From: Flavipsychrobacter sp.
GTDB taxonomy: Bacteria; Bacteroidota; Bacteroidia; Chitinophagales; Chitinophagaceae
Assembly: GCA_016786615.1 (NCBI GenBank)
Contig: JAEUVX010000014.1
Span: 103,334-167,333 of the forward strand
DNA: 64,000 bases
Direction: 5' to 3'
Part shown: piece by piece, positions 1-64,000 of the stretch
Layout of the letters: each line of letters begins with the position of its first letter
How positions within the stretch are numbered: position 1 is the stretch's first letter
The notes under the pieces: generated by a model
What the model was told of the DNA's origin: nothing
Seen by the model: only the letters and a program-made list of their open reading frames with translations
Databases searched by the model: none
Program-made: the position numbers and the translations under genes

Positions 1-2
1 CT

Positions 3-968
3 AAACACGTAAGTGGTGTGGCAATGGGCCTGATATCTGGTGATAACAACAGGTTTGCTATCCTCACAGATATCCTTGGTGATGAAGATCACCTGGGTGA
101 TATGGACTTTAAAGTAACCGGTACACGCGATGGTATCTGCGGTATCCAGATGGATATTAAAGTAGATGGCCTGAGCATGGATATTATGATGCAGGCACTG
201 GAACAGGCACGTCGCGGACGTTTGCACATTCTGGATGCAATGTATGAATGTATCCCTGCTGCACGTGCAGAACTGAAACCGCACGCACCACGCATCGAAC
301 AAATCAACATCGACCGCGAATTTATCGGCGCTGTGATAGGACCGGGTGGTAAAATCATTCAGGAAATTCAACGCGAAACAGGTACTACTATATCTATAGA
401 AGAAATAAACGACCGAGGCGAAGTGAAAATATTCTCTGCTAATAAAGATGGCATTGATAAAGCACTTAGCTGGATTAAAGGCATCGTAGCGATACCTGAG
501 GTTGGCGAAACTTACGAAGGTGTGGTAAAAGGTATCCAGACATTCGGTGCGTTTGTAGAGTTTATGCCGGGCAAACAAGGTTTGCTGCACATCTCTGAAG
601 TAAGCTGGAGCCGTCTTGATAGCCTGGAAGGTGTAATGAAAGAAGGTGATAAGGTAAAAGTGAAGCTGATAGGTACAGACCCTAAAACGGGCAAACTGCG
701 CCTGAGCCGCAAAGCACTGATGCCAAAGCCTGAAGGTTATGTAGAACCTGAGAAACGTGAGCGTAGCGACCGTGGTGACAGGGGAGACCGCAATGACCGT
801 GGCCCACGTCGTGACGACCGCCGTGGTGGTGGCGACCGCCGTAACGAAAACCGTGGCCCTCGCGAAGACCGTCCGCGCCGCGAACATAACAACGGTGGCG
901 AACAAGCTGCACAACCGCAACAAGAACCACAACAACCTGCTGCAGACGATGCAGACTTAGCACTCTAA
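3..968 (+). CDS. pnp: Polyribonucleotide nucleotidyltransferase (PNPase), 3' part only
   Basis: This is the C-terminal 321 residues of PNPase, the phosphorolytic 3'-5' exoribonuclease of RNA turnover. The reading frame is open to the left edge, so the 5' part lies outside the window. The visible part starts in the second RNase PH-like core (GISGDNNR-type and [15 protein letters not shown] stretches). A KH domain follows with the GPGGK loop, then an S1 RNA-binding domain ([17 protein letters not shown]...LLHISEVSW). The last 70 residues or so are a low-complexity tail rich in Arg, Asp and Gly (repeated RGDR/DRGD), ending in a Gln/Pro stretch. Such RGG-like tails are seen in other Bacteroidota RNA-binding proteins. 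A hairpin terminator follows. Identification is very secure; only the missing 5' end is unknown. Confidence 0.97.
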
Positions 969-991
969 GCACAATCAGGTTTGTAAATAAC

Positions 992-1019
992 AAAAGCCAT
1001 CCATAAGGGTGGCTTTTTT
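992..1019 (+). terminator. Intrinsic terminator after pnp
   Basis: An inverted repeat AAAAGCCATCC / GGGTGGCTTTT with an ATAA loop runs into a T stretch 25 bases after the pnp stop. One G-T wobble occurs in the stem. It is a typical rho-independent terminator. Confidence 0.85.
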
Positions 1020-1098
1020 ATTGTCATATAACTGTACAGAATATTGTGTTGCTATAAACTTTACAGCATCTGTTGTAACTTTATATAAACCTATAAAT

Positions 1099-1914
1099 AT
1101 GAAATACACCCTCCCTGTTTTACTGTTGGTGCTCATCGCATCGTGCAAGAAAAACGAACCTGCTGTAAATGTTACCATTACTACCAAGTACAAACTTGTA
1201 AAAACATACAATAATGGCAAGGTAAATGTGATTTATAATTACAATGCTGACAATCTTGTTAAATCAATAACAACCTATTATTACTACCGTGCAGCGCATG
1301 GTAGCGGGCCATGGACATACAATACCTATCCTACCGGTTATCTATACGACAATTATAAAAGGGTATACAGAACATTCGTTTCAGACTCTAACTTCTACTC
1401 CTCAGAATACAAATATTCAACAGATGGTAATTTGCTTGGCAGGTACAACAAGCAAGGTGTTCTTTTGTCAGAGTATAAATACACATCCGGAAGGGTGAGT
1501 GTTATCAATAGTTATGATATTAACGGAAAGAAGATAACAACTGAAGCCATATCTTATTCGCCTGATGGTAATGTTACAAGCAGGGAGTTGACGTATCTGG
1601 GAGATACAACCACTCCAACAGGTCCTTATGGACATCAGTTGTTCAGGGTTGTTACAACTTACAAGCAATACGATGATTGTTTTACCATACATTCGGCTAT
1701 GCCTGCAATTGGTATAATACTCAATGATGCATGGAAAGGAAATAATCCTGTAGCGTGGGAGGTAGTAAACTATAGTACTGGTGGATTTGTTCAAAAAGCT
1801 ACCCACACTTGTGGCTATAAATATAATGATGCAAAATTGCCCGTGTTATCGATACACGATACTTATTCTGATAGTTATCATTCAACAGATACAATGGAGT
1901 ATTTCTATCAGTAA
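1099..1914 (+). CDS. Hypothetical lipoprotein with YD-repeat-like strands
   Basis: A 271-residue protein with a lipoprotein signal peptide: MKYTLPVLLLVLIASC, with Cys16 as the probable lipidated residue and KK after it. The frame extends upstream to a GTG inside the pnp terminator, but the ATG at 1099 gives a clean signal peptide and is preferred. The body contains repeated Tyr-rich strands (YKYSTDGNLLGRYNKQG, YSPDGNVTSRELTYLG) resembling the short beta-strand repeats of RHS/YD or DUF4595-like Bacteroidota surface lipoproteins. No catalytic motif is visible. It stands alone between the pnp terminator and the convergent histidine kinase gene. Function is unknown. Confidence 0.75.
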   Translation: MKYTLPVLLLVLIASCKKNEPAVNVTITTKYKLVKTYNNGKVNVIYNYNADNLVKSITTYYYYRAAHGSGPWTYNTYPTGYLYDNYKRVYRTFVSDSNFYSSEYKYSTDGNLLGRYNKQGVLLSEYKYTSGRVSVINSYDINGKKITTEAISYSPDGNVTSRELTYLGDTTTPTGPYGHQLFRVVTTYKQYDDCFTIHSAMPAIGIILNDAWKGNNPVAWEVVNYSTGGFVQKATHTCGYKYNDAKLPVLSIHDTYSDSYHSTDTMEYFYQ

Positions 1915-1970
1915 ATACAGTTTCAATATCTTAACAAACAGGTTTGTTGTATCAGTGAATGAAACTATTA

Positions 1971-3620
1971 CTACTTCGCAAACTCAATATTAACCAGCGT
2001 ACCTCTGCCGGGCTGAGATTGTATCTGCACATCACCATTCATCATGTATACACGAGAAAAAATGTTGCGCCAGCCAATACCGCTGCTGGTTTCTATATTG
2101 GCAGTATCAAAGCCCACACCATTGTCTTTGATAGATAGGTACACTTTCTCGGCATTATAATCCAGCATTACCTCTACACGGTTGGCCTTGCTGTGTTTTA
2201 TCATATTATTCACCACCTCTTGTACTATACGGTAGATGGCTATTTCTACAGAGCTGTCTAGGCGTTCATCGCCTGCGCTTACCAGCAGGTCTATTTGCAG
2301 CAGTCCTGTATCATTAATTTTTGCAGCCAGTTCGTTCAGTGCAGGTTCTATGCCTTTTTCCATCAGACTGGTAGGCATCAGGTTGTGAGATATAGTGCGC
2401 ACCTCTTTTACAGAATCATCTATCAGTTTCTTTGCATTGCCTGCCAGCTTTGCATCATCAGTGTTATAAGAGTCCATGGCAGATATATTCATCTTAGCCG
2501 CAGATAGCATCTGCCCAAGGCTATCGTGCAGTTCTCTTGCTATACGCACACGTTCTTTTTCCTCCGCTTCCATCACCGCTTTAAAGCGCAGCTTCTGTTG
2601 CATTGCGATGCGTTCATCCATCTCAGCTTTTTTCCTGTGTTTGTATCGGATATATATCACCCAGAATGTTGCAATCAGTATCAGGAAGCCTGCAATAGAT
2701 GATATCAACAGTATTTGTGTTTTACGTTCCTGTTCTACATTCTGCTTTTGCAACAATAGGTTCTCCCGTTCTTTCTTTTCGGTTTCGTATAGTGTACGGT
2801 ATTCAGCTGTTTTCTTTGCAGTTTCGTCTTTGAAGATAGAGTCCCGCAGGTTCTTAAGTATCAGCATTGCCTTGTAGCTGCTGTCTGCAAAGCCACATTT
2901 GCTGTAAGACCATCCCAACATTTGTACTGCATACATGACACCTTCGGGCAGGTGTACTGCTTCATATAGCTGTATTGCTTTTTTATAATAAGGTATGCCG
3001 GTTTTGCAGTCGCCTTCGCTGGTGTAATAACTGCCTTTTTTTACGTTGGCAAATGCCATTTTAATAGTGTCGCTGCTTCGTATGGCATATTCCATTGCCA
3101 GGTCGTGGCATCGGCGTCCGTTTACTTTATCCTTAAAACTATAGTAGTATGTTTCTCCCAATATCGCATACAGGTAAGAGCGTTCACCCCAATTGCCATC
3201 TGTTTTCGTTATTTCACGTTCTGCTTCTTTCAGGTAGTATAATGAAGAGTCTTTCTTGCCATCCTCAAAATAGATAGCACCAATCTGTCTTGAAGAAATC
3301 CATTTGAAAGAATCAGCAGCACAGTTGTAGGCCAATGTATGGCCTTTGTACATCCACTTAAGGCTTAGCTTCCTGTCTTGGAGATAATAATATGCACCGG
3401 CAATCTTTAGTGTTGTCCTGCATAGTTTATTACAGTCGCCCGATGCTTCTGCAAGCTCATGCGCCTGCATCATTGTTTTCAGGTAAGCAGCATAGTCGCC
3501 TTTGCGAAAAATGGAATCACCCTTTTTGAATAGCCCGTCAAATGTGTCTTGTGCCAGCAAACCGCTGCAACAAAAGAAGCAGCATATCAGGATAGCGATA
3601 TATCGGGTTTGCTTATGCAA
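1971..3620 (-). CDS. TPR-containing sensor histidine kinase (HisKA_3 type), orphan
   Basis: A membrane histidine kinase. A signal peptide (HKQTRYIAILICCFFCCSGLLAQ) is followed by about 270 residues of helical TPR-like repeats, predicted periplasmic. Next come one membrane segment (about residues 302-323), a short coiled coil, a HisKA_3 dimerisation domain with the phospho-acceptor in RIARELHDSLGQ (His near 365), and a HATPase_c domain with the N box (EVVNNMIKHS), DNGVGFD and a GIGWRNI motif. This architecture is typical of NarL/LuxR-partnered kinases in Bacteroidota. No response regulator gene is adjacent, so the partner is elsewhere. The frame also opens at a GTG at 3662. The TTG at 3620 places the signal peptide at the N terminus and is preferred, but this is an inference. 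A perfect 15-bp inverted repeat lies just upstream. Confidence 0.85.
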   Translation of the reverse strand: MHKQTRYIAILICCFFCCSGLLAQDTFDGLFKKGDSIFRKGDYAAYLKTMMQAHELAEASGDCNKLCRTTLKIAGAYYYLQDRKLSLKWMYKGHTLAYNCAADSFKWISSRQIGAIYFEDGKKDSSLYYLKEAEREITKTDGNWGERSYLYAILGETYYYSFKDKVNGRRCHDLAMEYAIRSSDTIKMAFANVKKGSYYTSEGDCKTGIPYYKKAIQLYEAVHLPEGVMYAVQMLGWSYSKCGFADSSYKAMLILKNLRDSIFKDETAKKTAEYRTLYETEKKERENLLLQKQNVEQERKTQILLISSIAGFLILIATFWVIYIRYKHRKKAEMDERIAMQQKLRFKAVMEAEEKERVRIARELHDSLGQMLSAAKMNISAMDSYNTDDAKLAGNAKKLIDDSVKEVRTISHNLMPTSLMEKGIEPALNELAAKINDTGLLQIDLLVSAGDERLDSSVEIAIYRIVQEVVNNMIKHSKANRVEVMLDYNAEKVYLSIKDNGVGFDTANIETSSGIGWRNIFSRVYMMNGDVQIQSQPGRGTLVNIEFAK

Positions 3621-3658
3621 TAGTATAGCAGGATATATAGCAATATAGCAAACAATAC

Positions 3659-3696
3659 ACACTCATAAATACCATTTATTGGGTATTTATGAGTGT
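3659..3696. repeat. Perfect 15-bp inverted repeat between kinase and DoxX genes
   Basis: ACACTCATAAATACC at 3659-3673 is repeated in reverse complement at 3682-3696, with an 8-base loop. It sits between the DoxX stop (3704) and the kinase start region, on the same minus-strand transcript. There is no clear T tract after it on either strand. It could be a weak terminator, an mRNA-stabilising hairpin or an operator. Confidence 0.7.
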
Positions 3697-3703
3697 AAAT
3701 GGC

Positions 3704-4078
3704 TTATAAGACCGTATTAGTCACTGTTTTTCTAATCCTGTTGCTGAAAAAATAGGATATACCCAATAAGAGCATGAAAAACAACGGAGCTATAAACGGG
3801 GTATTTGTTGCTACGTGTGTCCATACAGCACCAATAAGCGTAAATGTAAAACCTGCATAAGCCCACTCACGTAGTTTCGGCATCCACGGGTTTACCAGTG
3901 CGATGGCACCTGTTAGTTTTGATATGCCAAGAATGGTTACAAAGAATACAGGAAAACCTATTTCGCTGAAGCTTTTCATTAATTCAGGATTGCTGGTAAG
4001 ATACATGATGCTGCTAAGCAGAAAACCAATGCTTACCAACCCCGTACTCACCCAGTAGATAATTTTATCTCTTTTCAT
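3704..4078 (-). CDS. DoxX-like small membrane protein
   Basis: A 124-residue inner-membrane protein with four predicted membrane segments: IIYWVSTGLVSIGFLLSSIMYL, a segment around FPVFFVTILGISKLTGAIAL, AYAGFTFTLIGAVWTHV, and FIAPLFFMLLLGISYFF. The spacing and the LGISKLTGAIALV pattern fit the DoxX-like family. It is divergent from an HxlR regulator gene, and the two share a 98-bp intergenic region with a palindromic operator. DoxX/HxlR pairs are common in Bacteroidota and usually respond to oxidative or electrophile stress; that role is inferred here. Confidence 0.8.
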   Translation of the reverse strand: MKRDKIIYWVSTGLVSIGFLLSSIMYLTSNPELMKSFSEIGFPVFFVTILGISKLTGAIALVNPWMPKLREWAYAGFTFTLIGAVWTHVATNTPFIAPLFFMLLLGISYFFSNRIRKTVTNTVL

Positions 4079-4117
4079 TTTCTTTTGTTTTATACGTGCA
4101 AACCTCCGTATATTTGC

Positions 4118-4158
4118 TATACTTTTTATACTACTATACTATTGTATACCGGTATACT
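4118..4158. promoter_or_regulatory. Candidate HxlR operator: palindrome plus TATACT repeats
   Basis: GTATACCGGTATAC at 4144-4157 is a perfect 14-bp palindrome. The sequence TATACT or TATACC also occurs at 4118, 4127, 4135, 4145 and 4153, in the gap between the divergent doxX-like and hxlR-like genes. HxlR dimers bind short palindromes of this kind in their own promoter regions. The assignment is inferred from position and symmetry. Confidence 0.6.
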
Positions 4159-4176
4159 ACAAGAAAGCAGCTATAT

Positions 4177-4557
4177 ATGGCAGGGACAAAACATAAGGAT
4201 AACGAATGCCCCACGGGCGCAAATCACGAGGCATGCGGCAAGCGGATAATGGCTGTGCGCGATGCGCTGGATATACTCAGTGGCAAATGGAAACTACCGA
4301 TAATTGTATCGCTGATATTTGCAGATAAACGTTTCAAGGAAATGGAGCGGGATATACCCGGCATTACTGCAAAGATGCTTTCAAAAGAATTGAAAGACCT
4401 TGAAATGAACGACCTTGTAAAACGTACAGTGTATGATACCATGCCGGTAACTGTAGAATACTCGCTTACTGATTATGGGCGCACGCTCAAAAAAGTAATC
4501 GGTGAACTGCATACATGGGGCGAAAAACACCGTATGCGCATCATCGGCAGGAAATAA
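4177..4557 (+). CDS. HxlR-family winged-helix transcriptional regulator
   Basis: A 126-residue HxlR/MarR-like regulator. After a short polar N terminus with two Cys in NECPTGANHEACGKR, the winged helix-turn-helix begins (DALDILSGKWKLPIIVSLIF), then RFKEMERDIPGITAKMLSKELKDLEMNDLVKRTVYDTMPVTVEYSLTDYGRTL, the characteristic HxlR signature. The Cys in the N-terminal CP motif is the redox- or aldehyde-sensing residue in some family members. The open frame continues 27 codons upstream, but those codons run through the operator; the ATG at 4177 matches the usual family length. It probably controls itself and the divergent DoxX-like gene. Confidence 0.88.
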   Translation: MAGTKHKDNECPTGANHEACGKRIMAVRDALDILSGKWKLPIIVSLIFADKRFKEMERDIPGITAKMLSKELKDLEMNDLVKRTVYDTMPVTVEYSLTDYGRTLKKVIGELHTWGEKHRMRIIGRK

Positions 4558-4596
4558 GCCCTTATATTTTCTCTATTATTTTTTATCTTACGATTT

Positions 4597-5238
4597 ATGC
4601 AATCCGGTTACGGCTGTTTACTGATACATGGCTTGGGTGGTGGCGTACATGAAATAACGCCACTGATAAAACCATTGGAAGAAAGAGGATATATAGTAGC
4701 TGCTCCATCCCTGAAGGGGCACACAGGCGATTGGAAAGACCTGAAAACCACAGACTACAAGCAATGGATATTCTCTGCGGAAACTGCTTTGCTGAAGCTT
4801 GTACAACAGTGTAAAAAGATATTTATAGTAGGGCAAGGTATGGGCGGGCTCATTGCTATTGAACTGGCAACCAGGTACAATATAGAAGCGCTGGTTTGTA
4901 TCAATACACCTACTTACAGCAGATACATAATCAGTACCGTTTTGTCGGGCAAGGGCAGATTGCCTTTGGCCGCTATGAAAAACCTGCGTGTATTGCTTGC
5001 TAAGGTAAAGCCGTTGATGCCACGAATAAAAATCCCCGTTAAAATAGCACAGTCTGAAGACGATGGCACTTCGCGCAAGGCAAGTGCTGCATACCTGATG
5101 AAACACATCCACTCTGTAGTTAAACAACCTTCTTATTATACAAATGTAGGCCATGCAATACTGATAAGTAAGCAGGGACAAGAACTGGCGACAGATATTG
5201 TCAGGTTTTTCGAGATGCTGGAGAAAGTTGAGATGTAA
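4597..5238 (+). CDS. Alpha/beta hydrolase-fold protein lacking the nucleophilic Ser
   Basis: A 213-residue alpha/beta hydrolase fold protein like small carboxylesterases/monoglyceride lipases. The oxyanion region LLIHGLGGG is at the N terminus, and the acid and His are visible in AQSEDDG (Asp155/156) and NVGHAIL (His186). The nucleophile elbow, normally GxSxG, reads G-Q-G-M-G (residues 79-83), so the Ser is replaced by Gly81, codon GGT where AGT would give Ser. The frame is otherwise intact. It follows the HxlR gene by 39 bp and may be cotranscribed. Either the protein is catalytically dead or it uses another chemistry; a single sequencing error is also possible. Confidence 0.8.
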   Translation: MQSGYGCLLIHGLGGGVHEITPLIKPLEERGYIVAAPSLKGHTGDWKDLKTTDYKQWIFSAETALLKLVQQCKKIFIVGQGMGGLIAIELATRYNIEALVCINTPTYSRYIISTVLSGKGRLPLAAMKNLRVLLAKVKPLMPRIKIPVKIAQSEDDGTSRKASAAYLMKHIHSVVKQPSYYTNVGHAILISKQGQELATDIVRFFEMLEKVEM

Positions 5239-5345
5239 CCCGAAGTTAATCGGCTTGATTGTTTCCCCAATGAATATTTAACGCATCTGCTGATTGTATG
5301 AAAGAGATAGTACGCTATATTTACTATCCGCATATCCAAACTATA

Positions 5346-5879
5346 ATGAGACGCATACTATTGACAGGAATATTAATTAGCAGCATGGTAAGTGCAAATG
5401 CGCAGGCAGACATACAGAAATTGAAGCCCGCTGTGAAGATTGCCGCTAAAAAAATGAATGATGCATTGGTGAAGAAAAATCTGCACGATTTTGTAAAAAC
5501 TACTTACCCTAAAGTGGTAGAAAGTACACCCGGTGGAGCTGAAAAGATTGAAAAGGATTTGCAATCGCAGATAGCGAGCATCGAAAACCAGGGCTCTAAG
5601 ATATTAGCTGCATGGCCCGGGGATGCTACTGCAATTATCGATACAGCCGGCGAGTATCAGTGTACGATACCCCAGTACATGAAGATGAAACTGGAAAACG
5701 GAATAATCACTACTCAAACAACTTTGATAGCATTATCTCCTGATAAAGGAAAGACATGGTATTTTATCGATGCTACAGACAAGGTCTTGTCGAAGTGGCG
5801 TAGCGTGTTCCCGAACCTTAGTTCAAAATTATTGATACGCCCTGCACCGGAGCCAACTTTTGTGCCCAATAAAAAATAA
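5346..5879 (+). CDS. Hypothetical secreted protein
   Basis: A 177-residue protein with a signal peptide (MRRILLTGILISSMVSANAQA). The frame opens 16 codons earlier, but the ATG at 5346 starts directly with the signal peptide. The mature part begins with an amphipathic Lys-rich helix (KLKPAVKIAAKKMNDALVKKNLHDFVKTTYPKVVE) and continues with a mixed alpha/beta domain ending KGKTWYFIDATDKVLSKWRSVFPNLSSKLLIRPAPEPTFVP. This resembles the small NTF2-like or DUF-type periplasmic proteins of Bacteroidota, but I do not recognise a named family. It is convergent with the glycosyltransferase gene, three bases away. Confidence 0.65.
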   Translation: MRRILLTGILISSMVSANAQADIQKLKPAVKIAAKKMNDALVKKNLHDFVKTTYPKVVESTPGGAEKIEKDLQSQIASIENQGSKILAAWPGDATAIIDTAGEYQCTIPQYMKMKLENGIITTQTTLIALSPDKGKTWYFIDATDKVLSKWRSVFPNLSSKLLIRPAPEPTFVPNKK

Positions 5880-5882
5880 GTA

Positions 5883-7034
5883 TTACAATAACGATTCGTA
5901 CACCTGCATTACTGCCGCTGCGCAAGATGCGGGTGTAAATTTTTGTGCCTGCACATAGCCTTTGCGTGCCATTTCACTACGAACCTGTTGGTCTGTAGCG
6001 ATTCTTGTCATTGCTTTTGCAATATCGGCTACTGCGTATGGGTCTATATAATATGCAGCATCCCCTCCTGTTTCGGGCATGCAGGATGTGTTGGAAGTGA
6101 TAACAGGAGTGCCACTCCACATAGCCTCCAGTATTGGTATGCCAAAACCTTCGTACACCGATGGGTATATCATTGCTATAGCACTTTGATATATGGCAGG
6201 AAAGTCTTTGGCAGACCTGAAATCGGCATCATCTATTGTTGCGTCCTGTTCCGATAAAAAGATGACATCTTGTGTCAGCCCGTTTTCAGATACAAAGGCT
6301 TTCACCACCTGCATATATTCACGCCCAGTACCAATTACTACCAATGGTATTTTGATAGTTGGTTGCAGCTCTTTCAGGGCTTTGCAGATATTCAGCAGAT
6401 TTTTTCGTTCTATCACACTGCCTACATACAAAAAGTAAGTGTCTGGTAGTTTGTATTTACCCTTGATGCGTTGTTTTTCTGCATCAGTTATTTTTTGTTC
6501 AAATATCGGGTTGCAACTTTGGTAGCATACCACAATTTTTTCTTCAGCTGTGCCGTAGTATTGTATGATGTCTTGTTTTGTCTGTTCGCTGATGGCTATC
6601 ACTTTATCCGCATGCTTGCATGCGTTGCTGAACTTTTTTCTGTAGATAGCATTGTCTATCGGTTTGTATTGTTTGGGGTAGCGCTCAAATATTAAGTCAT
6701 GTATTGTTACCACAGATTTGATGCTTGTGTGTTGTATGCCGGCAGGTATTTCATTGCTCAACCCGTGATAAATATCTATGTTTAGTTTCTTAAGGTCGCG
6801 GGTTACATAATTGCTTCGCCATAATGAGCTGACTGTTTTGAATATGCCCGACGGGGTAATGGTATGTATATTGTTATATGGTGCCGTGTCAAACATTGTT
6901 GTTTGCTTAGGCGCCATCAGGTAATACGCATTTTCAGAATACACTTCTGCCAGCGATGCTATCAGTGAACGGCTATAGTTGCCAAGTCCGGTATTGTTTT
7001 GGTAAGCACGTTTGGCGTCGAAGGCAATGCGCAT
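5883..7034 (-). CDS. Glycosyltransferase family 4 (GT-B)
   Basis: A 383-residue GT-B glycosyltransferase. The N-terminal domain starts MRIAFDAKRAYQNNTGLGNYSRSL with the glycine-rich loop. The C-terminal domain has YVGSVIERKNL and the donor-binding stretch YPSVYEGFGIPILEAMWSGTPVITSN, containing the E-x7-E pattern of GT4 enzymes, then MPETGGDAAYYIDP. The product is cytoplasmic or membrane-associated. The acceptor is unknown; cell-surface glycan synthesis is likely. The frame runs 49 codons further upstream into the 3' end of the oxidoreductase gene, but the ATG at 7034 matches the family N terminus. It lies 31 bp behind the CrtI-like gene on the same strand, suggesting one transcript. Confidence 0.88.
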   Translation of the reverse strand: MRIAFDAKRAYQNNTGLGNYSRSLIASLAEVYSENAYYLMAPKQTTMFDTAPYNNIHTITPSGIFKTVSSLWRSNYVTRDLKKLNIDIYHGLSNEIPAGIQHTSIKSVVTIHDLIFERYPKQYKPIDNAIYRKKFSNACKHADKVIAISEQTKQDIIQYYGTAEEKIVVCYQSCNPIFEQKITDAEKQRIKGKYKLPDTYFLYVGSVIERKNLLNICKALKELQPTIKIPLVVIGTGREYMQVVKAFVSENGLTQDVIFLSEQDATIDDADFRSAKDFPAIYQSAIAMIYPSVYEGFGIPILEAMWSGTPVITSNTSCMPETGGDAAYYIDPYAVADIAKAMTRIATDQQVRSEMARKGYVQAQKFTPASCAAAVMQVYESLL

Positions 7035-7065
7035 AGTGTATAATAAGCGTGTAAAAGTACAGAAA

Positions 7066-8787
7066 TTATTCTGCAGCAGATTGTGCCTGCCTGCGCATGG
7101 CAGCCTTCTGTGCAGGTGTAGCTTCTTGTGTCCAGTTGTTAGAATATGGTTTGAAACAGGTTGCCTGTTGCAGTGTTTCAAGCGATATCGTATCGTCCAT
7201 ATAGCCGGCCAGCAGCTTAAATGCTTCGGGCTTTTCTTTTTTAAATATCAGTAACGATGCATTGGTGCCGGCCTTTACTGCTATCGGCACACCACCGCCA
7301 AGCTCTGCCCAGTGCCCGCCCAGCAGCAGGTTTTTCACAGGTGTCCGGTAGTGGGCTATTTTGTTTTGCATATTCTTCTTGCCCGGTTTGGCTCCCATCA
7401 TAGTTCCGCCACGATTGCCGGTATAGCGCCAATGGGTAACAGGTGTTGCAACATCATAAAACAATATGTGTGAGCGAAGCCCCGGTGCTACCATATCTTC
7501 TACGCGCTTAATGATAACTTCTGCTATTTCTTCTTTCAGTTTTTTATAAGCATCGCCACGTTTATAATTACCCTCACTGTCCTTTTCTGTCAGCCACTCA
7601 TTATTATAATCCATAAAGGCAGGCATAAATAATGTGAGTGTACCTTGTCCTTCAGGAGCTAATGAGGGGTCTCTGAAAGATGGTGCCAGTATGCTTATTT
7701 CGCTTGTTTGCGGATTGCCGTCGCATTGCGAACCTGTAATGGTGTGTTCTGTTACAATATGTACCAGTTCTTCGTTGAATCCCAGTTTATCAGGTGTACA
7801 GTCCAGTGCTATGGATATTGTTACAGAAGAGCTGTATATATCTGCGTCTTTTAATTTGCCTTTTAGTTTTTCGGGTATAGTATCGGCTGGTAACATTTTT
7901 TCATACAGTGTTTCAATATCGCATGCTGCTACTACATATTTGCTTTTTACGGTGTGTGCTGTATTGAAGTGTGTAAAACGTACGCCGGAAGCTGTGTTAT
8001 TCTCAAGTATTATTTCATCTACCACGGCTTTGTAAAAAATATCATTGCCATAATAATTTACAACATGCTCCATCCATTCGGGGATCACTTGCCCGCCACC
8101 TATGGGTGGGCTTTGGAAATCGCCATAATATGCCCAGCCTATAGGTACCAGGCACGATAGCAGTTCTGTTTCTCCTGTAAATATTTTATGTATGTTTTCG
8201 TCTTTGAAGAATTTATTCAGGCCCCTTTTTAATCCCTTCTCTCCTGTGTAGGCTATGTAGGGGATAAATGGCATAGCAAACTTCAGCAGTGGCAGCTTGT
8301 TTTTCATGCGCTCCATCAGCGTCATGCTTTCTTCTGTGCGAAAAATCTTGCTGAATTCACTGAATGATTTACCCAGTTTTTTAGCCGCTTTGAAGAAGCG
8401 TATTAATCCTTCTCTCTCATGCGGGAACTCACTTATTAGTTGGTCGCGCAGTTCATCAGGGTTATTGGTCAGCAGGTAGTCAAAGCTCTCTCCTTTGTAT
8501 CGTCTTATCCTGCGTTGGGGTATTACATTGGGGTGGTCATTGCCTATCAGGTCAAATACTTTGCATGCCATCCCACCCGGTGTGCATTGGTTCAGCCAGT
8601 GAATGGCTGTATCGAAACGAAAATCTTTTCTTCTGAAACCGGCAAGGTAGCCACCTGCATGTGGTTCTTTTTCTAATACACATACGCTGAAGCCTGCTTT
8701 GCTAAGCAATGCTGCGGTTGTCAGTCCGCCTACACCTGCGCCAATAATGGCCACATCGTAGTATGGTTTAATCTCAGGCTTCTGCAT
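7066..8787 (-). CDS. CrtI/RetSat-like FAD-dependent oxidoreductase
   Basis: A 573-residue FAD enzyme of the phytoene desaturase / carotenoid isomerase / all-trans-retinol 13,14-reductase superfamily. The dinucleotide-binding motif is DVAIIGAGVGGLTTAALLSKAGFSVCVLEKEPHAGGY at residues 11-47, followed by FDTAIHWL. The C-terminal FAD-binding segment is LLLGGHWAELGGGVPIAVKAGTNASLLI. The length and the GGGVP motif fit the RetSat-like branch better than true carotenoid desaturases. No other carotenoid genes are nearby, so the substrate is uncertain (a polyene or other isoprenoid lipid). It sits between ribE (flavin synthesis) and a glycosyltransferase gene on the same strand. Confidence 0.85.
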   Translation of the reverse strand: MQKPEIKPYYDVAIIGAGVGGLTTAALLSKAGFSVCVLEKEPHAGGYLAGFRRKDFRFDTAIHWLNQCTPGGMACKVFDLIGNDHPNVIPQRRIRRYKGESFDYLLTNNPDELRDQLISEFPHEREGLIRFFKAAKKLGKSFSEFSKIFRTEESMTLMERMKNKLPLLKFAMPFIPYIAYTGEKGLKRGLNKFFKDENIHKIFTGETELLSCLVPIGWAYYGDFQSPPIGGGQVIPEWMEHVVNYYGNDIFYKAVVDEIILENNTASGVRFTHFNTAHTVKSKYVVAACDIETLYEKMLPADTIPEKLKGKLKDADIYSSSVTISIALDCTPDKLGFNEELVHIVTEHTITGSQCDGNPQTSEISILAPSFRDPSLAPEGQGTLTLFMPAFMDYNNEWLTEKDSEGNYKRGDAYKKLKEEIAEVIIKRVEDMVAPGLRSHILFYDVATPVTHWRYTGNRGGTMMGAKPGKKNMQNKIAHYRTPVKNLLLGGHWAELGGGVPIAVKAGTNASLLIFKKEKPEAFKLLAGYMDDTISLETLQQATCFKPYSNNWTQEATPAQKAAMRRQAQSAAE

Positions 8788-8867
8788 CAGGGGGTAAAGC
8801 GGCTTATCGTTACATATTGGCGTAAGCGCAGCTTAAAGATACCATAAATATGTCTTCGTAGGGAATG

Positions 8868-9458
8868 CTATGCGGCCACTTCCTGTTGGCGCAGCAGGTA
8901 TTTGCCCAGCACATCAAATTCAATATTGATGATGGTGTCGTTTTCTATCTGACTGAAATTGGTATGGTTGTACGTGTATGGTATAATGGTAACTGTCAAC
9001 TCATTTTTGCCGATGTTGAAAGCGGTAAGGCTTACGCCGTTCAGGCATACAGAGCCTTTTTCTATAACCAATGCTGCAAACTGTTCCGGAAAACGGAAAC
9101 GGAATAACCAGCTGCCTTCTAATGTTTGTTTTTCAATGCAAGTAGCAATAGCATCCACATGTCCTTGTACAAAATGCCCGTCCAGCCTGTCGCCAACTTT
9201 CATAGCGCGTTCCAGGTTTACGATATCACCGGCCTGCCAGTTGCTGAGGTTTGTTTTAAGTAATGTTTCCTGTACGGCAGTTACTTTATACTTACTGCCT
9301 TCTATGGCTACCACTGTCAGGCATACACCATTGTGTGCTACAGACTGGTCAATCTTTAGTTCGTTTGTTATCGGGCTGTCAACCCATATGTCGATATTAG
9401 TACCCGATGGTGCAATGGAAGCGATAGTGCCTGTGGCCTCGATAATACCTGTAAACAT
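8868..9458 (-). CDS. ribE: Riboflavin synthase, alpha subunit
   Basis: A 196-residue riboflavin synthase, which dismutates 6,7-dimethyl-8-ribityllumazine into riboflavin and pyrimidinedione. The invariant N terminus MFTGIIE is present. Two tandem lumazine-binding barrels are visible: NGVCLTVV in the first and the corresponding NGVSLTAF in the second, with the joining DGHFVQGHVD. It is the only riboflavin gene in the window. The start lies 9 bp beyond the upstream lipoprotein stop, and a promoter-like TAATTTTG ends four bases before the ATG, so a near-leaderless mRNA is expected. Confidence 0.96.
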   Translation of the reverse strand: MFTGIIEATGTIASIAPSGTNIDIWVDSPITNELKIDQSVAHNGVCLTVVAIEGSKYKVTAVQETLLKTNLSNWQAGDIVNLERAMKVGDRLDGHFVQGHVDAIATCIEKQTLEGSWLFRFRFPEQFAALVIEKGSVCLNGVSLTAFNIGKNELTVTIIPYTYNHTNFSQIENDTIINIEFDVLGKYLLRQQEVAA

Positions 9459-9462
9459 GGTG

Positions 9463-9470
9463 CAAAATTA
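9463..9470 (-). promoter_or_regulatory. TAnnTTTG promoter element of ribE
   Basis: On the minus strand TAATTTTG matches the Bacteroidota -7 consensus TAnnTTTG exactly and is followed by CACC and the ribE ATG. No convincing -33 TTTG was seen. The start of transcription should fall at or within a few bases of the start codon. Confidence 0.6.
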
Positions 9471-10043
9471 CTGCTTTATGGCCGTACCCTTGTGGTAGCT
9501 GTAGCCTGTATCTGTAGCAACTGTGAAGAATATGGTCAGTTTATTAGAGTCAGTTTGGCTTTTTTGAATAAAGCCGCTTGCCGTATCCTTTACACTGCAC
9601 ATCAACTGTCCTGTTAGTTTGCTGTCAAACCCGTTGACATTAACTACTGTCGAGTCAAGATAGGCTTTGTAAAATCTATCGGCAGTCAGTTTTAAAGTTT
9701 CCGACTGGCAGAAACCGGTGATGCCGATTTTGATTTTAGATGCTGATAGCCCGAACAGTTTGATATTGAATGCCGTAGTATCTACAGGCTGGAAGTCATT
9801 GTCTAAAACCGTATCCCTGAATAAATATGTGCCCTGAAAGATTTCCAACGGAAAGAAACATGTGGTATTGTCGGGTATTCCGGGAAAGTCCCAATTATAG
9901 TTGATTGCTTCTGGGTCGTTGCAGTACGGTTTGTTTAAACGGTCATCATTTACCTCAGCTTTTTCAACTTTGCTGCAGGCAAGCAGAGAAATACCCAGCG
10001 TAAGGATAACTGCAAATGATTTATATGTGTTTTTTACTGACAC
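9468..10043 (-). CDS. Hypothetical lipoprotein
   Basis: A 191-residue protein with a lipoprotein signal (MSVKNTYKSFAVILTLGISLLAC, Cys23). The mature N terminus has Asp/Asn-rich NDDRLNKPYCNDPEAINYNWDFPGIPDNTTC, a pattern seen in short Bacteroidota extracellular lipoproteins where paired Cys may form a disulfide. The rest is beta-rich with no catalytic motif (KIKIGITGFCQSETLKLTADRFYKAYLDS). It precedes ribE by 9 bp on the same strand but probably has no functional link. Function unknown. Confidence 0.7.
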   Translation of the reverse strand: MSVKNTYKSFAVILTLGISLLACSKVEKAEVNDDRLNKPYCNDPEAINYNWDFPGIPDNTTCFFPLEIFQGTYLFRDTVLDNDFQPVDTTAFNIKLFGLSASKIKIGITGFCQSETLKLTADRFYKAYLDSTVVNVNGFDSKLTGQLMCSVKDTASGFIQKSQTDSNKLTIFFTVATDTGYSYHKGTAIKQ

Positions 10044-10105
10044 TCTATTCTATAACGTATGTAATGCTTTAAAATTATCAGTTTTCGTGCAAACCACCTA
10101 AAAAG

Positions 10106-10136
10106 TTTGTTCAAATCATAAAAAACATTACCTTTG
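10106..10136 (+). promoter_or_regulatory. rpsU promoter (-33 TTTG, -7 TACCTTTG)
   Basis: TTTG at 10106-10109 and TACCTTTG at 10129-10136 are separated by 19 bases, matching the Bacteroidota housekeeping promoter (TTTG / TAnnTTTG). Transcription should start near 10140, giving a leader of about 30 nt that contains the Shine-Dalgarno sequence. It is the best two-part promoter seen in the window. Confidence 0.75.
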
Positions 10137-10151
10137 CCATCCCAAATGCAA

Positions 10152-10160
10152 AAAGGGGGT
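10152..10160 (+). promoter_or_regulatory. Strong extended Shine-Dalgarno of rpsU
   Basis: AAAGGGGGT ends 8 bases before the ATG. It can pair over nine positions with the anti-SD end of 16S rRNA (one G-U). Bacteroidota ribosomes normally hide the anti-SD with the help of bS21, and rpsU is known to be an exception that keeps a strong SD, consistent with bS21 autoregulation. A CATCCC in the leader could pair with the GGGGT and mask it. Confidence 0.75.
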
Positions 10161-10168
10161 ATATAATT

Positions 10169-10363
10169 ATGTTGATAATAGACTCAAAAGATTGCGAAAA
10201 CATTGACAAGGCGCTGAAAAAGTACAAAAAGAAGTATGAGAAGTCTCGTACACTGAATCAACTGCGCGAACGTCAGTCTTTCACAAAACCTTCTGTAAAA
10301 CGTCGTACAGAAGTGTTGAAAGCAATCTACCGTCAGCAAATGGCAGCAGGAAAACTGGATTAA
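10169..10363 (+). CDS. rpsU: 30S ribosomal protein bS21
   Basis: A 64-residue bS21: MLIIDSKDCENIDKALKKYKKKYEKSRTLNQLRERQSFTKPSVKRRTEVLKAIYRQQ. Length, basicity and the LRERQSFTKPSVKRR core are characteristic. It sits near the 3' end of 16S rRNA in the small subunit, and in Bacteroidota it helps sequester the anti-Shine-Dalgarno. It has its own promoter, a strong SD and a 16-bp terminator hairpin. The following genes (Xer recombinase, hibernation factor) match an order I recall from other Bacteroidota. Confidence 0.97.
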   Translation: MLIIDSKDCENIDKALKKYKKKYEKSRTLNQLRERQSFTKPSVKRRTEVLKAIYRQQMAAGKLD

Positions 10364-10400
10364 TAGCTTTTTTAACAAAGTTATCTGATAATAGTATTGC

Positions 10401-10442
10401 ACCCGGTACTGTAAATGATTATATTTACAGTACCGGGTTTTT
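10401..10442 (+). terminator. Strong terminator between rpsU and the Xer gene
   Basis: A perfect 16-bp stem (10401-10416 with 10423-10438) and a 6-base loop are followed by TTTT. The T tract ends two bases before the ATG of the recombinase gene at 10445. That gene therefore either depends on read-through or has an internal start. Confidence 0.9.
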
Positions 10443-10444
10443 CT

Positions 10445-11335
10445 ATGATAGAGCATCGGATAACAGATTACCTACAATATCTCAGGTTTGAGAAGCGATA
10501 CGCACAACATACTCTCGGCGCATACGAAAGGGATTTATGTCAATTTAATGAATATATAAGCAGCCAATTCGGGCTTGATGATGAAAGGGTGATAAGCCAT
10601 TTTCATGTACGCAGCTGGCTGGCCACTTTCAAAGAGCAGAACCTTCAGGCAAGCTCTATCAACCGTAAATTATCTGCGGTCAATTCCTTTTACAAATATT
10701 TATTGAAGCTGCAGGCGGTAAAGAAAAACCCTGTACGCCAATTGCATGCCATGCGCAAGGCAGAGCGCCTTCCTGTGTACCTGAAAGAGCAGGAAACAGG
10801 ATATTTATTAGAAGAAATTCAATTTGAAGAAGGATTCAAAGGCTTTACAGACCGCCTGATATGCGATTTGCTGTATCAGACAGGTATGCGCCGCAGTGAA
10901 CTCGTAAATCTGAAAGAAAAAGATATCGAAAAAAGCCTGAAACAGGTTCGTATCCTTGGTAAGGGTAATAAGGAGCGCTTGGTCCCCGTCAGCCCAATGC
11001 TGTTAGATACACTCGACGAGTATATACAGGAAAAACGTAAACTGGAAACATACGACGATAATCATCTGCTGGTACTGGAAAGCGGACAGCAGTTATACGC
11101 AGGCTATGTTTACAGGGTGGTAAAAACATATTTATCAACAACTACAACATTACATAAAAAAAGCCCGCACGTATTGAGGCACACATTTGCAACACATTTG
11201 CTGAACAATGGCGCCAATATACAGGCTATCAAAGATTTGCTGGGGCACAGCAGCCTGGCTGCAACACAGGTATACACACACAACAACATTGACAAACTCA
11301 AGGAAATTCACAAAAATGCCCATCCGAGAGGGTGA
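10445..11335 (+). CDS. xerC: Tyrosine recombinase, XerC/XerD type
   Basis: A 296-residue Xer recombinase. The N-terminal SAM-like core-binding domain begins IEHRITDYLQYLRFEKRYAQHTLGAYERDL. The C-terminal catalytic domain keeps the full set of residues: Arg149 (TGMRRSEL), Lys near 174 (GKGNKER), His242-x-x-Arg245 (PHVLRHTF), His268 (LGHSS) and Tyr277 (TQVYTH). Such enzymes resolve chromosome dimers at dif. The conserved place after rpsU and before hpf argues for the housekeeping enzyme, not a mobile integrase. The open frame starts 10 codons earlier inside the terminator hairpin; the ATG at 10445 is preferred. Whether it is XerC or XerD cannot be told from sequence alone. Confidence 0.9.
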   Translation: MIEHRITDYLQYLRFEKRYAQHTLGAYERDLCQFNEYISSQFGLDDERVISHFHVRSWLATFKEQNLQASSINRKLSAVNSFYKYLLKLQAVKKNPVRQLHAMRKAERLPVYLKEQETGYLLEEIQFEEGFKGFTDRLICDLLYQTGMRRSELVNLKEKDIEKSLKQVRILGKGNKERLVPVSPMLLDTLDEYIQEKRKLETYDDNHLLVLESGQQLYAGYVYRVVKTYLSTTTTLHKKSPHVLRHTFATHLLNNGANIQAIKDLLGHSSLAATQVYTHNNIDKLKEIHKNAHPRG

Positions 11336-11369
11336 TTAAATATATTTTTTAACCATAAATTTTTGCCTT

Positions 11370-11669
11370 ATGAACGTGCAAATTCAATCAGTGCATTTTG
11401 AAGCGGATAGTAAATTGCTGGAACACGTGAACAAGAAACTCGACAAGCTTCGCACATTCCACGACAGGATAATAGGAGTAGAAGTGTATCTGGTATTAGA
11501 TAATGTGGTACACAACATAAAAGATAAAGTAGCTGAAATCAAGGTGCACATACCTAAACACACGTTTTTTGTAAAGCATCAGTCTAAGGCTTTTGAAGAG
11601 TCTTTCGACCTCGCATTCAACTCTATGGTAAACCGCATCAAGCGCCAAAAGGAAAAGACATTGGCATAA
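11370..11669 (+). CDS. hpf: Ribosome hibernation-promoting factor, short form (HPF/RaiA family)
   Basis: A 99-residue HPF/YfiA-family protein: MNVQIQSVHFEADSKLLEHVNKKLDKL, then VEVYLVLDN..., KVAEIKVHIPKHTFFVKHQSKAFEESFDLAFNSMVNRIKRQKEK. This is the single beta-alpha-beta-beta-beta-alpha domain that binds the 30S decoding centre in resting cells. The C-terminal dimerisation domain of long HPF is absent. It lies 34 bp behind the Xer gene and is closed by a terminator. A near-consensus AATTTTTG lies five bases before the ATG and could drive it separately. Confidence 0.93.
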   Translation: MNVQIQSVHFEADSKLLEHVNKKLDKLRTFHDRIIGVEVYLVLDNVVHNIKDKVAEIKVHIPKHTFFVKHQSKAFEESFDLAFNSMVNRIKRQKEKTLA

Positions 11670-11690
11670 GGTACAAACCATTAATACAGA

Positions 11691-11728
11691 AAATCCGGTC
11701 TTATTTATAAAAAAGGCCGGATTTCTTT
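11691..11728 (+). terminator. Terminator after hpf
   Basis: AAATCCGGTC (11691-11700) pairs with GGCCGGATTT (11715-11724) across an A/T-rich loop, with one G-T pair, followed by CTTTT. Confidence 0.85.
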
Positions 11729-11738
11729 TATATAACTA

Positions 11739-11768
11739 TTGCAATAAAAGCTGAAATCGCCTATTTTG
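11739..11768 (+). promoter_or_regulatory. Possible promoter of the beta-propeller lipoprotein gene
   Basis: TTG at 11739-11741 and CTATTTTG at 11761-11768 are 19 bases apart. The second element has one base off TAnnTTTG at each of its first two positions, so the match is partial. The position, about 30 bases before the ATG, is right. Confidence 0.35.
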
Positions 11769-11800
11769 CATTACTTAATACTTTAACAATTACGAGAATC

Positions 11801-12937
11801 ATGCTGCAACGTTGGATGAAATCATTGGCTGTAGTTACCACAACCTGTTTATTGTTTGCCGCTTGTAAACAAAAAACATACAGCCCGGACGAGCCATTGC
11901 CAGATACATATACACCGTCTGTTTTCATAGGCAGTCAAAACCGATATCTGTATGCAATAGACCCCGCTACAGGTACCACCAAATGGGAGCTGAATATGCA
12001 TAACAACATTGTGGCTACACCTATCGTTGTTGGTAATTTCCTGTACGTTCCGTCAGCAGATACATTCTACAAGCTGGATGTTAAAAAGGGTACAGTAGTA
12101 AGGAAATATTACTTTAATGATGCGGATTTCAAAGGCTTTTACTCCTCTCCTGTCAGTGATGGTAAAACCGTTTATATAGCGTCTTTAAACGATACGGTAT
12201 ATGCACTGGATGTGAATGCGGATAATATCAGGTGGAAACATGACATGGTAGATACTGTATTGTCATCTCTGGTGATATACAACGGTGGCCTGATAGTAGC
12301 CAATACAAAAGGTGTTATCAAGTCTTTAAATATTGTGAATGGTATTCAACAATGGGCAGGTAGCATACCGGTGCCTGTTGGTAGCCTTTCATCATCTCCG
12401 GCTGTCAGCAGCCCATACTTGTATGTAGGCTCTACTGATGGAAATATGCACGCACTGTATCTTAGCAACGGTACACCTGCATGGACATTCCCTACTGGTG
12501 GTATTGTAGCTTCATCACCTATTGTATATGGTGGTAACGTAATATTCGGTAGTGCTGATAACTATGTGTATTGTGTAGATAGTACAGCAAAAACTGCAAG
12601 GTGGAAGTTTAAAACAAATGACCGCGTAATGTCTTCTGCGGCTGCTTATGGACAGGTTGTTTATATCGGTGGTTACGACTCTTACCTGTATGCGCTGAAT
12701 ATTCTGGATGGCTCTCTTAAATGGAAATACCTGACTAAAAGCCTGATACAGTCTTCTGTACTGGCAACAGATGGTAGTGTATATATGGGTGGCTTCGATA
12801 AGATGTTCTATAAACTGGACACAACCGGCAACCTGAAGTGGACATACAATATGGGTGGTATTATACAAACATCGCCTGTATTCTACGATTTGTCAAGGGC
12901 ATATTACCCATCTATCACAGGTTCATACCAATATTAA
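11801..12937 (+). CDS. PQQ-like beta-propeller lipoprotein
   Basis: A 378-residue lipoprotein: LLFAAC lipobox with Cys22, then a run of PQQ-type propeller blades. Each blade has the pattern VYxGSxDxxLYALDxxxGxxxWxF, for example LYAIDPATGTTKWEL, VYALDVNADNIRWKH, MHALYLSNGTPAWTF, VYCVDSTAKTARWKF, LYALNILDGSLKWKY and FYKLDTTGNLKWTY, giving seven or so blades. BamB has the same fold, but the single gene and context do not prove a BAM role. No PQQ-binding residues of dehydrogenases are evident. It is a stand-alone unit bracketed by terminators. Confidence 0.85.
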   Translation: MLQRWMKSLAVVTTTCLLFAACKQKTYSPDEPLPDTYTPSVFIGSQNRYLYAIDPATGTTKWELNMHNNIVATPIVVGNFLYVPSADTFYKLDVKKGTVVRKYYFNDADFKGFYSSPVSDGKTVYIASLNDTVYALDVNADNIRWKHDMVDTVLSSLVIYNGGLIVANTKGVIKSLNIVNGIQQWAGSIPVPVGSLSSSPAVSSPYLYVGSTDGNMHALYLSNGTPAWTFPTGGIVASSPIVYGGNVIFGSADNYVYCVDSTAKTARWKFKTNDRVMSSAAAYGQVVYIGGYDSYLYALNILDGSLKWKYLTKSLIQSSVLATDGSVYMGGFDKMFYKLDTTGNLKWTYNMGGIIQTSPVFYDLSRAYYPSITGSYQY

Positions 12938-12959
12938 TACAACGACAATAAAATAATAA

Positions 12960-12990
12960 GAGCGGGTATCCTGAAGATACCCGCTCTTGT
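12960..12990. terminator. Bidirectional terminator between propeller lipoprotein and ferritin genes
   Basis: GAGCGGGTATC / GATACCCGCTC is a perfect 11-bp stem with a CTGAA loop, lying between two convergent genes. Confidence 0.85.
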
Positions 12991-13009
12991 GTTTATATAT
13001 ACAAAGCAT

Positions 13010-13510
13010 TTATTGCTTCGGCCTGAATAACATGATATCCCTGTCGAACAGGTAAATACCGCTTTTGTCGTCACCTACAAGTTCCAGTTTGTCGTTCAGC
13101 GTTCTGGCAAGCCTTTCTTCTTCTATTTGTTCCGATACATACCATTGTAGGAAGTTGTGAGTTGCGAAGTCTTTTTCCTCTAATGCCATCCCTACCAGTT
13201 CATTAATACTATCAGATACTGCCAGTTCGTGTTTCAGAAATTCTTCGAATACGCGTTTCAGCGATTGGTACGTAATGATTGGTTGTTCCAATGCAGGTAC
13301 CACACCAAAACCACCACGCTCGTTAATGTATCGTATCAGTTTCAGCATATGTACGCGCTCTTCGTTAGCCTGCTGGTAGAAAAACTCCGTTACACCATCC
13401 AGCCCCGGCTGTATTTCTGCCCACGATGCCATAGCAAGGTATGCCTGAGAAGACTCAGCTTCCATAGCTACTTGTTTGTTAAGTGCCTCCTGTATGCTTT
13501 TAGATAACAT
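13010..13510 (-). CDS. ftnA: Non-haem ferritin
   Basis: A 166-residue bacterial ferritin that oxidises Fe(II) and stores iron in a 24-subunit shell. Ferroxidase-site residues are visible: Glu17 in VAMEAESSQAY, Tyr24, Glu51 and His54 in QANEERVHML, and the Glu/Gln set in EEKDFATHNFLQWYVSEQIEEE. The helix B and helix D patterns and total length match FtnA and not bacterioferritin (no haem Met). It is monocistronic, with a terminator on each side. Confidence 0.95.
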   Translation of the reverse strand: MLSKSIQEALNKQVAMEAESSQAYLAMASWAEIQPGLDGVTEFFYQQANEERVHMLKLIRYINERGGFGVVPALEQPIITYQSLKRVFEEFLKHELAVSDSINELVGMALEEKDFATHNFLQWYVSEQIEEERLARTLNDKLELVGDDKSGIYLFDRDIMLFRPKQ

Positions 13511-13539
13511 AGTGTTGTGTTTAGTACTACAATTTACGA

Positions 13540-13569
13540 AAAAAGCCCCTGCATCAGCAGAGGCTTTTG
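13540..13569 (-). terminator. Terminator after the TlpA-like gene
   Basis: On the minus strand AAAGCCTCTGC / GCAGGGGCTTT forms a stem with one mismatch and a TGAT loop, then six T. It separates the TlpA-like gene from ferritin. Confidence 0.8.
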
Positions 13570-13589
13570 TTAAATATGAAAGCAGTTTT

Positions 13590-14087
13590 TTACTTGCTCA
13601 GTTCTTTTATCTTGTTCCATACTTCTTCTTCGCTACCTTCTTCATATCCTGCATGAGAGTAGGCAACCTTACCATTCTTATCTATAACAATAGTAAATGG
13701 TACTGTCTGGAAGTTCAGGGAACGCTTCAGGTCAGAGTTTGCATCTATATAATAAGGGAAATCCCAACCCTGAGATTTTGCATAGCTGCGTACGAGGCCT
13801 TCTGCACGAGACTCGTCGATAGATATGGTTATGTAATTAAAGTCTGCTTCTTTCTTCCAGTTAGGCAGTTTTTCGCGTACGTTTTTAATTTCTTTCTTAC
13901 AAGGTACGCACCATGTAGCCCAGAAATTTATTAATGTCACCTTGCCTTTCTCCACCGTTTGGTCAAATGCTACCTTTTTGCCCGTATTAACATCTTTTAT
14001 CTGTGTGTTAGGCAATTCGACAGCCGACTGTGCCATAGCACTTACTGAAATAAATAAAGTAAATACACTGGCTAATACTTTTTTCAT
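13590..14087 (-). CDS. TlpA-like periplasmic thioredoxin
   Basis: A 165-residue exported thioredoxin-fold protein: signal peptide MKKVLASVFTLFISVSAMAQS, then a TlpA/ResA-like domain with INFWATWCVPCKKEI (Cys60-x-x-Cys63) and the cis-Pro region VPFTIVIDKNGKVAYSHAGY. It probably reduces or isomerises disulfides in periplasmic proteins, for example during cytochrome c maturation. The frame also has an ATG four codons upstream (14099); the internal ATG gives the cleaner signal peptide. It is divergent from the barrel-protein gene. Confidence 0.88.
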   Translation of the reverse strand: MKKVLASVFTLFISVSAMAQSAVELPNTQIKDVNTGKKVAFDQTVEKGKVTLINFWATWCVPCKKEIKNVREKLPNWKKEADFNYITISIDESRAEGLVRSYAKSQGWDFPYYIDANSDLKRSLNFQTVPFTIVIDKNGKVAYSHAGYEEGSEEEVWNKIKELSK

Positions 14088-14186
14088 AATACGTTTCATT
14101 GATTTGTAAATAAATAATCTAAAACCTTGCCAAAGTTTAGTAAAGAAACTAAATTCGTTAGATTTTCCAAATTTAATAACCTTTTA

Positions 14187-15767
14187 ATGAAATCTTTCTT
14201 AAGTTTTTTAACAGTATTGTTACTTTCTGCAAACACGTTGCTTGCACAGGGAACACTCTCAGGCGATCTGATGCTGAACGCCAACTTCTTCCAGAGAGAT
14301 GAAGCAATTAATGCAGCGAACAATCCGCTGTATGATAATTACTTAAGTGGTGGTGAAGGATGGCTTGGCCTGCGTTATAATTACAAAGGTTTTACTGCAA
14401 CATTGCGTGCAGATGCTTTTCATAATTCAAACTTGTTCAATCCTACACAAGCACTCAATGGTTTTGGTATCGGTGCGTGGAGTGTTGGTAAAGATTTTGA
14501 AAACCTCAGCATCACTGTAGGTTATATTTACGACCAGATAGGCAGTGGTGTAATGTTCCGCGCTTACGAAGACCGCGGATTGCTGATAGATAACTCATTG
14601 ATTGGTATCAGGCTGAAGTATCAGCTGACCGACCATGTATTTATCAAAGCATTCACAGGCCAGCAAAAATTCAACCTCTCTAAATACAATCCTGTTATCA
14701 AAGGTGCGAATGTAGAAGGTGATTACAATCTTGGTAATGTACAGATGATATCCGGTGTTGGTGCGCTGAACCGTACGCTGGACCAAGGCTCTATGGACCT
14801 TGTTGTATCAAACATCAACAGCCAGGATACGAATAAGCGTTTTGTGCCTAAGTACAATATGTATGCGGTAACGGCATATAATACATTAACCGCAGGCGGC
14901 TTTTCATGGTATATAGAGGGTTCTTACAAAACAGAAGAAGCGATTGTAAGGGACAACTTCCTGCAGTATAAAGATGGTAATGTATTGTTCACCACATTGG
15001 GTTATGCAACAAAAGGCATCGCGGTAAACTTTACCGGTAAGCGTACAGAAAACTACATCATGCGTACATCGCCAAACGAAGTACTGAACCGTGGTATGAT
15101 AAACTGGCAACCGATTGTAGCACGTCTGCGCCCGCAACGCCTGATGGCACGTTATACACCTGCATCGCAGGATATATCTGAAATAGCAGCAGGTGCCGAT
15201 GTACTGATTGCTCCGAACGACGACCTGAACATCACACTGAATGGTACCTACATCAATACGCTGGAAGATGTAACACTATACCGCGAAGGTTATGCAGAAG
15301 CTGAATACCGTGGCTTTAAAGACTGGATATTGCAGGTAGGTTTCCAGTACATGGAATACAATCAGGAATTGTATCAGGTAAAACCATTGGTGCCGATTGT
15401 AAAATCAATGATTCCGTTTTTTGAAGTAACAAAACGCCTCAGCAAAAAAACATCAATACGTACAGAATGGGAATACCAGCATACACAGCAGGATTTCGGT
15501 TCATGGATATTCGGCCTTGTAGAGTTGACTATCGCTCCTAAATGGTCTTTCGCATTGTCTGATATGTATAACATCAGCGCAGGGCCAAACTCTCCTAAAT
15601 CGGGCCCGCAGCACTATTACAATATATTCGGTGCATATACAAAAGGCCCGCACAGGTTTACACTTTCTTATGTGAAACAAGTGGAAGGTATTAATTGTAC
15701 AGGTGGTGTTTGCCGTTACGAGCCTGCATTCAGTGGTGTAAGGTTTGGTTGCACTTCTCAGTTCTAA
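14187..15767 (+). CDS. Probable outer-membrane beta-barrel protein (DUF6029-like)
   Basis: A 526-residue exported protein (signal peptide MKSFLSFLTVLLLSANTLLAQ). The start LSGDLMLNANFFQRDEAINAANNPLYDNYLSGGEGWLGLRYNYKGFTATLRADAF and the dense alternation of aromatic/polar strands match a Bacteroidota-specific family that I know as DUF6029, probably an outer-membrane barrel. It ends in Phe (TSQF), as many barrels do. Role and cargo are unknown. The frame is open 20 codons upstream, but the ATG at 14187 starts the signal peptide. It is divergent from the TlpA-like gene and closed by a hairpin terminator. Confidence 0.78.
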   Translation: MKSFLSFLTVLLLSANTLLAQGTLSGDLMLNANFFQRDEAINAANNPLYDNYLSGGEGWLGLRYNYKGFTATLRADAFHNSNLFNPTQALNGFGIGAWSVGKDFENLSITVGYIYDQIGSGVMFRAYEDRGLLIDNSLIGIRLKYQLTDHVFIKAFTGQQKFNLSKYNPVIKGANVEGDYNLGNVQMISGVGALNRTLDQGSMDLVVSNINSQDTNKRFVPKYNMYAVTAYNTLTAGGFSWYIEGSYKTEEAIVRDNFLQYKDGNVLFTTLGYATKGIAVNFTGKRTENYIMRTSPNEVLNRGMINWQPIVARLRPQRLMARYTPASQDISEIAAGADVLIAPNDDLNITLNGTYINTLEDVTLYREGYAEAEYRGFKDWILQVGFQYMEYNQELYQVKPLVPIVKSMIPFFEVTKRLSKKTSIRTEWEYQHTQQDFGSWIFGLVELTIAPKWSFALSDMYNISAGPNSPKSGPQHYYNIFGAYTKGPHRFTLSYVKQVEGINCTGGVCRYEPAFSGVRFGCTSQF

Positions 15768-15793
15768 ACTCATTCATAACACATAACTTTGTA

Positions 15794-15822
15794 AACGGCT
15801 TCTGTATCAGGAGCCGTTTTTT
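15794..15822 (+). terminator. Terminator after the barrel-protein gene
   Basis: AACGGCTTCTG / CAGGAGCCGTT, an 11-bp stem with one G-T pair and a three-base loop, followed by TTTTT. Confidence 0.88.
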
Positions 15823-15837
15823 CATAAATACATATTC

Positions 15838-17436
15838 ATGCTCAAGACAGATTTCCTGGTGATAGGTTCGGGTATTGCAGGGCTTACATTCGCTGTAAAA
15901 ACAGCACGCCGTTTTCCTGATAAAACCATTACCATACTTACCAAAGCAAACACAGACGAAACCAATACCAAGTATGCGCAGGGTGGTATAGCTGTGGTGA
16001 ATGATATGGAGAAAGACAGCTTTCAGAAACATATTGAAGACACACTGATAGCGGGAGACGGGTTGTGTAATACTGAAATAGTAGAGATAGTGGTGAAGGA
16101 AGGGCCTGAGCGCGTGAATGAAATAATAGAGTGGGGGGCAAGGTTTGATAAAGATGCCGAAGGAGATTATATGCGTGGCAAAGAAGGCGGGCATTCAGCA
16201 TTTCGTATTCTGCATCACAAAGATATTACGGGCTTTGAGATAGAGCGTGCATTGGTAGAAGAAGTAAAGAAGTATAGCAATATACAGATACACAATCATT
16301 GGTTTGTACTCGACCTCATTACACAGCACCACATGGGTATGCTGGTTACAAAATCTACCCCCGATATAGATTGTTATGGTGTGTATGCGCTGAACACAGA
16401 CAATAATAAAATAGAGAAGATACTATCTAAACTAACAGTGCTGGCAGCAGGTGGTGTAGGGCAGGTGTACCGCACTACTACCAATCCTAAAATAGCAACC
16501 GGCGATGGTATAGCTATGGCGTATCGTGCAAAAGCAAGGATAGAGAACATGGAGTTTATTCAATTCCACCCTACTGCATTGTACGAAGCAGGCGTTAGCC
16601 CTTCTTTCCTGATAACAGAAGCAGTACGTGGCGATGGCGGCATATTGCGTAACAAACACGGAGAGGCTTTTATGGCAAGCTACGATGAGCGTGCAGACCT
16701 TGCCCCACGCGATGTAGTGGCACGTGCTATAGATAATGAAATGAAACGCAGCGGTACAGAGCATGTGTATCTGGATTGTCGCCACATGGACGCACACAAA
16801 TTCAAAGAGCATTTCCCGAATATCTATGCCAAGTGTAAAAGTATAGGTATTGATGTGATGGAACAGATGATACCGGTAGCACCTGCCGCACATTATTGCT
16901 GTGGTGGTATCAAAACAAACCAGCAGGGGCGTACATCTATCCAGAACCTGTATGCCTGCGGAGAGTGTGCCAGTACGGGGCTGCATGGTGCCAATCGCCT
17001 TGCGTCCAATTCATTGCTGGAGGCTCTGGTGTTCGCACATCGCTGTGCGGAAGATGCTGCGGCAGTAGTAGATGCTGTACAGTACAACGAAGCAATACCC
17101 GACTGGAATGCTGAAGGTACAACAGACCCGCAGGAGATGATATTGATAACGCAAAGCCAGAAGGAAGTGCAACAGGTGATGAGCGACTATGTGGGTATTG
17201 TACGAAACGACATACGCCTGCAACGTGCCATGAGCCGTATGGACCTGCTGCATGCCGAAACAGAAGACCTGTATAAAACTGCCAGTGTATCGCCGCAACT
17301 ATGCGAGGTGCGCAACCTGATAACCACCGGATACCTGATAGTAAAAAGCGCACAGTTCCGTAAAGAGAGCCGTGGTCTGCATTACAATACAGACTATCCT
17401 GAAAAATGTACTTTACTGCAAAACATTGTATTATAA
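15838..17436 (+). CDS. nadB: L-aspartate oxidase
   Basis: A 532-residue FAD enzyme that oxidises L-aspartate to iminoaspartate, first step of de novo NAD synthesis. The FAD motif is DFLVIGSGIAGLTFA at the N terminus. The flavoprotein signatures NTKYAQGGIA, GREGGHS-type (GKEGGHSAFRILHHKDITG), EFIQFHPTALY, LITEAVRGDGG and ACGECASTGLHGANRLASNSLLEALVFA are all present. These separate NadB from succinate dehydrogenase in combination with its shorter length. nadA and nadC are not in the window. It starts 16 bp after an upstream terminator and ends at a shared convergent terminator. Confidence 0.96.
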   Translation: MLKTDFLVIGSGIAGLTFAVKTARRFPDKTITILTKANTDETNTKYAQGGIAVVNDMEKDSFQKHIEDTLIAGDGLCNTEIVEIVVKEGPERVNEIIEWGARFDKDAEGDYMRGKEGGHSAFRILHHKDITGFEIERALVEEVKKYSNIQIHNHWFVLDLITQHHMGMLVTKSTPDIDCYGVYALNTDNNKIEKILSKLTVLAAGGVGQVYRTTTNPKIATGDGIAMAYRAKARIENMEFIQFHPTALYEAGVSPSFLITEAVRGDGGILRNKHGEAFMASYDERADLAPRDVVARAIDNEMKRSGTEHVYLDCRHMDAHKFKEHFPNIYAKCKSIGIDVMEQMIPVAPAAHYCCGGIKTNQQGRTSIQNLYACGECASTGLHGANRLASNSLLEALVFAHRCAEDAAAVVDAVQYNEAIPDWNAEGTTDPQEMILITQSQKEVQQVMSDYVGIVRNDIRLQRAMSRMDLLHAETEDLYKTASVSPQLCEVRNLITTGYLIVKSAQFRKESRGLHYNTDYPEKCTLLQNIVL

Positions 17437-17440
17437 AACA

Positions 17441-17471
17441 ACAAAGCGCAACCATTACAGTTGCGCTTTGT
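17441..17471. terminator. Bidirectional terminator between nadB and the metalloprotease gene
   Basis: ACAAAGCGCAAC / GTTGCGCTTTGT is a perfect 12-bp stem with a 7-base loop, located five bases after the nadB stop and between convergent genes. Confidence 0.88.
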
Positions 17472-17493
17472 TATGTATGCTATTCGTTATAGT

Positions 17494-19410
17494 TTATTCT
17501 ACTATCAGTTTCACAGCTTCGTATTGTTCGTCGGCAGATTGCAGCATGATGAAGTAAATACCTTTGTTCCAGCCGTTGATATCTATAGTGATGTTGTTTT
17601 CACCTGATTGTGCAGGTACTACATTGCTGTAGGTTGTTTTGCCTACTACATCTGTAGCTTTCAGGGTAATGTCCGATTTGCCCTTCGTGTAAAACCGTAC
17701 TGTAAAACGCTGCTGTGCAGGGTTGGGATACAGGCTTACATACTGTGGCTGCTGACTTGTCATTCCAACATTGCTGGTGTTGTTATTGGCACAGCTGTCG
17801 TGCGTATTTTGAGTAAGGTTGATGCTGTATTGATTGCTGCAACCATTTGAGTCTGTAATGGTAACGGTATATGCGCCTGCTGTACTCAGCCCGCTTAGGT
17901 TTTGTGTAGTACCACCATTCGACCATGCGTAGGTAAACGGTGCTGCACCAAAGTTGCGGGTGCCGATAGTTGCGGTATCGTATGTAAGGCTGATAGCCCC
18001 TGTGCCTTTACATATAGCTGTTTCTGTAAGCGTGGCACTGATGATAGATTTCAGGCAAGATGCATTGGCAATCTCTGTGCGGATTTTATTACCCGGTAAA
18101 GGCCCGAAACCATTTGCAAGGCTTACTCCACGAGATACGAGATGGCAATAGCTCATAATAGAACCCTGCCATGCAGATACAGGCTGTGAATTCTGAAACT
18201 GCTCATAGGTACAGTTACTGCAACCCGTAGAATTTTCTTTGGTAGTACAATCATCAATAGAGCCACAGGTAGCGCCTGCACCTGTCATCCAGCCACACCA
18301 GTGTGTGTGCCTGCTGCCTATATTGTGGCCGTGTTCGTGTGTTACCATCATTACATCCCATGAATAGGTAGGGATGGTTGTGTAAGAGCCGTTTACATCG
18401 CCGTATGCATAAGCGGTGCTGCGGTTGCACATTACATCCAGATAGGCAACACCACCCAGTCCGCCATCGTCCAATGCTATCAGCATGGCAAGGTCGCCTT
18501 CAAAGCTATTGCTCTTGGCATTCCATGTACTGCGAAAATCGCTGAGCGCCACACCCGATGATGTACTGTCGTAGGCATCATGTGTTGTCCATATATATAC
18601 CGATTTCAACTCAACAGCTATCTGCTCATTGCGGTACAATGCTTGTACGTTGTTGAACAAACCTGTAAGGTAGTTTTGTGTCAGTGTCACATTCCACACT
18701 TTGTTTTTATACAGGTCGAAGTCAGCCTCCCAGTAGATGCTCAGTTTCTTACACTCATAAGCTGCTGTGGTTTTATTACCTGTATTTTCATCAATGCCTT
18801 TATCATAAGCAGCATAGTCATCTACACCGCATTGATTCTGTGGCTTTACGGTAAAGTCTTTATCGTTGTACAGGATATACCTGCCGCTGTTATCTTCCAG
18901 CTTGCCCAGTACATAATTGCCATCTGCATTGGCGAATAATATCATCACCTCTCCATTTGCAAATACACTTACAGCAGCCATCGATTTGTCTTCTCCCCTT
19001 ACAGCACCCTGATAATGTGCCGCTTTTTCGTAACCTGCCTGATGCCTGCCGTTGGCATCTATATAACCCATATCGGGGTTGGTGGCTAAGGGGCTGCTTT
19101 GCAGCAAATCAAGTACAAATGTTTTGCCGGCATCTGTCTGCAGTGTCAGCGACACAGCCTGCGGATAGCTCTCGTACAGGCGTTTGATTTCGCCTGTATT
19201 GGGTAATAGCAGCGTTTCTGCTGATAGTACGCCGTGTTTAGCACCTGTAGTAACGGAAAACAGGTTGAACATCCTGAATTCCACCCCCTGAGATTTTGCG
19301 TTTTTTACATCGCCCGATAATGCATATCCGGGTTCACTTTTTGCTTTGGCATTAGCCTGTATGCAGCACACGAAACACATCAGTGCTGCAAGCTTTGCGT
19401 AAAATTTCAC
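17494..19410 (-). CDS. Secreted metzincin metalloprotease with T9SS sorting domain
   Basis: A 638-residue secreted zinc protease. After a signal peptide (KFYAKLAALMCFVCCIQANA) comes a propeptide-like region, then a reprolysin-like (M12B) catalytic domain. Its metzincin motif is HEHGHNIGSRH at residues 358-368 (zinc His358, His362, His368; Glu359 catalytic), and the Met-turn is SIMSYCH with Met419. Next is a SprB-like repeat (PFTYAWSNGGTTQNLSGLSTAGAYTVTITDSNGC), and finally a type A T9SS sorting domain from about residue 558 (VSLYPNPAQQRFTVRF...GWNKGIYFIMLQ...KLIVE). It should cross the outer membrane through the type IX system. Monocistronic; its 3' end meets the nadB terminator. Confidence 0.92.
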   Translation of the reverse strand: MKFYAKLAALMCFVCCIQANAKAKSEPGYALSGDVKNAKSQGVEFRMFNLFSVTTGAKHGVLSAETLLLPNTGEIKRLYESYPQAVSLTLQTDAGKTFVLDLLQSSPLATNPDMGYIDANGRHQAGYEKAAHYQGAVRGEDKSMAAVSVFANGEVMILFANADGNYVLGKLEDNSGRYILYNDKDFTVKPQNQCGVDDYAAYDKGIDENTGNKTTAAYECKKLSIYWEADFDLYKNKVWNVTLTQNYLTGLFNNVQALYRNEQIAVELKSVYIWTTHDAYDSTSSGVALSDFRSTWNAKSNSFEGDLAMLIALDDGGLGGVAYLDVMCNRSTAYAYGDVNGSYTTIPTYSWDVMMVTHEHGHNIGSRHTHWCGWMTGAGATCGSIDDCTTKENSTGCSNCTYEQFQNSQPVSAWQGSIMSYCHLVSRGVSLANGFGPLPGNKIRTEIANASCLKSIISATLTETAICKGTGAISLTYDTATIGTRNFGAAPFTYAWSNGGTTQNLSGLSTAGAYTVTITDSNGCSNQYSINLTQNTHDSCANNNTSNVGMTSQQPQYVSLYPNPAQQRFTVRFYTKGKSDITLKATDVVGKTTYSNVVPAQSGENNITIDINGWNKGIYFIMLQSADEQYEAVKLIVE

Positions 19411-19556
19411 CTGCTTTGAATGTTTTTAAAATTGCTTAATTAATAAATAGTGTGTGGGAGTGGTTATGCAATATACTTAAAACACATTTCTTACATGAAT
19501 GTTCATTGTCATATTTGCGTAAACGGGGATAAACGCAGGATGAAGCGGGGCGAATG

Positions 19557-19586
19557 AAAAAAGCCCCCGACGTATCGTCAGAGGCT
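19557..19586 (-). terminator. Terminator after the ABC exporter gene
   Basis: On the minus strand AGCCTCTGACG / CGTCGGGGGCT forms an 11-bp stem with two G-T pairs and an ATA loop, then six T. Confidence 0.8.
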
Positions 19587-19619
19587 CGTGTATATTTCAA
19601 ACAATTGATAATCAATAAT

Positions 19620-21410
19620 CTATTTAGCACTGCGCATCGCCACAGGTGCAGCACCTGCGCGTACTTCTTTTCGCTCGCCTATCTGCTGGCGCCACATAGC
19701 GTAGTACAAGCCTTTCTCATCCAGCAAATGCTGGTGGTTGCCCGTTTCTACTATGTTGCCACGCTCCAGAACAAATATCCTGTCGGCATGCATAATAGTG
19801 CTGAGGCGGTGTGCAATCATGATAGTGATATGCTCGCGCTTTTGTGTAATGTCTTTGATGGTTGTAGATATTTCTTCTTCCGTCAGCGAATCGAGCGCAG
19901 AGGTAGCCTCGTCAAATATCATCAACCTCGGGTGGCGCAGCAATGCACGGGCAATGCTCAGACGCTGGCGTTCACCACCGCTTAGTTTCAGGCCACCTTC
20001 ACCTATCATGGTATCAATACCGTTTTCGGCACGCGATAGCAGATTCTGACAGGCAGCTTTCTGCAGCACATCATTTATATCAGCATCGGTAGCATTCGGG
20101 TTTACGAACAGCAGATTCTCTTTGATGGTACCGCTGAACAGTTGCGTGTCTTGCGTTACAAAACCTATCTGGTGGCGCAACTCGTCAAAATCTATATCAT
20201 TGCCATTGATGTTGTTGTAATAGATGCTGCCCTGCTTTGGTTTATACAGGCCCACCAGCAGTTTTACCAATGTAGTCTTACCACTACCACTCGGCCCCAC
20301 GAAGGCAACCGTCTCGCCCAATTTTACATCAAAACCAATATTTTCCAACGCAGCTTTGGTTGCCGTATTGTGCTGGAAGCTAACGTTATCGAAACGCAGG
20401 CTTTCTATCTTGTTGATGGTTGCCGGTTGTGCAGGTTTTTCCTCTACCGGCTTGTTGAACAAGGTCTTCAGGTTGTTGAGCGATGCCTCTGCCTCTCTCC
20501 ATGCCATGATGATATTGCCCAGCTCTTGCAGCGGACCAAAGATGAAGAACGTGTAGAACTGCATCGTTACCATCTGCCCCAGCGTCAGCTTATCGTGGAA
20601 GATGAAGTAGAGCAGACAGAACATAATACACTGGCGCAGGAAGTTGACAAACGTGCCCTGCACAAAGCTGATGCTGCGGATGCTGCGCACCTTCTTCAGC
20701 TCCAGCCCCAGTATCTTGATGGTAGTAGCATTGAGGCGGCGTATCTCCTGATTCGTCAGCCCGAGGCTCTTTACCAGTTCTATATTGCGCAGGCTTTCTG
20801 TAGTGCTGCCCGCCAGTGCGGTAGTCTCGTTCACAATGTTTTTCTGTATCACCTTTATCTTCTTGCTCAGGATATTGGTAAGCCAGCCAAGCAGCAGCGC
20901 ACCACCAAAATAGATGAGCACCAGCCAGCTGCTGAGTGTAAAGGCATACACTACCACAAACACTATACCCACGATGGTGGTAAACAGTATATTGACAAAC
21001 GCATTGATAAACTTCTCACAGTCCTGACGCACTTTTTGCAGCACGCTCAGCGTTTCGCCGCTGCGCTGGTCTTCAAAATCGCTGAAGGGCAGGCGCAGGG
21101 CATGGCGCAGGCCATCTGTATAGATGCGCGCACCGAATTTCTGTATCACCACATTGACCGTATAGTCTTGAAAAGCTTTGGCAATACGGCTTATCATGGC
21201 CGTACCGATAAGCAGCCCGAGGCCCAAGATGATGCCACGTATAAACTGCCCTTCTGTCCACTTGCCGGGGTTGCTGGCATAGGGGTCGATGATGTATTTA
21301 CCGAAGATATAGGGATCGAACAGGGAAAAGACCTGGTTGACGGCGGCCAGCAGCAAAGCCAGCGCTATCAGCCCCTTGTGGCGAGAAAGGTATTGTAAAA
21401 GTAGTTTCAT
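19620..21410 (-). CDS. ABC exporter, fused membrane and ATPase domains
   Basis: A 596-residue half-transporter of the MsbA/MDR type. The N-terminal ABC membrane domain has six predicted segments. The ATPase domain shows Walker A GPSGSGKTT, Q-loop FVTQDTQLF, signature LSGGERQRLSIARALL, Walker B LMIFDEATSALD and the switch His in IAHRLST. It should work as a homodimer in the inner membrane, exporting a lipid or drug-like substrate; MsbA function is possible but not shown by context. The gene is alone, preceded by a TAACTTTG promoter five bases from the ATG region and followed by a terminator. Confidence 0.92.
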   Translation of the reverse strand: MKLLLQYLSRHKGLIALALLLAAVNQVFSLFDPYIFGKYIIDPYASNPGKWTEGQFIRGIILGLGLLIGTAMISRIAKAFQDYTVNVVIQKFGARIYTDGLRHALRLPFSDFEDQRSGETLSVLQKVRQDCEKFINAFVNILFTTIVGIVFVVVYAFTLSSWLVLIYFGGALLLGWLTNILSKKIKVIQKNIVNETTALAGSTTESLRNIELVKSLGLTNQEIRRLNATTIKILGLELKKVRSIRSISFVQGTFVNFLRQCIMFCLLYFIFHDKLTLGQMVTMQFYTFFIFGPLQELGNIIMAWREAEASLNNLKTLFNKPVEEKPAQPATINKIESLRFDNVSFQHNTATKAALENIGFDVKLGETVAFVGPSGSGKTTLVKLLVGLYKPKQGSIYYNNINGNDIDFDELRHQIGFVTQDTQLFSGTIKENLLFVNPNATDADINDVLQKAACQNLLSRAENGIDTMIGEGGLKLSGGERQRLSIARALLRHPRLMIFDEATSALDSLTEEEISTTIKDITQKREHITIMIAHRLSTIMHADRIFVLERGNIVETGNHQHLLDEKGLYYAMWRQQIGERKEVRAGAAPVAMRSAK

Positions 21411-21420
21411 ATAACGGGCA

Positions 21421-21428
21421 CAAAGTTA
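21421..21428 (-). promoter_or_regulatory. TAnnTTTG promoter element of the ABC exporter gene
   Basis: Minus-strand TAACTTTG is followed by TGCCCG and, ten bases after the element, by the ATG. It is an exact match to the -7 consensus; no -33 element is clear. Confidence 0.55.
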
Positions 21429-21490
21429 ACAGCCTTTCTGAAACCCGTGTATATACAGCTGTAAGGGATATCTATAATTTGTCAAATAAC

Positions 21491-21578
21491 CGTCATTGCG
21501 AGGAGGCACGACGAAGCAACCTCGCGAAATGAGGGCAATCCCTCTCGCGTCATTGCGAGGCACGAAGCAATCTCACGG
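21491..21578. repeat. Two REP-like palindromic repeats (left edge of islet)
   Basis: Two related units at 21491-21526 and 21548-21578 begin CGTCATTGCGAGG and continue CACGA(CGA)AGCAA[CT]CTC. Each contains GCGAGG...CCTCGC or a variant and can fold. The first is repeated in reverse complement at 23888-23923 with one mismatch. I know this repeat type as common dispersed noncoding sequence in Bacteroidota genomes. Confidence 0.8.
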
Positions 21579-21619
21579 GAAGATGGTATCCTAATTACAA
21601 ATGAAGGCTTAAAAAGGTT

Positions 21620-22159
21620 TTAGTCTAGAGATTGTACAACAACTATGGAATTTTTCTCAAGTGCTTCATTGATTTTCATGAAATATTCGGCTTCATCACT
21701 CTTTAAATTATAAGTGAAAGACTCATAAGAGCGCCCGTTAGTAAATCGGATTGCTTTTATTTTTTTTGATTTGATATCATCAAAATCATTCCCATTGATA
21801 TCATAGTAAGAGTTGCCGTTACAATTAAAGTCATTCCAAGACTTTTCACTATATTTTGTTCCGTCCTCAAATAGTATTATTATTTCATCATGTTCAAGAC
21901 AATTACCAATACCCATACTTTTAATAGTGTAGCCTGAATAAACAACATTATTTTTCCCTTTTCTCTTAAGTGAAACGTGTATTGCAAATCCTCTCTTGCT
22001 ATTTTCAAGACATGTAAGTGGCTTAGATGGGACAAAATATTCTTTGTCTGTCATTATATCAGTGTAATGTTTGATATATATCGGGTCGGTATTGTTTTGA
22101 GCTTTCGTGTTAAAAAAGATAACAATTAGGAAGCCTGTAATTAAGGTTTTGTTTATCAT
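21620..22159 (-). CDS. Hypothetical secreted protein
   Basis: A 179-residue protein with a signal peptide (MINKTLITGFLIVIFFNTKAQN). The rest is one compact domain rich in Asp, Asn, Lys and aromatic residues (IIILFEDGTKYSEKSWNDFNCNGNSYYDINGNDFDDIKSKKIKAIRF). I do not recognise a family. A frame extension of 26 codons upstream exists, but the ATG at 22159 fits the signal peptide. It is more A+T-rich than neighbouring housekeeping genes and lies within the REP-bracketed islet, which suggests accessory status. Confidence 0.65.
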   Translation of the reverse strand: MINKTLITGFLIVIFFNTKAQNNTDPIYIKHYTDIMTDKEYFVPSKPLTCLENSKRGFAIHVSLKRKGKNNVVYSGYTIKSMGIGNCLEHDEIIILFEDGTKYSEKSWNDFNCNGNSYYDINGNDFDDIKSKKIKAIRFTNGRSYESFTYNLKSDEAEYFMKINEALEKNSIVVVQSLD

Positions 22160-22317
22160 TAGGGTAGCTTTAATGTAAAAATATAATTTTCTTGTAAACA
22201 CTTGTATCCACTTTCCTCTGTTTCCCCCATCTCCCACACCCTATTCACCAGCACCCCTATACCTGTGTCTTTAGCATGTTTCAGGCAGTGGTCGTATTGT
22301 GTGTTTATTTTATTGCC
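22159..22317 (-). other. Possible gene remnant upstream of the hypothetical gene
   Basis: A start-less frame of 52 codons reads, from 22308, KINTQYDHCLKHAKDTGIGV and then LVNRVWEMGETEESG. The composition looks protein-like, unlike the two neighbouring frames. It has no ATG at a sensible place and is stopped at 22159. It may be the tail of a decayed gene; I do not recognise the family and it could be chance. Confidence 0.25.
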
Positions 22318-23177
22318 TTAAGCAATCTTGTTTTGAGGTACACTGCAAATATTGCGAGTAAGCAGAAGATGGCTACTTTAGTAATGAGCGCGGGAAGAGG
22401 TATCGTTATGCCCTCATAATATTGGAAGACAGTTTGGGTAGGTATCATCACCCCAATAATGCTACAGAGGGTTAGTATAGCATCGGCAAGTATGTAGCCT
22501 GTAGGTTGCCGCATACGCAGCAGGTAAATGATGGCGAAGCATAGCGGAGCAATAATGCCCATATCCAGTACATAGGTTATCTCGGTAGTATAGTTTTCGA
22601 TAAGATACAGCGCACGTTTGTGCAGCATGGCGTTTACAATATCCGGAAGCCAGGCCACTATCAGCGCTATGCCCGTGAGTATAAGAAAAATGTACATGCC
22701 ATTGTATGGAAAAGTATTGCTGAGCTTAATGTTGTTGAATGCCTGTTTTGTAACGCTGATGCCAGTAATAGTACCAAACAAGCTAGCCGAAAACAGCAGT
22801 ATATACAACAGGTGCAGCGCATTGTATTGCACACCTGTTGCTTGGCTGGTAGCGTAGTACAGAAAGCAGCCGAGCATGGATGTAAGAAACAGTTTTGTGC
22901 GCGGTGTTGTGGTGCGCATATTTTGCAAAAGCGCTAGTGCAAGTAGCGGGCAGGCTATAAACAGCATGGTGCAGTCGGTGCCGCGTAATATGGGTGCTTT
23001 GAAGTAGGAATCGTTCTTGTACATACCTGTGCCATATATCATCACTGCATCACCATGCTGATTGATGAATTCATATGCTTGTCCTGCTGAGCTGTAAAAC
23101 AGCCCCGCACCCGATACGATACTGCAACAGAGGAGTGTGATAAATGTCAGTATATTCAGTAGTCTGTTGTTTGCCAT
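22305..23177 (-). CDS. Hypothetical multi-spanning membrane protein
   Basis: A 290-residue integral membrane protein with about eight predicted segments, starting with LLNILTFITLLCCSIVSGAGLFY and including ALLALALLQN-type, LLYILLFSASLFGTITGI, MYIFLILTGIALIVAWLPDIV, MGIIAPLCFAIIYLL and a last helix ALITKVAIFCLLAIFAVYL. No family signature is recognised. It is in the islet between REP-like repeats and has no obvious partner. Confidence 0.68.
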   Translation of the reverse strand: MANNRLLNILTFITLLCCSIVSGAGLFYSSAGQAYEFINQHGDAVMIYGTGMYKNDSYFKAPILRGTDCTMLFIACPLLALALLQNMRTTTPRTKLFLTSMLGCFLYYATSQATGVQYNALHLLYILLFSASLFGTITGISVTKQAFNNIKLSNTFPYNGMYIFLILTGIALIVAWLPDIVNAMLHKRALYLIENYTTEITYVLDMGIIAPLCFAIIYLLRMRQPTGYILADAILTLCSIIGVMIPTQTVFQYYEGITIPLPALITKVAIFCLLAIFAVYLKTRLLKAIK

Positions 23178-23559
23178 GTTTCTATATGCTTTATGTACTC
23201 AAAAGTATTTACTGGCAGAATACGTATATATGATTTTTGTCATTTTTCATATTGTTGCTTGGCGCTATTATTACTTTGTATTGTAAAATAATATGTGTAT
23301 ATTTGTTATTGTAAATTCCTAACCTTATGCACCCGCATTCCACACACTGCAAACTGTTTCACCCATCAGTAATTGGCTACAATCCCGCAACAAACTGCAA
23401 CAAAACCGTAACCGTTTGTAACCATCCGGCAACACAAGTAATTGATTTTCAATACCCATAAAATGTTACAGTTTCAAAACTGTGCAAACACTATCAAAAA
23501 CTATCAACAAATATGAAAACCTGTAAACTAATCGCCAGCCACCGTACAAATGCTCAGGA

Positions 23560-23925
23560 GATTTCTCCCTTGGTCGAAATGACGGTATTGATGGGGCAGC
23601 GTGGTTTAACCTCGTGTAGAGCAAGGCACATGTTATCGCGAGGTTGCTTCGTTCCTCGCCCCGAAGTATCGGGATGTAACACAATGACGAATAAAGTGGG
23701 AGCGAGTAGTGTCCCTCAGCCTGGCAGCACAGTAGCAATGCAGCAGCATCGGAGCGTCAACAAAGCATTCAGATGTCATCAATGCTTTGCAGCTTTTCTT
23801 TGTTTCTTTCTTTTGCTGCCAAAAGAAAGAAACAAAGCGCAGGCAAGAGCGCAGCAAAAGGCTCGCGGAGAGCAAGGCACATGTTATCGCGAGGTTGCTT
23901 CGTCGTACCTCCTCGCAATGACGCG
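23560..23925. repeat. REP-like repeat tract (right edge of islet) in an 860-bp non-coding gap
   Basis: The gap 23178-24037 has no convincing gene. It holds a 35-bp direct repeat (23618-23652 and 23869-23903, starting AGAGCAAGGCACATGTTATC), each copy followed by a variant of the GTTGCTTCGT...CAATGACG unit. It also holds an inverted 36-bp copy of the left-edge repeat at 23888-23923 (one mismatch) and, at about 23561-23584, a second short unit (AGATTTCTCCC...CGAAATGACG). The first copy carries a small inserted hairpin (CCCCGAAGTATCGGG). The stretch 23200-23520 shows nothing I can assign. Confidence 0.75.
23798..23837. repeat. 18-bp perfect inverted repeat
   Basis: CTTTGTTTCTTTCTTTTG and its exact reverse complement are separated by CTGC. 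The purine/pyrimidine strand asymmetry is extreme. The same hairpin type is familiar from intergenic regions of Chitinophagaceae, where it probably acts as a dispersed element or bidirectional terminator. Confidence 0.8.
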
Positions 23926-24037
23926 GGTGTAGTGGCAATGATGCGGGTGGTGAGGGTTGCTGCAAAAAAGAAAAGCTACCTTTCGGGCAGCTTATCAGAT
24001 TGTTGTGTGGGGGTGTGCAAGTAGCACAGGGCAGTGG

Positions 24038-24226
24038 TTACTGCTCCTGTACTTTTTGCAAAAATGCGTGCAGCTCGGCTTCGGTCTTTCCTGTTTTCTC
24101 CATAATGTTCTGGAGCATTTCCTGGTCTTTGCCGGTGCGTTGTGTTACGTCGTTGTTGTTCAGCATCGGAAACTCGCGTTTCAGGTGGCCTTTCATTTTG
24201 TTCCAGTTCTTCAAAATCTCCTGCAT
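24038..24226 (-). CDS. CsbD-like stress protein
   Basis: A 62-residue hydrophilic protein: ILKNWNKMKGHLKREFPMLN, then DVTQRTGKDQEMLQNIMEKTGKTEAELHAFLQ. This matches the CsbD-like pattern (WNxxKGKLKxxFxxLTDDDL...GKxxELxGxLQxxxGKxxEEA). CsbD proteins are small, abundant general-stress proteins of unknown biochemical role. It lies at the edge of the islet, divergent from the DUF721 gene by 94 bp. Confidence 0.75.
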   Translation of the reverse strand: MQEILKNWNKMKGHLKREFPMLNNNDVTQRTGKDQEMLQNIMEKTGKTEAELHAFLQKVQEQ

Positions 24227-24320
24227 CTTCCAAATCGTTTAATGAAATAGAACACCTATCTCTGTGGGTGAAGGTAGTCTTTAATATACCATTATCGGGG
24301 AAAGGTTTAACTTTACAGGT

Positions 24321-24602
24321 ATGGGTCAGTATAGCATTGGTGAGGCACTGAACCTGCTGATGGAAAAAAGCGGGTGGAAGCCAAAGGCGCACGAACTGCG
24401 TATGCGCGAGGAGTGGGAACAGATTGCAGGTAAAACGATATCGAAATATACCCGCAACCTGTACCTGAGTGGCGGTACACTTACTATCTATACAGATGTT
24501 GCCGCACTGAAGCAGGAACTGCTGCTTGCAAAACCTCAGCTGATGGCTACTATCAACGAGTACTTCGGCGAGCAGGTGGTAAAGGAAATTAATATAAAGT
24601 AG
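24321..24602 (+). CDS. DUF721 / DciA-like protein
   Basis: A 93-residue DUF721 protein: IGEALNLLMEKSGWKPKAHELRMREEWEQIAGKTISKYTRNLYLSGGTLTIYTDVAALKQELLLAKPQLMATINEYFGEQVVKEINI. The W-x-x-I/VAG and L-x-x-x-L-x-x-x...LKQEL pattern is that of the KH-like domain of DciA, the loader of the replicative helicase DnaB in bacteria without DnaC. In Bacteroidota the short form consists of this domain only. A TAACTTTA element (one base from consensus) lies five bases before the ATG. It is not in an obvious operon. Confidence 0.82.
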   Translation: MGQYSIGEALNLLMEKSGWKPKAHELRMREEWEQIAGKTISKYTRNLYLSGGTLTIYTDVAALKQELLLAKPQLMATINEYFGEQVVKEINIK

Positions 24603-24666
24603 AAAGTCTTTAGTAGAGAGTAGAAAGTTCGCGAGTGAAAGCGGGCTTACCCTTTATGCCTTACGC

Positions 24667-25368
24667 CTAAAATATCTCCATCAATTCAGATAAAGAGGCT
24701 ACCTCGTAGGTTGGTTTGTGGCGGTGGGGTGTGCGTGCGGGGTTGTAATACACCTGGTCTATCCCTGCATAGAAGGCACCGAGTATGTCTATTTCCAGCG
24801 CATCGCCTATCATAATGCTTTCTTCGGCCGTTGCACCTGCTGCCTGCAGTGCGTAGTTGAAGATGGCAGCCTGTGGCTTCATGCTCTGGCTTTTCTCGCT
24901 GGTTATCAGTTCGGTAAAGTAGTGTGCGATGCCTGCGTATTGCAGTTTCTGTCGTTGTGTACTTTCAAACCCATTGGTGATGAGGTGCATGGTGTAACCT
25001 TGCGTTTTGCAATGCTCCAGTATTTCGGTGGCGTGGGGTGTCAGGCGTTTTTGGTTGGGCAGTATCTCCAGGTATGCACTGCTCAGTTCGTGTGCAAGGT
25101 TGCTGTCGCCTATTTTAAAATCGAGCAGTGTGAGGAAGAATCGTTTCCAGCGTAGTTCATCGCGCTTCAGGAATCCATTGCGAAAGCGTGCCCAGAGGTA
25201 TTCGTTGTGTATGTTGTATGCAGTAGCAAATGCGTCGAAGTCTGTAATGCCATAGTCCGCCAGGCGGCACTCTTCATATACCTGCAGCAGTGTGTGCGCC
25301 GAGTTGGCGTCAAAATCCCACAGTGTGTGGTCGAGGTCGAAGAAGAGGTGTTTGTACTGTTTCGGCAT
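24667..25368 (-). CDS. yjjG: YjjG-type HAD phosphatase (noncanonical pyrimidine nucleotidase)
   Basis: A 233-residue HAD superfamily IA hydrolase. Motif I is FFDLDHTLWDF with nucleophile Asp11 and Asp13, the extended form typical of YjjG/YfnB nucleotidases. Motif II is LITNGFESTQ; motif III Lys follows in SEKSQSMKP; motif IV is MIGDALEIDILGAFYAGI. These enzymes dephosphorylate nucleoside monophosphates and help remove modified pyrimidines. The frame is open 13 codons further, but the ATG at 25368 fits the family start. It is downstream of bamD-rpoZ on the same strand, separated by a terminator. Confidence 0.87.
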   Translation of the reverse strand: MPKQYKHLFFDLDHTLWDFDANSAHTLLQVYEECRLADYGITDFDAFATAYNIHNEYLWARFRNGFLKRDELRWKRFFLTLLDFKIGDSNLAHELSSAYLEILPNQKRLTPHATEILEHCKTQGYTMHLITNGFESTQRQKLQYAGIAHYFTELITSEKSQSMKPQAAIFNYALQAAGATAEESIMIGDALEIDILGAFYAGIDQVYYNPARTPHRHKPTYEVASLSELMEIF

Positions 25369-25397
25369 TTGTCGAAAGGCGTTAGTTTGTTTAACGT

Positions 25398-25427
25398 AAA
25401 AAGCCATCCTTTGTAGGGATAGCTTTT
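25398..25427 (-). terminator. Terminator after rpoZ
   Basis: On the minus strand AAAGCTATCC / GGATGGCTTT forms a 10-bp stem with one G-T pair, followed by TTT. Confidence 0.8.
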
Positions 25428-25458
25428 CAGTGTTGTTAAAACTGTTGCCCGAAAAAGA

Positions 25459-25788
25459 TTATTGTTGGTTCTTTTTGCGGTAGTATATTTTATCGTCGAA
25501 GAATTCGCTGGTGCTCTGCAAAGCAGGGTTAGCCATACGTTCGTAGATACGAGATATTTCGATTTGTTCTTTGTTTTCGTGGATTTCTTCCAGGTTGTCT
25601 GCATGGCTGCTGAATTCATCCAGCTTGCGGTGCAGTTCTTCCTTCATTACAACAGATATCTGGTTTGCACGGCGGCTCATTACCACGATGCTTTCGTACA
25701 GATTGCCTGTTTTGTTTTTAATAGCTACAACGTCACGTGTTTCAACCATCGGGTTCACTGCAGCTAATACTTTCCTATTTATGCTCAT
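25459..25788 (-). CDS. rpoZ: RNA polymerase omega subunit, Bacteroidota type
   Basis: A 109-residue Rpb6/omega-like protein. The conserved segment is TGNLYESIVVMSRRANQI, corresponding to the E-A-x-x-R-A-x-Q-I region of omega, preceded by ETRDVVAIKNKT. Length and sequence match the Bacteroidota omega family. Omega binds the beta-prime C terminus and aids polymerase assembly. The start overlaps the bamD stop by 14 bases, a coupling I recall from other Bacteroidota genomes. Confidence 0.88.
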   Translation of the reverse strand: MSINRKVLAAVNPMVETRDVVAIKNKTGNLYESIVVMSRRANQISVVMKEELHRKLDEFSSHADNLEEIHENKEQIEISRIYERMANPALQSTSEFFDDKIYYRKKNQQ

Positions 25789-26590
25789 TGCGTATTTTTT
25801 TTACAATGTTATCTGCCTTGGTATAATAATCCTCGGCGTCGCGAAGATACTTAGAATTTGGATAACCGTCAACTAATTCCCTGTAGGCGTTGATGGCGGT
25901 AGCGTATCGCTCCTCCTGTTTTTCCTGAATACTCTGCCCGGCATACCTGTACCATGCCTTTACAGTCATATACTGGTAGTAGTCGCTGCGGGTAGATTCG
26001 GGGAAGTTGCGCATCACCTGTTTGAAGGCGATACCTGCTGCTTTGTATTGTCCTATATTATAGTACAGTTGTGCTGCGTCGGCCTCTTTCTGCTCCAGTT
26101 TCAGCCTGCATTCATCTATATATTTGCTGGCTTCTGCTACGTGTTTGCTTTCGGGGTGGCCGTTTATAAATACCTGCAGGGCATCCATGGCACGCTCTGT
26201 ATTGGTTTGCTCCAGCGATGCTTTGGGCGACATTTTGTAGAGGCAAAGCCCGTAGAGGTATTCCATTTCTTCGGCTTCCTTGCTGGTAGGGAAGAATTCA
26301 ATATAGTTTTTGAAGTGATAAGATGCTGATAACCAGTCTTTCAGGTAATAAAAGCTATAAGCATAGCGGTAGTACATAGGCTCGTAGTTGCGGGTGTTTT
26401 TCAATACCGGCACCAGGCTTTCGTATAGTCCGTTAGCTTGCTGATACTTCTTTTTCTCGTAAAACTCGTTGGCTCTCTTCAGTTTATAGTTTACGTCTTT
26501 GCTTTTCAGGGCACGCTCGTAGCCGCTGCAGCCGTATAACAGGCTGATGCTGAAAAGGACGTATAGAAGATAACTTAGGCGTCTGTGCAT
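25775..26590 (-). CDS. bamD: Outer-membrane assembly lipoprotein BamD
   Basis: A 271-residue lipoprotein with a lipobox LLYGC (Cys21), followed by GYERALKSKDVNYKLKRANEFYEKKKYQQANGLYESL and further TPR-type helical pairs (AYSFYYLKDWLSASYHFKNYIEFFPTSKEAEEMEYLYGLCLYK; YNIGQYKAAGIAFKQVMRNFPES; NAYRELVDGYPNSKYLRDAEDYY). This is BamD, the TPR partner of BamA in barrel assembly. The gene starts 4 bases after a promoter-like TATTTTTG-CGACCC and overlaps rpoZ. Confidence 0.93.
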   Translation of the reverse strand: MHRRLSYLLYVLFSISLLYGCSGYERALKSKDVNYKLKRANEFYEKKKYQQANGLYESLVPVLKNTRNYEPMYYRYAYSFYYLKDWLSASYHFKNYIEFFPTSKEAEEMEYLYGLCLYKMSPKASLEQTNTERAMDALQVFINGHPESKHVAEASKYIDECRLKLEQKEADAAQLYYNIGQYKAAGIAFKQVMRNFPESTRSDYYQYMTVKAWYRYAGQSIQEKQEERYATAINAYRELVDGYPNSKYLRDAEDYYTKADNIVKKIRNEHK

Positions 26591-26598
26591 AAGGGTCG

Positions 26599-26606
26599 CA
26601 AAAATA
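26599..26606 (-). promoter_or_regulatory. TAnnTTTG promoter element of bamD-rpoZ
   Basis: Minus-strand TATTTTTG is followed by CGACCCTT and the bamD ATG. It is an exact -7 match; the predicted transcript leader is only a few nucleotides. Confidence 0.6.
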
Positions 26607-26680
26607 GCGAATCTAAGGTGCTTTGCCTAACGTATGATATAAAACTCTGTTAATTCGAGGTTTTACAGCCATTTCACAGG

Positions 26681-26791
26681 TTATCCACAGTTATGCACAG
26701 GATATGCACATAGGTTTATGAACAGGGTGTGAAAAATGACCTGAAATCCTTTACTGTAAAAGCTTTCAGCCATATTGCTGTTTGTGGAAAA
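26681..26791. promoter_or_regulatory. Cluster of DnaA-box-like 9-mers
   Basis: Matches to TTWTNCACA: TTATCCACA (26681-26689, +), TTATGCACA (26691-26699, +), TTTTTCACA (26728-26736, -) and TTTTCCACA (26783-26791, -), plus ATATGCACA (26702-26710, +, one mismatch). Five sites in 111 bp lie in the 284-bp gap between divergent bamD and mraZ. This could be a DnaA-controlled regulatory region or part of an origin; neither is proven. Confidence 0.5.
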
Positions 26792-26807
26792 ATACAAAGC
26801 GCGCAAA

Positions 26808-26843
26808 TTGGGTAAATGCGTGGGAAAAAGTGTTATTTTGTGG
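26808..26843 (+). promoter_or_regulatory. mraZ promoter with MraZ-type operator repeats
   Basis: GTGG at 26820, GTGT at 26830 and GTGG at 26840 form three direct repeats at exactly 10-bp spacing, as in known MraZ boxes. A promoter-like TTATTTTG (one base off TAnnTTTG) at 26833-26840 lies between and over the repeats, with TTGG at 26808 as a possible -33. MraZ bound here would cover the promoter core. Confidence 0.65.
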
Positions 26844-26874
26844 TAAGAAAGGTAGAAAAATTCCAAAATCGTCA

Positions 26875-27345
26875 ATGACAAGCTTTCTCGGAGAATATGA
26901 AGTTGCTGTAGATGCCAAGGGCCGCTTTTTGCTGCCTGCAGGCTTCCGCAAGCAGTTGCCTGAAGAGGCGGCTGCACGCTTCGTTATTAACCGCGGGTTT
27001 GAAAACTGCCTTACCATGTTTACGGTAGATAGCTGGAATGTATTGGCTGAAAAAGTAAACAAGCTCAACGACTTCAATCCGAAAGTGCGTGAGTTCAAGC
27101 GCCTGTTTATGAATGGCGCCAACTTCGTGGATGTAGATAGTGCAGGCCGCATACTGTTGCCAAAACCATTGCAGGAATACGCCTCTATCAAAAAGGACAT
27201 GATATTCTCTGCGCAGGGCAATAAAATTGAGCTGTGGGATAAAGATACGTATTACGCTTATATACGCCAGCATGCAACAGGCTTTAGCGACCTGGCTGCA
27301 GAGGTGGCAGGTAATGGTTTTATGAATCCTTTTGAAAATCTGTAA
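26875..27345 (+). CDS. mraZ: Transcriptional regulator MraZ, first gene of dcw
   Basis: A 156-residue MraZ with its two AbrB-like half-domains, each with the signature D-x-x-GR: VDAKGRFLLP near the start and VDSAGRILLP in the second half. MraZ forms ring-shaped oligomers that bind repeats upstream of its own gene and repress the dcw cluster. The frame is open 31 codons upstream across the operator region; the ATG at 26875 gives the normal length and N terminus (MTSFLGEYEVAVD). It starts a run of 13 co-directional division and cell-wall genes. Confidence 0.95.
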   Translation: MTSFLGEYEVAVDAKGRFLLPAGFRKQLPEEAAARFVINRGFENCLTMFTVDSWNVLAEKVNKLNDFNPKVREFKRLFMNGANFVDVDSAGRILLPKPLQEYASIKKDMIFSAQGNKIELWDKDTYYAYIRQHATGFSDLAAEVAGNGFMNPFENL

Positions 27346-27346
27346 G

Positions 27347-28261
27347 ATGGAGGGTTCCACTTTTTACCACACAACAGTTCTTTTAAAAGAAACGGTTGAC
27401 GGGCTTGATATAAAAAGCGACGGTGTGTATGTAGATGCCACATTTGGCGGAGGCGGGCACAGCAGGGAAATCCTGAGCCGCCTGGGTGAAAAAGGAAAGC
27501 TCATCGCTTTTGACCATGATGCTGATGCGTGGCGCAATAAACCGGATGATGACAGGCTGATATCTGTTACAGAAAACTTCCGCTATATGAGCCGCTTTCT
27601 GAGGTTGCACGGATATAACGAGGTAGATGGCATACTGGCAGATTTAGGAGTAAGTTCTTTTCAGTTTGATACGGCAGAACGGGGTTTTTCTATACGCTTC
27701 GATGGTCCGCTGGATATGCGGATGGATAAACGGATAGAAAGAACCGCAGCAGATGTGCTGAATACTTATAGCGAAACACAGTTGCACAAACTCTTTGAAC
27801 AATATGGAGAGGTGCGTAACGCAAAGCAACTGGCAAAGCATATAGTAAACAACAGGGCTGCTGTAGCATTGAACAGTATAGATGCGCTGAAGGCAATGAT
27901 AGCGCCGGTGATGAAGGGGAATCCCAATCGTTATCTGGCACAACTCTTTCAGGCGCTGCGTATAGAGGTGAATGATGAGATGGGTGCGCTGAAGGATTTG
28001 CTGATGCAGTCGGCACAATGCCTGAAGCCCGGTGGCAGGTTGAGCATCATCACATTCCACTCGCTGGAAGACAGGTTGGTGAAGCAGTATATGAAGCGTG
28101 GCACATGGGAGGAAGAAGAGAAGGATGTGTTTGGCAGGAGTACGCACATAGCACCGCTGAGGCTTATCAATAATAAATCGATAGAGCCGACTGAAGAAGA
28201 AATAAAAAATAACTCAAGGGCAAGAAGTGCCCGTTTAAGGATAGCAGAAAAAGTAAAATGA
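27347..28261 (+). CDS. rsmH: 16S rRNA (cytosine-1402-N4)-methyltransferase RsmH
   Basis: A 304-residue methyltransferase (MraW/RsmH) that methylates C1402 of 16S rRNA at N4. The opening YHTTVLLKETVDGL, SAM-binding DATFGGGGHSREIL, LADLGVSSFQFD, GFSIRFDGPLDMRMD and the C-terminal IITFHSLEDRLVKQY are all diagnostic. The start is the ATG one base after the mraZ stop; an earlier TTG in frame within mraZ is less likely. The end overlaps ftsL by four bases (ATGA). Confidence 0.97.
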   Translation: MEGSTFYHTTVLLKETVDGLDIKSDGVYVDATFGGGGHSREILSRLGEKGKLIAFDHDADAWRNKPDDDRLISVTENFRYMSRFLRLHGYNEVDGILADLGVSSFQFDTAERGFSIRFDGPLDMRMDKRIERTAADVLNTYSETQLHKLFEQYGEVRNAKQLAKHIVNNRAAVALNSIDALKAMIAPVMKGNPNRYLAQLFQALRIEVNDEMGALKDLLMQSAQCLKPGGRLSIITFHSLEDRLVKQYMKRGTWEEEEKDVFGRSTHIAPLRLINNKSIEPTEEEIKNNSRARSARLRIAEKVK

Positions 28262-28629
28262 CCACTAAAGACACACACAACGTACCGGAGCAGGAACAAG
28301 CTGCACAACGTGTGAGAAGCGACTGGAAAACGCTGGTGGATAAACTGTCTTATAAAGCTATCGTCAACAACATTCCTTTTCTGGCATTTGTGGTATTGCT
28401 TGCTGTATTGTACATCAGCAACTCGCAACGCGCTGTGGATATGCAACGCGAACTGAACAGAGAGAACAAAGTATTGAAAGAATTGCGCTGGAAATATATG
28501 GATGTAAGCAGCAAACTGATGTATGTAAAGATGGAAAGTGAAGTGATAAAACGTGCATCGGTATTGGGTATGAAGCCTATGGCATTGCCTGCTTATAACA
28601 TCACCATCGACAGTACGCTGTACAGATAA
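28258..28629 (+). CDS. ftsL: FtsL-like divisome protein
   Basis: A 123-residue single-pass membrane protein: about 40 cytoplasmic residues, one membrane segment (IPFLAFVVLLAVLYISN), then a periplasmic coiled coil (QRELNRENKVLKELRWKYMDVSSKLMYVKMESEVIKRASVLGMKPM). Sequence identity in FtsL proteins is low, but topology, size, the leucine-zipper-like periplasmic helix and place between rsmH and ftsI identify it. It would form a complex with FtsQ and FtsB-like proteins. ATGA overlap with rsmH indicates translational coupling. Confidence 0.88.
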   Translation: MTTKDTHNVPEQEQAAQRVRSDWKTLVDKLSYKAIVNNIPFLAFVVLLAVLYISNSQRAVDMQRELNRENKVLKELRWKYMDVSSKLMYVKMESEVIKRASVLGMKPMALPAYNITIDSTLYR

Positions 28630-28644
28630 TAAGACTGAAAAGGA

Positions 28645-30732
28645 TTGACAGTAAAACAAGACATAAGGTTTAGGGTGTATGTAGCCTTTACATGCATTTG
28701 CTTGTTTGGCCTTGCCATCATACTGAAGGTGGCATACATACAGGTGAATGAAGGGCCTGAACTACGCAGGCTGGCGAAGGATATGCACACGCGCACAACT
28801 ATACTGCCTGCCGAGCGTGGTAATATATACACCGAGCAGGGGGCATTGCTGTGTTCTACCATTCCTCAGTTTGATGTGCATGTGGATTTTTCTGTCATCA
28901 AGCCCGATACTTTTAATAAATATGTAGATGCCCTTGCTGCAGGTATGGCCGATTTATTTAAAGACAAGCCTGCTGCAAAGTATAAAGCAGCGCTGACGGA
29001 TGCCTACAAAAAACAATCGCGCTACTGGTTGCTGAAAAAGAACCTGCCTTACTACGATTATCAGGCACTGCGCAGTATGCCCATATTTAATAAAGGCAAA
29101 AGGCGTGGCGGTTTTATAGAAGATCCTAAGATAAAACGCATCAACCCGCATGGTATGCTGGCATACCGTACTATAGGATTGTGGAGGGAGAACAGCCAGA
29201 CGGTGGGTATGGAACGTACCTACGATAGTGTACTGCGTGGCGATAACGGTACACGTGTAGAGCGTAAAGAAACAGGTGGTGTGTGGATGCCTGTAGAAGG
29301 TAGTGAAGTGGAACCGCAAAATGGTAAAGACCTTGTAACAACACTGGATATAGGCATACAGGAAGTAGCGGAACATGCATTGAAAAGTGTGTTGGAACAA
29401 TACCAGTGTAAGTATGGTACGTGTATAGTAATGGAAGTGCAGACAGGCAAAGTGCGTGCATTGGTAAACCTTGGGCAGCAAACAGATGGTACCTACTGGG
29501 AAGACCTGAACTATGCCATGATGCCGACAGAACCGGGCTCTACTTTCAAACTGGTGACGCTGCTGGCATTGCTCAACGATAAGTATATCAACATCAATCA
29601 GAAAGTAGATTGCCAGGGTGGTACTGCAAGGTTTGGTAACCTGCAGCTGCGCGACTCGCACCTTGGTTTAGGTGTGCTGAGTATTAAAGATGCATTTGCA
29701 CAGTCATCAAATGTGGCGATGGCAAAACTGGGGTATCAATACTACGCATCCAATCCAAAGAAGTATCTGGCACAACTGCACATGCTGGGGCTTGATAAAA
29801 AAACAGGCATCGACCTGAGCGGCGAACGTGCGCCACGTGTAAAACACCCGGGACAAAGCGACTGGAGTGCTACAACATTGCCTTGGATGGCTTATGGTTA
29901 TGAGATACAGATAACACCACTGCATACTTGTATGGTATATAATGCCATAGCTAATAACGGCAGGATGGTGCGCCCTTATCTGATAAGTGAAGTGCGTGAA
30001 TATGGAAAGACCATTAAAAAATTTGAACCGAAAATAATTCAGGAAGCTGTAGGTGATACATCGACCATACGCCAGTTGCAGGATTGTATGAAAGAAGTAG
30101 CCATCACAGGTACTGCAAAACATATCCGAAGCCCTTTTTACAGTATAGCAGGAAAGACGGGAACCGCACAAGTAGCGGATAAGGGGATAAAATACAGCGA
30201 TGGTGTCTATCAGGGCTCATTCGTTGGTTACTTTCCGGCAGATAAGCCTAAGTATACCATCGCTGTTGTTATTCGTACCAAACCACGTTCGGGTGCATAC
30301 TATGGTGGTACCATCGCTGCGCCTGTGTTCAGGATGATTGCAGATAAAGTATTTGCTGCAAGCAAAGGTTGGGTAGGCCCGCTGGACAGCATAGCACAGC
30401 ATGGCGATAAAAAACTGGTAGCGCATAACGCACCTGCAGCAAGCTACGATGTGCTGATGCGCAGAATGGGTGGTAAAGTGCCTGAGGCGACAGCGAATCA
30501 CATCATCAGAGTAGCTACGGATAGCAATAATAAAGTGGTAGTGCAGCCTGCAAAAGTATATGCTGGACAGGTGCCGGATGTGAGTGGTTTGGGATTGAAA
30601 GATGCAGTGTACCTGCTCGAAAAACAAGGTATGAAAGTAGTGGTGCATGGGAGGGGTAAAGTATATGCCCAGTCTGTAGCGCCCGGAACAAAAATAAACA
30701 AAGGACAAAATATAGTACTGCAACTAAGCTAA
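28645..30732 (+). CDS. ftsI: Division-specific transpeptidase FtsI (PBP3) with C-terminal PASTA domain
   Basis: A 695-residue class B penicillin-binding protein. One N-terminal membrane anchor (VYVAFTCICLFGLAIILKVAYIQV) is followed by the pedestal region and the transpeptidase domain with Ser299-T-F-Lys (PGSTFK), Ser354-Ser-Asn (SSNVAM) and Lys504-Thr-Gly (GKTGTAQ). A single PASTA domain ends the protein (VPDVSGLGLKDAVYLLEKQGMKVVVHGRGKV...GTKINKGQNIVLQLS). It cross-links septal peptidoglycan. The start is a TTG at 28645, the only sensible start before the anchor. The stop directly abuts the murE ATG. Confidence 0.95.
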   Translation: MTVKQDIRFRVYVAFTCICLFGLAIILKVAYIQVNEGPELRRLAKDMHTRTTILPAERGNIYTEQGALLCSTIPQFDVHVDFSVIKPDTFNKYVDALAAGMADLFKDKPAAKYKAALTDAYKKQSRYWLLKKNLPYYDYQALRSMPIFNKGKRRGGFIEDPKIKRINPHGMLAYRTIGLWRENSQTVGMERTYDSVLRGDNGTRVERKETGGVWMPVEGSEVEPQNGKDLVTTLDIGIQEVAEHALKSVLEQYQCKYGTCIVMEVQTGKVRALVNLGQQTDGTYWEDLNYAMMPTEPGSTFKLVTLLALLNDKYININQKVDCQGGTARFGNLQLRDSHLGLGVLSIKDAFAQSSNVAMAKLGYQYYASNPKKYLAQLHMLGLDKKTGIDLSGERAPRVKHPGQSDWSATTLPWMAYGYEIQITPLHTCMVYNAIANNGRMVRPYLISEVREYGKTIKKFEPKIIQEAVGDTSTIRQLQDCMKEVAITGTAKHIRSPFYSIAGKTGTAQVADKGIKYSDGVYQGSFVGYFPADKPKYTIAVVIRTKPRSGAYYGGTIAAPVFRMIADKVFAASKGWVGPLDSIAQHGDKKLVAHNAPAASYDVLMRRMGGKVPEATANHIIRVATDSNNKVVVQPAKVYAGQVPDVSGLGLKDAVYLLEKQGMKVVVHGRGKVYAQSVAPGTKINKGQNIVLQLS

Positions 30733-32199
30733 ATGATATTGCTGAAAGACATACTGTCCGGATTAACACCTGTAAAAATTGCAGGCGATACTGCTGTGGA
30801 GGTAAATGCCCTGAGTATCGACTCCCGCAAAGTGCAGGCAGGTACAGTATTTATAGCTATAAGCGGTACAACGGTTGACGGGCATAAATATATAGATACA
30901 GCTATAGCACAAGGTGCTGCAGTGATTGTGTGCGAGGTGATGCCTGCGACCATAAATGATGCTGTAGTATATGTGCAGGTGAAAGACAGTGCTTATGCAG
31001 CAGGTGTGATGGCAGATGCTTTCTATGGCAATCCTTCTGCAAGAATGAAAGTAGTGGGTGTAACGGGAACAAATGGTAAGACTACAACTACTACGTTGCT
31101 CTATCAATTGTTTAAAGCACTGGGTTATAAAGTTGGTTTGATATCTACTGTACAGAATCATATAGACGAAGTGGTAGAGATAGCAACACATACAACGCCC
31201 GATGCGATATCTGTACAATCGTTACTGGGGCGTATGGCCGATGCGGGGTGCGAATATGTGTTTATGGAAGTGAGTTCTCATGCTATTCATCAGCAACGCA
31301 TAGCGGGGCTGCGTTTTGCAGGTGCGGCTTTTACAAATATCACACACGACCATCTTGATTATCACAAAACATTCGACGAGTATATACGTGTAAAGAAGCA
31401 ATTGTTTGATGACCTGCCTGAAACAGCATTTGCACTAACCAATGCAGATGATAAACGTGGCATGGTGATGCTGCAAAACACGAAGGCAGACAAACACGCA
31501 TACAGCCTGAAAGCACCTGTGACATTCAAAGGCAAAGTGCTGGAGAACAACCTGACAGGGCTTGTGATGATGGTTGATGGCCATGAAGCACACTTCAGGA
31601 TGATAGGCACATTCAATGCATACAACCTGCTGGCTGTATATGGTATAGCGGTACTGCTGGGCGAAGATAAGATGCAGGTATTGGCGATACTCAGCAATCT
31701 GCATGGTGCTGCCGGCAGGTTCGAAACACTGATGTCTGAAAATGACAGCATACTTGGTATTGTTGATTATGCGCACACGCCCGATGCATTGATAAATGTA
31801 CTGGCAACTATCAACCAGCTACGCACCAAAGGGCAGCAACTGATAACAGTTGTAGGATGTGGCGGCGACCGCGACAGTGCCAAACGCCCGATAATGGCAG
31901 AGGTAGCATGTGAACACAGCGACAGGGCAATACTGACATCGGACAATCCGCGCAGCGAAGACCCAGAAGCAATACTGAATGAAATGGAATCCGGTTTGTC
32001 GGGTGTGCAAAAAAGAAAGTCACTAAGAATAACAGACAGGAAAGAAGCCATCAAAACAGCGTGTGCATTGGCGCAACCTGAAGACATTATACTGGTGGCA
32101 GGCAAAGGACACGAAACCTATCAGGAAATAAAAGGCGTGAAATATCCTTTTGATGACAGGGAAGTATTAAAAGAAGCATTTAAAACATTGAATAAATAG
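30733..32199 (+). CDS. murE: UDP-MurNAc-tripeptide ligase MurE (meso-DAP type)
   Basis: A 488-residue Mur ligase. The ATP loop is GVTGTNGKTTTTTL, the middle domain contains the carbamylated-Lys region (SSHAIHQQRIAGLRF, FTNITHDHLDYHKTFDEY), and the C-terminal domain has TSDNPRSEDPEAI. The DNPR motif marks enzymes that add meso-diaminopimelate and not lysine, so the cell wall should be DAP-type. No gap separates it from ftsI. Confidence 0.97.
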   Translation: MILLKDILSGLTPVKIAGDTAVEVNALSIDSRKVQAGTVFIAISGTTVDGHKYIDTAIAQGAAVIVCEVMPATINDAVVYVQVKDSAYAAGVMADAFYGNPSARMKVVGVTGTNGKTTTTTLLYQLFKALGYKVGLISTVQNHIDEVVEIATHTTPDAISVQSLLGRMADAGCEYVFMEVSSHAIHQQRIAGLRFAGAAFTNITHDHLDYHKTFDEYIRVKKQLFDDLPETAFALTNADDKRGMVMLQNTKADKHAYSLKAPVTFKGKVLENNLTGLVMMVDGHEAHFRMIGTFNAYNLLAVYGIAVLLGEDKMQVLAILSNLHGAAGRFETLMSENDSILGIVDYAHTPDALINVLATINQLRTKGQQLITVVGCGGDRDSAKRPIMAEVACEHSDRAILTSDNPRSEDPEAILNEMESGLSGVQKRKSLRITDRKEAIKTACALAQPEDIILVAGKGHETYQEIKGVKYPFDDREVLKEAFKTLNK

Positions 32200-32217
32200 A
32201 ATATTAACTGATAGCTG

Positions 32218-33489
32218 ATGCTGTATTATTTGTTTACATATCTGCGCGAAAACTTTGGCATGTTCGGAGCCGGGATGTTTTATTACATCACCTTCCGTGC
32301 AGCAATGGCTATCATCTTATCGCTTGTTATCACTACGGTAATGGGTAAAGGCCTGATACGCTACCTGCAACGCAAGCAAATTGGTGAGACTGTGCGCGAC
32401 CTGGGCCTTGCAGGTGAAACACAGAAGAAAGGGACACCTACAATGGGTGGCATTATTATCATTGCTGCTATACTGATACCTACATTGTTATTTGCGCGTA
32501 TCAGCAATGTGTACATCCTGCTGATGCTGATGAGTACGATATGGCTTGGGCTGGTAGGTTTTGTTGATGACTATATCAAAGTATTCAGGAAGAATAAAGA
32601 AGGGCTCGCAGGCAGGTTCAAGATAATGGGGCAGGTAGGGCTTGGTGCTATTGTTGGCCTTACACTGTATTACAACGACCATGTAGTGGTAACACGCGAA
32701 GTGAGAGAGAACGCAGCAGTAGTATATAACGCGTCTGAAAAGCAAATAGGCGAAACATATACCCGCAAAGACCAGAATGGTGTTGAGCATCATTATGCAA
32801 CGGTAAAAAGTGTAACTACGACCATCCCGTTTGTAAAAAATCATGAGTTCAACTACGCGGGCATAGCAAAAGTATTTGGCGAAGGTGCAGTGAAAACAGC
32901 AACACCTATCTTATATGTATTGTTTGTGATTTTCATCATCACAGCGGTATCTAATGGTGCCAATATTACCGATGGTATAGATGGGCTTGCAACAGGTGTG
33001 TCTGCCATTATAGGTATATGTCTTGGTGTGTTTGCGTATGTATCGGGCAACTATGTATTTGCAGGGTACCTCAACATTATGCACATACCCAACCTTGGTG
33101 AGCTATCCATATTCATCGGTGCATTCATTGGTGCGTGTGTGGGCTTCCTGTGGTACAATGCCTATCCTGCGCAGGTATTTATGGGCGATACAGGTAGCCT
33201 TGCTTTGGGTGGTATCATCGCATCGCTGGCTATCATTGTAAGAAAAGAATTACTGATACCTATTATCTGCGGCATCTTCTTAGTAGAGAATCTGTCGGTA
33301 ATGATACAGGTGGCATACTTCAAGCATACAAAGAGAAAGTATGGCGAAGGCCGCAGGATATTCCTGATGTCGCCGCTGCACCATCACTACCAGAAGAAAG
33401 GGTATCATGAAAGTAAAATAGTAACAAGGTTCTGGATTATAGGAATACTGCTGGCGGTATTGAGTATTGCAACATTAAAAATGAGATAG
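32218..33489 (+). CDS. mraY: Phospho-MurNAc-pentapeptide transferase MraY
   Basis: A 423-residue polytopic enzyme that makes lipid I from UDP-MurNAc-pentapeptide and undecaprenyl phosphate. Active-site motifs are [13 protein letters not shown] (Asp-Asp), [15 protein letters not shown] and the C-terminal [13 protein letters not shown]. The protein is about 60 residues longer than the E. coli enzyme because of an insert (roughly residues 160-215, [22 protein letters not shown]...), which I recall as normal in Bacteroidota. The stop overlaps the murD GTG by one base. Confidence 0.96.
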
Positions 33490-34847
33490 TGAGTAACGAT
33501 AAACAAAAACGACTGGTGATACTGGGCGCTGCGGAAAGCGGTGTAGGTGCTGCTTTGCTTGGCAAAAAGCAAGGTTGGGACGTTTTTGTAACCGATGGCG
33601 GAAAGCTGAAAGACACTTATAAAACTACTTTGACAGAAGCCGGTATTACATATGAAGAGGGTACGCACAGTATGGATAAAATACTGAATGCAGACTGTGT
33701 AGTGAAAAGCCCGGGTATTGCAGATAAAGTGCCTGTAGTGAAAGCTATTCGTGAAGCGGGTATAGAAGTATGCAGCGAAATAGAGTTTGGCTACCGCTAT
33801 AAGGGCGATAGCAAGATAATAGCTATAACAGGCAGCAATGGTAAAAGCACTACTACAAAGCTGACATACCACCTGCTGAAAGAAGCAGGATATGATGCTG
33901 CACTGGTAGGTAATATCGGTTACAGCTTTGCAAGGCAGATAGCAGAAAAGCCGACTGAGTGGTATGTGATAGAAGTGAGCAGTTTCCAGTTGGATGATAT
34001 ACACTACTTCAGACCGGATGTAGCGGTGCTGCTGAATATAACACCCGACCACCTCGACAGATATGATTACAAATTCGACAACTATATACAATCTAAATTC
34101 CGAATCGCTGAAAACCAGACAAAAACAGATTTTTTCATTACTAACCTTGATGATAAAGTAATAACCGATCATCTTGCCAACCATTCCATTAATTCACACA
34201 CAATCTTTTTTACGATGAGCGAACAACAACAACCGAACGAGGGGGGATTTATTCAAAACGAACAAATGAACATCCGTTACGACGGCGAAGAATTGAACAT
34301 GTCAATTCATGATCTATCTCTTAAAGGCAGGCACAATCAATATAACAGCATGGCAGCAGGCATATCAGCTCGTATTGCGGGTATTCGCAAAGAAAAAATA
34401 AGAGAGAGTTTCACTTCGTTCGAAGGGCTGGAGCATCGTCTTGAATTTGTTGCTACCGTACGTGGCGTTGATTACATCAACGACAGCAAAGCTACCAATG
34501 TAAACTCTGTATGGTTTGCACTGGAAAGTATGAAACAGTCTACCATCCTGATATTGGGCGGGCAGGATAAGGGTAATGATTATAACGAGATAATGGAACT
34601 CGTAAAGGAGAAGGTGAAAGCTATAGTATGCATGGGTATTGATAATAAGCCAATACACGATGCATTTGATGGTGTGGTGGAAAATGTTGTTGACACACAA
34701 AGTGCGAAAGATGCGGTAAAAGCTGCGTACTCACTGGCGGATAAAGGTGACGCTGTGTTGTTGTCGCCGGCATGTGCCAGCTTCGATTTGTTTAAAAACT
34801 ACGAAGACCGTGGCCGTCAGTTTAAAGATGCTGTTCGTGAATTGTAA
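33489..34847 (+). CDS. murD: UDP-MurNAc-L-alanine:D-glutamate ligase MurD
   Basis: A 452-residue Mur ligase: N-terminal LVILGAAESGVGAALLGKKQGWDVFVTD, ATP loop AITGSNGKSTTTKL, middle-domain YVIEVSSFQLDDIHYFRPDVAVLLNITPDHLDRYD, and C-terminal YINDSKATNVNSVWFALES...LILGGQDKGNDY and LLSPACASFDLFKNYEDRGRQF. These are classic MurD signatures. It starts at GTG, overlapping the mraY stop by one base. Confidence 0.97.
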   Translation: MSNDKQKRLVILGAAESGVGAALLGKKQGWDVFVTDGGKLKDTYKTTLTEAGITYEEGTHSMDKILNADCVVKSPGIADKVPVVKAIREAGIEVCSEIEFGYRYKGDSKIIAITGSNGKSTTTKLTYHLLKEAGYDAALVGNIGYSFARQIAEKPTEWYVIEVSSFQLDDIHYFRPDVAVLLNITPDHLDRYDYKFDNYIQSKFRIAENQTKTDFFITNLDDKVITDHLANHSINSHTIFFTMSEQQQPNEGGFIQNEQMNIRYDGEELNMSIHDLSLKGRHNQYNSMAAGISARIAGIRKEKIRESFTSFEGLEHRLEFVATVRGVDYINDSKATNVNSVWFALESMKQSTILILGGQDKGNDYNEIMELVKEKVKAIVCMGIDNKPIHDAFDGVVENVVDTQSAKDAVKAAYSLADKGDAVLLSPACASFDLFKNYEDRGRQFKDAVREL

Positions 34848-34875
34848 TTGATAAAAAAGAGAAAAAGAAAACGCA

Positions 34876-36075
34876 ATGAACAAATTGTTGAATCGTACAA
34901 AAGGTGATAAAGTGATATGGGGGGTAGTACTCGTACTATCTTTCATAAGCCTGCTTGCCGTGTACAGCTCTACAGGTTCATTGGCGTTCCGTATGTCGAA
35001 GGATTCAAGTTATTACCTGATGAAACACCTGATGGTATTGGCACTTGGTTTACTTATAATATATGGAGTACATAAGGTTAACTATACAAAGTTCGCTCGT
35101 ATAGCAATTTTACTGTACTTACTTAGTTTGCCGTTATTAATATATACACTGTTTTTCGGGACAACACTCAACGAAGGTTCTCGTTGGATAAGGCTCCCGG
35201 TCATCAATGTTACATTCCAGACTTCAGACCTTGCCAAGCTGGCATTGTTCATGTTCCTTGCACGGATACTCAGTATCAAGCAGAATGTAATTAAAGATTG
35301 GAGTAAAGGATTTATGCCGGTACTGATTCCCGTAATCGTAACCTGTGCATTGATAGCCCCTGCAAACTTATCTACGGCGCTGATGCTTGGTTTTACATGT
35401 TGCATCCTGTTCTTCATCGGCAGGGTACAAGTGAAGCATATCATGCTGCTGGCTGTAGCAGGTATTTTTGGCGTAGTAGGTTTGTTTCTTGTGTCGAAAG
35501 CTACAGGCTTTGGCCGTGCAGCAACATGGGAACAACGTATCAAAGATTTTGCGGGTAGTGAAAAGGGTGAAGACGGAAAGAAAAAAGAAGATGTGTTTCA
35601 GGTGCAGCAGGCAAAGATTGCCATTGCAAATGGTGGTGTAACAGGACGTGGACCGGGCAAGAGTTTGCAGCGCAATTTTTTACCGCATCCTTATTCAGAC
35701 TTTATCTACTCGATAATAATAGAAGAGTATGGATTGGTTGGTGGGGCTGTTGTAGTAATACTGTACCTGCTGTTCTTATGGAGGAGCATACAAATATTCA
35801 GAAGATGCCCGTATGCATTCGGTGCGTTTCTGGCAGTAGGGTTGAGCATCACACTTGTGTTTCAGGCAATGCTGAACATGGCTGTGAATGTACATCTGGT
35901 GCCTGTAACGGGTTTGACACTGCCACTTATAAGTATGGGTGGTTCGTCGATATGGTTTACAAGTGTTGCAATAGGTGTGGTGTTGAGTGTGAGCAGGTAT
36001 GTTGATGAAAATGAAGGCAAGAAAAAAATAAACGAAGAAACTAAAGTTAAAACTCCAAAACCGGCGTTGGCATAA
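34876..36075 (+). CDS. ftsW: Septal peptidoglycan polymerase FtsW
   Basis: A 399-residue SEDS glycosyltransferase with about ten membrane segments. Family motifs include SLLAVYSSTGSLA, GSRWIRLP, FLPHPYSDFIYSIIIEEYGLVGG and the C-terminal VPVTGLTLPLISMGGSSIW. The SEDS catalytic Asp equivalent lies in the YSDFIYSIIIEE loop. It polymerises lipid II at the septum together with FtsI. The C-terminal tail is short and Lys-rich (KKKINEETKVKTPKP). One base separates it from murG. Confidence 0.96.
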   Translation: MNKLLNRTKGDKVIWGVVLVLSFISLLAVYSSTGSLAFRMSKDSSYYLMKHLMVLALGLLIIYGVHKVNYTKFARIAILLYLLSLPLLIYTLFFGTTLNEGSRWIRLPVINVTFQTSDLAKLALFMFLARILSIKQNVIKDWSKGFMPVLIPVIVTCALIAPANLSTALMLGFTCCILFFIGRVQVKHIMLLAVAGIFGVVGLFLVSKATGFGRAATWEQRIKDFAGSEKGEDGKKKEDVFQVQQAKIAIANGGVTGRGPGKSLQRNFLPHPYSDFIYSIIIEEYGLVGGAVVVILYLLFLWRSIQIFRRCPYAFGAFLAVGLSITLVFQAMLNMAVNVHLVPVTGLTLPLISMGGSSIWFTSVAIGVVLSVSRYVDENEGKKKINEETKVKTPKPALA

Positions 36076-36076
36076 G

Positions 36077-37174
36077 ATGGGCAACATGCGCGTAATAATA
36101 GCAGGTGGTGGTACAGGAGGGCATATCTTCCCTGCTGTAGCCATAGGCCATGCGTTGCAAAAAATGCAACCCGGTACAGAGCTGCTGTTTGTAGGTGCGC
36201 AGGGTAAGATGGAAATGGAGAAAGTGCCGCAGGAGGGTTTTAAAATAGTAGGGCTTGATATAGCAGGCTTTAACAGGAGCAATATGTTGAAGAACCTGTT
36301 GCTGCCTTATAAAATATTGAAGAGTGCATTGCAGGCAAGAAGCATCATCAAAAACTTTAAGCCCAATGCAGTGGTTGGTGTGGGTGGTTATGCAAGCTTT
36401 CCTGTGCTGAATGCAGCACAAGGTATGGGCATACCAACATTGATACAGGAACAGAATTCTTACGCAGGTAAGAGTAATAAAATATTAAGCAGGAAAGCGA
36501 AAGCCGTGTGTGTGGCTTATGAGAAGATGGATAAATTCTTCCCTGCAGATAAACTGATACTGACAGGCAACCCTGTACGTAGTAAGATATCGCAATCGAC
36601 ACTGGATAGGGCAGAAGGGCAGGCATGGCTGGGTATGAACAACTTTAAGAAAACGATTCTTGTGGTTGGTGGCAGCCTCGGTGCAAAATCTATAAATGAA
36701 GCGATAGATGCAAGCCTTGAAGAAATACTGCAACAGGAAGTGCAGATAGTATGGCAGACAGGTAAACCATATTATGAGCAGGCAAAACAAAGGGCATCTG
36801 CATTTGGTGATAAGGTAAAAGTGTTTGAGTTTATCAGAGAGATGGATTATGCATATGCAGCAGCAGATGTAGTGATATCAAGGGCAGGTGCGCTGGCAAT
36901 AGCAGAGCTCTGTATCGTGGCAAAGCCTGTAATATTTGTACCATACCCGTTTGCGGCCGAAGACCACCAGACAAGCAATGCAATGGCATTAGTAGAACAC
37001 AATGCTGCTATGATGGTGAAAGACAGTGATGCGAAGACAGAGCTGGTAAAGAAATTGAAAATGCTGCTGCAGGATGCGTCGATGCAGGAGATAATGGTAA
37101 AGGCTCTGAAAGTACTTGCTATAAAAGATGCAGATAAAAGAATAGCTGAAAAAGTAATAGCGATAGCGCAATGA
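36077..37174 (+). CDS. murG: UDP-GlcNAc transferase MurG
   Basis: A 365-residue GT-B enzyme that makes lipid II from lipid I. N-terminal VIIAGGGTGGHIFPAVAIGHAL with the first G-loop, VGVGGYASFPVLNAA, EQNSYAGKSNKILSRKAKAVCVAYE, and the C-terminal VVGGSLGAKSINEAI and SRAGALAIAELCIVAKPVIFVPYPFAAEDHQTSNA are typical. Two starts (36077 and 36086) are in frame; the first leaves a one-base gap from ftsW. The stop overlaps murC by four bases. Confidence 0.96.
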   Translation: MGNMRVIIAGGGTGGHIFPAVAIGHALQKMQPGTELLFVGAQGKMEMEKVPQEGFKIVGLDIAGFNRSNMLKNLLLPYKILKSALQARSIIKNFKPNAVVGVGGYASFPVLNAAQGMGIPTLIQEQNSYAGKSNKILSRKAKAVCVAYEKMDKFFPADKLILTGNPVRSKISQSTLDRAEGQAWLGMNNFKKTILVVGGSLGAKSINEAIDASLEEILQQEVQIVWQTGKPYYEQAKQRASAFGDKVKVFEFIREMDYAYAAADVVISRAGALAIAELCIVAKPVIFVPYPFAAEDHQTSNAMALVEHNAAMMVKDSDAKTELVKKLKMLLQDASMQEIMVKALKVLAIKDADKRIAEKVIAIAQ

Positions 37175-38529
37175 ATGTAAGAGAACTGAAACGGGTGTAT
37201 TTCGTGGGTATCGGTGGTATCGGTATGAGTGCCCTTGCGCGCTTCTTCCATAGCCGGGGTACTGTGGTGAGTGGTTATGACCGTACTGAAACAGCTCTTA
37301 CAAAACAATTGGTAGCAGAGGGTATGGCTGTACATTATACAGATGATATCAGCCTGATAGATAAAGAAGCTGAATTGATTGTGTACACACCCGCTATACC
37401 TAAAGACCATAAAGAACTGAACTGGCTGAAAGAAAATAACTACCCTGTTTACAAACGCAGCGATGTATTGCAATGGATAACAGAAGCATTGTTTTCAATA
37501 ACAGTAGCTGGTACGCACGGTAAAACAACTATCTCTACCATGATAGCCTACCTGCTGCGCGAAACAGGGTATGGTTGTAATGCATTCCTTGGTGGTATAT
37601 CTGTAAACTACAACAGCAACTACTGGAGCAGCGATAACGCAACAGCCGTGATAGAAGCAGATGAGTATGACAGGAGCTTCCTGAAACTCTTCCCGGATGT
37701 AGCAGTACTGACGGCAATGGATGCAGACCACCTGGATATATATGGTACAGCAGAAGAAGTAGAAGCAGCATTTATACAATACACAAAAAATATAAAGCCC
37801 GGTGGTACACTGATAGCCAAGCACGGATTGCACAGGGCGAAAGACCTGCATGCATCGAACATAATAACATATAGCCTGCAAAACGATGCGGCTGATGTAT
37901 ATGGTGCTAACATAGTGCAGAAGGATGGGGGCTACATCTTTGATGTGATTGCTAAAGATTGGGTAGTGAATGACGTGCGCTTGCCGATAGGGGGTATGCA
38001 TAATATTGAAAATGCGATTGCGGCAATAGCAGTAACACAACAACTGAAAATTGAAGCAGGATTGGTGAAAGAAGCGCTGGCAGGGTTTAAAGGTATCAAG
38101 CGCCGTTTTGAATATGTAGTGAAGAATGATAAAGTGGTGTTTATAGATGACTATGCGCACCACCCCGAAGAATTGGCAGCGTTGATAAAAAGTGCGAAGC
38201 GTTTGTTTGCAGGTCGTAAATGTGTAGTAGCATTTCAGCCGCACCTGTTTAGTCGTACACGCGATTTTGCAGATGGTTTTGCAGAAAGCCTGAGCATGGC
38301 AGACGAGGTGATACTGCTGGATATATATCCTGCGCGCGAATTGCCGATTGAAGGTGTGACATCACAAATGATTGCAGACAGGATGGGTAATCCCAACCAT
38401 ACGATATTGAGTAAGGAAGGTTTGATAGAATATGTAAAAACTGCCCCGCTTGATTTGTTTATAACAGCAGGTGCGGGCGATATAGATAAACTGGTGAGCC
38501 CTGTAAAAGAGATACTGGAAACTAAGTAA
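37171..38529 (+). CDS. murC: UDP-MurNAc:L-alanine ligase MurC
   Basis: A 452-residue Mur ligase. N-terminal YFVGIGGIGMSALARFFHSRGTVVSGYD, the ATP loop VAGTHGKTTISTM (GTHGKT is specific to MurC/Mpl), EADEYDRSFLKLFPDVAVLTAMDADHLDIYG and C-terminal FIDDYAHHPEELAALIKSA and FQPHLFSRTRDFADGFAESL are characteristic. It catalyses the first amino-acid addition. ATGA and TAATG overlaps tie it to murG and ftsQ. Confidence 0.97.
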   Translation: MNVRELKRVYFVGIGGIGMSALARFFHSRGTVVSGYDRTETALTKQLVAEGMAVHYTDDISLIDKEAELIVYTPAIPKDHKELNWLKENNYPVYKRSDVLQWITEALFSITVAGTHGKTTISTMIAYLLRETGYGCNAFLGGISVNYNSNYWSSDNATAVIEADEYDRSFLKLFPDVAVLTAMDADHLDIYGTAEEVEAAFIQYTKNIKPGGTLIAKHGLHRAKDLHASNIITYSLQNDAADVYGANIVQKDGGYIFDVIAKDWVVNDVRLPIGGMHNIENAIAAIAVTQQLKIEAGLVKEALAGFKGIKRRFEYVVKNDKVVFIDDYAHHPEELAALIKSAKRLFAGRKCVVAFQPHLFSRTRDFADGFAESLSMADEVILLDIYPARELPIEGVTSQMIADRMGNPNHTILSKEGLIEYVKTAPLDLFITAGAGDIDKLVSPVKEILETK

Positions 38530-39671
38530 TGAGCGAAAAGCGCAAAATATCGGTTCGTAAAATAATACAGACACTGGTTACCATACTGGTAACAGGTGCG
38601 TGTGCTACGGCCATGCTGAGCGCAGCACGCAGGCAGGATGCGAAGCATATCAAAGATTTCAGCATCAACATAAAAAATGAACAGTATGGGTTTGTAGATA
38701 AAGCAGAGGTAAAATACAGGTTGTTGAATGATAAGGATGTAGATGTAAAGAAGATAGCGCTAGGCAGGCTGAATGTCGGTATGATGGAAAAGATTGTAGC
38801 GACAAACCCTTGGGTGGCAGATGCACAGGTATATGTAGATAACAGTAAAGTAGTACACGTGAACCTGACACAACGTGTGCCTGTGGCAAGGCTCTTTGAT
38901 CAGACGGGCAATAGTTATTATCTGGATAACACACTTACTGCTATGCCGCTAAGTGACAGGTATATACACTATACAACGGTTGTTACAAATGTGCCTGTAT
39001 TAAAAGAAGATAGTGTCGGTAAAGCATTGAAAGCACAGATAGTGAAACTGGTGAGGCATATAGAACGTGATAGCTTCTGGAGTGCGCAGGTATCACAGAT
39101 AATATTGAATGACGACAAAGCATTTGAGTTGGTGCCGGTGTTGGGCAATCATAAAATACTGATTGGAGATACATCGAACCTTGATGAAAAGTTTGAAAAT
39201 CTCTACGCGTTTTATAAGAAGATAATGACACGTATTGGTTGGGATAAATACGAAGTGCTGGATGTAAGGTATAAAGGACAAGTAGTGGCATCACCTGCAC
39301 TGCCATGGAAGCCGCCGACAGACAAGGCTATGAGTAATATGAACTGGGTGAAAAGTATTATAGGGAATGATACTAATAAAGTAATAGCACCATTGCCAAA
39401 GCCTGTAGCAGTAGCACAACCACAGGCAAGCACAGCAGCAGTGAAACCCATAGCTACTAAACCTGTACCAACTGTTCCTGCGAAACCATCTGTAGTGAAA
39501 CCGGAACAAAAAAATGTAACAGCGAAGAAGCCCGAACCAAAAGCAACAATAAAGAAAGAAGATAAAAAGACAATAACGAAGAAACCTGATAGCAAAGAGA
39601 AACCGAAAAACACCGAAAAGCCAAAAGCACAAAACAAAGAAGAACAAACACCAAAGTATCTGTACCAGTAA
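38529..39671 (+). CDS. ftsQ: FtsQ/DivIB-like division protein with a long Lys/Pro-rich tail
   Basis: A 380-residue bitopic protein. A short basic N terminus and one membrane segment (IIQTLVTILVTGACATAMLSAA) are followed by a POTRA-like region (FSINIKNEQYGFVDKAEVKYRLLNDKDVDVKKIALGRLNVGMMEKIVATNPWVADAQVYVDNSKVVHVNLTQRVPVARLFD). Next comes a beta domain up to about residue 280. The last 90 residues or so are low complexity, built from Lys, Pro, Thr, Ala and Glu, ending TPKYLYQ. This tail is predicted to lie in the periplasm and be disordered and basic. Place between murC and ftsA and the POTRA-like sequence identify it as FtsQ; the tail length seems unusual. Confidence 0.9.
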   Translation: MSEKRKISVRKIIQTLVTILVTGACATAMLSAARRQDAKHIKDFSINIKNEQYGFVDKAEVKYRLLNDKDVDVKKIALGRLNVGMMEKIVATNPWVADAQVYVDNSKVVHVNLTQRVPVARLFDQTGNSYYLDNTLTAMPLSDRYIHYTTVVTNVPVLKEDSVGKALKAQIVKLVRHIERDSFWSAQVSQIILNDDKAFELVPVLGNHKILIGDTSNLDEKFENLYAFYKKIMTRIGWDKYEVLDVRYKGQVVASPALPWKPPTDKAMSNMNWVKSIIGNDTNKVIAPLPKPVAVAQPQASTAAVKPIATKPVPTVPAKPSVVKPEQKNVTAKKPEPKATIKKEDKKTITKKPDSKEKPKNTEKPKAQNKEEQTPKYLYQ

Positions 39672-39705
39672 AACAAGAAAATTAACTGCTTAAACGCAAC
39701 GCAAT

Positions 39706-41106
39706 ATGAGTAAAAAAGAACAACCCATCATTGTCGGCCTCGACATCGGTACTACGAAAGTGGTAGCTATTGCAGGTCGCAAGAACGAGTATGGCAAACT
39801 TGAGATACTCGGTTTTGGTAAGTCGGAATCGCAAGGTGTGAGCCACGGTGTGGTGATGAACATCGAGCAATGTATCCGCTCTATCGAGCAAGCTATTGAA
39901 AAATGCCTTGATTCAAACCCGAATCTCGAAATCAAAGAAGTGTACGTGGGTATAGCGGGCCAGCACATCAAGAGCCTGCAAACCCGTGGTGACCGTGTTC
40001 GTACACGCATTGATGAAGAGATTAACAAAGAAGATATAGACCTGCTGGTCCGCGACCAGTATAAAACATACATCCCTGCCGGCGACCAGATAATAGATAT
40101 CGTACCGCAGGAGTTTATGGTGGACAGTACGCCAAATGTAATAGACCCGGTGGGTATGAGTGGTGTGAAAATCGGTGCAAACTTCCACATTGTTACGGGC
40201 GACCGTAATGCGATACGTAACATCAAACGTTGTGTAGATAAGGCCAACCTGAATACAAGAGACCTTGTATTGCAACCGCTGGCATCTGCAGCTGCTGTAA
40301 TGAATGACGAAGATCTGGAAGCAGGTGTAGCTATTGTGGATATAGGTGGTGGTACAACGGATATGGCGGTGTTTTATGACGGCGTGTTGAAGCATACCGC
40401 TGTTATTCCATACGCAGGCGTAAATATTACTAATGATATACGCAATGGTTTAGGTGTGCTGCGTGCACAGGCCGAACAGATGAAAGTGCAGTTTGGTACG
40501 GCACTGGCTGATGAAGCAAATGCAAATGCATACATCACTATCCCCGGCTTGCGTGGTTTGCCACCCAAAGAAATATCTGTAAAGAACCTGGCAAACATTA
40601 TACAGGCTCGTATGCAGGAAATACTTGACTATGTAGTGTACCACCTGAAACAAATAGGGCTGGATAAAAAACTATATGGCGGTATTATTCTTACAGGTGG
40701 TGGTGCGCAGCTGAAGCACATCATACAGCTTACAGAATATGTAACAGGCTTGGGTGCACGCATCGGTTATCCTAATGAACACCTTTCAGGCAATGATACT
40801 GAAACAATGATGAATCCGATGTATTCTACGTGTATAGGACTGATACTGCGTGGATACCATGACTACGAAAACGGCAGATTGCGTTTTGTGGGTGAGGGTG
40901 GTAATATCATGCACATCAGTGCCGAAGAGGCTAAAGCGATTGCAGATAATCTGAAAGCGGTAGAGGATACAGTAGAAGAAGAAGATACAGCGACAGCACA
41001 AAACAAGAACGTGAAGCGCAGTGAAAACTTTAAAAAACTGTTTGATGGCTTCAAGGGCAAATTCATGAAACTGTTTGAAGAGGTAGATGACCAGGAAATG
41101 GAATAA
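39706..41106 (+). CDS. ftsA: Cell division protein FtsA
   Basis: A 466-residue actin-like protein that anchors FtsZ to the membrane. Phosphate-1 motif IIVGLDIGTTKVVAIAGRKN, the 1C domain stretch, phosphate-2 AIVDIGGGTTDMAVFYDG and adenosine motif GIILTGGGAQLKHI are present. The C terminus has the expected amphipathic helix (FKKLFDGFKGKFMKLFEEV). It follows ftsQ after 34 bp and precedes ftsZ by 65 bp. Confidence 0.97.
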   Translation: MSKKEQPIIVGLDIGTTKVVAIAGRKNEYGKLEILGFGKSESQGVSHGVVMNIEQCIRSIEQAIEKCLDSNPNLEIKEVYVGIAGQHIKSLQTRGDRVRTRIDEEINKEDIDLLVRDQYKTYIPAGDQIIDIVPQEFMVDSTPNVIDPVGMSGVKIGANFHIVTGDRNAIRNIKRCVDKANLNTRDLVLQPLASAAAVMNDEDLEAGVAIVDIGGGTTDMAVFYDGVLKHTAVIPYAGVNITNDIRNGLGVLRAQAEQMKVQFGTALADEANANAYITIPGLRGLPPKEISVKNLANIIQARMQEILDYVVYHLKQIGLDKKLYGGIILTGGGAQLKHIIQLTEYVTGLGARIGYPNEHLSGNDTETMMNPMYSTCIGLILRGYHDYENGRLRFVGEGGNIMHISAEEAKAIADNLKAVEDTVEEEDTATAQNKNVKRSENFKKLFDGFKGKFMKLFEEVDDQEME

Positions 41107-41171
41107 TAACAATAAAAAATTCACAACTACTCATAACACATTGTATTACTAACCCAACAAAAACAAATCGT

Positions 41172-42848
41172 ATGATACATTTCGAAATCCCCAAAAATCA
41201 ATCATCTATCCTGAAAGTGATAGGTGTAGGTGGTGGTGGCAGCAACGCTGTTAACTACATGCACAGCCTTGGTATTGAAGGCGTTGATTTTGTAATCTGT
41301 AATACAGACTCACAAGCATTAGCGCTGAGCCCTGTAGCAAATAAGATACAGCTTGGGCCACACCTTACACAAGGTTTGGGTGCAGGTGCGAATCCCGAAA
41401 TCGGTAAACAGGCAAGCGAAGAAAGCTTTGATGATATATCTAAGATACTGAAGGTAAATACCCGTATGGCATTCATTACTGCCGGTATGGGCGGTGGTAC
41501 AGGTACAGGTGGTGCGCCTGTAGTTGCTAAAATATGCCGTGAGTTGGGTATCCTGACTGTTGGTATCGTAACTACACCATTTACATACGAAGGCCGCAAA
41601 CGTCTGAAACAAGCACAGGAAGGTATAGACCGTATGCGTGAGCATGTAGATACTATCCTGATAATATCTAACGATAAGCTGCGCCAGCAGTGTGGCAACC
41701 TACCTTTCACACAGGCATTTGCAAAAGCAGATGACGTGTTGGCTACTGCTGCAAAATGTATAACAGATGTGATAACTTCTACAGGACAGATAAACGTTGA
41801 CTTTGCGGACGTTTGTACTGTAATGAAAAATGGTGGTGTTGCAATACTTGGTGCTTCACAGATAGGTGGTGAAAACCGTGCGCTGCATGCAGTAGAGCAA
41901 GCATTGAATTCGCCATTGCTGAATGACAGCGACATACGTGGTGCAAAATGGATATTGCTAAATATCACATCAAGTGCAGGTGAGCATGAGCATACAATGG
42001 ATGAAGCAGAAGCAATACAGGCTTATGTGCAACAACAGGCGGGAGATAATTGTGATGTAATATTAGGTATGGGCCACGATCCGAACCTGGGGGATAAAAT
42101 AGCGGTTACTATTATTGCTACAGGGTTCAATCACAACGAACTGAATATTGAGATACCGGAAAAGAGTAATCAACCTGAAAAAATTGTTGTAGCACTTGGT
42201 GATACAAATGCAAATATTACTAACACTGCACCTGCACCCGTAGCAGCAGAAACGCCAAAGGTAGCCATTGATACGATGGCTCCTACACTGGTGGAGATGC
42301 CGGTTGCAGAAAATAAAGCAGTTGTAATAGATGCAAAGCCTGCTTTCCCGCAAGTCACAGAACAGAAAGAAATGTTTGTACTTGATGCACAGTCTGCAAC
42401 ACCTGTAGCAGAGGTGCCTGCAACTAAAGCTGAAGAACCTGCTGCTGCTCCGGTAGTATCTGCAGAAGAAACTATCCAGTTGGTAATCAAGAATGAAGCA
42501 CCTGCAACACCTGTGCAGGAAACACCGGTAATGAAAGTTGGAGAACGTGTACTGACGGCTGATGAGGTAGAGGAGAAACAACGTTTTGAAGATCAGAAAC
42601 GCGCATTGGAAGAAAGGGCTGAACGCCTTCGCCGAATGAGTTTTAATATCAAAACGAATGAAAGCAGCGATGATGTAGAAAATGTACCTGCATACGTTCG
42701 CCGCAACATGCAGATAGATAATAATGGTGTTGCATCATCAGATACATTTTATAGTGGATACACAGTTGGTATGAACGACCAGCAAAACAATACTCAGGCA
42801 AGCATACAAACCATCAATACATTCCTTGATGGTAAGAAGCCTGACTAA
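41172..42848 (+). CDS. ftsZ: Cell division GTPase FtsZ
   Basis: A 558-residue tubulin homologue. The GTPase core (about residues 10-320) has GVGGGGSNAVN and the tubulin signature GGGTGTGG at 107-114. A linker of about 180 residues rich in Ala, Glu, Pro and Val follows. The conserved C-terminal peptide that binds FtsA is recognisable as VPAYVRR at 505-511, but it is not terminal: about 47 further residues follow, rich in Asn, Gln, Thr and Ser. This makes the protein long for the family. It ends the dcw run; a strong terminator lies 38 bp downstream. Confidence 0.97.
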   Translation: MIHFEIPKNQSSILKVIGVGGGGSNAVNYMHSLGIEGVDFVICNTDSQALALSPVANKIQLGPHLTQGLGAGANPEIGKQASEESFDDISKILKVNTRMAFITAGMGGGTGTGGAPVVAKICRELGILTVGIVTTPFTYEGRKRLKQAQEGIDRMREHVDTILIISNDKLRQQCGNLPFTQAFAKADDVLATAAKCITDVITSTGQINVDFADVCTVMKNGGVAILGASQIGGENRALHAVEQALNSPLLNDSDIRGAKWILLNITSSAGEHEHTMDEAEAIQAYVQQQAGDNCDVILGMGHDPNLGDKIAVTIIATGFNHNELNIEIPEKSNQPEKIVVALGDTNANITNTAPAPVAAETPKVAIDTMAPTLVEMPVAENKAVVIDAKPAFPQVTEQKEMFVLDAQSATPVAEVPATKAEEPAAAPVVSAEETIQLVIKNEAPATPVQETPVMKVGERVLTADEVEEKQRFEDQKRALEERAERLRRMSFNIKTNESSDDVENVPAYVRRNMQIDNNGVASSDTFYSGYTVGMNDQQNNTQASIQTINTFLDGKKPD

Positions 42849-42886
42849 TTAAACAGTCTCTTTTGTTATATTTCATATTGCGTAAC

Positions 42887-42915
42887 AGCTCCCCTTGTCT
42901 AAGGGGAGCTTTTTA
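42887..42915 (+). terminator. Terminator of the dcw cluster
   Basis: AGCTCCCCTT / AAGGGGAGCT, a perfect 10-bp stem with a GTCT loop, is followed by five T. It is the only strong terminator seen after mraZ. Confidence 0.92.
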
Positions 42916-42997
42916 TTTTCTTTAACATTCATCGATTAAACGTTTTATTGAACGCGCAGTCTATTTATTAATTCTTAACTATTTAAAACGAGGAATT

Positions 42998-43318
42998 ATG
43001 AAAAAGATAGTTTTTGCAGCAGCAATGATAGGTGCCATGTTTACAGCAATAATAGCAGAAGCACATTCTCACAATCACAATATTGCTAAGCGACAGCATC
43101 AGCAAAGGGCAAGGATACACCATGGGGCACGTAGTGGCGAAATAACAAGGCATGAGGCGAAGCACCTGAATATGCAACAACGACACATACAACATACAAA
43201 GCGCGTAGCAATGGCGGATGGCTGTATGTCTCCGCGAGAAAGACAACGCATACAGCATCAGCAACATCATGCCAATCGCTCTATATACAAGGCGAAGCAT
43301 AACAGATATTACAGGTAG
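42998..43318 (+). CDS. Small secreted His/Arg-rich protein
   Basis: A 106-residue protein with a signal peptide (MKKIVFAAAMIGAMFTAIIAEA) and a mature part of about 84 residues rich in His, Arg, Gln and Lys. The pattern is helical: RARIHHGARSGEITRHEAKHL, then QQRHIQHTKRVAMADGCMSPRERQRIQHQQHHANRSIYKAKHN. It resembles small periplasmic proteins of Proteobacteria and Bacteroidota that share a GxxSGExTxxEAxxL ... ADGxxTPRERxRI motif; I know no function for them. The many His suggest metal binding, but this is inference. It has its own terminator. Confidence 0.75.
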   Translation: MKKIVFAAAMIGAMFTAIIAEAHSHNHNIAKRQHQQRARIHHGARSGEITRHEAKHLNMQQRHIQHTKRVAMADGCMSPRERQRIQHQQHHANRSIYKAKHNRYYR

Positions 43319-43348
43319 TAGTTAGTGGTTCATATAGTTTGGTTTTAG

Positions 43349-43377
43349 CAACCCGCTTTTTGCGGGTTGTTTTTTTG
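43349..43377 (+). terminator. Terminator after the His/Arg-rich gene
   Basis: CAACCCGC / GCGGGTTG, an 8-bp G+C-rich stem with a TTTTT loop, is followed by a run of seven T. Confidence 0.88.
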
Positions 43378-43503
43378 TTGATGAACAAATTGTTAATTGA
43401 TTATGAACGCAGTGTGTCCGTAATCATAAATCTGTATGAACTTTATGTATGCTGCGATTAATAGGCAATAGTTGATTTTTCTTTGTGGCAAAATGAATAT
43501 AAA

Positions 43504-46194
43504 ATGAAGAAATTGTTACTTGCTACCGGCTTATTAATAGCTGCATCGCATGGTGCAGATGCACAAGTAATAGCACATCAGGGTTTTGATGCTGCCGCAA
43601 CAAATACATGGAGTTTTACACCAACACCGGCAGCGTACAACTTCCCGTCGCTGAATGATGTGTGGGCTGATACTACTGCTTTGGGTAATACAACAAGTGG
43701 TAATGTGCCTATTACTGTAGCTGCACACGGAACCAGGTTCTGGGCTATCAATGATTTGGAAAACCCTGTTACAACATCTTTAACGGCACCTTATTTTCAT
43801 TACCTTGATTTTGCACCTGTTACACTAAATCCGTTTACTGCATACACTGTCAAGTTCAAGTATTTCACACATATTGTAGGTGGCAGCGGAGACTCTACAG
43901 GATATATACTTGAGTATAATAATGGTACTACATGGAATGTTGCTAATTATATAAATCTGCCATCAGCTAATAAACAATGGGATTCGGTACTGGCACCTGT
44001 ACCGGCAGGCAGTACTTATGTAAGACTGCGCATCCGTACACGCCTCAATGGTAATGACGATTGGATAGGATACGATGGCTTTCAGGTGGTAGCGGGTGCT
44101 ACTGTGATACCGCCAACTGTACAGTTGCAGAAAAATCTGTACATCTATGATGAAGCATCGGACACGGCTATAATAGGTGTTGTTATTACAAACAAGAACA
44201 ACAGTAACAGTTTTGTAAAAGTGGCTTATCTCAATTCATTCAGCACAGTAGATGCAGGTGATATTGAAATACTGGATAATACTATTGGCTTCGCACCGAA
44301 TCTGTCTGACACACAATATATACGTGTAGTGATAAAGAACGATGCTAAAAAAGAAGTGGCAGAATATTTTGGCCTCGAGATTACAAATCCTGTGAATGCG
44401 CAAATAGGCAGTACTAAAAAAGCTACTGTGTATATAAAGGATAATGATTACACTGCACCATCTGCTGTAAAGAATATTGAAATGATGCATCTCGGCAGTT
44501 ATGCAATTAATATTACAGGATCATCTGCAGAGATAGTATCTTTTGATAGTGCTGCCAATAAGCTGTACGTAGTAAACTCTTTAAAGAACAAACTGCATAT
44601 TCTTGATTTCAATAATCCTGCTGCGTTAACAGAGACGAAGAACGTTGATATGAGTGTGTATGGCGGTGGTATCAATTCGGTAGCAGTGCGCAAAGGTATA
44701 GTAGCTGTAGCTGTAGAGGCATCACCTAAAACAGACAGTGGTAAAGTCGTTTTTCTTGATGCGTCAGGTACATTTCTGAAAGAAGTGAAAACGGGGGCGT
44801 TGCCTGATATGATAACATTCACACCGGATGGTAAATATGTATTGACAGCTAACGAGGGTGAACCAAATGATAACTATTCAATAGACCCGGAAGGAAGCGT
44901 GACAATGGTTGACCTGCAAAACGGTGTTGTGAATGCTACGTCGCATACAGTACAATTTACAAACTTCAACGGTTCTGAGCCTGCACTGAAGAATTTGGGT
45001 ATTCGTATATATGGTGTTGGTGCAAGTGCAGCCAAAGATTTTGAACCTGAATACATCACAGTATCAAAAAACAGCGATAAGGCATGGATAACATTACAGG
45101 AGAATAATGCTATCGCAGTACTTGATATTGCTTCTAAAAGTATTGTAAGCCTGTTCCCGCTTCGCACATCAGACCATACTAAAGCAGGTTTCGCATTGGA
45201 TGCAAGTGATAACAACGGGCAGGTATTGATTGCTAACTGGCCGGTAAAGGGTATGCATCTACCGGATGCAATTGCCAGCTATGAAGTAAGTAATAAAACA
45301 TACCTGATAACAGCTAATGAAGGCGATGCAAGAGAGTACGCTGCATTGACAGAAGAGTCGCGAGTAGGTTCAGGTTCGTATATATTAGACCCAGTGAAGT
45401 TTCCGCAAGCCGATTTACTGAAAGCAAACCACAACCTCGGCAGGCTGAATGCAGTAAGAACTGCCGGTGATACAGATAATGATGGTGACTATGATGAGAT
45501 ACACGTATTGGGCAGCCGCAGCTTCAGTATATGGAATGCTGAAAATGGCGCAAGGGTATATGATAGTGGTGAGGATTTGGAACAGATAACTTTTGCAGAC
45601 CCTAAGTTTGGGAAACTCTTTAATGCAAGTAATGATGGTAATACAAGTAAAAACCGTAGTGATAACAAAGGCCCTGAACCCGAAGGTGTAGCTGTAGGTG
45701 TAATCAATGATACTGCATACGCATTCATTGCATTGGAACGTACAGGTGGTGTGATGGCATATAATGTGCAGAAGCCAACGAAGCCGGTATTTGTTCAGTA
45801 TATCAATACAAGGGACACAGCTAACTATGCAGGCGATAATGGCTGCGAAGGAATTGTTTTCCTGCATGGCAAAGACAACAAGCATGGTAAGCATTATGTA
45901 ATAACAGCAAATGAGCTGAGTGGCACAGTTGCTGTATTTGAAGTAAAAGCACATAAACCGGTAACAGGTAGTGTGTCTGCTATTAATCTTCCTGATTTCA
46001 ATGTATATCCTAACCCGGTACAGAATGGTATCTTATACTTCAGCCAGACAATAACTGGTGGCATGTATAATATGGCCGGTCAAAAAGTAATGCATCTCGA
46101 TAATGTCAATCATATCAATGTAGCAGAGCTGGCAAAAGGAATCTATTATATACAGGCAAACGGATTGGCTACGCAAAAAGTGGCAGTTCAATAA
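43504..46194 (+). CDS. T9SS-secreted choice-of-anchor I / phosphatase-like beta-propeller protein
   Basis: An 896-residue secreted protein with several parts. A signal peptide (MKKLLLATGLLIAASHGADAQ) leads into an N-terminal jelly-roll or choice-of-anchor J-like domain (FDAAATNTWSFTPTPAAYNFPS...FKYFTHIVGG). A Calx-beta-like stretch (EASDTAIIGVVITNK...YIKDNDYTAPS) follows. Then comes a large propeller-like domain with ITFTPDGKYVLTANEGEPNDNYS, LITANEGDAREY, LGRLNAVRTAGDTDNDGDYDEIHVLGSRSFSIW and NKGPEPEGVAVGVINDTAYAFIALERTGGVMAYNV, which I recognise as the choice-of-anchor I domain of phytase/alkaline-phosphatase-like proteins. A T9SS type A domain (FNVYPNPVQNGILYFSQ...ELAKGIYYIQ) ends it. Enzymatic activity is not proven. 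Confidence 0.88.
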   Translation: MKKLLLATGLLIAASHGADAQVIAHQGFDAAATNTWSFTPTPAAYNFPSLNDVWADTTALGNTTSGNVPITVAAHGTRFWAINDLENPVTTSLTAPYFHYLDFAPVTLNPFTAYTVKFKYFTHIVGGSGDSTGYILEYNNGTTWNVANYINLPSANKQWDSVLAPVPAGSTYVRLRIRTRLNGNDDWIGYDGFQVVAGATVIPPTVQLQKNLYIYDEASDTAIIGVVITNKNNSNSFVKVAYLNSFSTVDAGDIEILDNTIGFAPNLSDTQYIRVVIKNDAKKEVAEYFGLEITNPVNAQIGSTKKATVYIKDNDYTAPSAVKNIEMMHLGSYAINITGSSAEIVSFDSAANKLYVVNSLKNKLHILDFNNPAALTETKNVDMSVYGGGINSVAVRKGIVAVAVEASPKTDSGKVVFLDASGTFLKEVKTGALPDMITFTPDGKYVLTANEGEPNDNYSIDPEGSVTMVDLQNGVVNATSHTVQFTNFNGSEPALKNLGIRIYGVGASAAKDFEPEYITVSKNSDKAWITLQENNAIAVLDIASKSIVSLFPLRTSDHTKAGFALDASDNNGQVLIANWPVKGMHLPDAIASYEVSNKTYLITANEGDAREYAALTEESRVGSGSYILDPVKFPQADLLKANHNLGRLNAVRTAGDTDNDGDYDEIHVLGSRSFSIWNAENGARVYDSGEDLEQITFADPKFGKLFNASNDGNTSKNRSDNKGPEPEGVAVGVINDTAYAFIALERTGGVMAYNVQKPTKPVFVQYINTRDTANYAGDNGCEGIVFLHGKDNKHGKHYVITANELSGTVAVFEVKAHKPVTGSVSAINLPDFNVYPNPVQNGILYFSQTITGGMYNMAGQKVMHLDNVNHINVAELAKGIYYIQANGLATQKVAVQ

Positions 46195-46216
46195 ACGAAC
46201 TAGTTGAGCAATTCAT

Positions 46217-46244
46217 AAGAGCCTGCATTAGCAGGCTCTTATTT
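46217..46244 (+). terminator. Terminator after the choice-of-anchor gene
   Basis: AAGAGCCTGC / GCAGGCTCTT, a perfect 10-bp stem with an ATTA loop, is followed by ATTTT. Confidence 0.88.
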
Positions 46245-46247
46245 TAT

Positions 46248-46548
46248 AGGCTTTGTCATAATTGTTTCATATTCAATAAGATGACAAAGTGTTGACCCAA
46301 CCTTTTTTTTCAGAAAATAGTCTATATTTACACTCCCGCCTCAAAAAAAATGGCGTAACGAAATCGGCAAAGGATTATTGTATCCGATATTTGGCTTGAT
46401 ATTTGTTTTAACATTTTTTGAAGGATTGGATACTAAGATTTTAAAAATTACGTTAATTACTTTTAAAACTATCTGCATATAAGGCGACTTCTACTTTAAA
46501 AATTACCACATGGCCTGAACTATACGTTCAAAAATTAGGTAGAAGTAT
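46248..46548 (+). other. Long A+T-rich leader of the sigma factor gene, with inverted repeat
   Basis: This 301-bp gap holds no gene. It is A+T-rich and contains three copies of a (T)TTAAAAATTA-like word (near 46440, 46496 and 46528). An 8-bp inverted repeat ACTTCTAC (46487-46494) / GTAGAAGT (46539-46546) ends two bases before the sigma-factor ATG, so a hairpin could mask the start region. No exact TAnnTTTG promoter was found. Confidence 0.45.
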
Positions 46549-47133
46549 ATGCAGTTAATCCAACAATGTTCTGACTCTGAGCTGATACACACCTTTATAC
46601 AGGGTGACGAGAAAGCATTGGAAACCCTTGTGTACAGGTATAAGGACAAAATCTACACATCCATATATATGCTTGTTAAAGACAAGTATATGGCCGAAGA
46701 TATATTTCAGGATGCTTTCCTGAAAATGATACGTACAATGCGCGATGGACGCTATTCTGAGCAAGGCAAGTTTTTGCCATGGGCTATAAGGGTAGCGCAT
46801 AATCTGTGCATGGATTATTTCAGAAAGGTGAAGCAGAATGTACAGGTTACGCTTCCGGATGGTAAGGATATTTCCGAATTGTTGGGGGCAGATTCTCAAG
46901 GTGCGTCTGACAGGATAGAAACAAGAGAAGTGAACCAAAGCATCAGGGATTTGATTGAAGAATTACCGGAAGAACAACGGGAAGTAATAGTGCTGCGTAT
47001 GTATGGAGACCTGAGCTTTAAGGAAATAGCGGATATTACATCTGTCAGTATCAATACTGCTTTGGGCAGGATGCGTTACGGACTCATAAATCTTCGCAAA
47101 ATGATACAGGACAGGCAGATGGTACTGCGATGA
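46549..47133 (+). CDS. ECF-type RNA polymerase sigma factor
   Basis: A 194-residue sigma-70 family protein of the ECF size. Region 2 is LETLVYRYKDKIYTSIYMLVKDKYMAEDIFQDAFLKMIRTM...FLPWAIRVAHNLCMDYFRK. Region 4 is LIEELPEEQREVIVLRMYGDLSFKEIADITSVSINTALGRMRYGLINLRKM. Regions 1 and 3 are missing, as expected. No anti-sigma gene is adjacent, and the next gene is rsmE. Regulation might act through the long leader upstream. Confidence 0.92.
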   Translation: MQLIQQCSDSELIHTFIQGDEKALETLVYRYKDKIYTSIYMLVKDKYMAEDIFQDAFLKMIRTMRDGRYSEQGKFLPWAIRVAHNLCMDYFRKVKQNVQVTLPDGKDISELLGADSQGASDRIETREVNQSIRDLIEELPEEQREVIVLRMYGDLSFKEIADITSVSINTALGRMRYGLINLRKMIQDRQMVLR

Positions 47134-47161
47134 ACCAGTGATTTTTGATTAATTTGCCGGC

Positions 47162-47890
47162 ATGGCATCTTTACCGCTATTTTACTATAATCATCCGTTG
47201 CGCAAGAATGAAACAGTGCAGTTGGATGAAGATACTGCCAGGCATATAGTGCAGGTATTGCGTATGCAATCGGGAGAACAACTGCAGCTTACAAATGGTA
47301 TGGGGGATGTAGCAGATGCAGTTATTACAGATGCTGCTAGGAAACGTTGTGCAGTTACAGTTTCAAACGTAATGCATCACGAGCCTGCAAAACATAAGCT
47401 GCACCTTGCTGTTGCATTTACAAAAAATACATCGCGCAATGAATGGTTGCTGGAAAAAGCAACTGAACTTGGCGTAAGCAGTATTATTCCATTATTGGCT
47501 ACCCGTTCGGAGAAAGAAAAAATAAGAGCTGAAAGATGGACTGGGATATTAGTATCCGCAATGATGCAATCTCAACAATACTATTTACCATTACTGGCAC
47601 AGCCTACAAAGTTGTCGGATGTAATAGCACAATACAATAATACCGCACAAAAACTTATAGGGCATTGTATGGATGATACGGCAAGAGTATCTATTACCAA
47701 AGCTATGTTGCCGGGCAAAGAAACAATTATCCTTATTGGCCCCGAGGGCGATTTTACAAAAGAAGAAGTAGCAGTTTGTACACAACATGGCTATACAGGT
47801 ATATCAATGGCAGCACAACGGTTGAGAACAGAAACCGCCGCTATTAATGTATGTGCATATTTTAATACTATAAACAATGAAGCGTACTAA
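47162..47890 (+). CDS. rsmE: 16S rRNA (uracil-1498-N3)-methyltransferase RsmE
   Basis: A 242-residue SPOUT-class methyltransferase. The N-terminal PUA-like domain begins LFYYNHPLRKNETVQLDEDTARHIVQVLRMQSGEQLQLTNG. The SPOUT domain has KNTSRNEWLLEKATELGVSSIIPLLATRSEK, RAERWTGILVSAMMQSQQYYLPLL, and the knot motif IILIGPEGDFTKEEVAVC...LRTETAAI. It modifies U1498 of 16S rRNA. A near-consensus TTAATTTG at 47149-47156 lies five bases before the ATG and may be its promoter. Its end overlaps the next gene by 14 bases. Confidence 0.95.
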   Translation: MASLPLFYYNHPLRKNETVQLDEDTARHIVQVLRMQSGEQLQLTNGMGDVADAVITDAARKRCAVTVSNVMHHEPAKHKLHLAVAFTKNTSRNEWLLEKATELGVSSIIPLLATRSEKEKIRAERWTGILVSAMMQSQQYYLPLLAQPTKLSDVIAQYNNTAQKLIGHCMDDTARVSITKAMLPGKETIILIGPEGDFTKEEVAVCTQHGYTGISMAAQRLRTETAAINVCAYFNTINNEAY

Positions 47891-48542
47891 ATACATAATA
47901 ACAACACTATTGCTGATGTTGGCATTTATTGCAGATGCGCAGCAAATGAAACTGGCGTTGCTGGTATATGGTGGAGGTGGTGATTGGTACGCTAACCCCA
48001 CGGCGTTAAAAAACCTTGCAAACTATTGTAACCAGCAGCTTCGCACAAAATTGTCTGCTCAAGAAGCGCAGGTAGAGGTTGGAAGCCCTGATATATTTAA
48101 TTACCCCTTTGTGCACATGACAGGGCACGGACGCTGGGCATTGACAGATGCTGAAGCACAAAACCTGAGGAAGTATCTTGAGTCAGGAGGGTTTCTGCAT
48201 ATAGATGACAACTACGGATTGGATCCTTATGTAAGGCCGGCATTGAAACAAGTATTCCCTGAATTGACTTTGGTAGAGTTGCCGTTTTCTCATCCGGTTT
48301 ATCACCAGGCATTCGATTTTAGTAATGGCTTACCTAAAATACATGAACATGATAAAAAACCACCCAAAGGTTTCGGTCTTATCTATAAAGGCAGGTTGGT
48401 TTGCTTCTATAGTTCAGAAACAGATTTGGGTGATGGATGGGAAGACCCTGAAGTGCATCATGAAAGCCCCCAAAAACATGTAGAAGCATTGCAAATGGGT
48501 GCTAATCTTGTTCAGTATGCATTTAACGGAACTACACCTTAG
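47877..48542 (+). CDS. DUF4159 domain protein, exported
   Basis: A 221-residue protein: signal peptide MKRTKYIITTLLLMLAFIADAQ, then a DUF4159 domain (KLALLVYGGGGDWYANPTALKNLANYCNQQL...IFNYPFVHMTGHGRWALTDAEAQNLRKYLESGGFLHIDDNYGLDPYVRPALKQVFPELTLVELPFSHPVYH...GLIYKGRLVCFYSSETDLGDGWED). This is a class I glutamine amidotransferase-like fold often linked to MoxR/BatA regions, with no known reaction. It overlaps rsmE by 14 bases and its tail overlaps the convergent glycosyltransferase gene by 11 bases. Confidence 0.87.
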   Translation: MKRTKYIITTLLLMLAFIADAQQMKLALLVYGGGGDWYANPTALKNLANYCNQQLRTKLSAQEAQVEVGSPDIFNYPFVHMTGHGRWALTDAEAQNLRKYLESGGFLHIDDNYGLDPYVRPALKQVFPELTLVELPFSHPVYHQAFDFSNGLPKIHEHDKKPPKGFGLIYKGRLVCFYSSETDLGDGWEDPEVHHESPQKHVEALQMGANLVQYAFNGTTP

Positions 48543-49659
48543 TGCGTTGCATAATAGCTAAAATGTTAGCTGCAATTTTATCCCAATTATAGGTATTGTA
48601 AAAGCTATCGGGAATATTGGTTTGTATAGTACTTGCTTCTACTATTTTAGATGTAAATGCATCCCAGTCATAGTCAGTAGTTGTTTGCAGGTTATTGCCG
48701 CAAACTTTGGGGATTAGGCCCGCAGCACCTATTTTACTGCTTACTACTATTTTATTATATCCCAGTGCTTCTACGGCTTTTGTTTTAATGCCGCCACCTG
48801 TCATTACAGGGTTCAGCATTATATCGCAGGCATTCAGGAACGTATCCAGTACGGGAATGAAGCCCATATACCTTGCGTTTTCAGTTGCGGATATTTTGTG
48901 TTGTAATTCCTCAGATAAACCTTTGCCGGCAATAAGGAGTTGGTATTTGAATCCCTTTGCATTGAGCCCGGGTATTATTTCATTGAGTATATATTCAACC
49001 GCCTCAACGTTCGGTGCATAATTTAGTGCTCCCAAAAAATATAGCCACGGTACAGATGCATCAATGCCCATTTCTGTGGATAGTGCCAATTTCGCTTCAT
49101 TATGCGTACTTGGAGTAATGGACAGGGTTGTGCCATACGGTATTACATAGCATTTTTGTTCATCAAGTTTGTAGTGCTCTAATGCCCATGCTTTATCTTC
49201 CGGTGTAATCAGTAATACACCATTTGCTTTTCGCATGGTATATTTTTCAAACCAATGCATAATTCGCCACCATGGTTTGCCCATCGTTCTGAATCTGTCA
49301 GATTCAATATTGTGGCTGCGCATAAACCATGGCTTGCCTAATGACTTACTTAAAGCAATGGCTGTGAGAGCCATATAGGGATGGTCGCAGTAGATGTATT
49401 GTATGTTGTTTTCCTGTGCAATTTTTTTGATTGCACCCAGTTTGTAATATGGCAAGTATCGTTTTACAGCATTCGGGAAAATGCGGTGTATCCTGAAACT
49501 ATACCTGCTTTCATCATCATTGTTTTCAGTACTGATGATATGGTCGTTGCAAAGCTTGCCTAAATGGTGGTGCAGATCGACAATGCCTAAATGCCCGCCA
49601 CTTGTGGCTGGCAATACCCTGTATGGTACAATGCTGAGTATGTTGATATTTGACGACAT
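48532..49659 (-). CDS. Glycosyltransferase (GT4-like, GT-B fold)
   Basis: A 375-residue glycosyltransferase. N-terminal SIVPYRVLPATSGGHLGIVDLHHHLGKL has the glycine-rich loop. YIYCDHPYMALTAIALSKSLGKPWFMRSHNIESDRF resembles sugar transferases that act early in surface polysaccharide synthesis. The C-terminal domain has WLYFLGALNYAPNVEAVEYILNEIIPGL and the donor-site region ILNPVMTGGGIKTKAVEALGYNKIVVSSKIGAAGL. It is a single-gene unit; acceptor unknown. Confidence 0.87.
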   Translation of the reverse strand: MSSNINILSIVPYRVLPATSGGHLGIVDLHHHLGKLCNDHIISTENNDDESRYSFRIHRIFPNAVKRYLPYYKLGAIKKIAQENNIQYIYCDHPYMALTAIALSKSLGKPWFMRSHNIESDRFRTMGKPWWRIMHWFEKYTMRKANGVLLITPEDKAWALEHYKLDEQKCYVIPYGTTLSITPSTHNEAKLALSTEMGIDASVPWLYFLGALNYAPNVEAVEYILNEIIPGLNAKGFKYQLLIAGKGLSEELQHKISATENARYMGFIPVLDTFLNACDIMLNPVMTGGGIKTKAVEALGYNKIVVSSKIGAAGLIPKVCGNNLQTTTDYDWDAFTSKIVEASTIQTNIPDSFYNTYNWDKIAANILAIMQRTKV

Positions 49660-49711
49660 TGAGGGCGTAAATATAAGTATTTCAGGCTGTGGTTTTCGGA
49701 TATGACAATAA

Positions 49712-49738
49712 GAAAAGGAACCTGAAAAGGTTCCTTTG
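49712..49738 (-). terminator. Terminator after the micro-protein gene
   Basis: AAAGGAACC / GGTTCCTTT, a perfect 9-bp stem with a six-base loop, is followed on the minus strand by a T-rich tract. It closes the monooxygenase/micro-protein unit. Confidence 0.8.
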
Positions 49739-49771
49739 TTTGTCTATTAACCATCTACGGTATTTGTGTCA

Positions 49772-49897
49772 TTACTTTACAATAAAATACCCTACTGCCA
49801 GCCATATCAATCCTTTTACAAGGAAAAACATAAATCCCCAGAAGCCGATTTTGCGAAGCCATTTGATGGCTTTATTTTGCGTAGCAGTTGTTTCCAT
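49772..49897 (-). CDS. 41-residue membrane micro-protein
   Basis: A short frame: METTATQNKAIKWLRKIGFWGFMFFLVKGLIWLAVGYFIVK (given here as overlapping parts METTATQNKAIKWLRKIG and GFWGFMFFLVKGLIWLAVGY). A polar, basic N terminus with WLRKIGFW precedes one membrane segment of about 19 residues, ending in Lys. The ATG overlaps the stop of the upstream monooxygenase gene by one base (TAATG), so it is translationally coupled. Bacteroidota genomes carry similar tiny proteins of unknown role. The composition and the coupling make it a real gene in my judgement; function is not known. Confidence 0.7.
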   Translation of the reverse strand: METTATQNKAIKWLRKIGFWGFMFFLVKGLIWLAVGYFIVK

Positions 49898-50226
49898 TAG
49901 TTAGCTATTATCTGATAGGTTTTGAAATCGCTGCTCATAGGGGCCGGGCGTCCTTCTGCCTTTGCTTTTGCAAGGTCTTCAAAGCCACGTTTATGGCCTT
50001 CAATAAAAGCTTCGGAGCGTGTCCATGTTTTGAAAGCATCTTCAGTTTCCCAATAGCTGACGATAAGATAATTGTCGCCATCTTTTTCCGGGCGCAATAC
50101 ATGCATTTCAATAAATCCCGGCATTGTATCAATAGCGCCAGCACGAGAGCTAAACAGGAACTCGAAGCGTTCTTTATATTCGGGGCTGCAGTTGATGTAG
50201 TTTACAGCTACAAATTTTTTGTCCAT
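49897..50226 (-). CDS. Antibiotic biosynthesis monooxygenase-fold protein, IsdG-like
   Basis: A 109-residue dimeric alpha/beta-barrel (ABM) protein. The pattern YWETEDAFKTWTRSEAFIEGHK has the Trp and His placed as in haem-degrading monooxygenases of the IsdG/HmoA group, and Asn9 or Asn12 could be the third key residue. The C-terminal AKAKAEGRPAPMSSDFKTYQII resembles HmoA-like proteins. Haem breakdown is thus a reasonable guess, not proven. It is followed, in a one-base overlap, by a membrane micro-protein. Confidence 0.82.
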   Translation of the reverse strand: MDKKFVAVNYINCSPEYKERFEFLFSSRAGAIDTMPGFIEMHVLRPEKDGDNYLIVSYWETEDAFKTWTRSEAFIEGHKRGFEDLAKAKAEGRPAPMSSDFKTYQIIAN

Positions 50227-50313
50227 TATATGATTGATTATGACACAAAACTAAGTGCGTCATAAAACAGTCATTTCCTAAAACAGGAAAAGCGTTTATA
50301 CAAACGGGAAAAC

Positions 50314-51021
50314 TTAACCTTCTATGTGTATGGAGATAACGATAGTGCGTGTAGTTATCTGATCGATGGCATTACCGATAGGTATTTTTTTATCGTCAAA
50401 TTTCGCATTCATCAATCCCTGGCTGAGTTTTATTTCCGGAGAGAAGATAAAGTTGGGGTAATAAAATTCGAAACCTACACCTATTTCATACCCAAGGTCG
50501 AAAGGCTTTACTTTAATGAATTCGTCACTGCGGCGCGAACGGGCATTTGCAGCCAGATCAATATCAAACTTGCCACCACCTATAGCGTAAAAGCGGAAAT
50601 TGCCAACGCGTTCGCTCTTAAACTTCAATTGCAAAGGCAGGTGCATATATATAGACTCAACAGACTTGTTAATATTACTATCTGTACCGAAACTGCTTCG
50701 CATCAGCAAAGACATTGGTTTTTCTGCGAATGAGAGTGATGGTATAAATCGCAGGTCAACATATTTGTTCAACCGCAGGTTTCCCATCAACCCGAGGTTG
50801 AAGCCCGGGCCAAAGCGGCTCTGTATGGTCTTGAATGTATCTGTGTCGGTAAATGAATTGCTGTATCTGAAGCGGAACGTACTGAAATTGACACCGAAAG
50901 TAATACCGAAGTAATATGCTTTGTCATCATGCTCGGGCATGTTTTGAATAACACGCTGTGCATGTGCGGGTAATGCAGACAAGCTGAGCAATATGATGAG
51001 TATGATAGTGCGTAAACGCAT
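50314..51021 (-). CDS. porT: PorT-like outer-membrane protein of the T9SS
   Basis: A 235-residue outer-membrane barrel protein: signal peptide MRLRTIILIILLSLSALPAHAQ, then RVIQNMPEHDDKAYYFGITFGVNFSTFRFRYS and eight or so amphipathic strands (FNLGLMGNLRLNKYVDLRFIPSLSFAEKPM; YMHLPLQLKFKSERVGNFRFYAIGGGKFDIDLAAN; GYEIGVGFEFYYPNFIFSPEIKLSQGL). This matches the PorT/SprT family needed for type IX secretion. A start eight codons earlier exists but the ATG at 51021 begins the signal peptide. I assign it with fair confidence; general outer-membrane beta-barrel proteins look similar. Confidence 0.8.
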   Translation of the reverse strand: MRLRTIILIILLSLSALPAHAQRVIQNMPEHDDKAYYFGITFGVNFSTFRFRYSNSFTDTDTFKTIQSRFGPGFNLGLMGNLRLNKYVDLRFIPSLSFAEKPMSLLMRSSFGTDSNINKSVESIYMHLPLQLKFKSERVGNFRFYAIGGGKFDIDLAANARSRRSDEFIKVKPFDLGYEIGVGFEFYYPNFIFSPEIKLSQGLMNAKFDDKKIPIGNAIDQITTRTIVISIHIEG

Positions 51022-51122
51022 GTGATGTTTGCTAAGATAACGCATTAGTGCGAAGATACAGTATGTATTGACTTAAGCAAGGGCATAGTCAATAGCGGAT
51101 TTGCAGAAATATTAACTAAAAA

Positions 51123-51542
51123 TCAGGCAGATATTTTTTCTTTTTGCCTTTGTTCCAACACAAAATCTGCACCGAAGGTCAGCTTCTTAATTGGAGGGCT
51201 CTTTTTGTCTATCATGCGCCAGAATGGGGCGATTTTACTTACGGGTTTTCCCTTCTGGTATTCCTCATAAGCATTTTCTGCAACGATGCGCAAGAAAATA
51301 CCCGCAGTAACCGGGCACATAAACTCGGCATTATATTCGGCGGCAAGGTCTTTGCGCATTTGCTGCAGGGTAGTTGTTGTTCCCTTAGGTATATGCCTGA
51401 TATAGTCATCTACAATATTGGGGGTGGCAATCAGCATTGTAGCACCTGCAGGTATATCCGCAAAATCGCTATCTACTTTTTTTACTTTGGGCTCCGCATC
51501 GGGGTTCATCTTTTCAGCCCATGTTTTTCGTTTGGCGGCCAT
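51123..51542 (-). CDS. MGMT-like protein without the alkyl-acceptor Cys motif
   Basis: A 139-residue protein whose core IPKGTTTTLQQMRKDLAAEYNAEFMCPVTAGIFLRIVAENAYEEYQKGKPVSKIAPFWRMIDKKSPPIKKLTFGADF resembles the family of small MGMT-like proteins with a CPxTxGIFxxIxAxAAEE...TPYWRxLK pattern. The canonical PCHR alkyl-acceptor motif of O6-alkylguanine transferases is absent; the only nearby Cys is in MCPVTAG. It may bind DNA damage without repair, or be unrelated to repair. The N terminus (AKRKTWAEKMNP) is basic. Confidence 0.72.
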   Translation of the reverse strand: MAAKRKTWAEKMNPDAEPKVKKVDSDFADIPAGATMLIATPNIVDDYIRHIPKGTTTTLQQMRKDLAAEYNAEFMCPVTAGIFLRIVAENAYEEYQKGKPVSKIAPFWRMIDKKSPPIKKLTFGADFVLEQRQKEKISA

Positions 51543-51565
51543 TCGTATTTTCTGTTGTGATAAAA

Positions 51566-51595
51566 AAACAAAAGGCTGTTATTAAAACAGCCTTT
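51566..51595 (-). terminator. Terminator overlapping the metF stop codon
   Basis: On the minus strand AAAGGCTGTT / AACAGCCTTT is a perfect 10-bp stem whose loop carries the metF stop codon, followed by a T-rich tract. The gene and its terminator thus share sequence. Confidence 0.82.
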
Positions 51596-52535
51596 TTAAT
51601 ACATTATATACTACCATTGGTTTGCCCAATGTATAAAAGTGCAGCACAGGGGCTTTGTTAGCAAGCAAGTCTTTACATTGATTGTAAAGCCATTCTTCTC
51701 CTATCTTATCGCCTGCATCTGCCGATTTCGATTTCATCATTTCATTTACCAGGTCCACAGGTACTTCTACATTGAAGATACTTGGTATGGTGGTTAATTG
51801 TTTTTGATTGGTAAGCGGCTTCAGCCCCGGTACAACAGGCACATTGATGCCACTATCTGCGCAGCGTTTCAGGAAATTGTAATAATGGGTATTATTAAAA
51901 AACATCTGGGTAACGATATAGTCCGCACCCAAATCTACCTTACGCTTCAGGTAATACATGTCGGTATCAGCATTGGGCGATTCAAAGTGTTTTTCAGGGT
52001 AACCTGCAACACCAATGCAGAAGTCGGTCTTTACACCATCTATAATATCTTCTTCAAGGTATTTTCCTTTATTCAGGTCTACTACCTGCTGAACCAATTC
52101 TTCTGCAAAACGGTGCCCTTTAGGGTTTGCCGTAAAGAATTTTTCATTAGCTGCTGCGTCACCACGAAGCGCCAGTACATTTTTTACACCCAGAAAGTTC
52201 AGGTCAATCAGGGCGTTTTCTGTTTCTTCTTTTGTAAAACCGCCGCATATCAGGTGGGGGATAGCTTCAATTTTATAACGGTTCATCAATGCAGCACATA
52301 TGCTAACCGTACCAGGACGCTTACGGATTTCTATTTGTTCGAAGCTGCCGTCTGTGCGTTTTTTCAATACCTGCTCTGCACGATGGTAGGTTACATTAAC
52401 AAATGCCGGTTTGAACTCCATCAACGGATCCAGGTGATTGAATATTGAATTGATGCCTTTCCCTTTAGTAGGTGGCAGTATTTCAAGCGATACTATTGGC
52501 CCTTTGGCCTGAGAAAGATGGTCTGTAACTTTCAT
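51582..52535 (-). CDS. metF: 5,10-methylenetetrahydrofolate reductase
   Basis: A 317-residue TIM-barrel FAD enzyme that makes 5-methyl-THF for methionine synthesis. Motifs: VSLEILPPTKGKG near the N terminus, FVNVTYHRAE, ALRGDAAANEK and ADYIVTQMFFNNTHYYNFLKRC, then VPVVPGLKPLTNQKQL. The ATG at 52535 is preferred; a TTG four codons upstream is inside the promoter. It is the sole gene of its transcript. A TATTTTTG promoter lies ten bases before the ATG. Confidence 0.95.
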   Translation of the reverse strand: MKVTDHLSQAKGPIVSLEILPPTKGKGINSIFNHLDPLMEFKPAFVNVTYHRAEQVLKKRTDGSFEQIEIRKRPGTVSICAALMNRYKIEAIPHLICGGFTKEETENALIDLNFLGVKNVLALRGDAAANEKFFTANPKGHRFAEELVQQVVDLNKGKYLEEDIIDGVKTDFCIGVAGYPEKHFESPNADTDMYYLKRKVDLGADYIVTQMFFNNTHYYNFLKRCADSGINVPVVPGLKPLTNQKQLTTIPSIFNVEVPVDLVNEMMKSKSADAGDKIGEEWLYNQCKDLLANKAPVLHFYTLGKPMVVYNVLKRLF

Positions 52536-52544
52536 ATTAGGTGG

Positions 52545-52552
52545 CAAAAATA
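52545..52552 (-). promoter_or_regulatory. TAnnTTTG promoter element of metF
   Basis: Minus-strand TATTTTTG followed by CCACCT, ten bases before the ATG. Exact -7 match; no clear -33. Confidence 0.55.
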
Positions 52553-52661
52553 GTTAATCCTTCATCTTTTTAAGGTATTGTTTTATACTTAATTGATACA
52601 ACCTGACGTTTGATATACATTAAGGTAAATTTGCATTTCGCTATAATACAAGGCATATTGC

Positions 52662-52669
52662 TATTTTTG
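52662..52669 (+). promoter_or_regulatory. TAnnTTTG promoter element of lptB
   Basis: TATTTTTG followed by CACAAAC, 16 bases before the lptB TTG start. A second exact match, TAAATTTG at 52626-52633, lies 36 bases upstream and could be an alternative promoter. Confidence 0.55.
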
Positions 52670-52685
52670 CACAAACAGGCAGGTT

Positions 52686-53447
52686 TTGAGTACTAACAAG
52701 TTACAAATCACAACAAAAGGGCTTTACAAGCGCTATCGTAGCCGTACGGTAGTTAATAATGTGTCTTTTGAAGTGAACCAGGGCGAGATAGTGGGGTTAT
52801 TAGGGCCGAATGGAGCCGGCAAGACAACATCTTTTTATATGGTGGTGGGCCTTGTAAAGCCTGATGAAGGAGAGGTGTATCTGAACGATATGCGCATTAC
52901 AGACCTGCCAATGTACAAACGTGCCCAGATGGGTATCGGTTATTTACCACAGGAAGCATCCGTATTTCGTAAGCTGAGTGTTGAAGACAATATAAGTGCA
53001 GTGCTGGAAATGACCAAACTGACAAAAGGGGAACAACAACAGAAGCTCGAGTCATTACTGGAAGAATTCCGACTGACACATGTGCGCAAAAGCCCGGGAG
53101 ATGTATTAAGCGGTGGTGAGCGCAGGCGTACCGAAATAGCGCGCGCATTAGCTGTTGACCCCAAATTTATATTGCTTGATGAACCGTTTGCAGGTATTGA
53201 CCCGATAGCGGTAGAGGATATTCAGACCATAGTAGCACGCCTTAAGTTCAAAAACATCGGTATTCTCATTACAGACCATAACGTGCAGGAAACGCTTTCT
53301 ATAACAGACCGTGCCTACCTGTTGTTTGAAGGTAAAATACTGAAAGCAGGTGTGGCAGAAGAACTTGCTGCCGATGAGCAGGTGCGGAAAGTGTACCTCG
53401 GGCAGCATTTCGAGTTGAAGCGTAAGGATTACAGCCAGCATTTATAG
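52686..53447 (+). CDS. lptB: LPS export ATPase LptB
   Basis: A 253-residue ABC ATPase: Walker [18 protein letters not shown]-loop [18 protein letters not shown], signature [15 protein letters not shown], Walker [17 protein letters not shown] and switch His in [12 protein letters not shown]. The [10 protein letters not shown] and DEPFAGIDP pattern is specific for LptB, which powers lipopolysaccharide transport with LptF/G/C. The start is a TTG at 52686; no ATG lies in frame before the Walker A region. The other lpt genes are not in the window. Confidence 0.95.
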
Positions 53448-53521
53448 CAGTCATACATAGCTACAGAAAAGGATAAAGGCTTCGTAAAACGGAATTATAT
53501 TTTTATTTTAGGATTTGAAAG

Positions 53522-55036
53522 ATGAGTATCATTAGCCCGGCTATAAAAGGATTTATGAAGTTGCGCCTGAGCGCAATAGATAATTTCATGCATAACCCGG
53601 TAGATACCCAGCAGCAGGTGTTTAATAACCTGATAGGCTCGGCACAGTTTACCGAATACGGAAAGAAATACAATTTCGATAAAATTAACGGTGTCAGCGA
53701 TTATAAAAAAGCCGTGCCGATAAATGACTACGACACTCTAAAACCCTACATACACCGCATACTTGAAGGAGAGCAAAACCTGCTGTGGCCATCGCCAATC
53801 AACTGGTTTGCAAAGTCGAGCGGTACCACCAGCGATAAGAGCAAGTTTATACCAATAAGCAAGGAATCGCTGGATGAAAATCACTTTAAAGGTGGGAAAG
53901 ATGTACTGACATTGTATCTGAAACAATTTCCGGATTCTAAAGTGATGTCGGGTAAATGCCTGACAATCGGTGGCAGCCACCAGATAAATCAACTGAATGC
54001 AGACTCTTTCTTTGGCGATTTATCGGCAGTAATGCTGCAAAACATGCCTTACTACGCGCAAACTATCCGTACCCCCGATTTGTCTATCGCACTGATGGAT
54101 GAGTGGGAACAGAAGATAGAAATGATGGCGCATACCACCATACAGGAAAATGTTACTTATATAGCCGGTGTCCCTACATGGACCATAGTGCTGATAAAAC
54201 GTATACTGGAAATATCAGGTGCCAAACACCTGCACGAAGTTTGGCCTAACCTTGAACTGTATATTCATGGTGGTGTTAGCTTTAAACCATACAGAGAACA
54301 GTTCCAGCATTTTATCCCTTCGTCATCCATGCACTATTACGAAACGTATAATGCATCCGAAGGATTTTTTGCAGCACAAGACCATAGTGATGCCGATGGT
54401 ATGCTGCTATTCCTGAATCATGGTATATTCTACGAGTTTATGCCAATGGAAGAATATGGTAAAGACCATCCGCATACATTAAGCCTGAAAGAGGTAGAGT
54501 TGCATAAAAACTATGCATTGGTGCTGAATACAAATTGCGGATTGTGGCGTTATCTGGTAGGTGATACAATACAGTTTACCTCGTTGAATCCGTTCAGGAT
54601 AAAAGTAAGCGGCAGACTGAAGCATTTCATCAATGCATTCGGCGAAGAAGTAATAGTAGATAACAGCGACCATGCTATTGCCGAAGCCTGCAAGCAAACA
54701 GGAGCTATTGTAAATGATTATACCGCGGCACCTGTATATATGACCGGCGAAAGCAATGGCGCACACGAGTGGATTGTTGAATTCGAAAACCTGCCTTGCC
54801 CGTTAGAAGTATTTACAGCAGCTATGGATAAAGCCCTGCAATTGGTTAACAGTGACTATGAAGCCAAAAGGCATAAAGATATAGCATTGCGTATGCCGAT
54901 TGTTCACATCATGCCTAAAGATGGGTTTAAACAATGGCTGAAAGATAAAGGTAAGCTGGGGGGACAACACAAAGTGCCTCGCCTGAGCAATGAGCGCAAG
55001 TACCTGGAAGAGATGATGCCTTATACCCAACGTTAA
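53522..55036 (+). CDS. GH3-family acyl-adenylating enzyme
   Basis: A 504-residue protein of the GH3 auxin-responsive promoter family, an adenylate-forming fold that links carboxylates to amino acids. The ATP-phosphate motif is FAKSSGTTSDKSKFIP. Further motifs are YYETYNASEGFFAAQD, with the aromatic triad typical of GH3, and LVGDTIQFTSLNPFRIKVSGRLKHFINAFGEEV, the hinge with catalytic region. Bacterial GH3 proteins are known in Bacteroidota but substrates are unknown. It lies 9 bp upstream of the TauE/SafE gene, probably cotranscribed, and 74 bp downstream of lptB. Confidence 0.9.
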   Translation: MSIISPAIKGFMKLRLSAIDNFMHNPVDTQQQVFNNLIGSAQFTEYGKKYNFDKINGVSDYKKAVPINDYDTLKPYIHRILEGEQNLLWPSPINWFAKSSGTTSDKSKFIPISKESLDENHFKGGKDVLTLYLKQFPDSKVMSGKCLTIGGSHQINQLNADSFFGDLSAVMLQNMPYYAQTIRTPDLSIALMDEWEQKIEMMAHTTIQENVTYIAGVPTWTIVLIKRILEISGAKHLHEVWPNLELYIHGGVSFKPYREQFQHFIPSSSMHYYETYNASEGFFAAQDHSDADGMLLFLNHGIFYEFMPMEEYGKDHPHTLSLKEVELHKNYALVLNTNCGLWRYLVGDTIQFTSLNPFRIKVSGRLKHFINAFGEEVIVDNSDHAIAEACKQTGAIVNDYTAAPVYMTGESNGAHEWIVEFENLPCPLEVFTAAMDKALQLVNSDYEAKRHKDIALRMPIVHIMPKDGFKQWLKDKGKLGGQHKVPRLSNERKYLEEMMPYTQR

Positions 55037-55045
55037 AGCCGGAAA

Positions 55046-55789
55046 ATGGATATAGCTTTCTTTTGGTTTCTCGTATTGTCGCTGATAGCGGAAGTGCTGG
55101 GTACTGTAGGAGGTTTCGGCTCTTCGGTGTTCTTTGTGCCATTTGCCAATATGTTTATTGATTTCAAGTCTGTATTAGGTGTTACTGCAGTGTTCCATTT
55201 GTCCAGTAATATTTCTAAACTACTATTGTTCAGAGACGGATTGAATAAACGCTTACTGGTGTACATAGGTGTGCCGGCAGTAATATTTGTTATTGCGGGT
55301 GGGTTGCTGAGCAAGTATATTGATGAGATGGTGTTGAAAATATCATTTTCAATCTTCATAATTATTATCAGCCTGTTTTTCCTGCTGTTCCGTACGTATG
55401 TAGTAAGGGCTACCAACCGCAATGCGCTGGTAGGGGGCACATTATCGGGCTTTCTTGCAGGGGTGTTGGGTACAGGTGGTGCTATCAGAGGGCTGACGAT
55501 GGTGGCGTTCAATATTGAAAAATCAGCCTTTGTGGCTACATCTGCTGCCATAGACTTCGCAGTGGATTTTTCGAGGACGGTAGTTTATTTCTTCAATGGA
55601 TACATCAGGGCAGAGCATCTGAAATATATTATCGGGTTACTGATAATAGGCTTTGTTGGTTCGTGGATTGGTAAGCAATTATTATTCAGGATATCTCAGG
55701 AATGGTTTAAAACTATTGTACTCATTCTATTACTGGCAGTGGGTATTTTTTCATTGGTGAATGCTGCTAATAATCATGGACTGATATGA
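55046..55789 (+). CDS. TauE/SafE-type membrane permease
   Basis: A 247-residue polytopic protein with about eight membrane segments. The family repeats are visible: GTVGGFGSSVFFVPFAN in the first half and FLAGVLGTGGAIRGLTMVAF in the second, the two inverted GxGG(A/S) motifs of TauE/SafE transporters. It may export a small sulfonate or other organic acid, perhaps the product of the GH3-type enzyme encoded just upstream, but that is speculation. Confidence 0.88.
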   Translation: MDIAFFWFLVLSLIAEVLGTVGGFGSSVFFVPFANMFIDFKSVLGVTAVFHLSSNISKLLLFRDGLNKRLLVYIGVPAVIFVIAGGLLSKYIDEMVLKISFSIFIIIISLFFLLFRTYVVRATNRNALVGGTLSGFLAGVLGTGGAIRGLTMVAFNIEKSAFVATSAAIDFAVDFSRTVVYFFNGYIRAEHLKYIIGLLIIGFVGSWIGKQLLFRISQEWFKTIVLILLLAVGIFSLVNAANNHGLI

Positions 55790-55821
55790 TATATGTCATG
55801 TCGTATGGTTGCCGGAAGTGA

Positions 55822-55829
55822 TAAGTTTG
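55822..55829 (+). promoter_or_regulatory. TAnnTTTG promoter element of the coiled-coil gene
   Basis: TAAGTTTG, exact -7 consensus, 20 bases before the ATG at 55850. Confidence 0.5.
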
Positions 55830-55849
55830 TATCATAAAAGCAATAAAAC

Positions 55850-56239
55850 ATGGCAACTACACAAACCAGCATCAAGCACCTGACTAATGAACACAATGAC
55901 TGGCTCCGCGGATTGGGGTTTTACAAAGATGAAATACAGATTTTGAAAGGCCGCCTCACAGAAGTAGCCGGCAAAAATACAGGCAACGAAGTGCTTGATA
56001 AGCTTAATCACTTTGAAAACCAGGTAACGATGCAAACAACCAATGTTGATACGCTCAGGCATGATATCAACAGCAATCTGGAAAAAATTGCAGCACAGTT
56101 GCAAGATAACACTCCCGGATATGTTGATACTGCATTGGTTGATAAACACAATGCGCTGCGCGATAGTTATTATACACAGGAAAAAATCATTAATGAACTG
56201 CGCTACGAGTTCAATCGTTTTGCAGCTAAGTGGATGTAA
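55850..56239 (+). CDS. Hypothetical coiled-coil protein
   Basis: A 129-residue soluble, helical protein with no signal peptide: heptad-like stretches in LRGLGFYKDEIQILKGRLTEVAGKNTGNEVLDKLNHFENQVTMQTTNVDTLRHDINSNLEKIAAQL and in ALRDSYYTQEKIINELRYEFNRFAAKWM. I recognise the shape (long antiparallel helices) but not a named family. It has its own promoter-like element and is convergent with engB, 46 bp away. Confidence 0.75.
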   Translation: MATTQTSIKHLTNEHNDWLRGLGFYKDEIQILKGRLTEVAGKNTGNEVLDKLNHFENQVTMQTTNVDTLRHDINSNLEKIAAQLQDNTPGYVDTALVDKHNALRDSYYTQEKIINELRYEFNRFAAKWM

Positions 56240-56285
56240 GGCATCACAACCTGCTTTGGTTATTGTATAATGGCCGGAGCAGGTA

Positions 56286-56903
56286 TTATTCTTGTGGCGC
56301 TTCTTCTTCGTATTGCTGGTTCAGTTCATCAATATATCCCAGCAGGTCTTTACGCCCCAAAAACTTGACGGTACTGGTAACAAAACTGCGCGGAATGAAT
56401 TCCCATTCCTGTTTCATTGTTTCTATGAAACTCCGTACGTTTTTGGCCGCTTCACGTTGTGTCACCTTATCGGCCTTGGTAAATACCATATTGAACGGAA
56501 TACCCCAGTTGCCTAATTTTCTTAAAAAAGCCAGGTCTATTTCCTGTGGTTTGTGGCGGCTGTCTATCAGTACAAATACAGTAACGAGGTTTTCTCTTTT
56601 TTGCAGGTAATCGGCTATCATCTTCTCCCACGATGCACGCTGAGATTGCGACACTTTTGCATAACCATAGCCAGGCAAATCTACCAGATACCACGAATCG
56701 TTGATGATGAAGTGGTTGATAAGCTGTGTTTTGCCGGGGCTGGCAGATGTTTTTGCCAACTTCGTCTGGTTGGTAATCATATTGATAAGAGAAGACTTAC
56801 CAACATTGGAACGGCCTATGAAGGCGTACTCCGGTTTGTCGGGTTTGGGGCAACCATCTACTTTGGGGCTACTGATTAAATATTTTGCCGAACGTATTTC
56901 CAT
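56286..56903 (-). CDS. engB: Ribosome biogenesis GTPase EngB (YihA/YsxC)
   Basis: A 205-residue GTPase for 50S assembly. G1 AFIGRSNVGKSSLIN, G2 region KTSASPGKTQLINHF, G3 LVDLPGYGYAKV, G4 FTKADKV and G5-like FVTSTVKFLGRKDLL are all in place. The YAKVS and SASPGKTQ sequences are specific to EngB. It is divergent from ubiE with 29 bp between their start codons. Confidence 0.95.
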   Translation of the reverse strand: MEIRSAKYLISSPKVDGCPKPDKPEYAFIGRSNVGKSSLINMITNQTKLAKTSASPGKTQLINHFIINDSWYLVDLPGYGYAKVSQSQRASWEKMIADYLQKRENLVTVFVLIDSRHKPQEIDLAFLRKLGNWGIPFNMVFTKADKVTQREAAKNVRSFIETMKQEWEFIPRSFVTSTVKFLGRKDLLGYIDELNQQYEEEAPQE

Positions 56904-56918
56904 TAGTATAGCATACCG

Positions 56919-56926
56919 TACTTTTG
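56919..56926 (+). promoter_or_regulatory. TAnnTTTG promoter element of ubiE
   Basis: TACTTTTG followed by CACCCG and the ATG at 56933, six bases away. Exact -7 match; the mRNA should be nearly leaderless. Confidence 0.6.
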
Positions 56927-56932
56927 CACCCG

Positions 56933-57688
56933 ATGCAGTCCGATTATAATAATAACCCGACAGCTAAGGTGGTGCCTGATGCGGGGTCAAATTTAAGCAA
57001 GAAAGCGCAGGTTGCGGATATGTTTAATAACATAGCTGGCAAATACGACTTTCTGAACCATTTTTTATCGATGGGTATTGATAAGGGCTGGCGTAAAAAA
57101 GCGATTGCCGAGGTGAGCAAAGTGAACCCCAAAACTATACTGGATGTGGCTACAGGCACCGGCGACCTTGCCATTGCAGCATCGAAACTGCACCCTGAAA
57201 AAATAATAGGTGTTGATATTGCCGACCAGATGCTGGCGGTAGGCCGCAAAAAAGTGGCTGATAACAAGCTGGCACAAATGATAACCCTGCAAAACGGCGA
57301 CAGCGAGTCTATGCCATTTGCCGATAACAGCTTTGACGCTGTTACCTGTGCTTATGGTGTACGCAATTTCGAACATCTGGAAGCAGGGCTGCGGGAAATG
57401 AACAGGGTAATGCGCCCGGGGGGCAAGCTGGCCATACTGGAGTTTTCGCATCCTAAACAGTTTCCTGTAAAGCAGTTATACAAATTTTACTTCAAGTATA
57501 TATTGCCTGCCTTGGGCAAAGTAGTGTCTAAACACAGCAGGGCATATACCTACCTGCCCGAAAGTGTGATGGCCTTTCCCGAAGGAAAAGTGTTTTGCGA
57601 AACACTGCAACGATGCGGCTTTGCCGATGCCAATGCACGCCCGCTGACGTTTGGTATCACTACATTATATACAGCTACAAAAAAATAA
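56933..57688 (+). CDS. ubiE: Demethylmenaquinone methyltransferase (UbiE/MenG)
   Basis: A 251-residue SAM-dependent C-methyltransferase of quinone synthesis. The SAM motif is ILDVATGTGDLAIAASKL, and post-I and family motifs are FDAVTCAYGVRNFEHLEAGLREMNRVMRPGGKLAILEFSHPK, followed by YKFYFKYILPALGKVVSKHSRAYTYLPESVMAFPEG, which is specific for UbiE/MenG. Bacteroidota use menaquinone, so this is the MenG role. The frame starts three codons earlier at a TTG that lies inside the promoter; the ATG is preferred. Its stop codon lies inside the stem of the terminator. Confidence 0.96.
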   Translation: MQSDYNNNPTAKVVPDAGSNLSKKAQVADMFNNIAGKYDFLNHFLSMGIDKGWRKKAIAEVSKVNPKTILDVATGTGDLAIAASKLHPEKIIGVDIADQMLAVGRKKVADNKLAQMITLQNGDSESMPFADNSFDAVTCAYGVRNFEHLEAGLREMNRVMRPGGKLAILEFSHPKQFPVKQLYKFYFKYILPALGKVVSKHSRAYTYLPESVMAFPEGKVFCETLQRCGFADANARPLTFGITTLYTATKK

Positions 57689-57719
57689 ACCTGATGAATA
57701 TCATTAGGTTTATTTTTTT
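57683..57719 (+). terminator. Terminator overlapping the ubiE stop codon
   Basis: A 14-bp stem (57683-57696 with 57702-57715, one G-T pair) and a five-base loop are followed by TTTT. The ubiE stop codon is part of the stem. It also faces the convergent beta-lactamase gene. Confidence 0.88.
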
Positions 57720-57734
57720 GAAAGCATGCTCGTC

Positions 57735-58589
57735 TTACTTTATAGCCCCGAAATCTTTCAACAGAGATTTCAGCAGGTCTGTTCTTACTGTTGCCCAGTC
57801 TTTGGTAGTGTCGTTGGCAGGTACATCAAAGTTCATGGCAAAGAAATAAGGGTACATGCGCACATCGCTTTTGTTCATCGATTTCTCATGTTCTTTTACA
57901 TGCTCTATCTTTTCGATAAATCCTACAACCCATAGTACATCAGACTTTGCATTGCTGCCCCAGCCTGTTTTATAGTATAGTTTATACCCGGGAGTTTCTT
58001 CCTGCAGCATCAGGCTTTTAACAATGCGCTGTGTACGCTCTGCAAATGGTAGCTCTGCAAAGTACAGGCGCTTCAGGAAGCCAACCTGCTCATCTGCAGA
58101 TATTTGCAGTGAGTCATTCAGCCAGAATTGGTCGATACCGCCTTTCATGTTTGTATTGCCATATTTCGCTGTATCCAGATAGTGTTGCATCAAATCGGGC
58201 CCGATGCGGCGTGCTATTTCCTGATAGTATGGTACGGCACTTGCTTTAAAAGCCTCGCGCATATTCAGGTCTTTGTTCCAGGTATCTGGATTGCGTGTTA
58301 CACTATCCCATTTGATAACCAGCGATTCATCGGGCGCAACGCCTGTTTCTAATGCCACCAGCGAATTGAATATTTTGAAAGTAGAAGCGGGTGAAAAGCG
58401 TTGCAGGCAACGTTCTTTATTGTAGTAATATACAGCCTCATGATTGTGCTCGCGTACAATGAAGCAACTATTCTTTATACCCTGGGCCTCAAAATACTTG
58501 CCCCATTCGGGTTTGTCGTGCAGCCTGCTTTCGCGGCACGAGCTAAGAAACACTACAGATAATACAGCCAATAAAAAACCAAAACGCAT
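57735..58589 (-). CDS. Class D (OXA-type) beta-lactamase, predicted lipoprotein
   Basis: A 284-residue serine beta-lactamase with all class D motifs: Ser69-T-F-Lys72 (PASTFK), Ser117-Ala-Val (SAV), Tyr143-Gly-Asn (YGN), Phe155-Trp-Leu (FWL) and Lys207-Thr-Gly (KTGW). Lys72 would be carboxylated in active enzymes. The N terminus MRFGFLLAVLSVVFLSSC has a lipobox with Cys18, so the enzyme is probably anchored in a membrane. A start eight codons upstream is possible. The gene is single, with a promoter TATCTTTG 21 bases before the ATG. No mobile element is nearby, so it looks intrinsic. Substrate range cannot be read from sequence. Confidence 0.92.
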   Translation of the reverse strand: MRFGFLLAVLSVVFLSSCRESRLHDKPEWGKYFEAQGIKNSCFIVREHNHEAVYYYNKERCLQRFSPASTFKIFNSLVALETGVAPDESLVIKWDSVTRNPDTWNKDLNMREAFKASAVPYYQEIARRIGPDLMQHYLDTAKYGNTNMKGGIDQFWLNDSLQISADEQVGFLKRLYFAELPFAERTQRIVKSLMLQEETPGYKLYYKTGWGSNAKSDVLWVVGFIEKIEHVKEHEKSMNKSDVRMYPYFFAMNFDVPANDTTKDWATVRTDLLKSLLKDFGAIK

Positions 58590-58610
58590 ACCGAAATTGT
58601 ATTGAGGGGG

Positions 58611-58618
58611 CAAAGATA
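58611..58618 (-). promoter_or_regulatory. TAnnTTTG promoter element of the beta-lactamase gene
   Basis: Minus-strand TATCTTTG followed by CCCCCTC, exact -7 consensus. Predicted leader about 18 nt. Confidence 0.6.
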
Positions 58619-58661
58619 GGGTGAATAATAACTATGTTGTAAATTGACGAAAATTATACCC

Positions 58662-59150
58662 ATGAGAAAAATATGGATACTGTTGGCATTTTTGCTTGTT
58701 TCTGCAACAAATGCCTTTGCGCAAAATGCAGTAATGCAATACGAGGGGCCGAAAGATATACGTGTGATAAGCGGTAATTATATGATATATATGACGCTGG
58801 CAGATATTAAAGAAGCTTTTATGGAACTGCCCCAGCCTGTGCAGCAAAAGTATGCTGAGCTGATGGACCTCCCAATAGGTATCAAGGCCACTATTAATAT
58901 AATACAGGGCAGCAAAGCACAGGCAAGTATTATGGAGCCTGTAATACAACGACATGTGGGTGGCTATTTACTGAAGCAAGGGCTAGCGTATATAGAAACA
59001 AAAGATGAAAAGAAAATTACCGAATTGCAGATAGAAGAGGGGGATGTATTTACAGATGATGCCGGATTTGAGGTTCGACAAATTACTTGCTACGACCCCA
59101 AAACAAAAAAGACTGTTTTTACGGGTACCATCAATAAAGTTTTCAAATAA
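58662..59150 (+). CDS. Hypothetical secreted protein
   Basis: A 162-residue exported protein: signal peptide MRKIWILLAFLLVSATNAFAQ, then NAVMQYEGPKDIRVISGNYMIYMTLADIKEAFMELPQPVQQKYAELMDLPIGIKATINIIQGSKAQASIMEPVIQRHVGGYLLKQGLAYIETKDEKKITELQIEEGDVFTDDAGFEVRQITC (given as the mature core). I do not recognise a family. It is convergent with the M23 peptidase gene, three bases apart. A frame start six codons earlier is less likely. Confidence 0.65.
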   Translation: MRKIWILLAFLLVSATNAFAQNAVMQYEGPKDIRVISGNYMIYMTLADIKEAFMELPQPVQQKYAELMDLPIGIKATINIIQGSKAQASIMEPVIQRHVGGYLLKQGLAYIETKDEKKITELQIEEGDVFTDDAGFEVRQITCYDPKTKKTVFTGTINKVFK

Positions 59151-59153
59151 GCC

Positions 59154-60128
59154 TTAGTCGAAAGATTGGTTGTTGGCAGCGGCAATGCGTACCATACGCT
59201 CGTAGTCAGTAGCGCTCAGGTCATTGAAGAAGAAGTGCACCGGGTCAATCTTTTCGCCATAGCGTATTACCTCGTAATGGCAGTGTGGGCCTGTACTTTT
59301 GCCCGAGCTTCCTACCCAACCTATAACCTGTCCGCGTTTGATACGTTCTCCCGGGTGTGATTTTATTTTCACCATATGCCCGTAAAGTGTTTCGTATCCG
59401 TAGCCATGGTTTAGTATTACGTGGTATCCATAGCCGCCGTTATCAAAATTGGCCTCCTTTACAATGCCATCGCCGGTAGCATAGATGGGGGTGCCCATAG
59501 CTGCTGTAAAATCTATACCCGTGTGCATTTTTGGGGTCTTATATATAGGGTCTATCCTATAGCCGAAACCAGAGGCTACACGGTCGAGCGATTTGTTGGA
59601 AACGGGCTGTATTGCAGGGATAGCAGTAAGCATTTGTTGTTTGGCTTTCACAAGTTGCTCCAACGTATCATAAGATTGTTGCTGTACACTGAGCCTGTGT
59701 TTCAGGTCATACACCTGATTTGATATGCTTTCAATCAGCAGGTCGGACGATGTGTATGCAAACTGATCCATATCTGCGATGCTATACTTTTTGCCATGCC
59801 TGATGCTATCCGGCAATGGGGCAGACTCAAATACGCCACGATAAATATTGTTATCCCTGTCCTCAAGTTCTGCCAGTGTCTGGTGGAGTGAATTGATTTC
59901 TTTCTGCAGGGCAATATATTCCTCTTTCAGCGTCCTTATTTCGGTACGGAGTGTTTTCTCTTTGGGGGAGTCGAGGAAGCGAAACGCGATTGAAACGACA
60001 ATTATCGATGTGACCAACGCAGCGGAAATGAAACCTAATACGCGCAGTGTTTTTACCTGCCACGATACTTCCAGTTTTTCAAACCGGTGCGTATCTGTAT
60101 TATAAAAGTATTTCCTTACCCGCTTCAA
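59154..60128 (-). CDS. Membrane-anchored M23 peptidase
   Basis: A zinc endopeptidase of the LytM/M23 class that cuts or regulates peptidoglycan. A basic N terminus (KRVRKYFYNTDTHRFEKLEVSW) and one membrane segment (VLGFISAALVTSIIVVSIAFRFL) are followed by a periplasmic coiled coil (KTLRTEIRTLKEEYIALQKEINSLHQTLAELEDR). The M23 domain has zinc ligands in HTGIDF and HCHYEV, plus GYGYETLYGHM. It resembles the Bacteroidota division-type peptidases. The start is uncertain: an ATG at 60311 gives 385 residues, but the extra 61 residues do not look coding. The TTG at 60128 matches the family N terminus (LKRVRKY) and gives 324 residues. Confidence 0.87.
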   Translation of the reverse strand: MKRVRKYFYNTDTHRFEKLEVSWQVKTLRVLGFISAALVTSIIVVSIAFRFLDSPKEKTLRTEIRTLKEEYIALQKEINSLHQTLAELEDRDNNIYRGVFESAPLPDSIRHGKKYSIADMDQFAYTSSDLLIESISNQVYDLKHRLSVQQQSYDTLEQLVKAKQQMLTAIPAIQPVSNKSLDRVASGFGYRIDPIYKTPKMHTGIDFTAAMGTPIYATGDGIVKEANFDNGGYGYHVILNHGYGYETLYGHMVKIKSHPGERIKRGQVIGWVGSSGKSTGPHCHYEVIRYGEKIDPVHFFFNDLSATDYERMVRIAAANNQSFD

Positions 60129-60378
60129 ATGGTACGTTTGCGGGTAAAAATAGCCAATTACGCTAAAGTTGTGTATAGGAGGGGTGTTAAAAATACGAGC
60201 CCCGAATGGGGCCCGCCTTGCTTTCGTATAGGGCGATAAGGATGTATTATCAGTAATAAAAGTATTGTTGATAAAGGATACTGCTAATACCGTCTGGTAT
60301 GTATTTTTCACTAAGTGCTGGTACGGATGGTGAACTTAATGCAGGTATGATTGTATATTGTATAACAAACATTTCATT

Positions 60379-61461
60379 ATGAAAATAATATTGCTGACCG
60401 CAGCCTACATAATAGCATATAACTGTAATGCGCAACTGAAACCCGGTTTTGATAAAGCAGAATACCTTGAGCTATTAAAAATTTGTGCAGAAACAGTAGA
60501 TACACCTGCATCCAAGAATGTGAAACTGGAAAAGCCAGCTTATCACAAAATGGTTTATAAATCGATACCAACCGAACTGGATAATAAATGGGATTTATGG
60601 ATTAGCAACGATAATATTGCCGTCATAAGTATACGTGGTACTACTTTAAAAACCGAAAGCTGGTTGGAGAATTTTTTTGCAGCAATGGTACCGGCAAGGG
60701 GCAAATTGTATTTGTCAGCAAATGATACATTCAGGTATAAGCTGGCAGAAGATAAAAAAGCTGCTGTACATATTGGCTGGCTGATAGGTATGGCAAGTAT
60801 TGCTAAAACGGTAATACCGAGAATAGACTCATGTTATAAATCAGGGATAAAAGAATACAGGATATTCGGGCACAGTCAGGGCGGAGCTATTGCATATTTA
60901 TTGCGGTCATATTTATACTACCAGCAGCAAAAAGGCAAGCTCCCGATGGATATTGTTTTTAAAACCTATTGTAGTGCTGCCCCCAAGCCGGGAAACCTGT
61001 ATTATGCTTATGATTACGAATACATTACCCGAAATGGTTGGGGATATACAATTGTAAATACTGCAGATTGGGTGCCGGAAGTACCATTGTCGTTACAAAC
61101 GGTAGATGATTATAATAATGTAAATCCCTTTAATAATGCTTCAGCAATGCTATCGAAACAGCCATTCCCGCAAAATATAGTGATGAAACTGGTATATAAT
61201 AATCTGCGAAAACCATCTTATAAATTACGCAACAGGTATAAGCAGTATCTGGGAGAACATGCATATAAAATGGTGGTCAAACATGTGCCGGCATTTGAGA
61301 AGCCCGATTTTTATAACAGCAGTAATTATATGAGAGCCGGGTCACCTATAGTTTTGGTACCGGATGCAGCTTATTACAAACTATATTCAGATACCAGCAG
61401 CAATGTGTTTGTACACCACCTTCTTGAACCTTACAATCATTTGATGCAGCAATATGAATAA
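60379..61461 (+). CDS. Lipase class 3 family protein, secreted
   Basis: A 360-residue secreted lipase-like protein. A signal peptide (MKIILLTAAYIIAYNCNAQ) is followed by an alpha/beta hydrolase domain with the nucleophile elbow YRIFGHSQGGAIAYLL, the usual GxSxG with Ser. The N-terminal region has NIAVISIRGTTLKTESWLENF, typical of class 3 lipases, and IVNTADWVPEVPL is near the Asp/His sites. Substrate (phospholipid or triacylglycerol) is not known. The preferred start at 60379 begins the signal peptide. Confidence 0.83.
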   Translation: MKIILLTAAYIIAYNCNAQLKPGFDKAEYLELLKICAETVDTPASKNVKLEKPAYHKMVYKSIPTELDNKWDLWISNDNIAVISIRGTTLKTESWLENFFAAMVPARGKLYLSANDTFRYKLAEDKKAAVHIGWLIGMASIAKTVIPRIDSCYKSGIKEYRIFGHSQGGAIAYLLRSYLYYQQQKGKLPMDIVFKTYCSAAPKPGNLYYAYDYEYITRNGWGYTIVNTADWVPEVPLSLQTVDDYNNVNPFNNASAMLSKQPFPQNIVMKLVYNNLRKPSYKLRNRYKQYLGEHAYKMVVKHVPAFEKPDFYNSSNYMRAGSPIVLVPDAAYYKLYSDTSSNVFVHHLLEPYNHLMQQYE

Positions 61462-61522
61462 ATAATAATATTTGTGTTGGTTTTAACACATTGGCATGAC
61501 TGTTAATGCCCGTGTGTTTTGT

Positions 61523-61552
61523 TATATTTGCCATCCCTTATACAAAGGGGGA
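61523..61552 (+). promoter_or_regulatory. gldF promoter and strong Shine-Dalgarno
   Basis: TATATTTG (61523-61530) matches TAnnTTTG and is followed by CCATCCC, then AAAGGGGGA (61544-61552), nine bases before the gldF ATG. The SD can pair over eight or nine positions with the anti-SD. The start region (TTTGCCATCCC) and SD are nearly identical to the rpsU leader, and ATCCC could mask GGGAT in a hairpin. Confidence 0.65.
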
Positions 61553-61561
61553 TATGCAATT

Positions 61562-62314
61562 ATGCGTAGTATTTTCATAAAGGAGATAAATTCTTTCTTC
61601 AGTTCTATTGTTGGTTACGTGGCTATCTATGTTTTTTTGATAGCATGCGGCTTATTTATCTGGGTGCTGCCCGATACATCTATATTGCGCCCCGATGGTT
61701 ATGCTACATTAGATAGTTTTTTTGAACTGGCTCCCTGGTTTCTGATGTTGCTGATACCTGCAGTTACCATGCGTTCATTTGCCGATGAGTTCAGAGGGGG
61801 TACGATAGAGTGGCTGCAAACAAAACCATTAAAAGATACAGACATCATACTGGGTAAATATTTCGCATCGGTTGTACTGGTATTGTTTGCATTACTGCCT
61901 ACAGTGGTATATGTGTACACAATTAGCAACCTCTCTATGGAGGGCAATACCATAGACAGTGCGGGTATTATCGGTTCATATATCGGATTGATATTTTTAG
62001 TTGCAGGTTTTACTGCTATCGGTATATTTTGTTCGTCATTGGCTAATAACCAGATTGTGGGCTTCCTCATAGCGTTGTTTGCATGTTATTTGCTATACAG
62101 CGGGTTTGAAGCACTGAGTAAAGTGCCTGCATTCATAAACGGAATAGACTATTACCTGGCAATGGTAGGTATGTCGTTTCACTACAATTCTATTAGTCGT
62201 GGGTATATTGATAGCCGCGACGTGATATATTTCCTATCAGTAGTAGTATTGTTTATTTCTCTCACACGTTTATCGCTTAACAGCCGCACAATGGATACGG
62301 CTCAGGGTTCATAA
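61562..62314 (+). CDS. gldF: Gliding motility ABC transporter permease GldF
   Basis: A 250-residue ABC-2 type permease with six membrane segments, starting RSIFIKEINSFFSSIVGYVAIYVFLIACGLFIWVLPDTSILRPDGYATLDSFFELAPWFLMLLIPAVTMRSFADEFRGGTIEWLQTKPLKDTDIILGKYFAS (key stretch TMRSFADEFRGGTIEWLQTKPL). This is the GldF family, which with GldA (ATPase) and GldG supports gliding motility in Bacteroidota. The frame extends 22 codons upstream across the SD, so the ATG at 61562 is chosen. gldG follows after three bases; gldA is not in the window. Confidence 0.92.
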   Translation: MRSIFIKEINSFFSSIVGYVAIYVFLIACGLFIWVLPDTSILRPDGYATLDSFFELAPWFLMLLIPAVTMRSFADEFRGGTIEWLQTKPLKDTDIILGKYFASVVLVLFALLPTVVYVYTISNLSMEGNTIDSAGIIGSYIGLIFLVAGFTAIGIFCSSLANNQIVGFLIALFACYLLYSGFEALSKVPAFINGIDYYLAMVGMSFHYNSISRGYIDSRDVIYFLSVVVLFISLTRLSLNSRTMDTAQGS

Positions 62315-62317
62315 TAT

Positions 62318-64000
62318 ATGGGTACAAACGCGTCTAATAAAAGAAAGTCGGGAATGAGGCTTGCCGTATTACGGATAGTTGTTTTAGCAGCTATACTGGT
62401 AGGTATTAATATGCTGGCTGCTCGTTTTCATACAGGTATAGACCTGACAAAAGAAAAGCGCTTCACACTTTCAAAACCAACTACAAAATTGCTGCGTGAA
62501 ATGAATGACGTAGCTGTGGTGACGGTTTACCTGAAAGGAAAATTTCCTGCAGGCTTTCAACGACTGGCAGATGCAACGCGCGAAAAGCTGGAGTCTTTGA
62601 GGTCTGTTTCGGGAGGAAAAGTTGTTTTTAAATTTACAGACCCGTTTGAAGGTAAGGCCGAAGAAGAAAAACTGGCTATATCAAAACAACTGAGTGAAAA
62701 AGGCATATTTGCACTGAACCTGCAAACCCAGAATGAAGATGAAGGATATGCAGAAAAATGGGTGTTCCCTTACGCATTGGTACAGTATAAAGACAAGGAA
62801 ACAGCAGTAAGTATTCTGGAAAATAATAAATGGGTAAGCCCGTGGGAAAACCTGAATAATTCACAAAACCTGCTGGAGTACAAATTTGTTGCTGCAATCA
62901 ACAGGCTCAATCAGCCAGATAAACCAAGTATAGCTTATGTGGTAGGACATGGAGAAACATTGGGCTATACTTCATACGACCTGTTGAAAACGCTGGAGGC
63001 GAATTATAAACTGGATACGTTTGATTTAACCGCCAATGTCTTTATTCCTCGCAGTTACAAAGCTATTATCATCAACAGGCCTACAACAACTTTTGATGAT
63101 AAGGAGAAATTCAAGATAGACCAGTACATAATGGAAGGAGGAAGGGTGTTATGGGCTATCGACCAGTTGTTTACTCCTATGGATAGTCTGAAACGGTCAG
63201 AGCAGTTTATTACTATGGATTACGGGCTGGAATTGGATGACATGCTTTTTAAGTATGGCGCAAGGATAAATAAAGATGTGATAGAAGACCAGCAGCAATG
63301 CCTGCCGTTGCCGATAATCGTTGGCGCACAAACAGGCAACCCGCAGATGCAGCTGAGGCCGTGGATTTTTTATCCAATATTTACACCGACATCACAGCAC
63401 CCTGTAGTGAAAAATATCAGTGCAGTAATGGGCAGGTTTGTAAGCAGTATTGATACAATTAAGAATCCGGAGGTTAGTAAAACAATACTGCTGCAGTCAT
63501 CAAAATACAGTCGCACAGAAGATTTTCCGGTGAGGGTAAGTCTTAGTTTATTGAATTTTCCCCTCACAGCCGATATGTTTAATAAGCCTTACCGCAACGC
63601 AGCGGTATTGCTTGAAGGTAAGTTCAGGTCTGTTTTTCAAAACAGGCTGGCACCTGAGTTCCTGAAGGTATTGCAAGACTCTTTGAAAAGACCATTTAAA
63701 CAATCAGTTGACTCTGCAACAAGTATGATTGTGATTGCAGATGGAAACATTATGGAAAATGACTTTTCGCAAAGTAAAGGGCCAATGGAAATAGGGTACT
63801 GGCAATATACAGAAACACGTTTTGCGAATAAAGATTTTATAATGAATTGTATTGAGTACCTGACCGACCCGAGCGGCCTGCTGGAAGCAAGGGCAAAAGA
63901 TATGCCGCTGAGGATGCTTGACAGTAAACGTGTGAAATCTGAAAAACTGACATGGCGTATTGTTAATATAGGGTTTCCTTTAGTTATAATAGGGTTGTTT
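62318..64000 (+). CDS. gldG: Gliding motility protein GldG, 5' part (cut by window end)
   Basis: The frame is open from the ATG at 62318 to the last base, 561 codons, with no stop, so the gene continues beyond the window. After a basic N terminus comes one membrane segment (LAVLRIVVLAAILVGINMLAARF). A large periplasmic region contains FHTGIDLTKEKRFTLSKPTTKLLREMNDVAVVTVYL, then PSIAYVVGHGETLGYTSYDLL and VLWAIDQLFTPMDSL, all characteristic of the GldG/ABC-associated DUF4350-like family. A second membrane segment begins at the right edge (LVIIGLF). It is the partner of GldF, three bases away. Confidence 0.9.
   Translation, partial: MGTNASNKRKSGMRLAVLRIVVLAAILVGINMLAARFHTGIDLTKEKRFTLSKPTTKLLREMNDVAVVTVYLKGKFPAGFQRLADATREKLESLRSVSGGKVVFKFTDPFEGKAEEEKLAISKQLSEKGIFALNLQTQNEDEGYAEKWVFPYALVQYKDKETAVSILENNKWVSPWENLNNSQNLLEYKFVAAINRLNQPDKPSIAYVVGHGETLGYTSYDLLKTLEANYKLDTFDLTANVFIPRSYKAIIINRPTTTFDDKEKFKIDQYIMEGGRVLWAIDQLFTPMDSLKRSEQFITMDYGLELDDMLFKYGARINKDVIEDQQQCLPLPIIVGAQTGNPQMQLRPWIFYPIFTPTSQHPVVKNISAVMGRFVSSIDTIKNPEVSKTILLQSSKYSRTEDFPVRVSLSLLNFPLTADMFNKPYRNAAVLLEGKFRSVFQNRLAPEFLKVLQDSLKRPFKQSVDSATSMIVIADGNIMENDFSQSKGPMEIGYWQYTETRFANKDFIMNCIEYLTDPSGLLEARAKDMPLRMLDSKRVKSEKLTWRIVNIGFPLVIIGLF

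Follow-up and report, generated by a model that had tools for sequence, protein, structure and literature searches.

In the Bacteroidia, ribosomal protein bS21 autoregulates its own gene, rpsU, through an extended Shine-Dalgarno (SD) sequence (McNutt et al. 2023, PMC9976891). As described in the available text of that paper, ribosomes without bS21 favour mRNAs with strong SDs, and a 7-bp AGGAGGU on tuf raised GFP expression more than 2-fold with truncated bS21, whereas AGGA had virtually no effect (PMC9976891). In the Flavobacteriales, rpsU is typically the single strong-SD gene per genome (PMC9976891), so that bS21 control has the look of a self-contained loop acting on its own gene. Weaker, lineage-dependent SDs are described on rpsR, rpsB and other ribosomal-protein genes of some Bacteroidia (rpsR, -7 to -14 kcal/mol; PMC9976891). 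The second relevant system is the Bacteroidota sigma-ABfr promoter, with the -33/-7 consensus TTTG/TANNTTTG and, in F. johnsoniae, a -7 box from -12 to -5 in the register T-12 A-11 T-8 T-7 T-6 G-5 (PMC6847099, available text). In the available text of PMC9976891 the word gliding occurs once, in a reference. The literature that we searched, which left most subscription papers and bioRxiv preprints outside, held nothing tying gldF to a Shine-Dalgarno sequence or bS21 to gliding.

Here we compare these systems with the leader of gldF, whose product is an ABC-transporter permease that we assign to the gliding machinery by its family name. This leader resembles the described rpsU system in that its SD is complementary to the 16S tail, lies 9-10 nt before the ATG and sits in a short leader (27 nt predicted here, compared to 25 nt for native F. 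johnsoniae rpsU), and in that bS21 here has Tyr54, the residue that contacts the anti-SD (ASD). It differs in the gene itself and in the helix, which has 8 contiguous bp and -11.5 kcal/mol here, compared to 9-13 bp below -13 kcal/mol in the described system; only sister species reach that grade. In its energies and its lineage dependence it is similar to the weaker SDs of the rpsR and rpsB type, but those belong to ribosomal-protein genes, whereas gldF is a permease gene.

RESULTS

The window (the whole 64-kb stretch of DNA that was analysed) lies in an assembly of 2.96 Mb in 15 contigs, and the genes and leader elements of rpsU and gldF are on its + strand. The window carries rpsU (10169..10363), which encodes bS21 (64 aa; TIGR00030 S21, E=4.3e-11) with a tyrosine at position 54, as well as gldF (61562..62314; TIGR03518 GldF, E=1.2e-91) and gldG (62318..63999; TIGR03521), which runs to the window edge. 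We rejected an alternative gldF start at 61496, proposed by the ORF tool, because the conserved promoter would then fall inside gldF and because the TIGR03518 match begins with residue 1, the Met at 61562. Among the best 80 of 410 relatives, the named ones nearest to this assembly are entered as Chitinophagaceae, Chitinophagales or 'Bacteroidetes bacterium'; 'Chitinophagaceae bacterium LGM1' (G004) and 'IBVUCB1' (G007) are examples.

The leaders of rpsU and gldF have in common TTTGCCATCCC, a GGGGG 9-10 bases 5' of the ATG, and the end AATTATG, a likeness that the first-pass annotation had described correctly to the single base. The rpsU leader reads TACCTTTG (10129-10136), TTTGCCATCCC (10133-10143), AAATGCAAAAA, GGGGG (10155-10159), then 9 bases to the ATG at 10169; that of gldF reads TATATTTG (61523-61530), TTTGCCATCCC (61527-61537), TTATACAAA, GGGGG (61547-61551), then 10 bases to the ATG at 61562. 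With no mismatch allowed, there are two copies of TTTGCCATCCC within the window. We also noted a strong inverted repeat 3' of rpsU (10401-10438; ACCCGGTACTGTAAAT/ATTTACAGTACCGGGT), likely a terminator, which recurs after rpsU in several members of the genus.

Sequence comparison shows the TTTGCC-CCC part of the likeness to be mainly the Bacteroidota -7 promoter box and its start region. The putative rpsU promoter (10106..10136; consensus from PMC6847099) has a -33-like TTTG (10106-10109), 19 bp and the -7 box TACCTTTG; the -7 box of gldF, TATATTTG, is conserved across the family. These two boxes give the TTTG of the common 11-mer, and the C-rich start region gives its CCC. By the F. johnsoniae register, transcription would start at the first C of the CCC (10141 for rpsU, 61535 for gldF), with predicted mRNA leaders of 28 nt (10141..10168) and 27 nt (61535..61561), and only the CCC of ATCCC would be transcribed, since the A and T fall at -2 and -1. 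The TAnnTTTG box is present in 14/14 gldF leaders of the genus. Of the 75 distinct leaders that the best 80 of 410 relatives provided, 69 also have it no more than 50 nt from the start (L150 and L179 were left out for short upstream DNA and L119, L129 and L151 as duplicates; L111, L112, L113, L114 and L115 are the same genomes as G009, G006, G002, G004 and G007 and are not extra evidence). By this conserved -7 box, gldF groups with the sigma-ABfr promoters, from which it differs in having no clear -33 TTTG and instead a conserved TTTAACACATT...TGAC block farther upstream. At 61479-61502 (about -83 to -60 of gldF), the block GGTTTTAACACATT....TGACTG is kept in a six-species clade and is looser in the genus; it does not resemble a -33 TTTG and could bind an activator.

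The start motif also recurs where there is no SD. In the sampled genome, a CCC lies within 9 nt after TAnnTTTG at 19 of 162 boxes upstream of genes, compared to 5 of 175 inside genes, and the base directly after the upstream boxes is C in 47%. TTTGC..CCC occurs in 17 of 715 sampled leaders, rpsU leaders without an SD also have a TTTGCC-CCC-type start, and the gldF leaders of relatives L137 and L145 carry the full TTTGCCATCCC without an SD (-4.9 kcal/mol). The first-pass annotation had remarked that part of the likeness (TTTGC..CCC) is common to other promoters in the window. As SD-less leaders of both genes carry the start motif, it does not require an SD, though the two tend to occur together. 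Among rpsU leaders, TTTGCnnTCC was found in 26/31 with a strong SD compared to 7/19 without (P = 0.0016), an association that is confounded by family membership, which may explain it; leaving out the genus, the counts were 11/16 and 7/19 (P = 0.09). In several called genes (L254, L256, L264, L265, L266, L283 and one near 56933 in the window; e.g., TATCTTTGCACCCATG), the ATG is only 5-8 bases 3' of TAnnTTTG, which suggests leaderless transcripts in this genome.

We calculated pairing energies with RNAduplex (the published criterion uses free_scan) against the family 16S tail, for which we used G014, a member of the genus, and the family, as no 16S match was found in this assembly; this Chitinophagaceae tail was applied throughout, also to other families, whose tail may differ. 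It reads GGAATACCTCCTTTTTAGA in 8 of 10 genomes with a match, including G014; G050 and one G003 contig differ, so that of the two genus members with a 16S match (G014 and G003) one has a different tail. The G003 tail (L071, contig C52; GGATCACCTCCTTTCT, compared to GGAATACCTCCTTTTT in the family) is possibly from a contaminating contig and was left out of the energy calculations. An altered ASD (CCCCC) behind the GGGGG was rejected: the core is CUCC in 14/14 tails (13 have CCUCC and G050 has UCUCC), and pairing of GGGGG thus involves one G.U.

The extended SD of rpsU, AAAAAGGGGGTAT (10150..10162), forms 13 bp with this tail, including one G.U, at -17.2 kcal/mol, and rpsU is at -15.3 to -17.8 kcal/mol in 15/15 genomes of the genus. 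The SD-like AAAGGGGG of gldF (61544..61551) forms 8 contiguous bp, including one G.U, at -11.5 kcal/mol with a bulge or -10.1 kcal/mol for the 8-mer alone. In the sister species G009, G002 and G006, the gldF leader carries AAAGGGGGTAT, which forms 11 bp at -15.3 kcal/mol and is thus of rpsU grade; elsewhere in the genus, pairing is weaker (G007, -9.1; G004, -8.0; the other eight members, -1.7 to -6.6 kcal/mol). With a generic 16S tail, the values were -12.7 for rpsU, -11.2 for gldF here and -12.6 kcal/mol for gldF of G009. An rpsU-type extended-SD leader would lie below -13 kcal/mol with 9-13 consecutive bp to the genome's own 16S tail; with the family-derived tail, rpsU here and gldF of the three sisters reach this strength, and gldF here falls short of it. 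The ASD-sequestering pocket, judged by its marker bS21 Tyr54, is found in 15/15 genomes of the genus. The AGGAGGU motif tested on tuf scores -10.6 kcal/mol by the program used here, about the value of gldF, and thus the gldF SD could respond to loss of bS21, more so in the sisters. We agree with the earlier view that the SD is the specific part of the likeness, as the G-run pairs with the usual family 16S tail and does so over 11 bp in three near species.

The background sample comprised 0.86 Mb (40 stretches plus the window), in which 715 of 719 ORF-called genes (at least 100 aa) had enough upstream DNA; rpsU, at 64 aa, was left out, gldF entered as an alternative ATG only, and ATG positions are noisy because the ORF calls are crude. 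Windows at -7 kcal/mol or below preceded first ATGs in 44 cases for the SD compared to 68 for the mock (of 715); with alternative ATGs included, the counts were 143 compared to 154 (of 1599). The weaker SD windows at first ATGs are in line with the SD depletion published for Flavobacteriales, and the gap nearly closes with alternative ATGs. At -11.5 kcal/mol or below, we found 1 SD compared to 6 mock windows at first ATGs and 10 compared to 17 once alternative ATGs, gldF among them, were included; mock windows reached -15 kcal/mol in 1/715 and 2/1599. The strongest SD window of the sample was -13.4 kcal/mol, beyond which rpsU lies, and gldF of this species does not stand out above the SD or mock background.

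This result is what would be expected if the likeness were coincidence and shared descent, that is, a common promoter start region plus a G-run that drifted into the gldF leader of one ancestor and persists without function. We consider this explanation possible but rather unlikely. The same sample bears against it, in that SD windows are weaker than mock at first ATGs, so that retention of an SD may not be neutral. Pattern searches and conservation, taken up below, also cut both ways.

A genome-wide motif search of the kind that the first-pass annotation had proposed returned rpsU and gldF only: CCATCCC-N6-14-GGGG-N4-14-ATG has these 2 matches in the 2.96 Mb genome and 0 in the reversed control. 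Across 59 genomes, TTTGCCATCCC-N5-15-GGGG-N4-14-ATG gave 8 matches in 6 genomes with zero in controls, and these were 4 rpsU (G000, which is this genome, G004, G005 and G007) and 4 gldF (G000, G002, G007 and G009) leaders, which are not independent because the species are related. In the 715 sampled leaders GGGGG occurs in 1 and GGGG in 9, and we estimate that about 0.08 genes (GGGGG) or about 0.7 genes (GGGG) would have both G-run and start motif by chance genome-wide. By itself, the SD occurs no more often in the genome than chance would give, with 43 matches to AAGGRGG-N4-12-ATG compared to 47 in the control and 5 compared to 5 for AAAGGGGG-N4-12-ATG; the further AAAGGGGG-N-ATG matches L003-L005 were rejected as gene starts, having frames of 7, 4 and 7 aa.

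In the genus, the excess is small: AAAGGRGGTA-N3-12-ATG has 42 matches in 15 genomes, compared to 32 in the reversed control. Among 30 of these with loci inspected, those judged to be at gene starts were 10 rpsU, three gldF and possibly one ORF in G008. Such near-control counts favour coincidence. Against it, rpsU and gldF are the only matches common to G002, G006 and G009; G002 and G009 have 2 matches each, rpsU and gldF only (controls, 2 and 1), and G006 has three more.

Conservation of the SD is uneven across the genus. Among its 14 gldF genes, GGGGG is present in 4, GGGG in 1 and GG in 1, and an SD-like stretch is absent in 8, as coincidence would allow; G012 has no gldF match, and of the 59 genomes two are without a gldF and two without an rpsU match. 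Comparison of gldF leaders in relatives, which had been suggested from the first reading, sustains the -7 box (14/14) and leaves GGGGG in only 4/14. On GldF plus partial GldG, the six species group together as a clade (support 100/100); four of them have an identical GGGGG although their gldF 4-fold sites are 44-61% identical. That three sisters keep 11 contiguous bp despite this divergence argues against coincidence. The AATTATG end is not kept in the sister gldF leaders. Over the six species, mean pairwise identity is 0.91 for the spacer before the G-run compared to 0.88 for the SD, and 6 of 21 other ORF leaders (ORFs unfiltered) are 84-97% identical between this genome and G009; thus, conservation marks the leader as a whole as constrained, not the SD in particular. 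That other leaders can be equally conserved fits coincidence, as does the commonness of the promoter-start CCC. The idea of a general bS21 switch for motility found no support in this comparison: an SD-like stretch is missing from 8/14 gldF genes of the genus and weakened in 2, and of the 75 distinct leaders given by the best 80 of 410 relatives, only 3 pair at -13 kcal/mol or below.

Strong rpsU pairing has a wider distribution, at -13 kcal/mol or below in 15/15 genomes of the genus, 16/20 others of the family and 0/15 of other families (8 of 58 rpsU matches were left out). With the family tail, rpsU was weaker than this in G019 (L055), G020 (L054), G021 (L061), G028 (L302) and the 15 other-family genomes, with borderline values in G053 (-12.8 kcal/mol) and G020 (-11.8 kcal/mol). 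If each genome's own 16S tail agrees, the autoregulatory element would seem to have been lost naturally, or to be absent, in these members of a single order.

Finally, we examined predicted leader folding. The gldF leader is predicted to form a 5' hairpin, CCCUU-N-AAGGG (61535..61551), and a UAUGCA/UGCGUA hairpin over the start codon, which together would mask the SD and the start codon. The latter, UAUGCA-N4-UGCGUA (61553-61568 in the window), could form in G000, G009, G002 and G006, where it would enclose the start codon of gldF and hinder initiation; by eye, a GCA a few bases 5' of ATGC recurs in gldF of the genus. The 5' hairpin raises the idea that the G-run is kept as its 3' arm, stabilising the mRNA or restraining gldF translation, and not as an SD. 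We regard this as improbable: four of the five SD G's are predicted to be only 0-42% unpaired in this species and G009, folding z is -0.4 to -2.6 in the six-species clade (below shuffles), and by eye the G004 5' arm CCUUU matches its shortened AAAGG arm, as CCUUU/AAAGG does in G006, but single-species P values are 0.015 to 0.31, structure is not general, with a mean z of -0.21 over 56 distinct gldF leaders outside the clade that have a -7 box, the 5' arm is promoter-start sequence that is common for other reasons, and the same prediction has three of the five rpsU SD G's mostly paired too, so that masking is not peculiar to gldF.

For rpsU there is likewise little sign of such a device. Over 47 rpsU leaders, folding does not exceed that of shuffles (mean z 0.03), and CCC does not track the G-run of the SD (15/22 compared to 3/9, P = 0.11; 3/7 compared to 3/9 when the genus is omitted), a result that argues against pairing of CCC with the SD. 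The earlier proposal that ATCCC pairs with the SD in both genes was thus not supported, and we rejected a leader hairpin as a device common to rpsU and gldF, although the TTTGCnnTCC association with the SD in rpsU leaders, described above, points the other way.

DISCUSSION

The explanation that we prefer, and to which we would give an even chance of being right on sequence comparison, combines a promoter likeness with an SD specific to one subclade that has a plausible, graded response to bS21-free ribosomes. On this proposal, the likeness has two sources, both of them shown by comparison. First, rpsU and gldF have the housekeeping promoter that is usual in Bacteroidota, with a TAnnTTTG -7 box and a C-rich region at the start, and this accounts for TTTGCC..CCC. 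Second, the gldF leader of one six-species subclade bears a G-rich stretch, complementary to the ASD and absent in the rest of the genus, which spans 8 bp in this species and 11 bp (AAAGGGGGTAT) in three of its sisters and is spaced from the ATG as SDs normally are. Ribosomes with a free 16S tail, that is, without bS21, would then initiate somewhat better on gldFG mRNA in these species, as on rpsU. The gldFG link would thus have branched off the bS21 circuit recently and in this lineage only, with graded strength, and would not amount to a conserved switch for motility.

In favour of this proposal, all 8 full-motif matches in 59 genomes are rpsU or gldF, the sisters have an 11-bp SD, clade support is 100/100 and Tyr54 is present in 15/15. 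Against it, the -11.5 kcal/mol of gldF is within background here, the clade spreads from -8 to -15.3 kcal/mol, a hairpin is predicted over the SD, the AAAGGRGGTA pattern is found 42 times compared to 32 in the control, conservation of the spacer matches that of the SD, and the tail is taken from relatives.

A stronger version would make gldFG a second true target of bS21-free ribosomes in the subclade, such that bS21 shortage, or replacement by a phage bS21, raises the gldFG operon together with rpsU; we consider this version doubtful. If it were true, these species would have a two-gene 'free anti-SD' regulon (rpsU and gldFG) that arose by SD gain in a phylum otherwise selecting against SDs. 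The natural series on gldF (-8, -9.1, -11.5 and -15.3 kcal/mol) is suited to testing for a strength threshold. A cluster of Chitinophagaceae species in which a gene outside the ribosome has a second SD of rpsU grade would illustrate how a specialised-ribosome circuit can recruit new targets.
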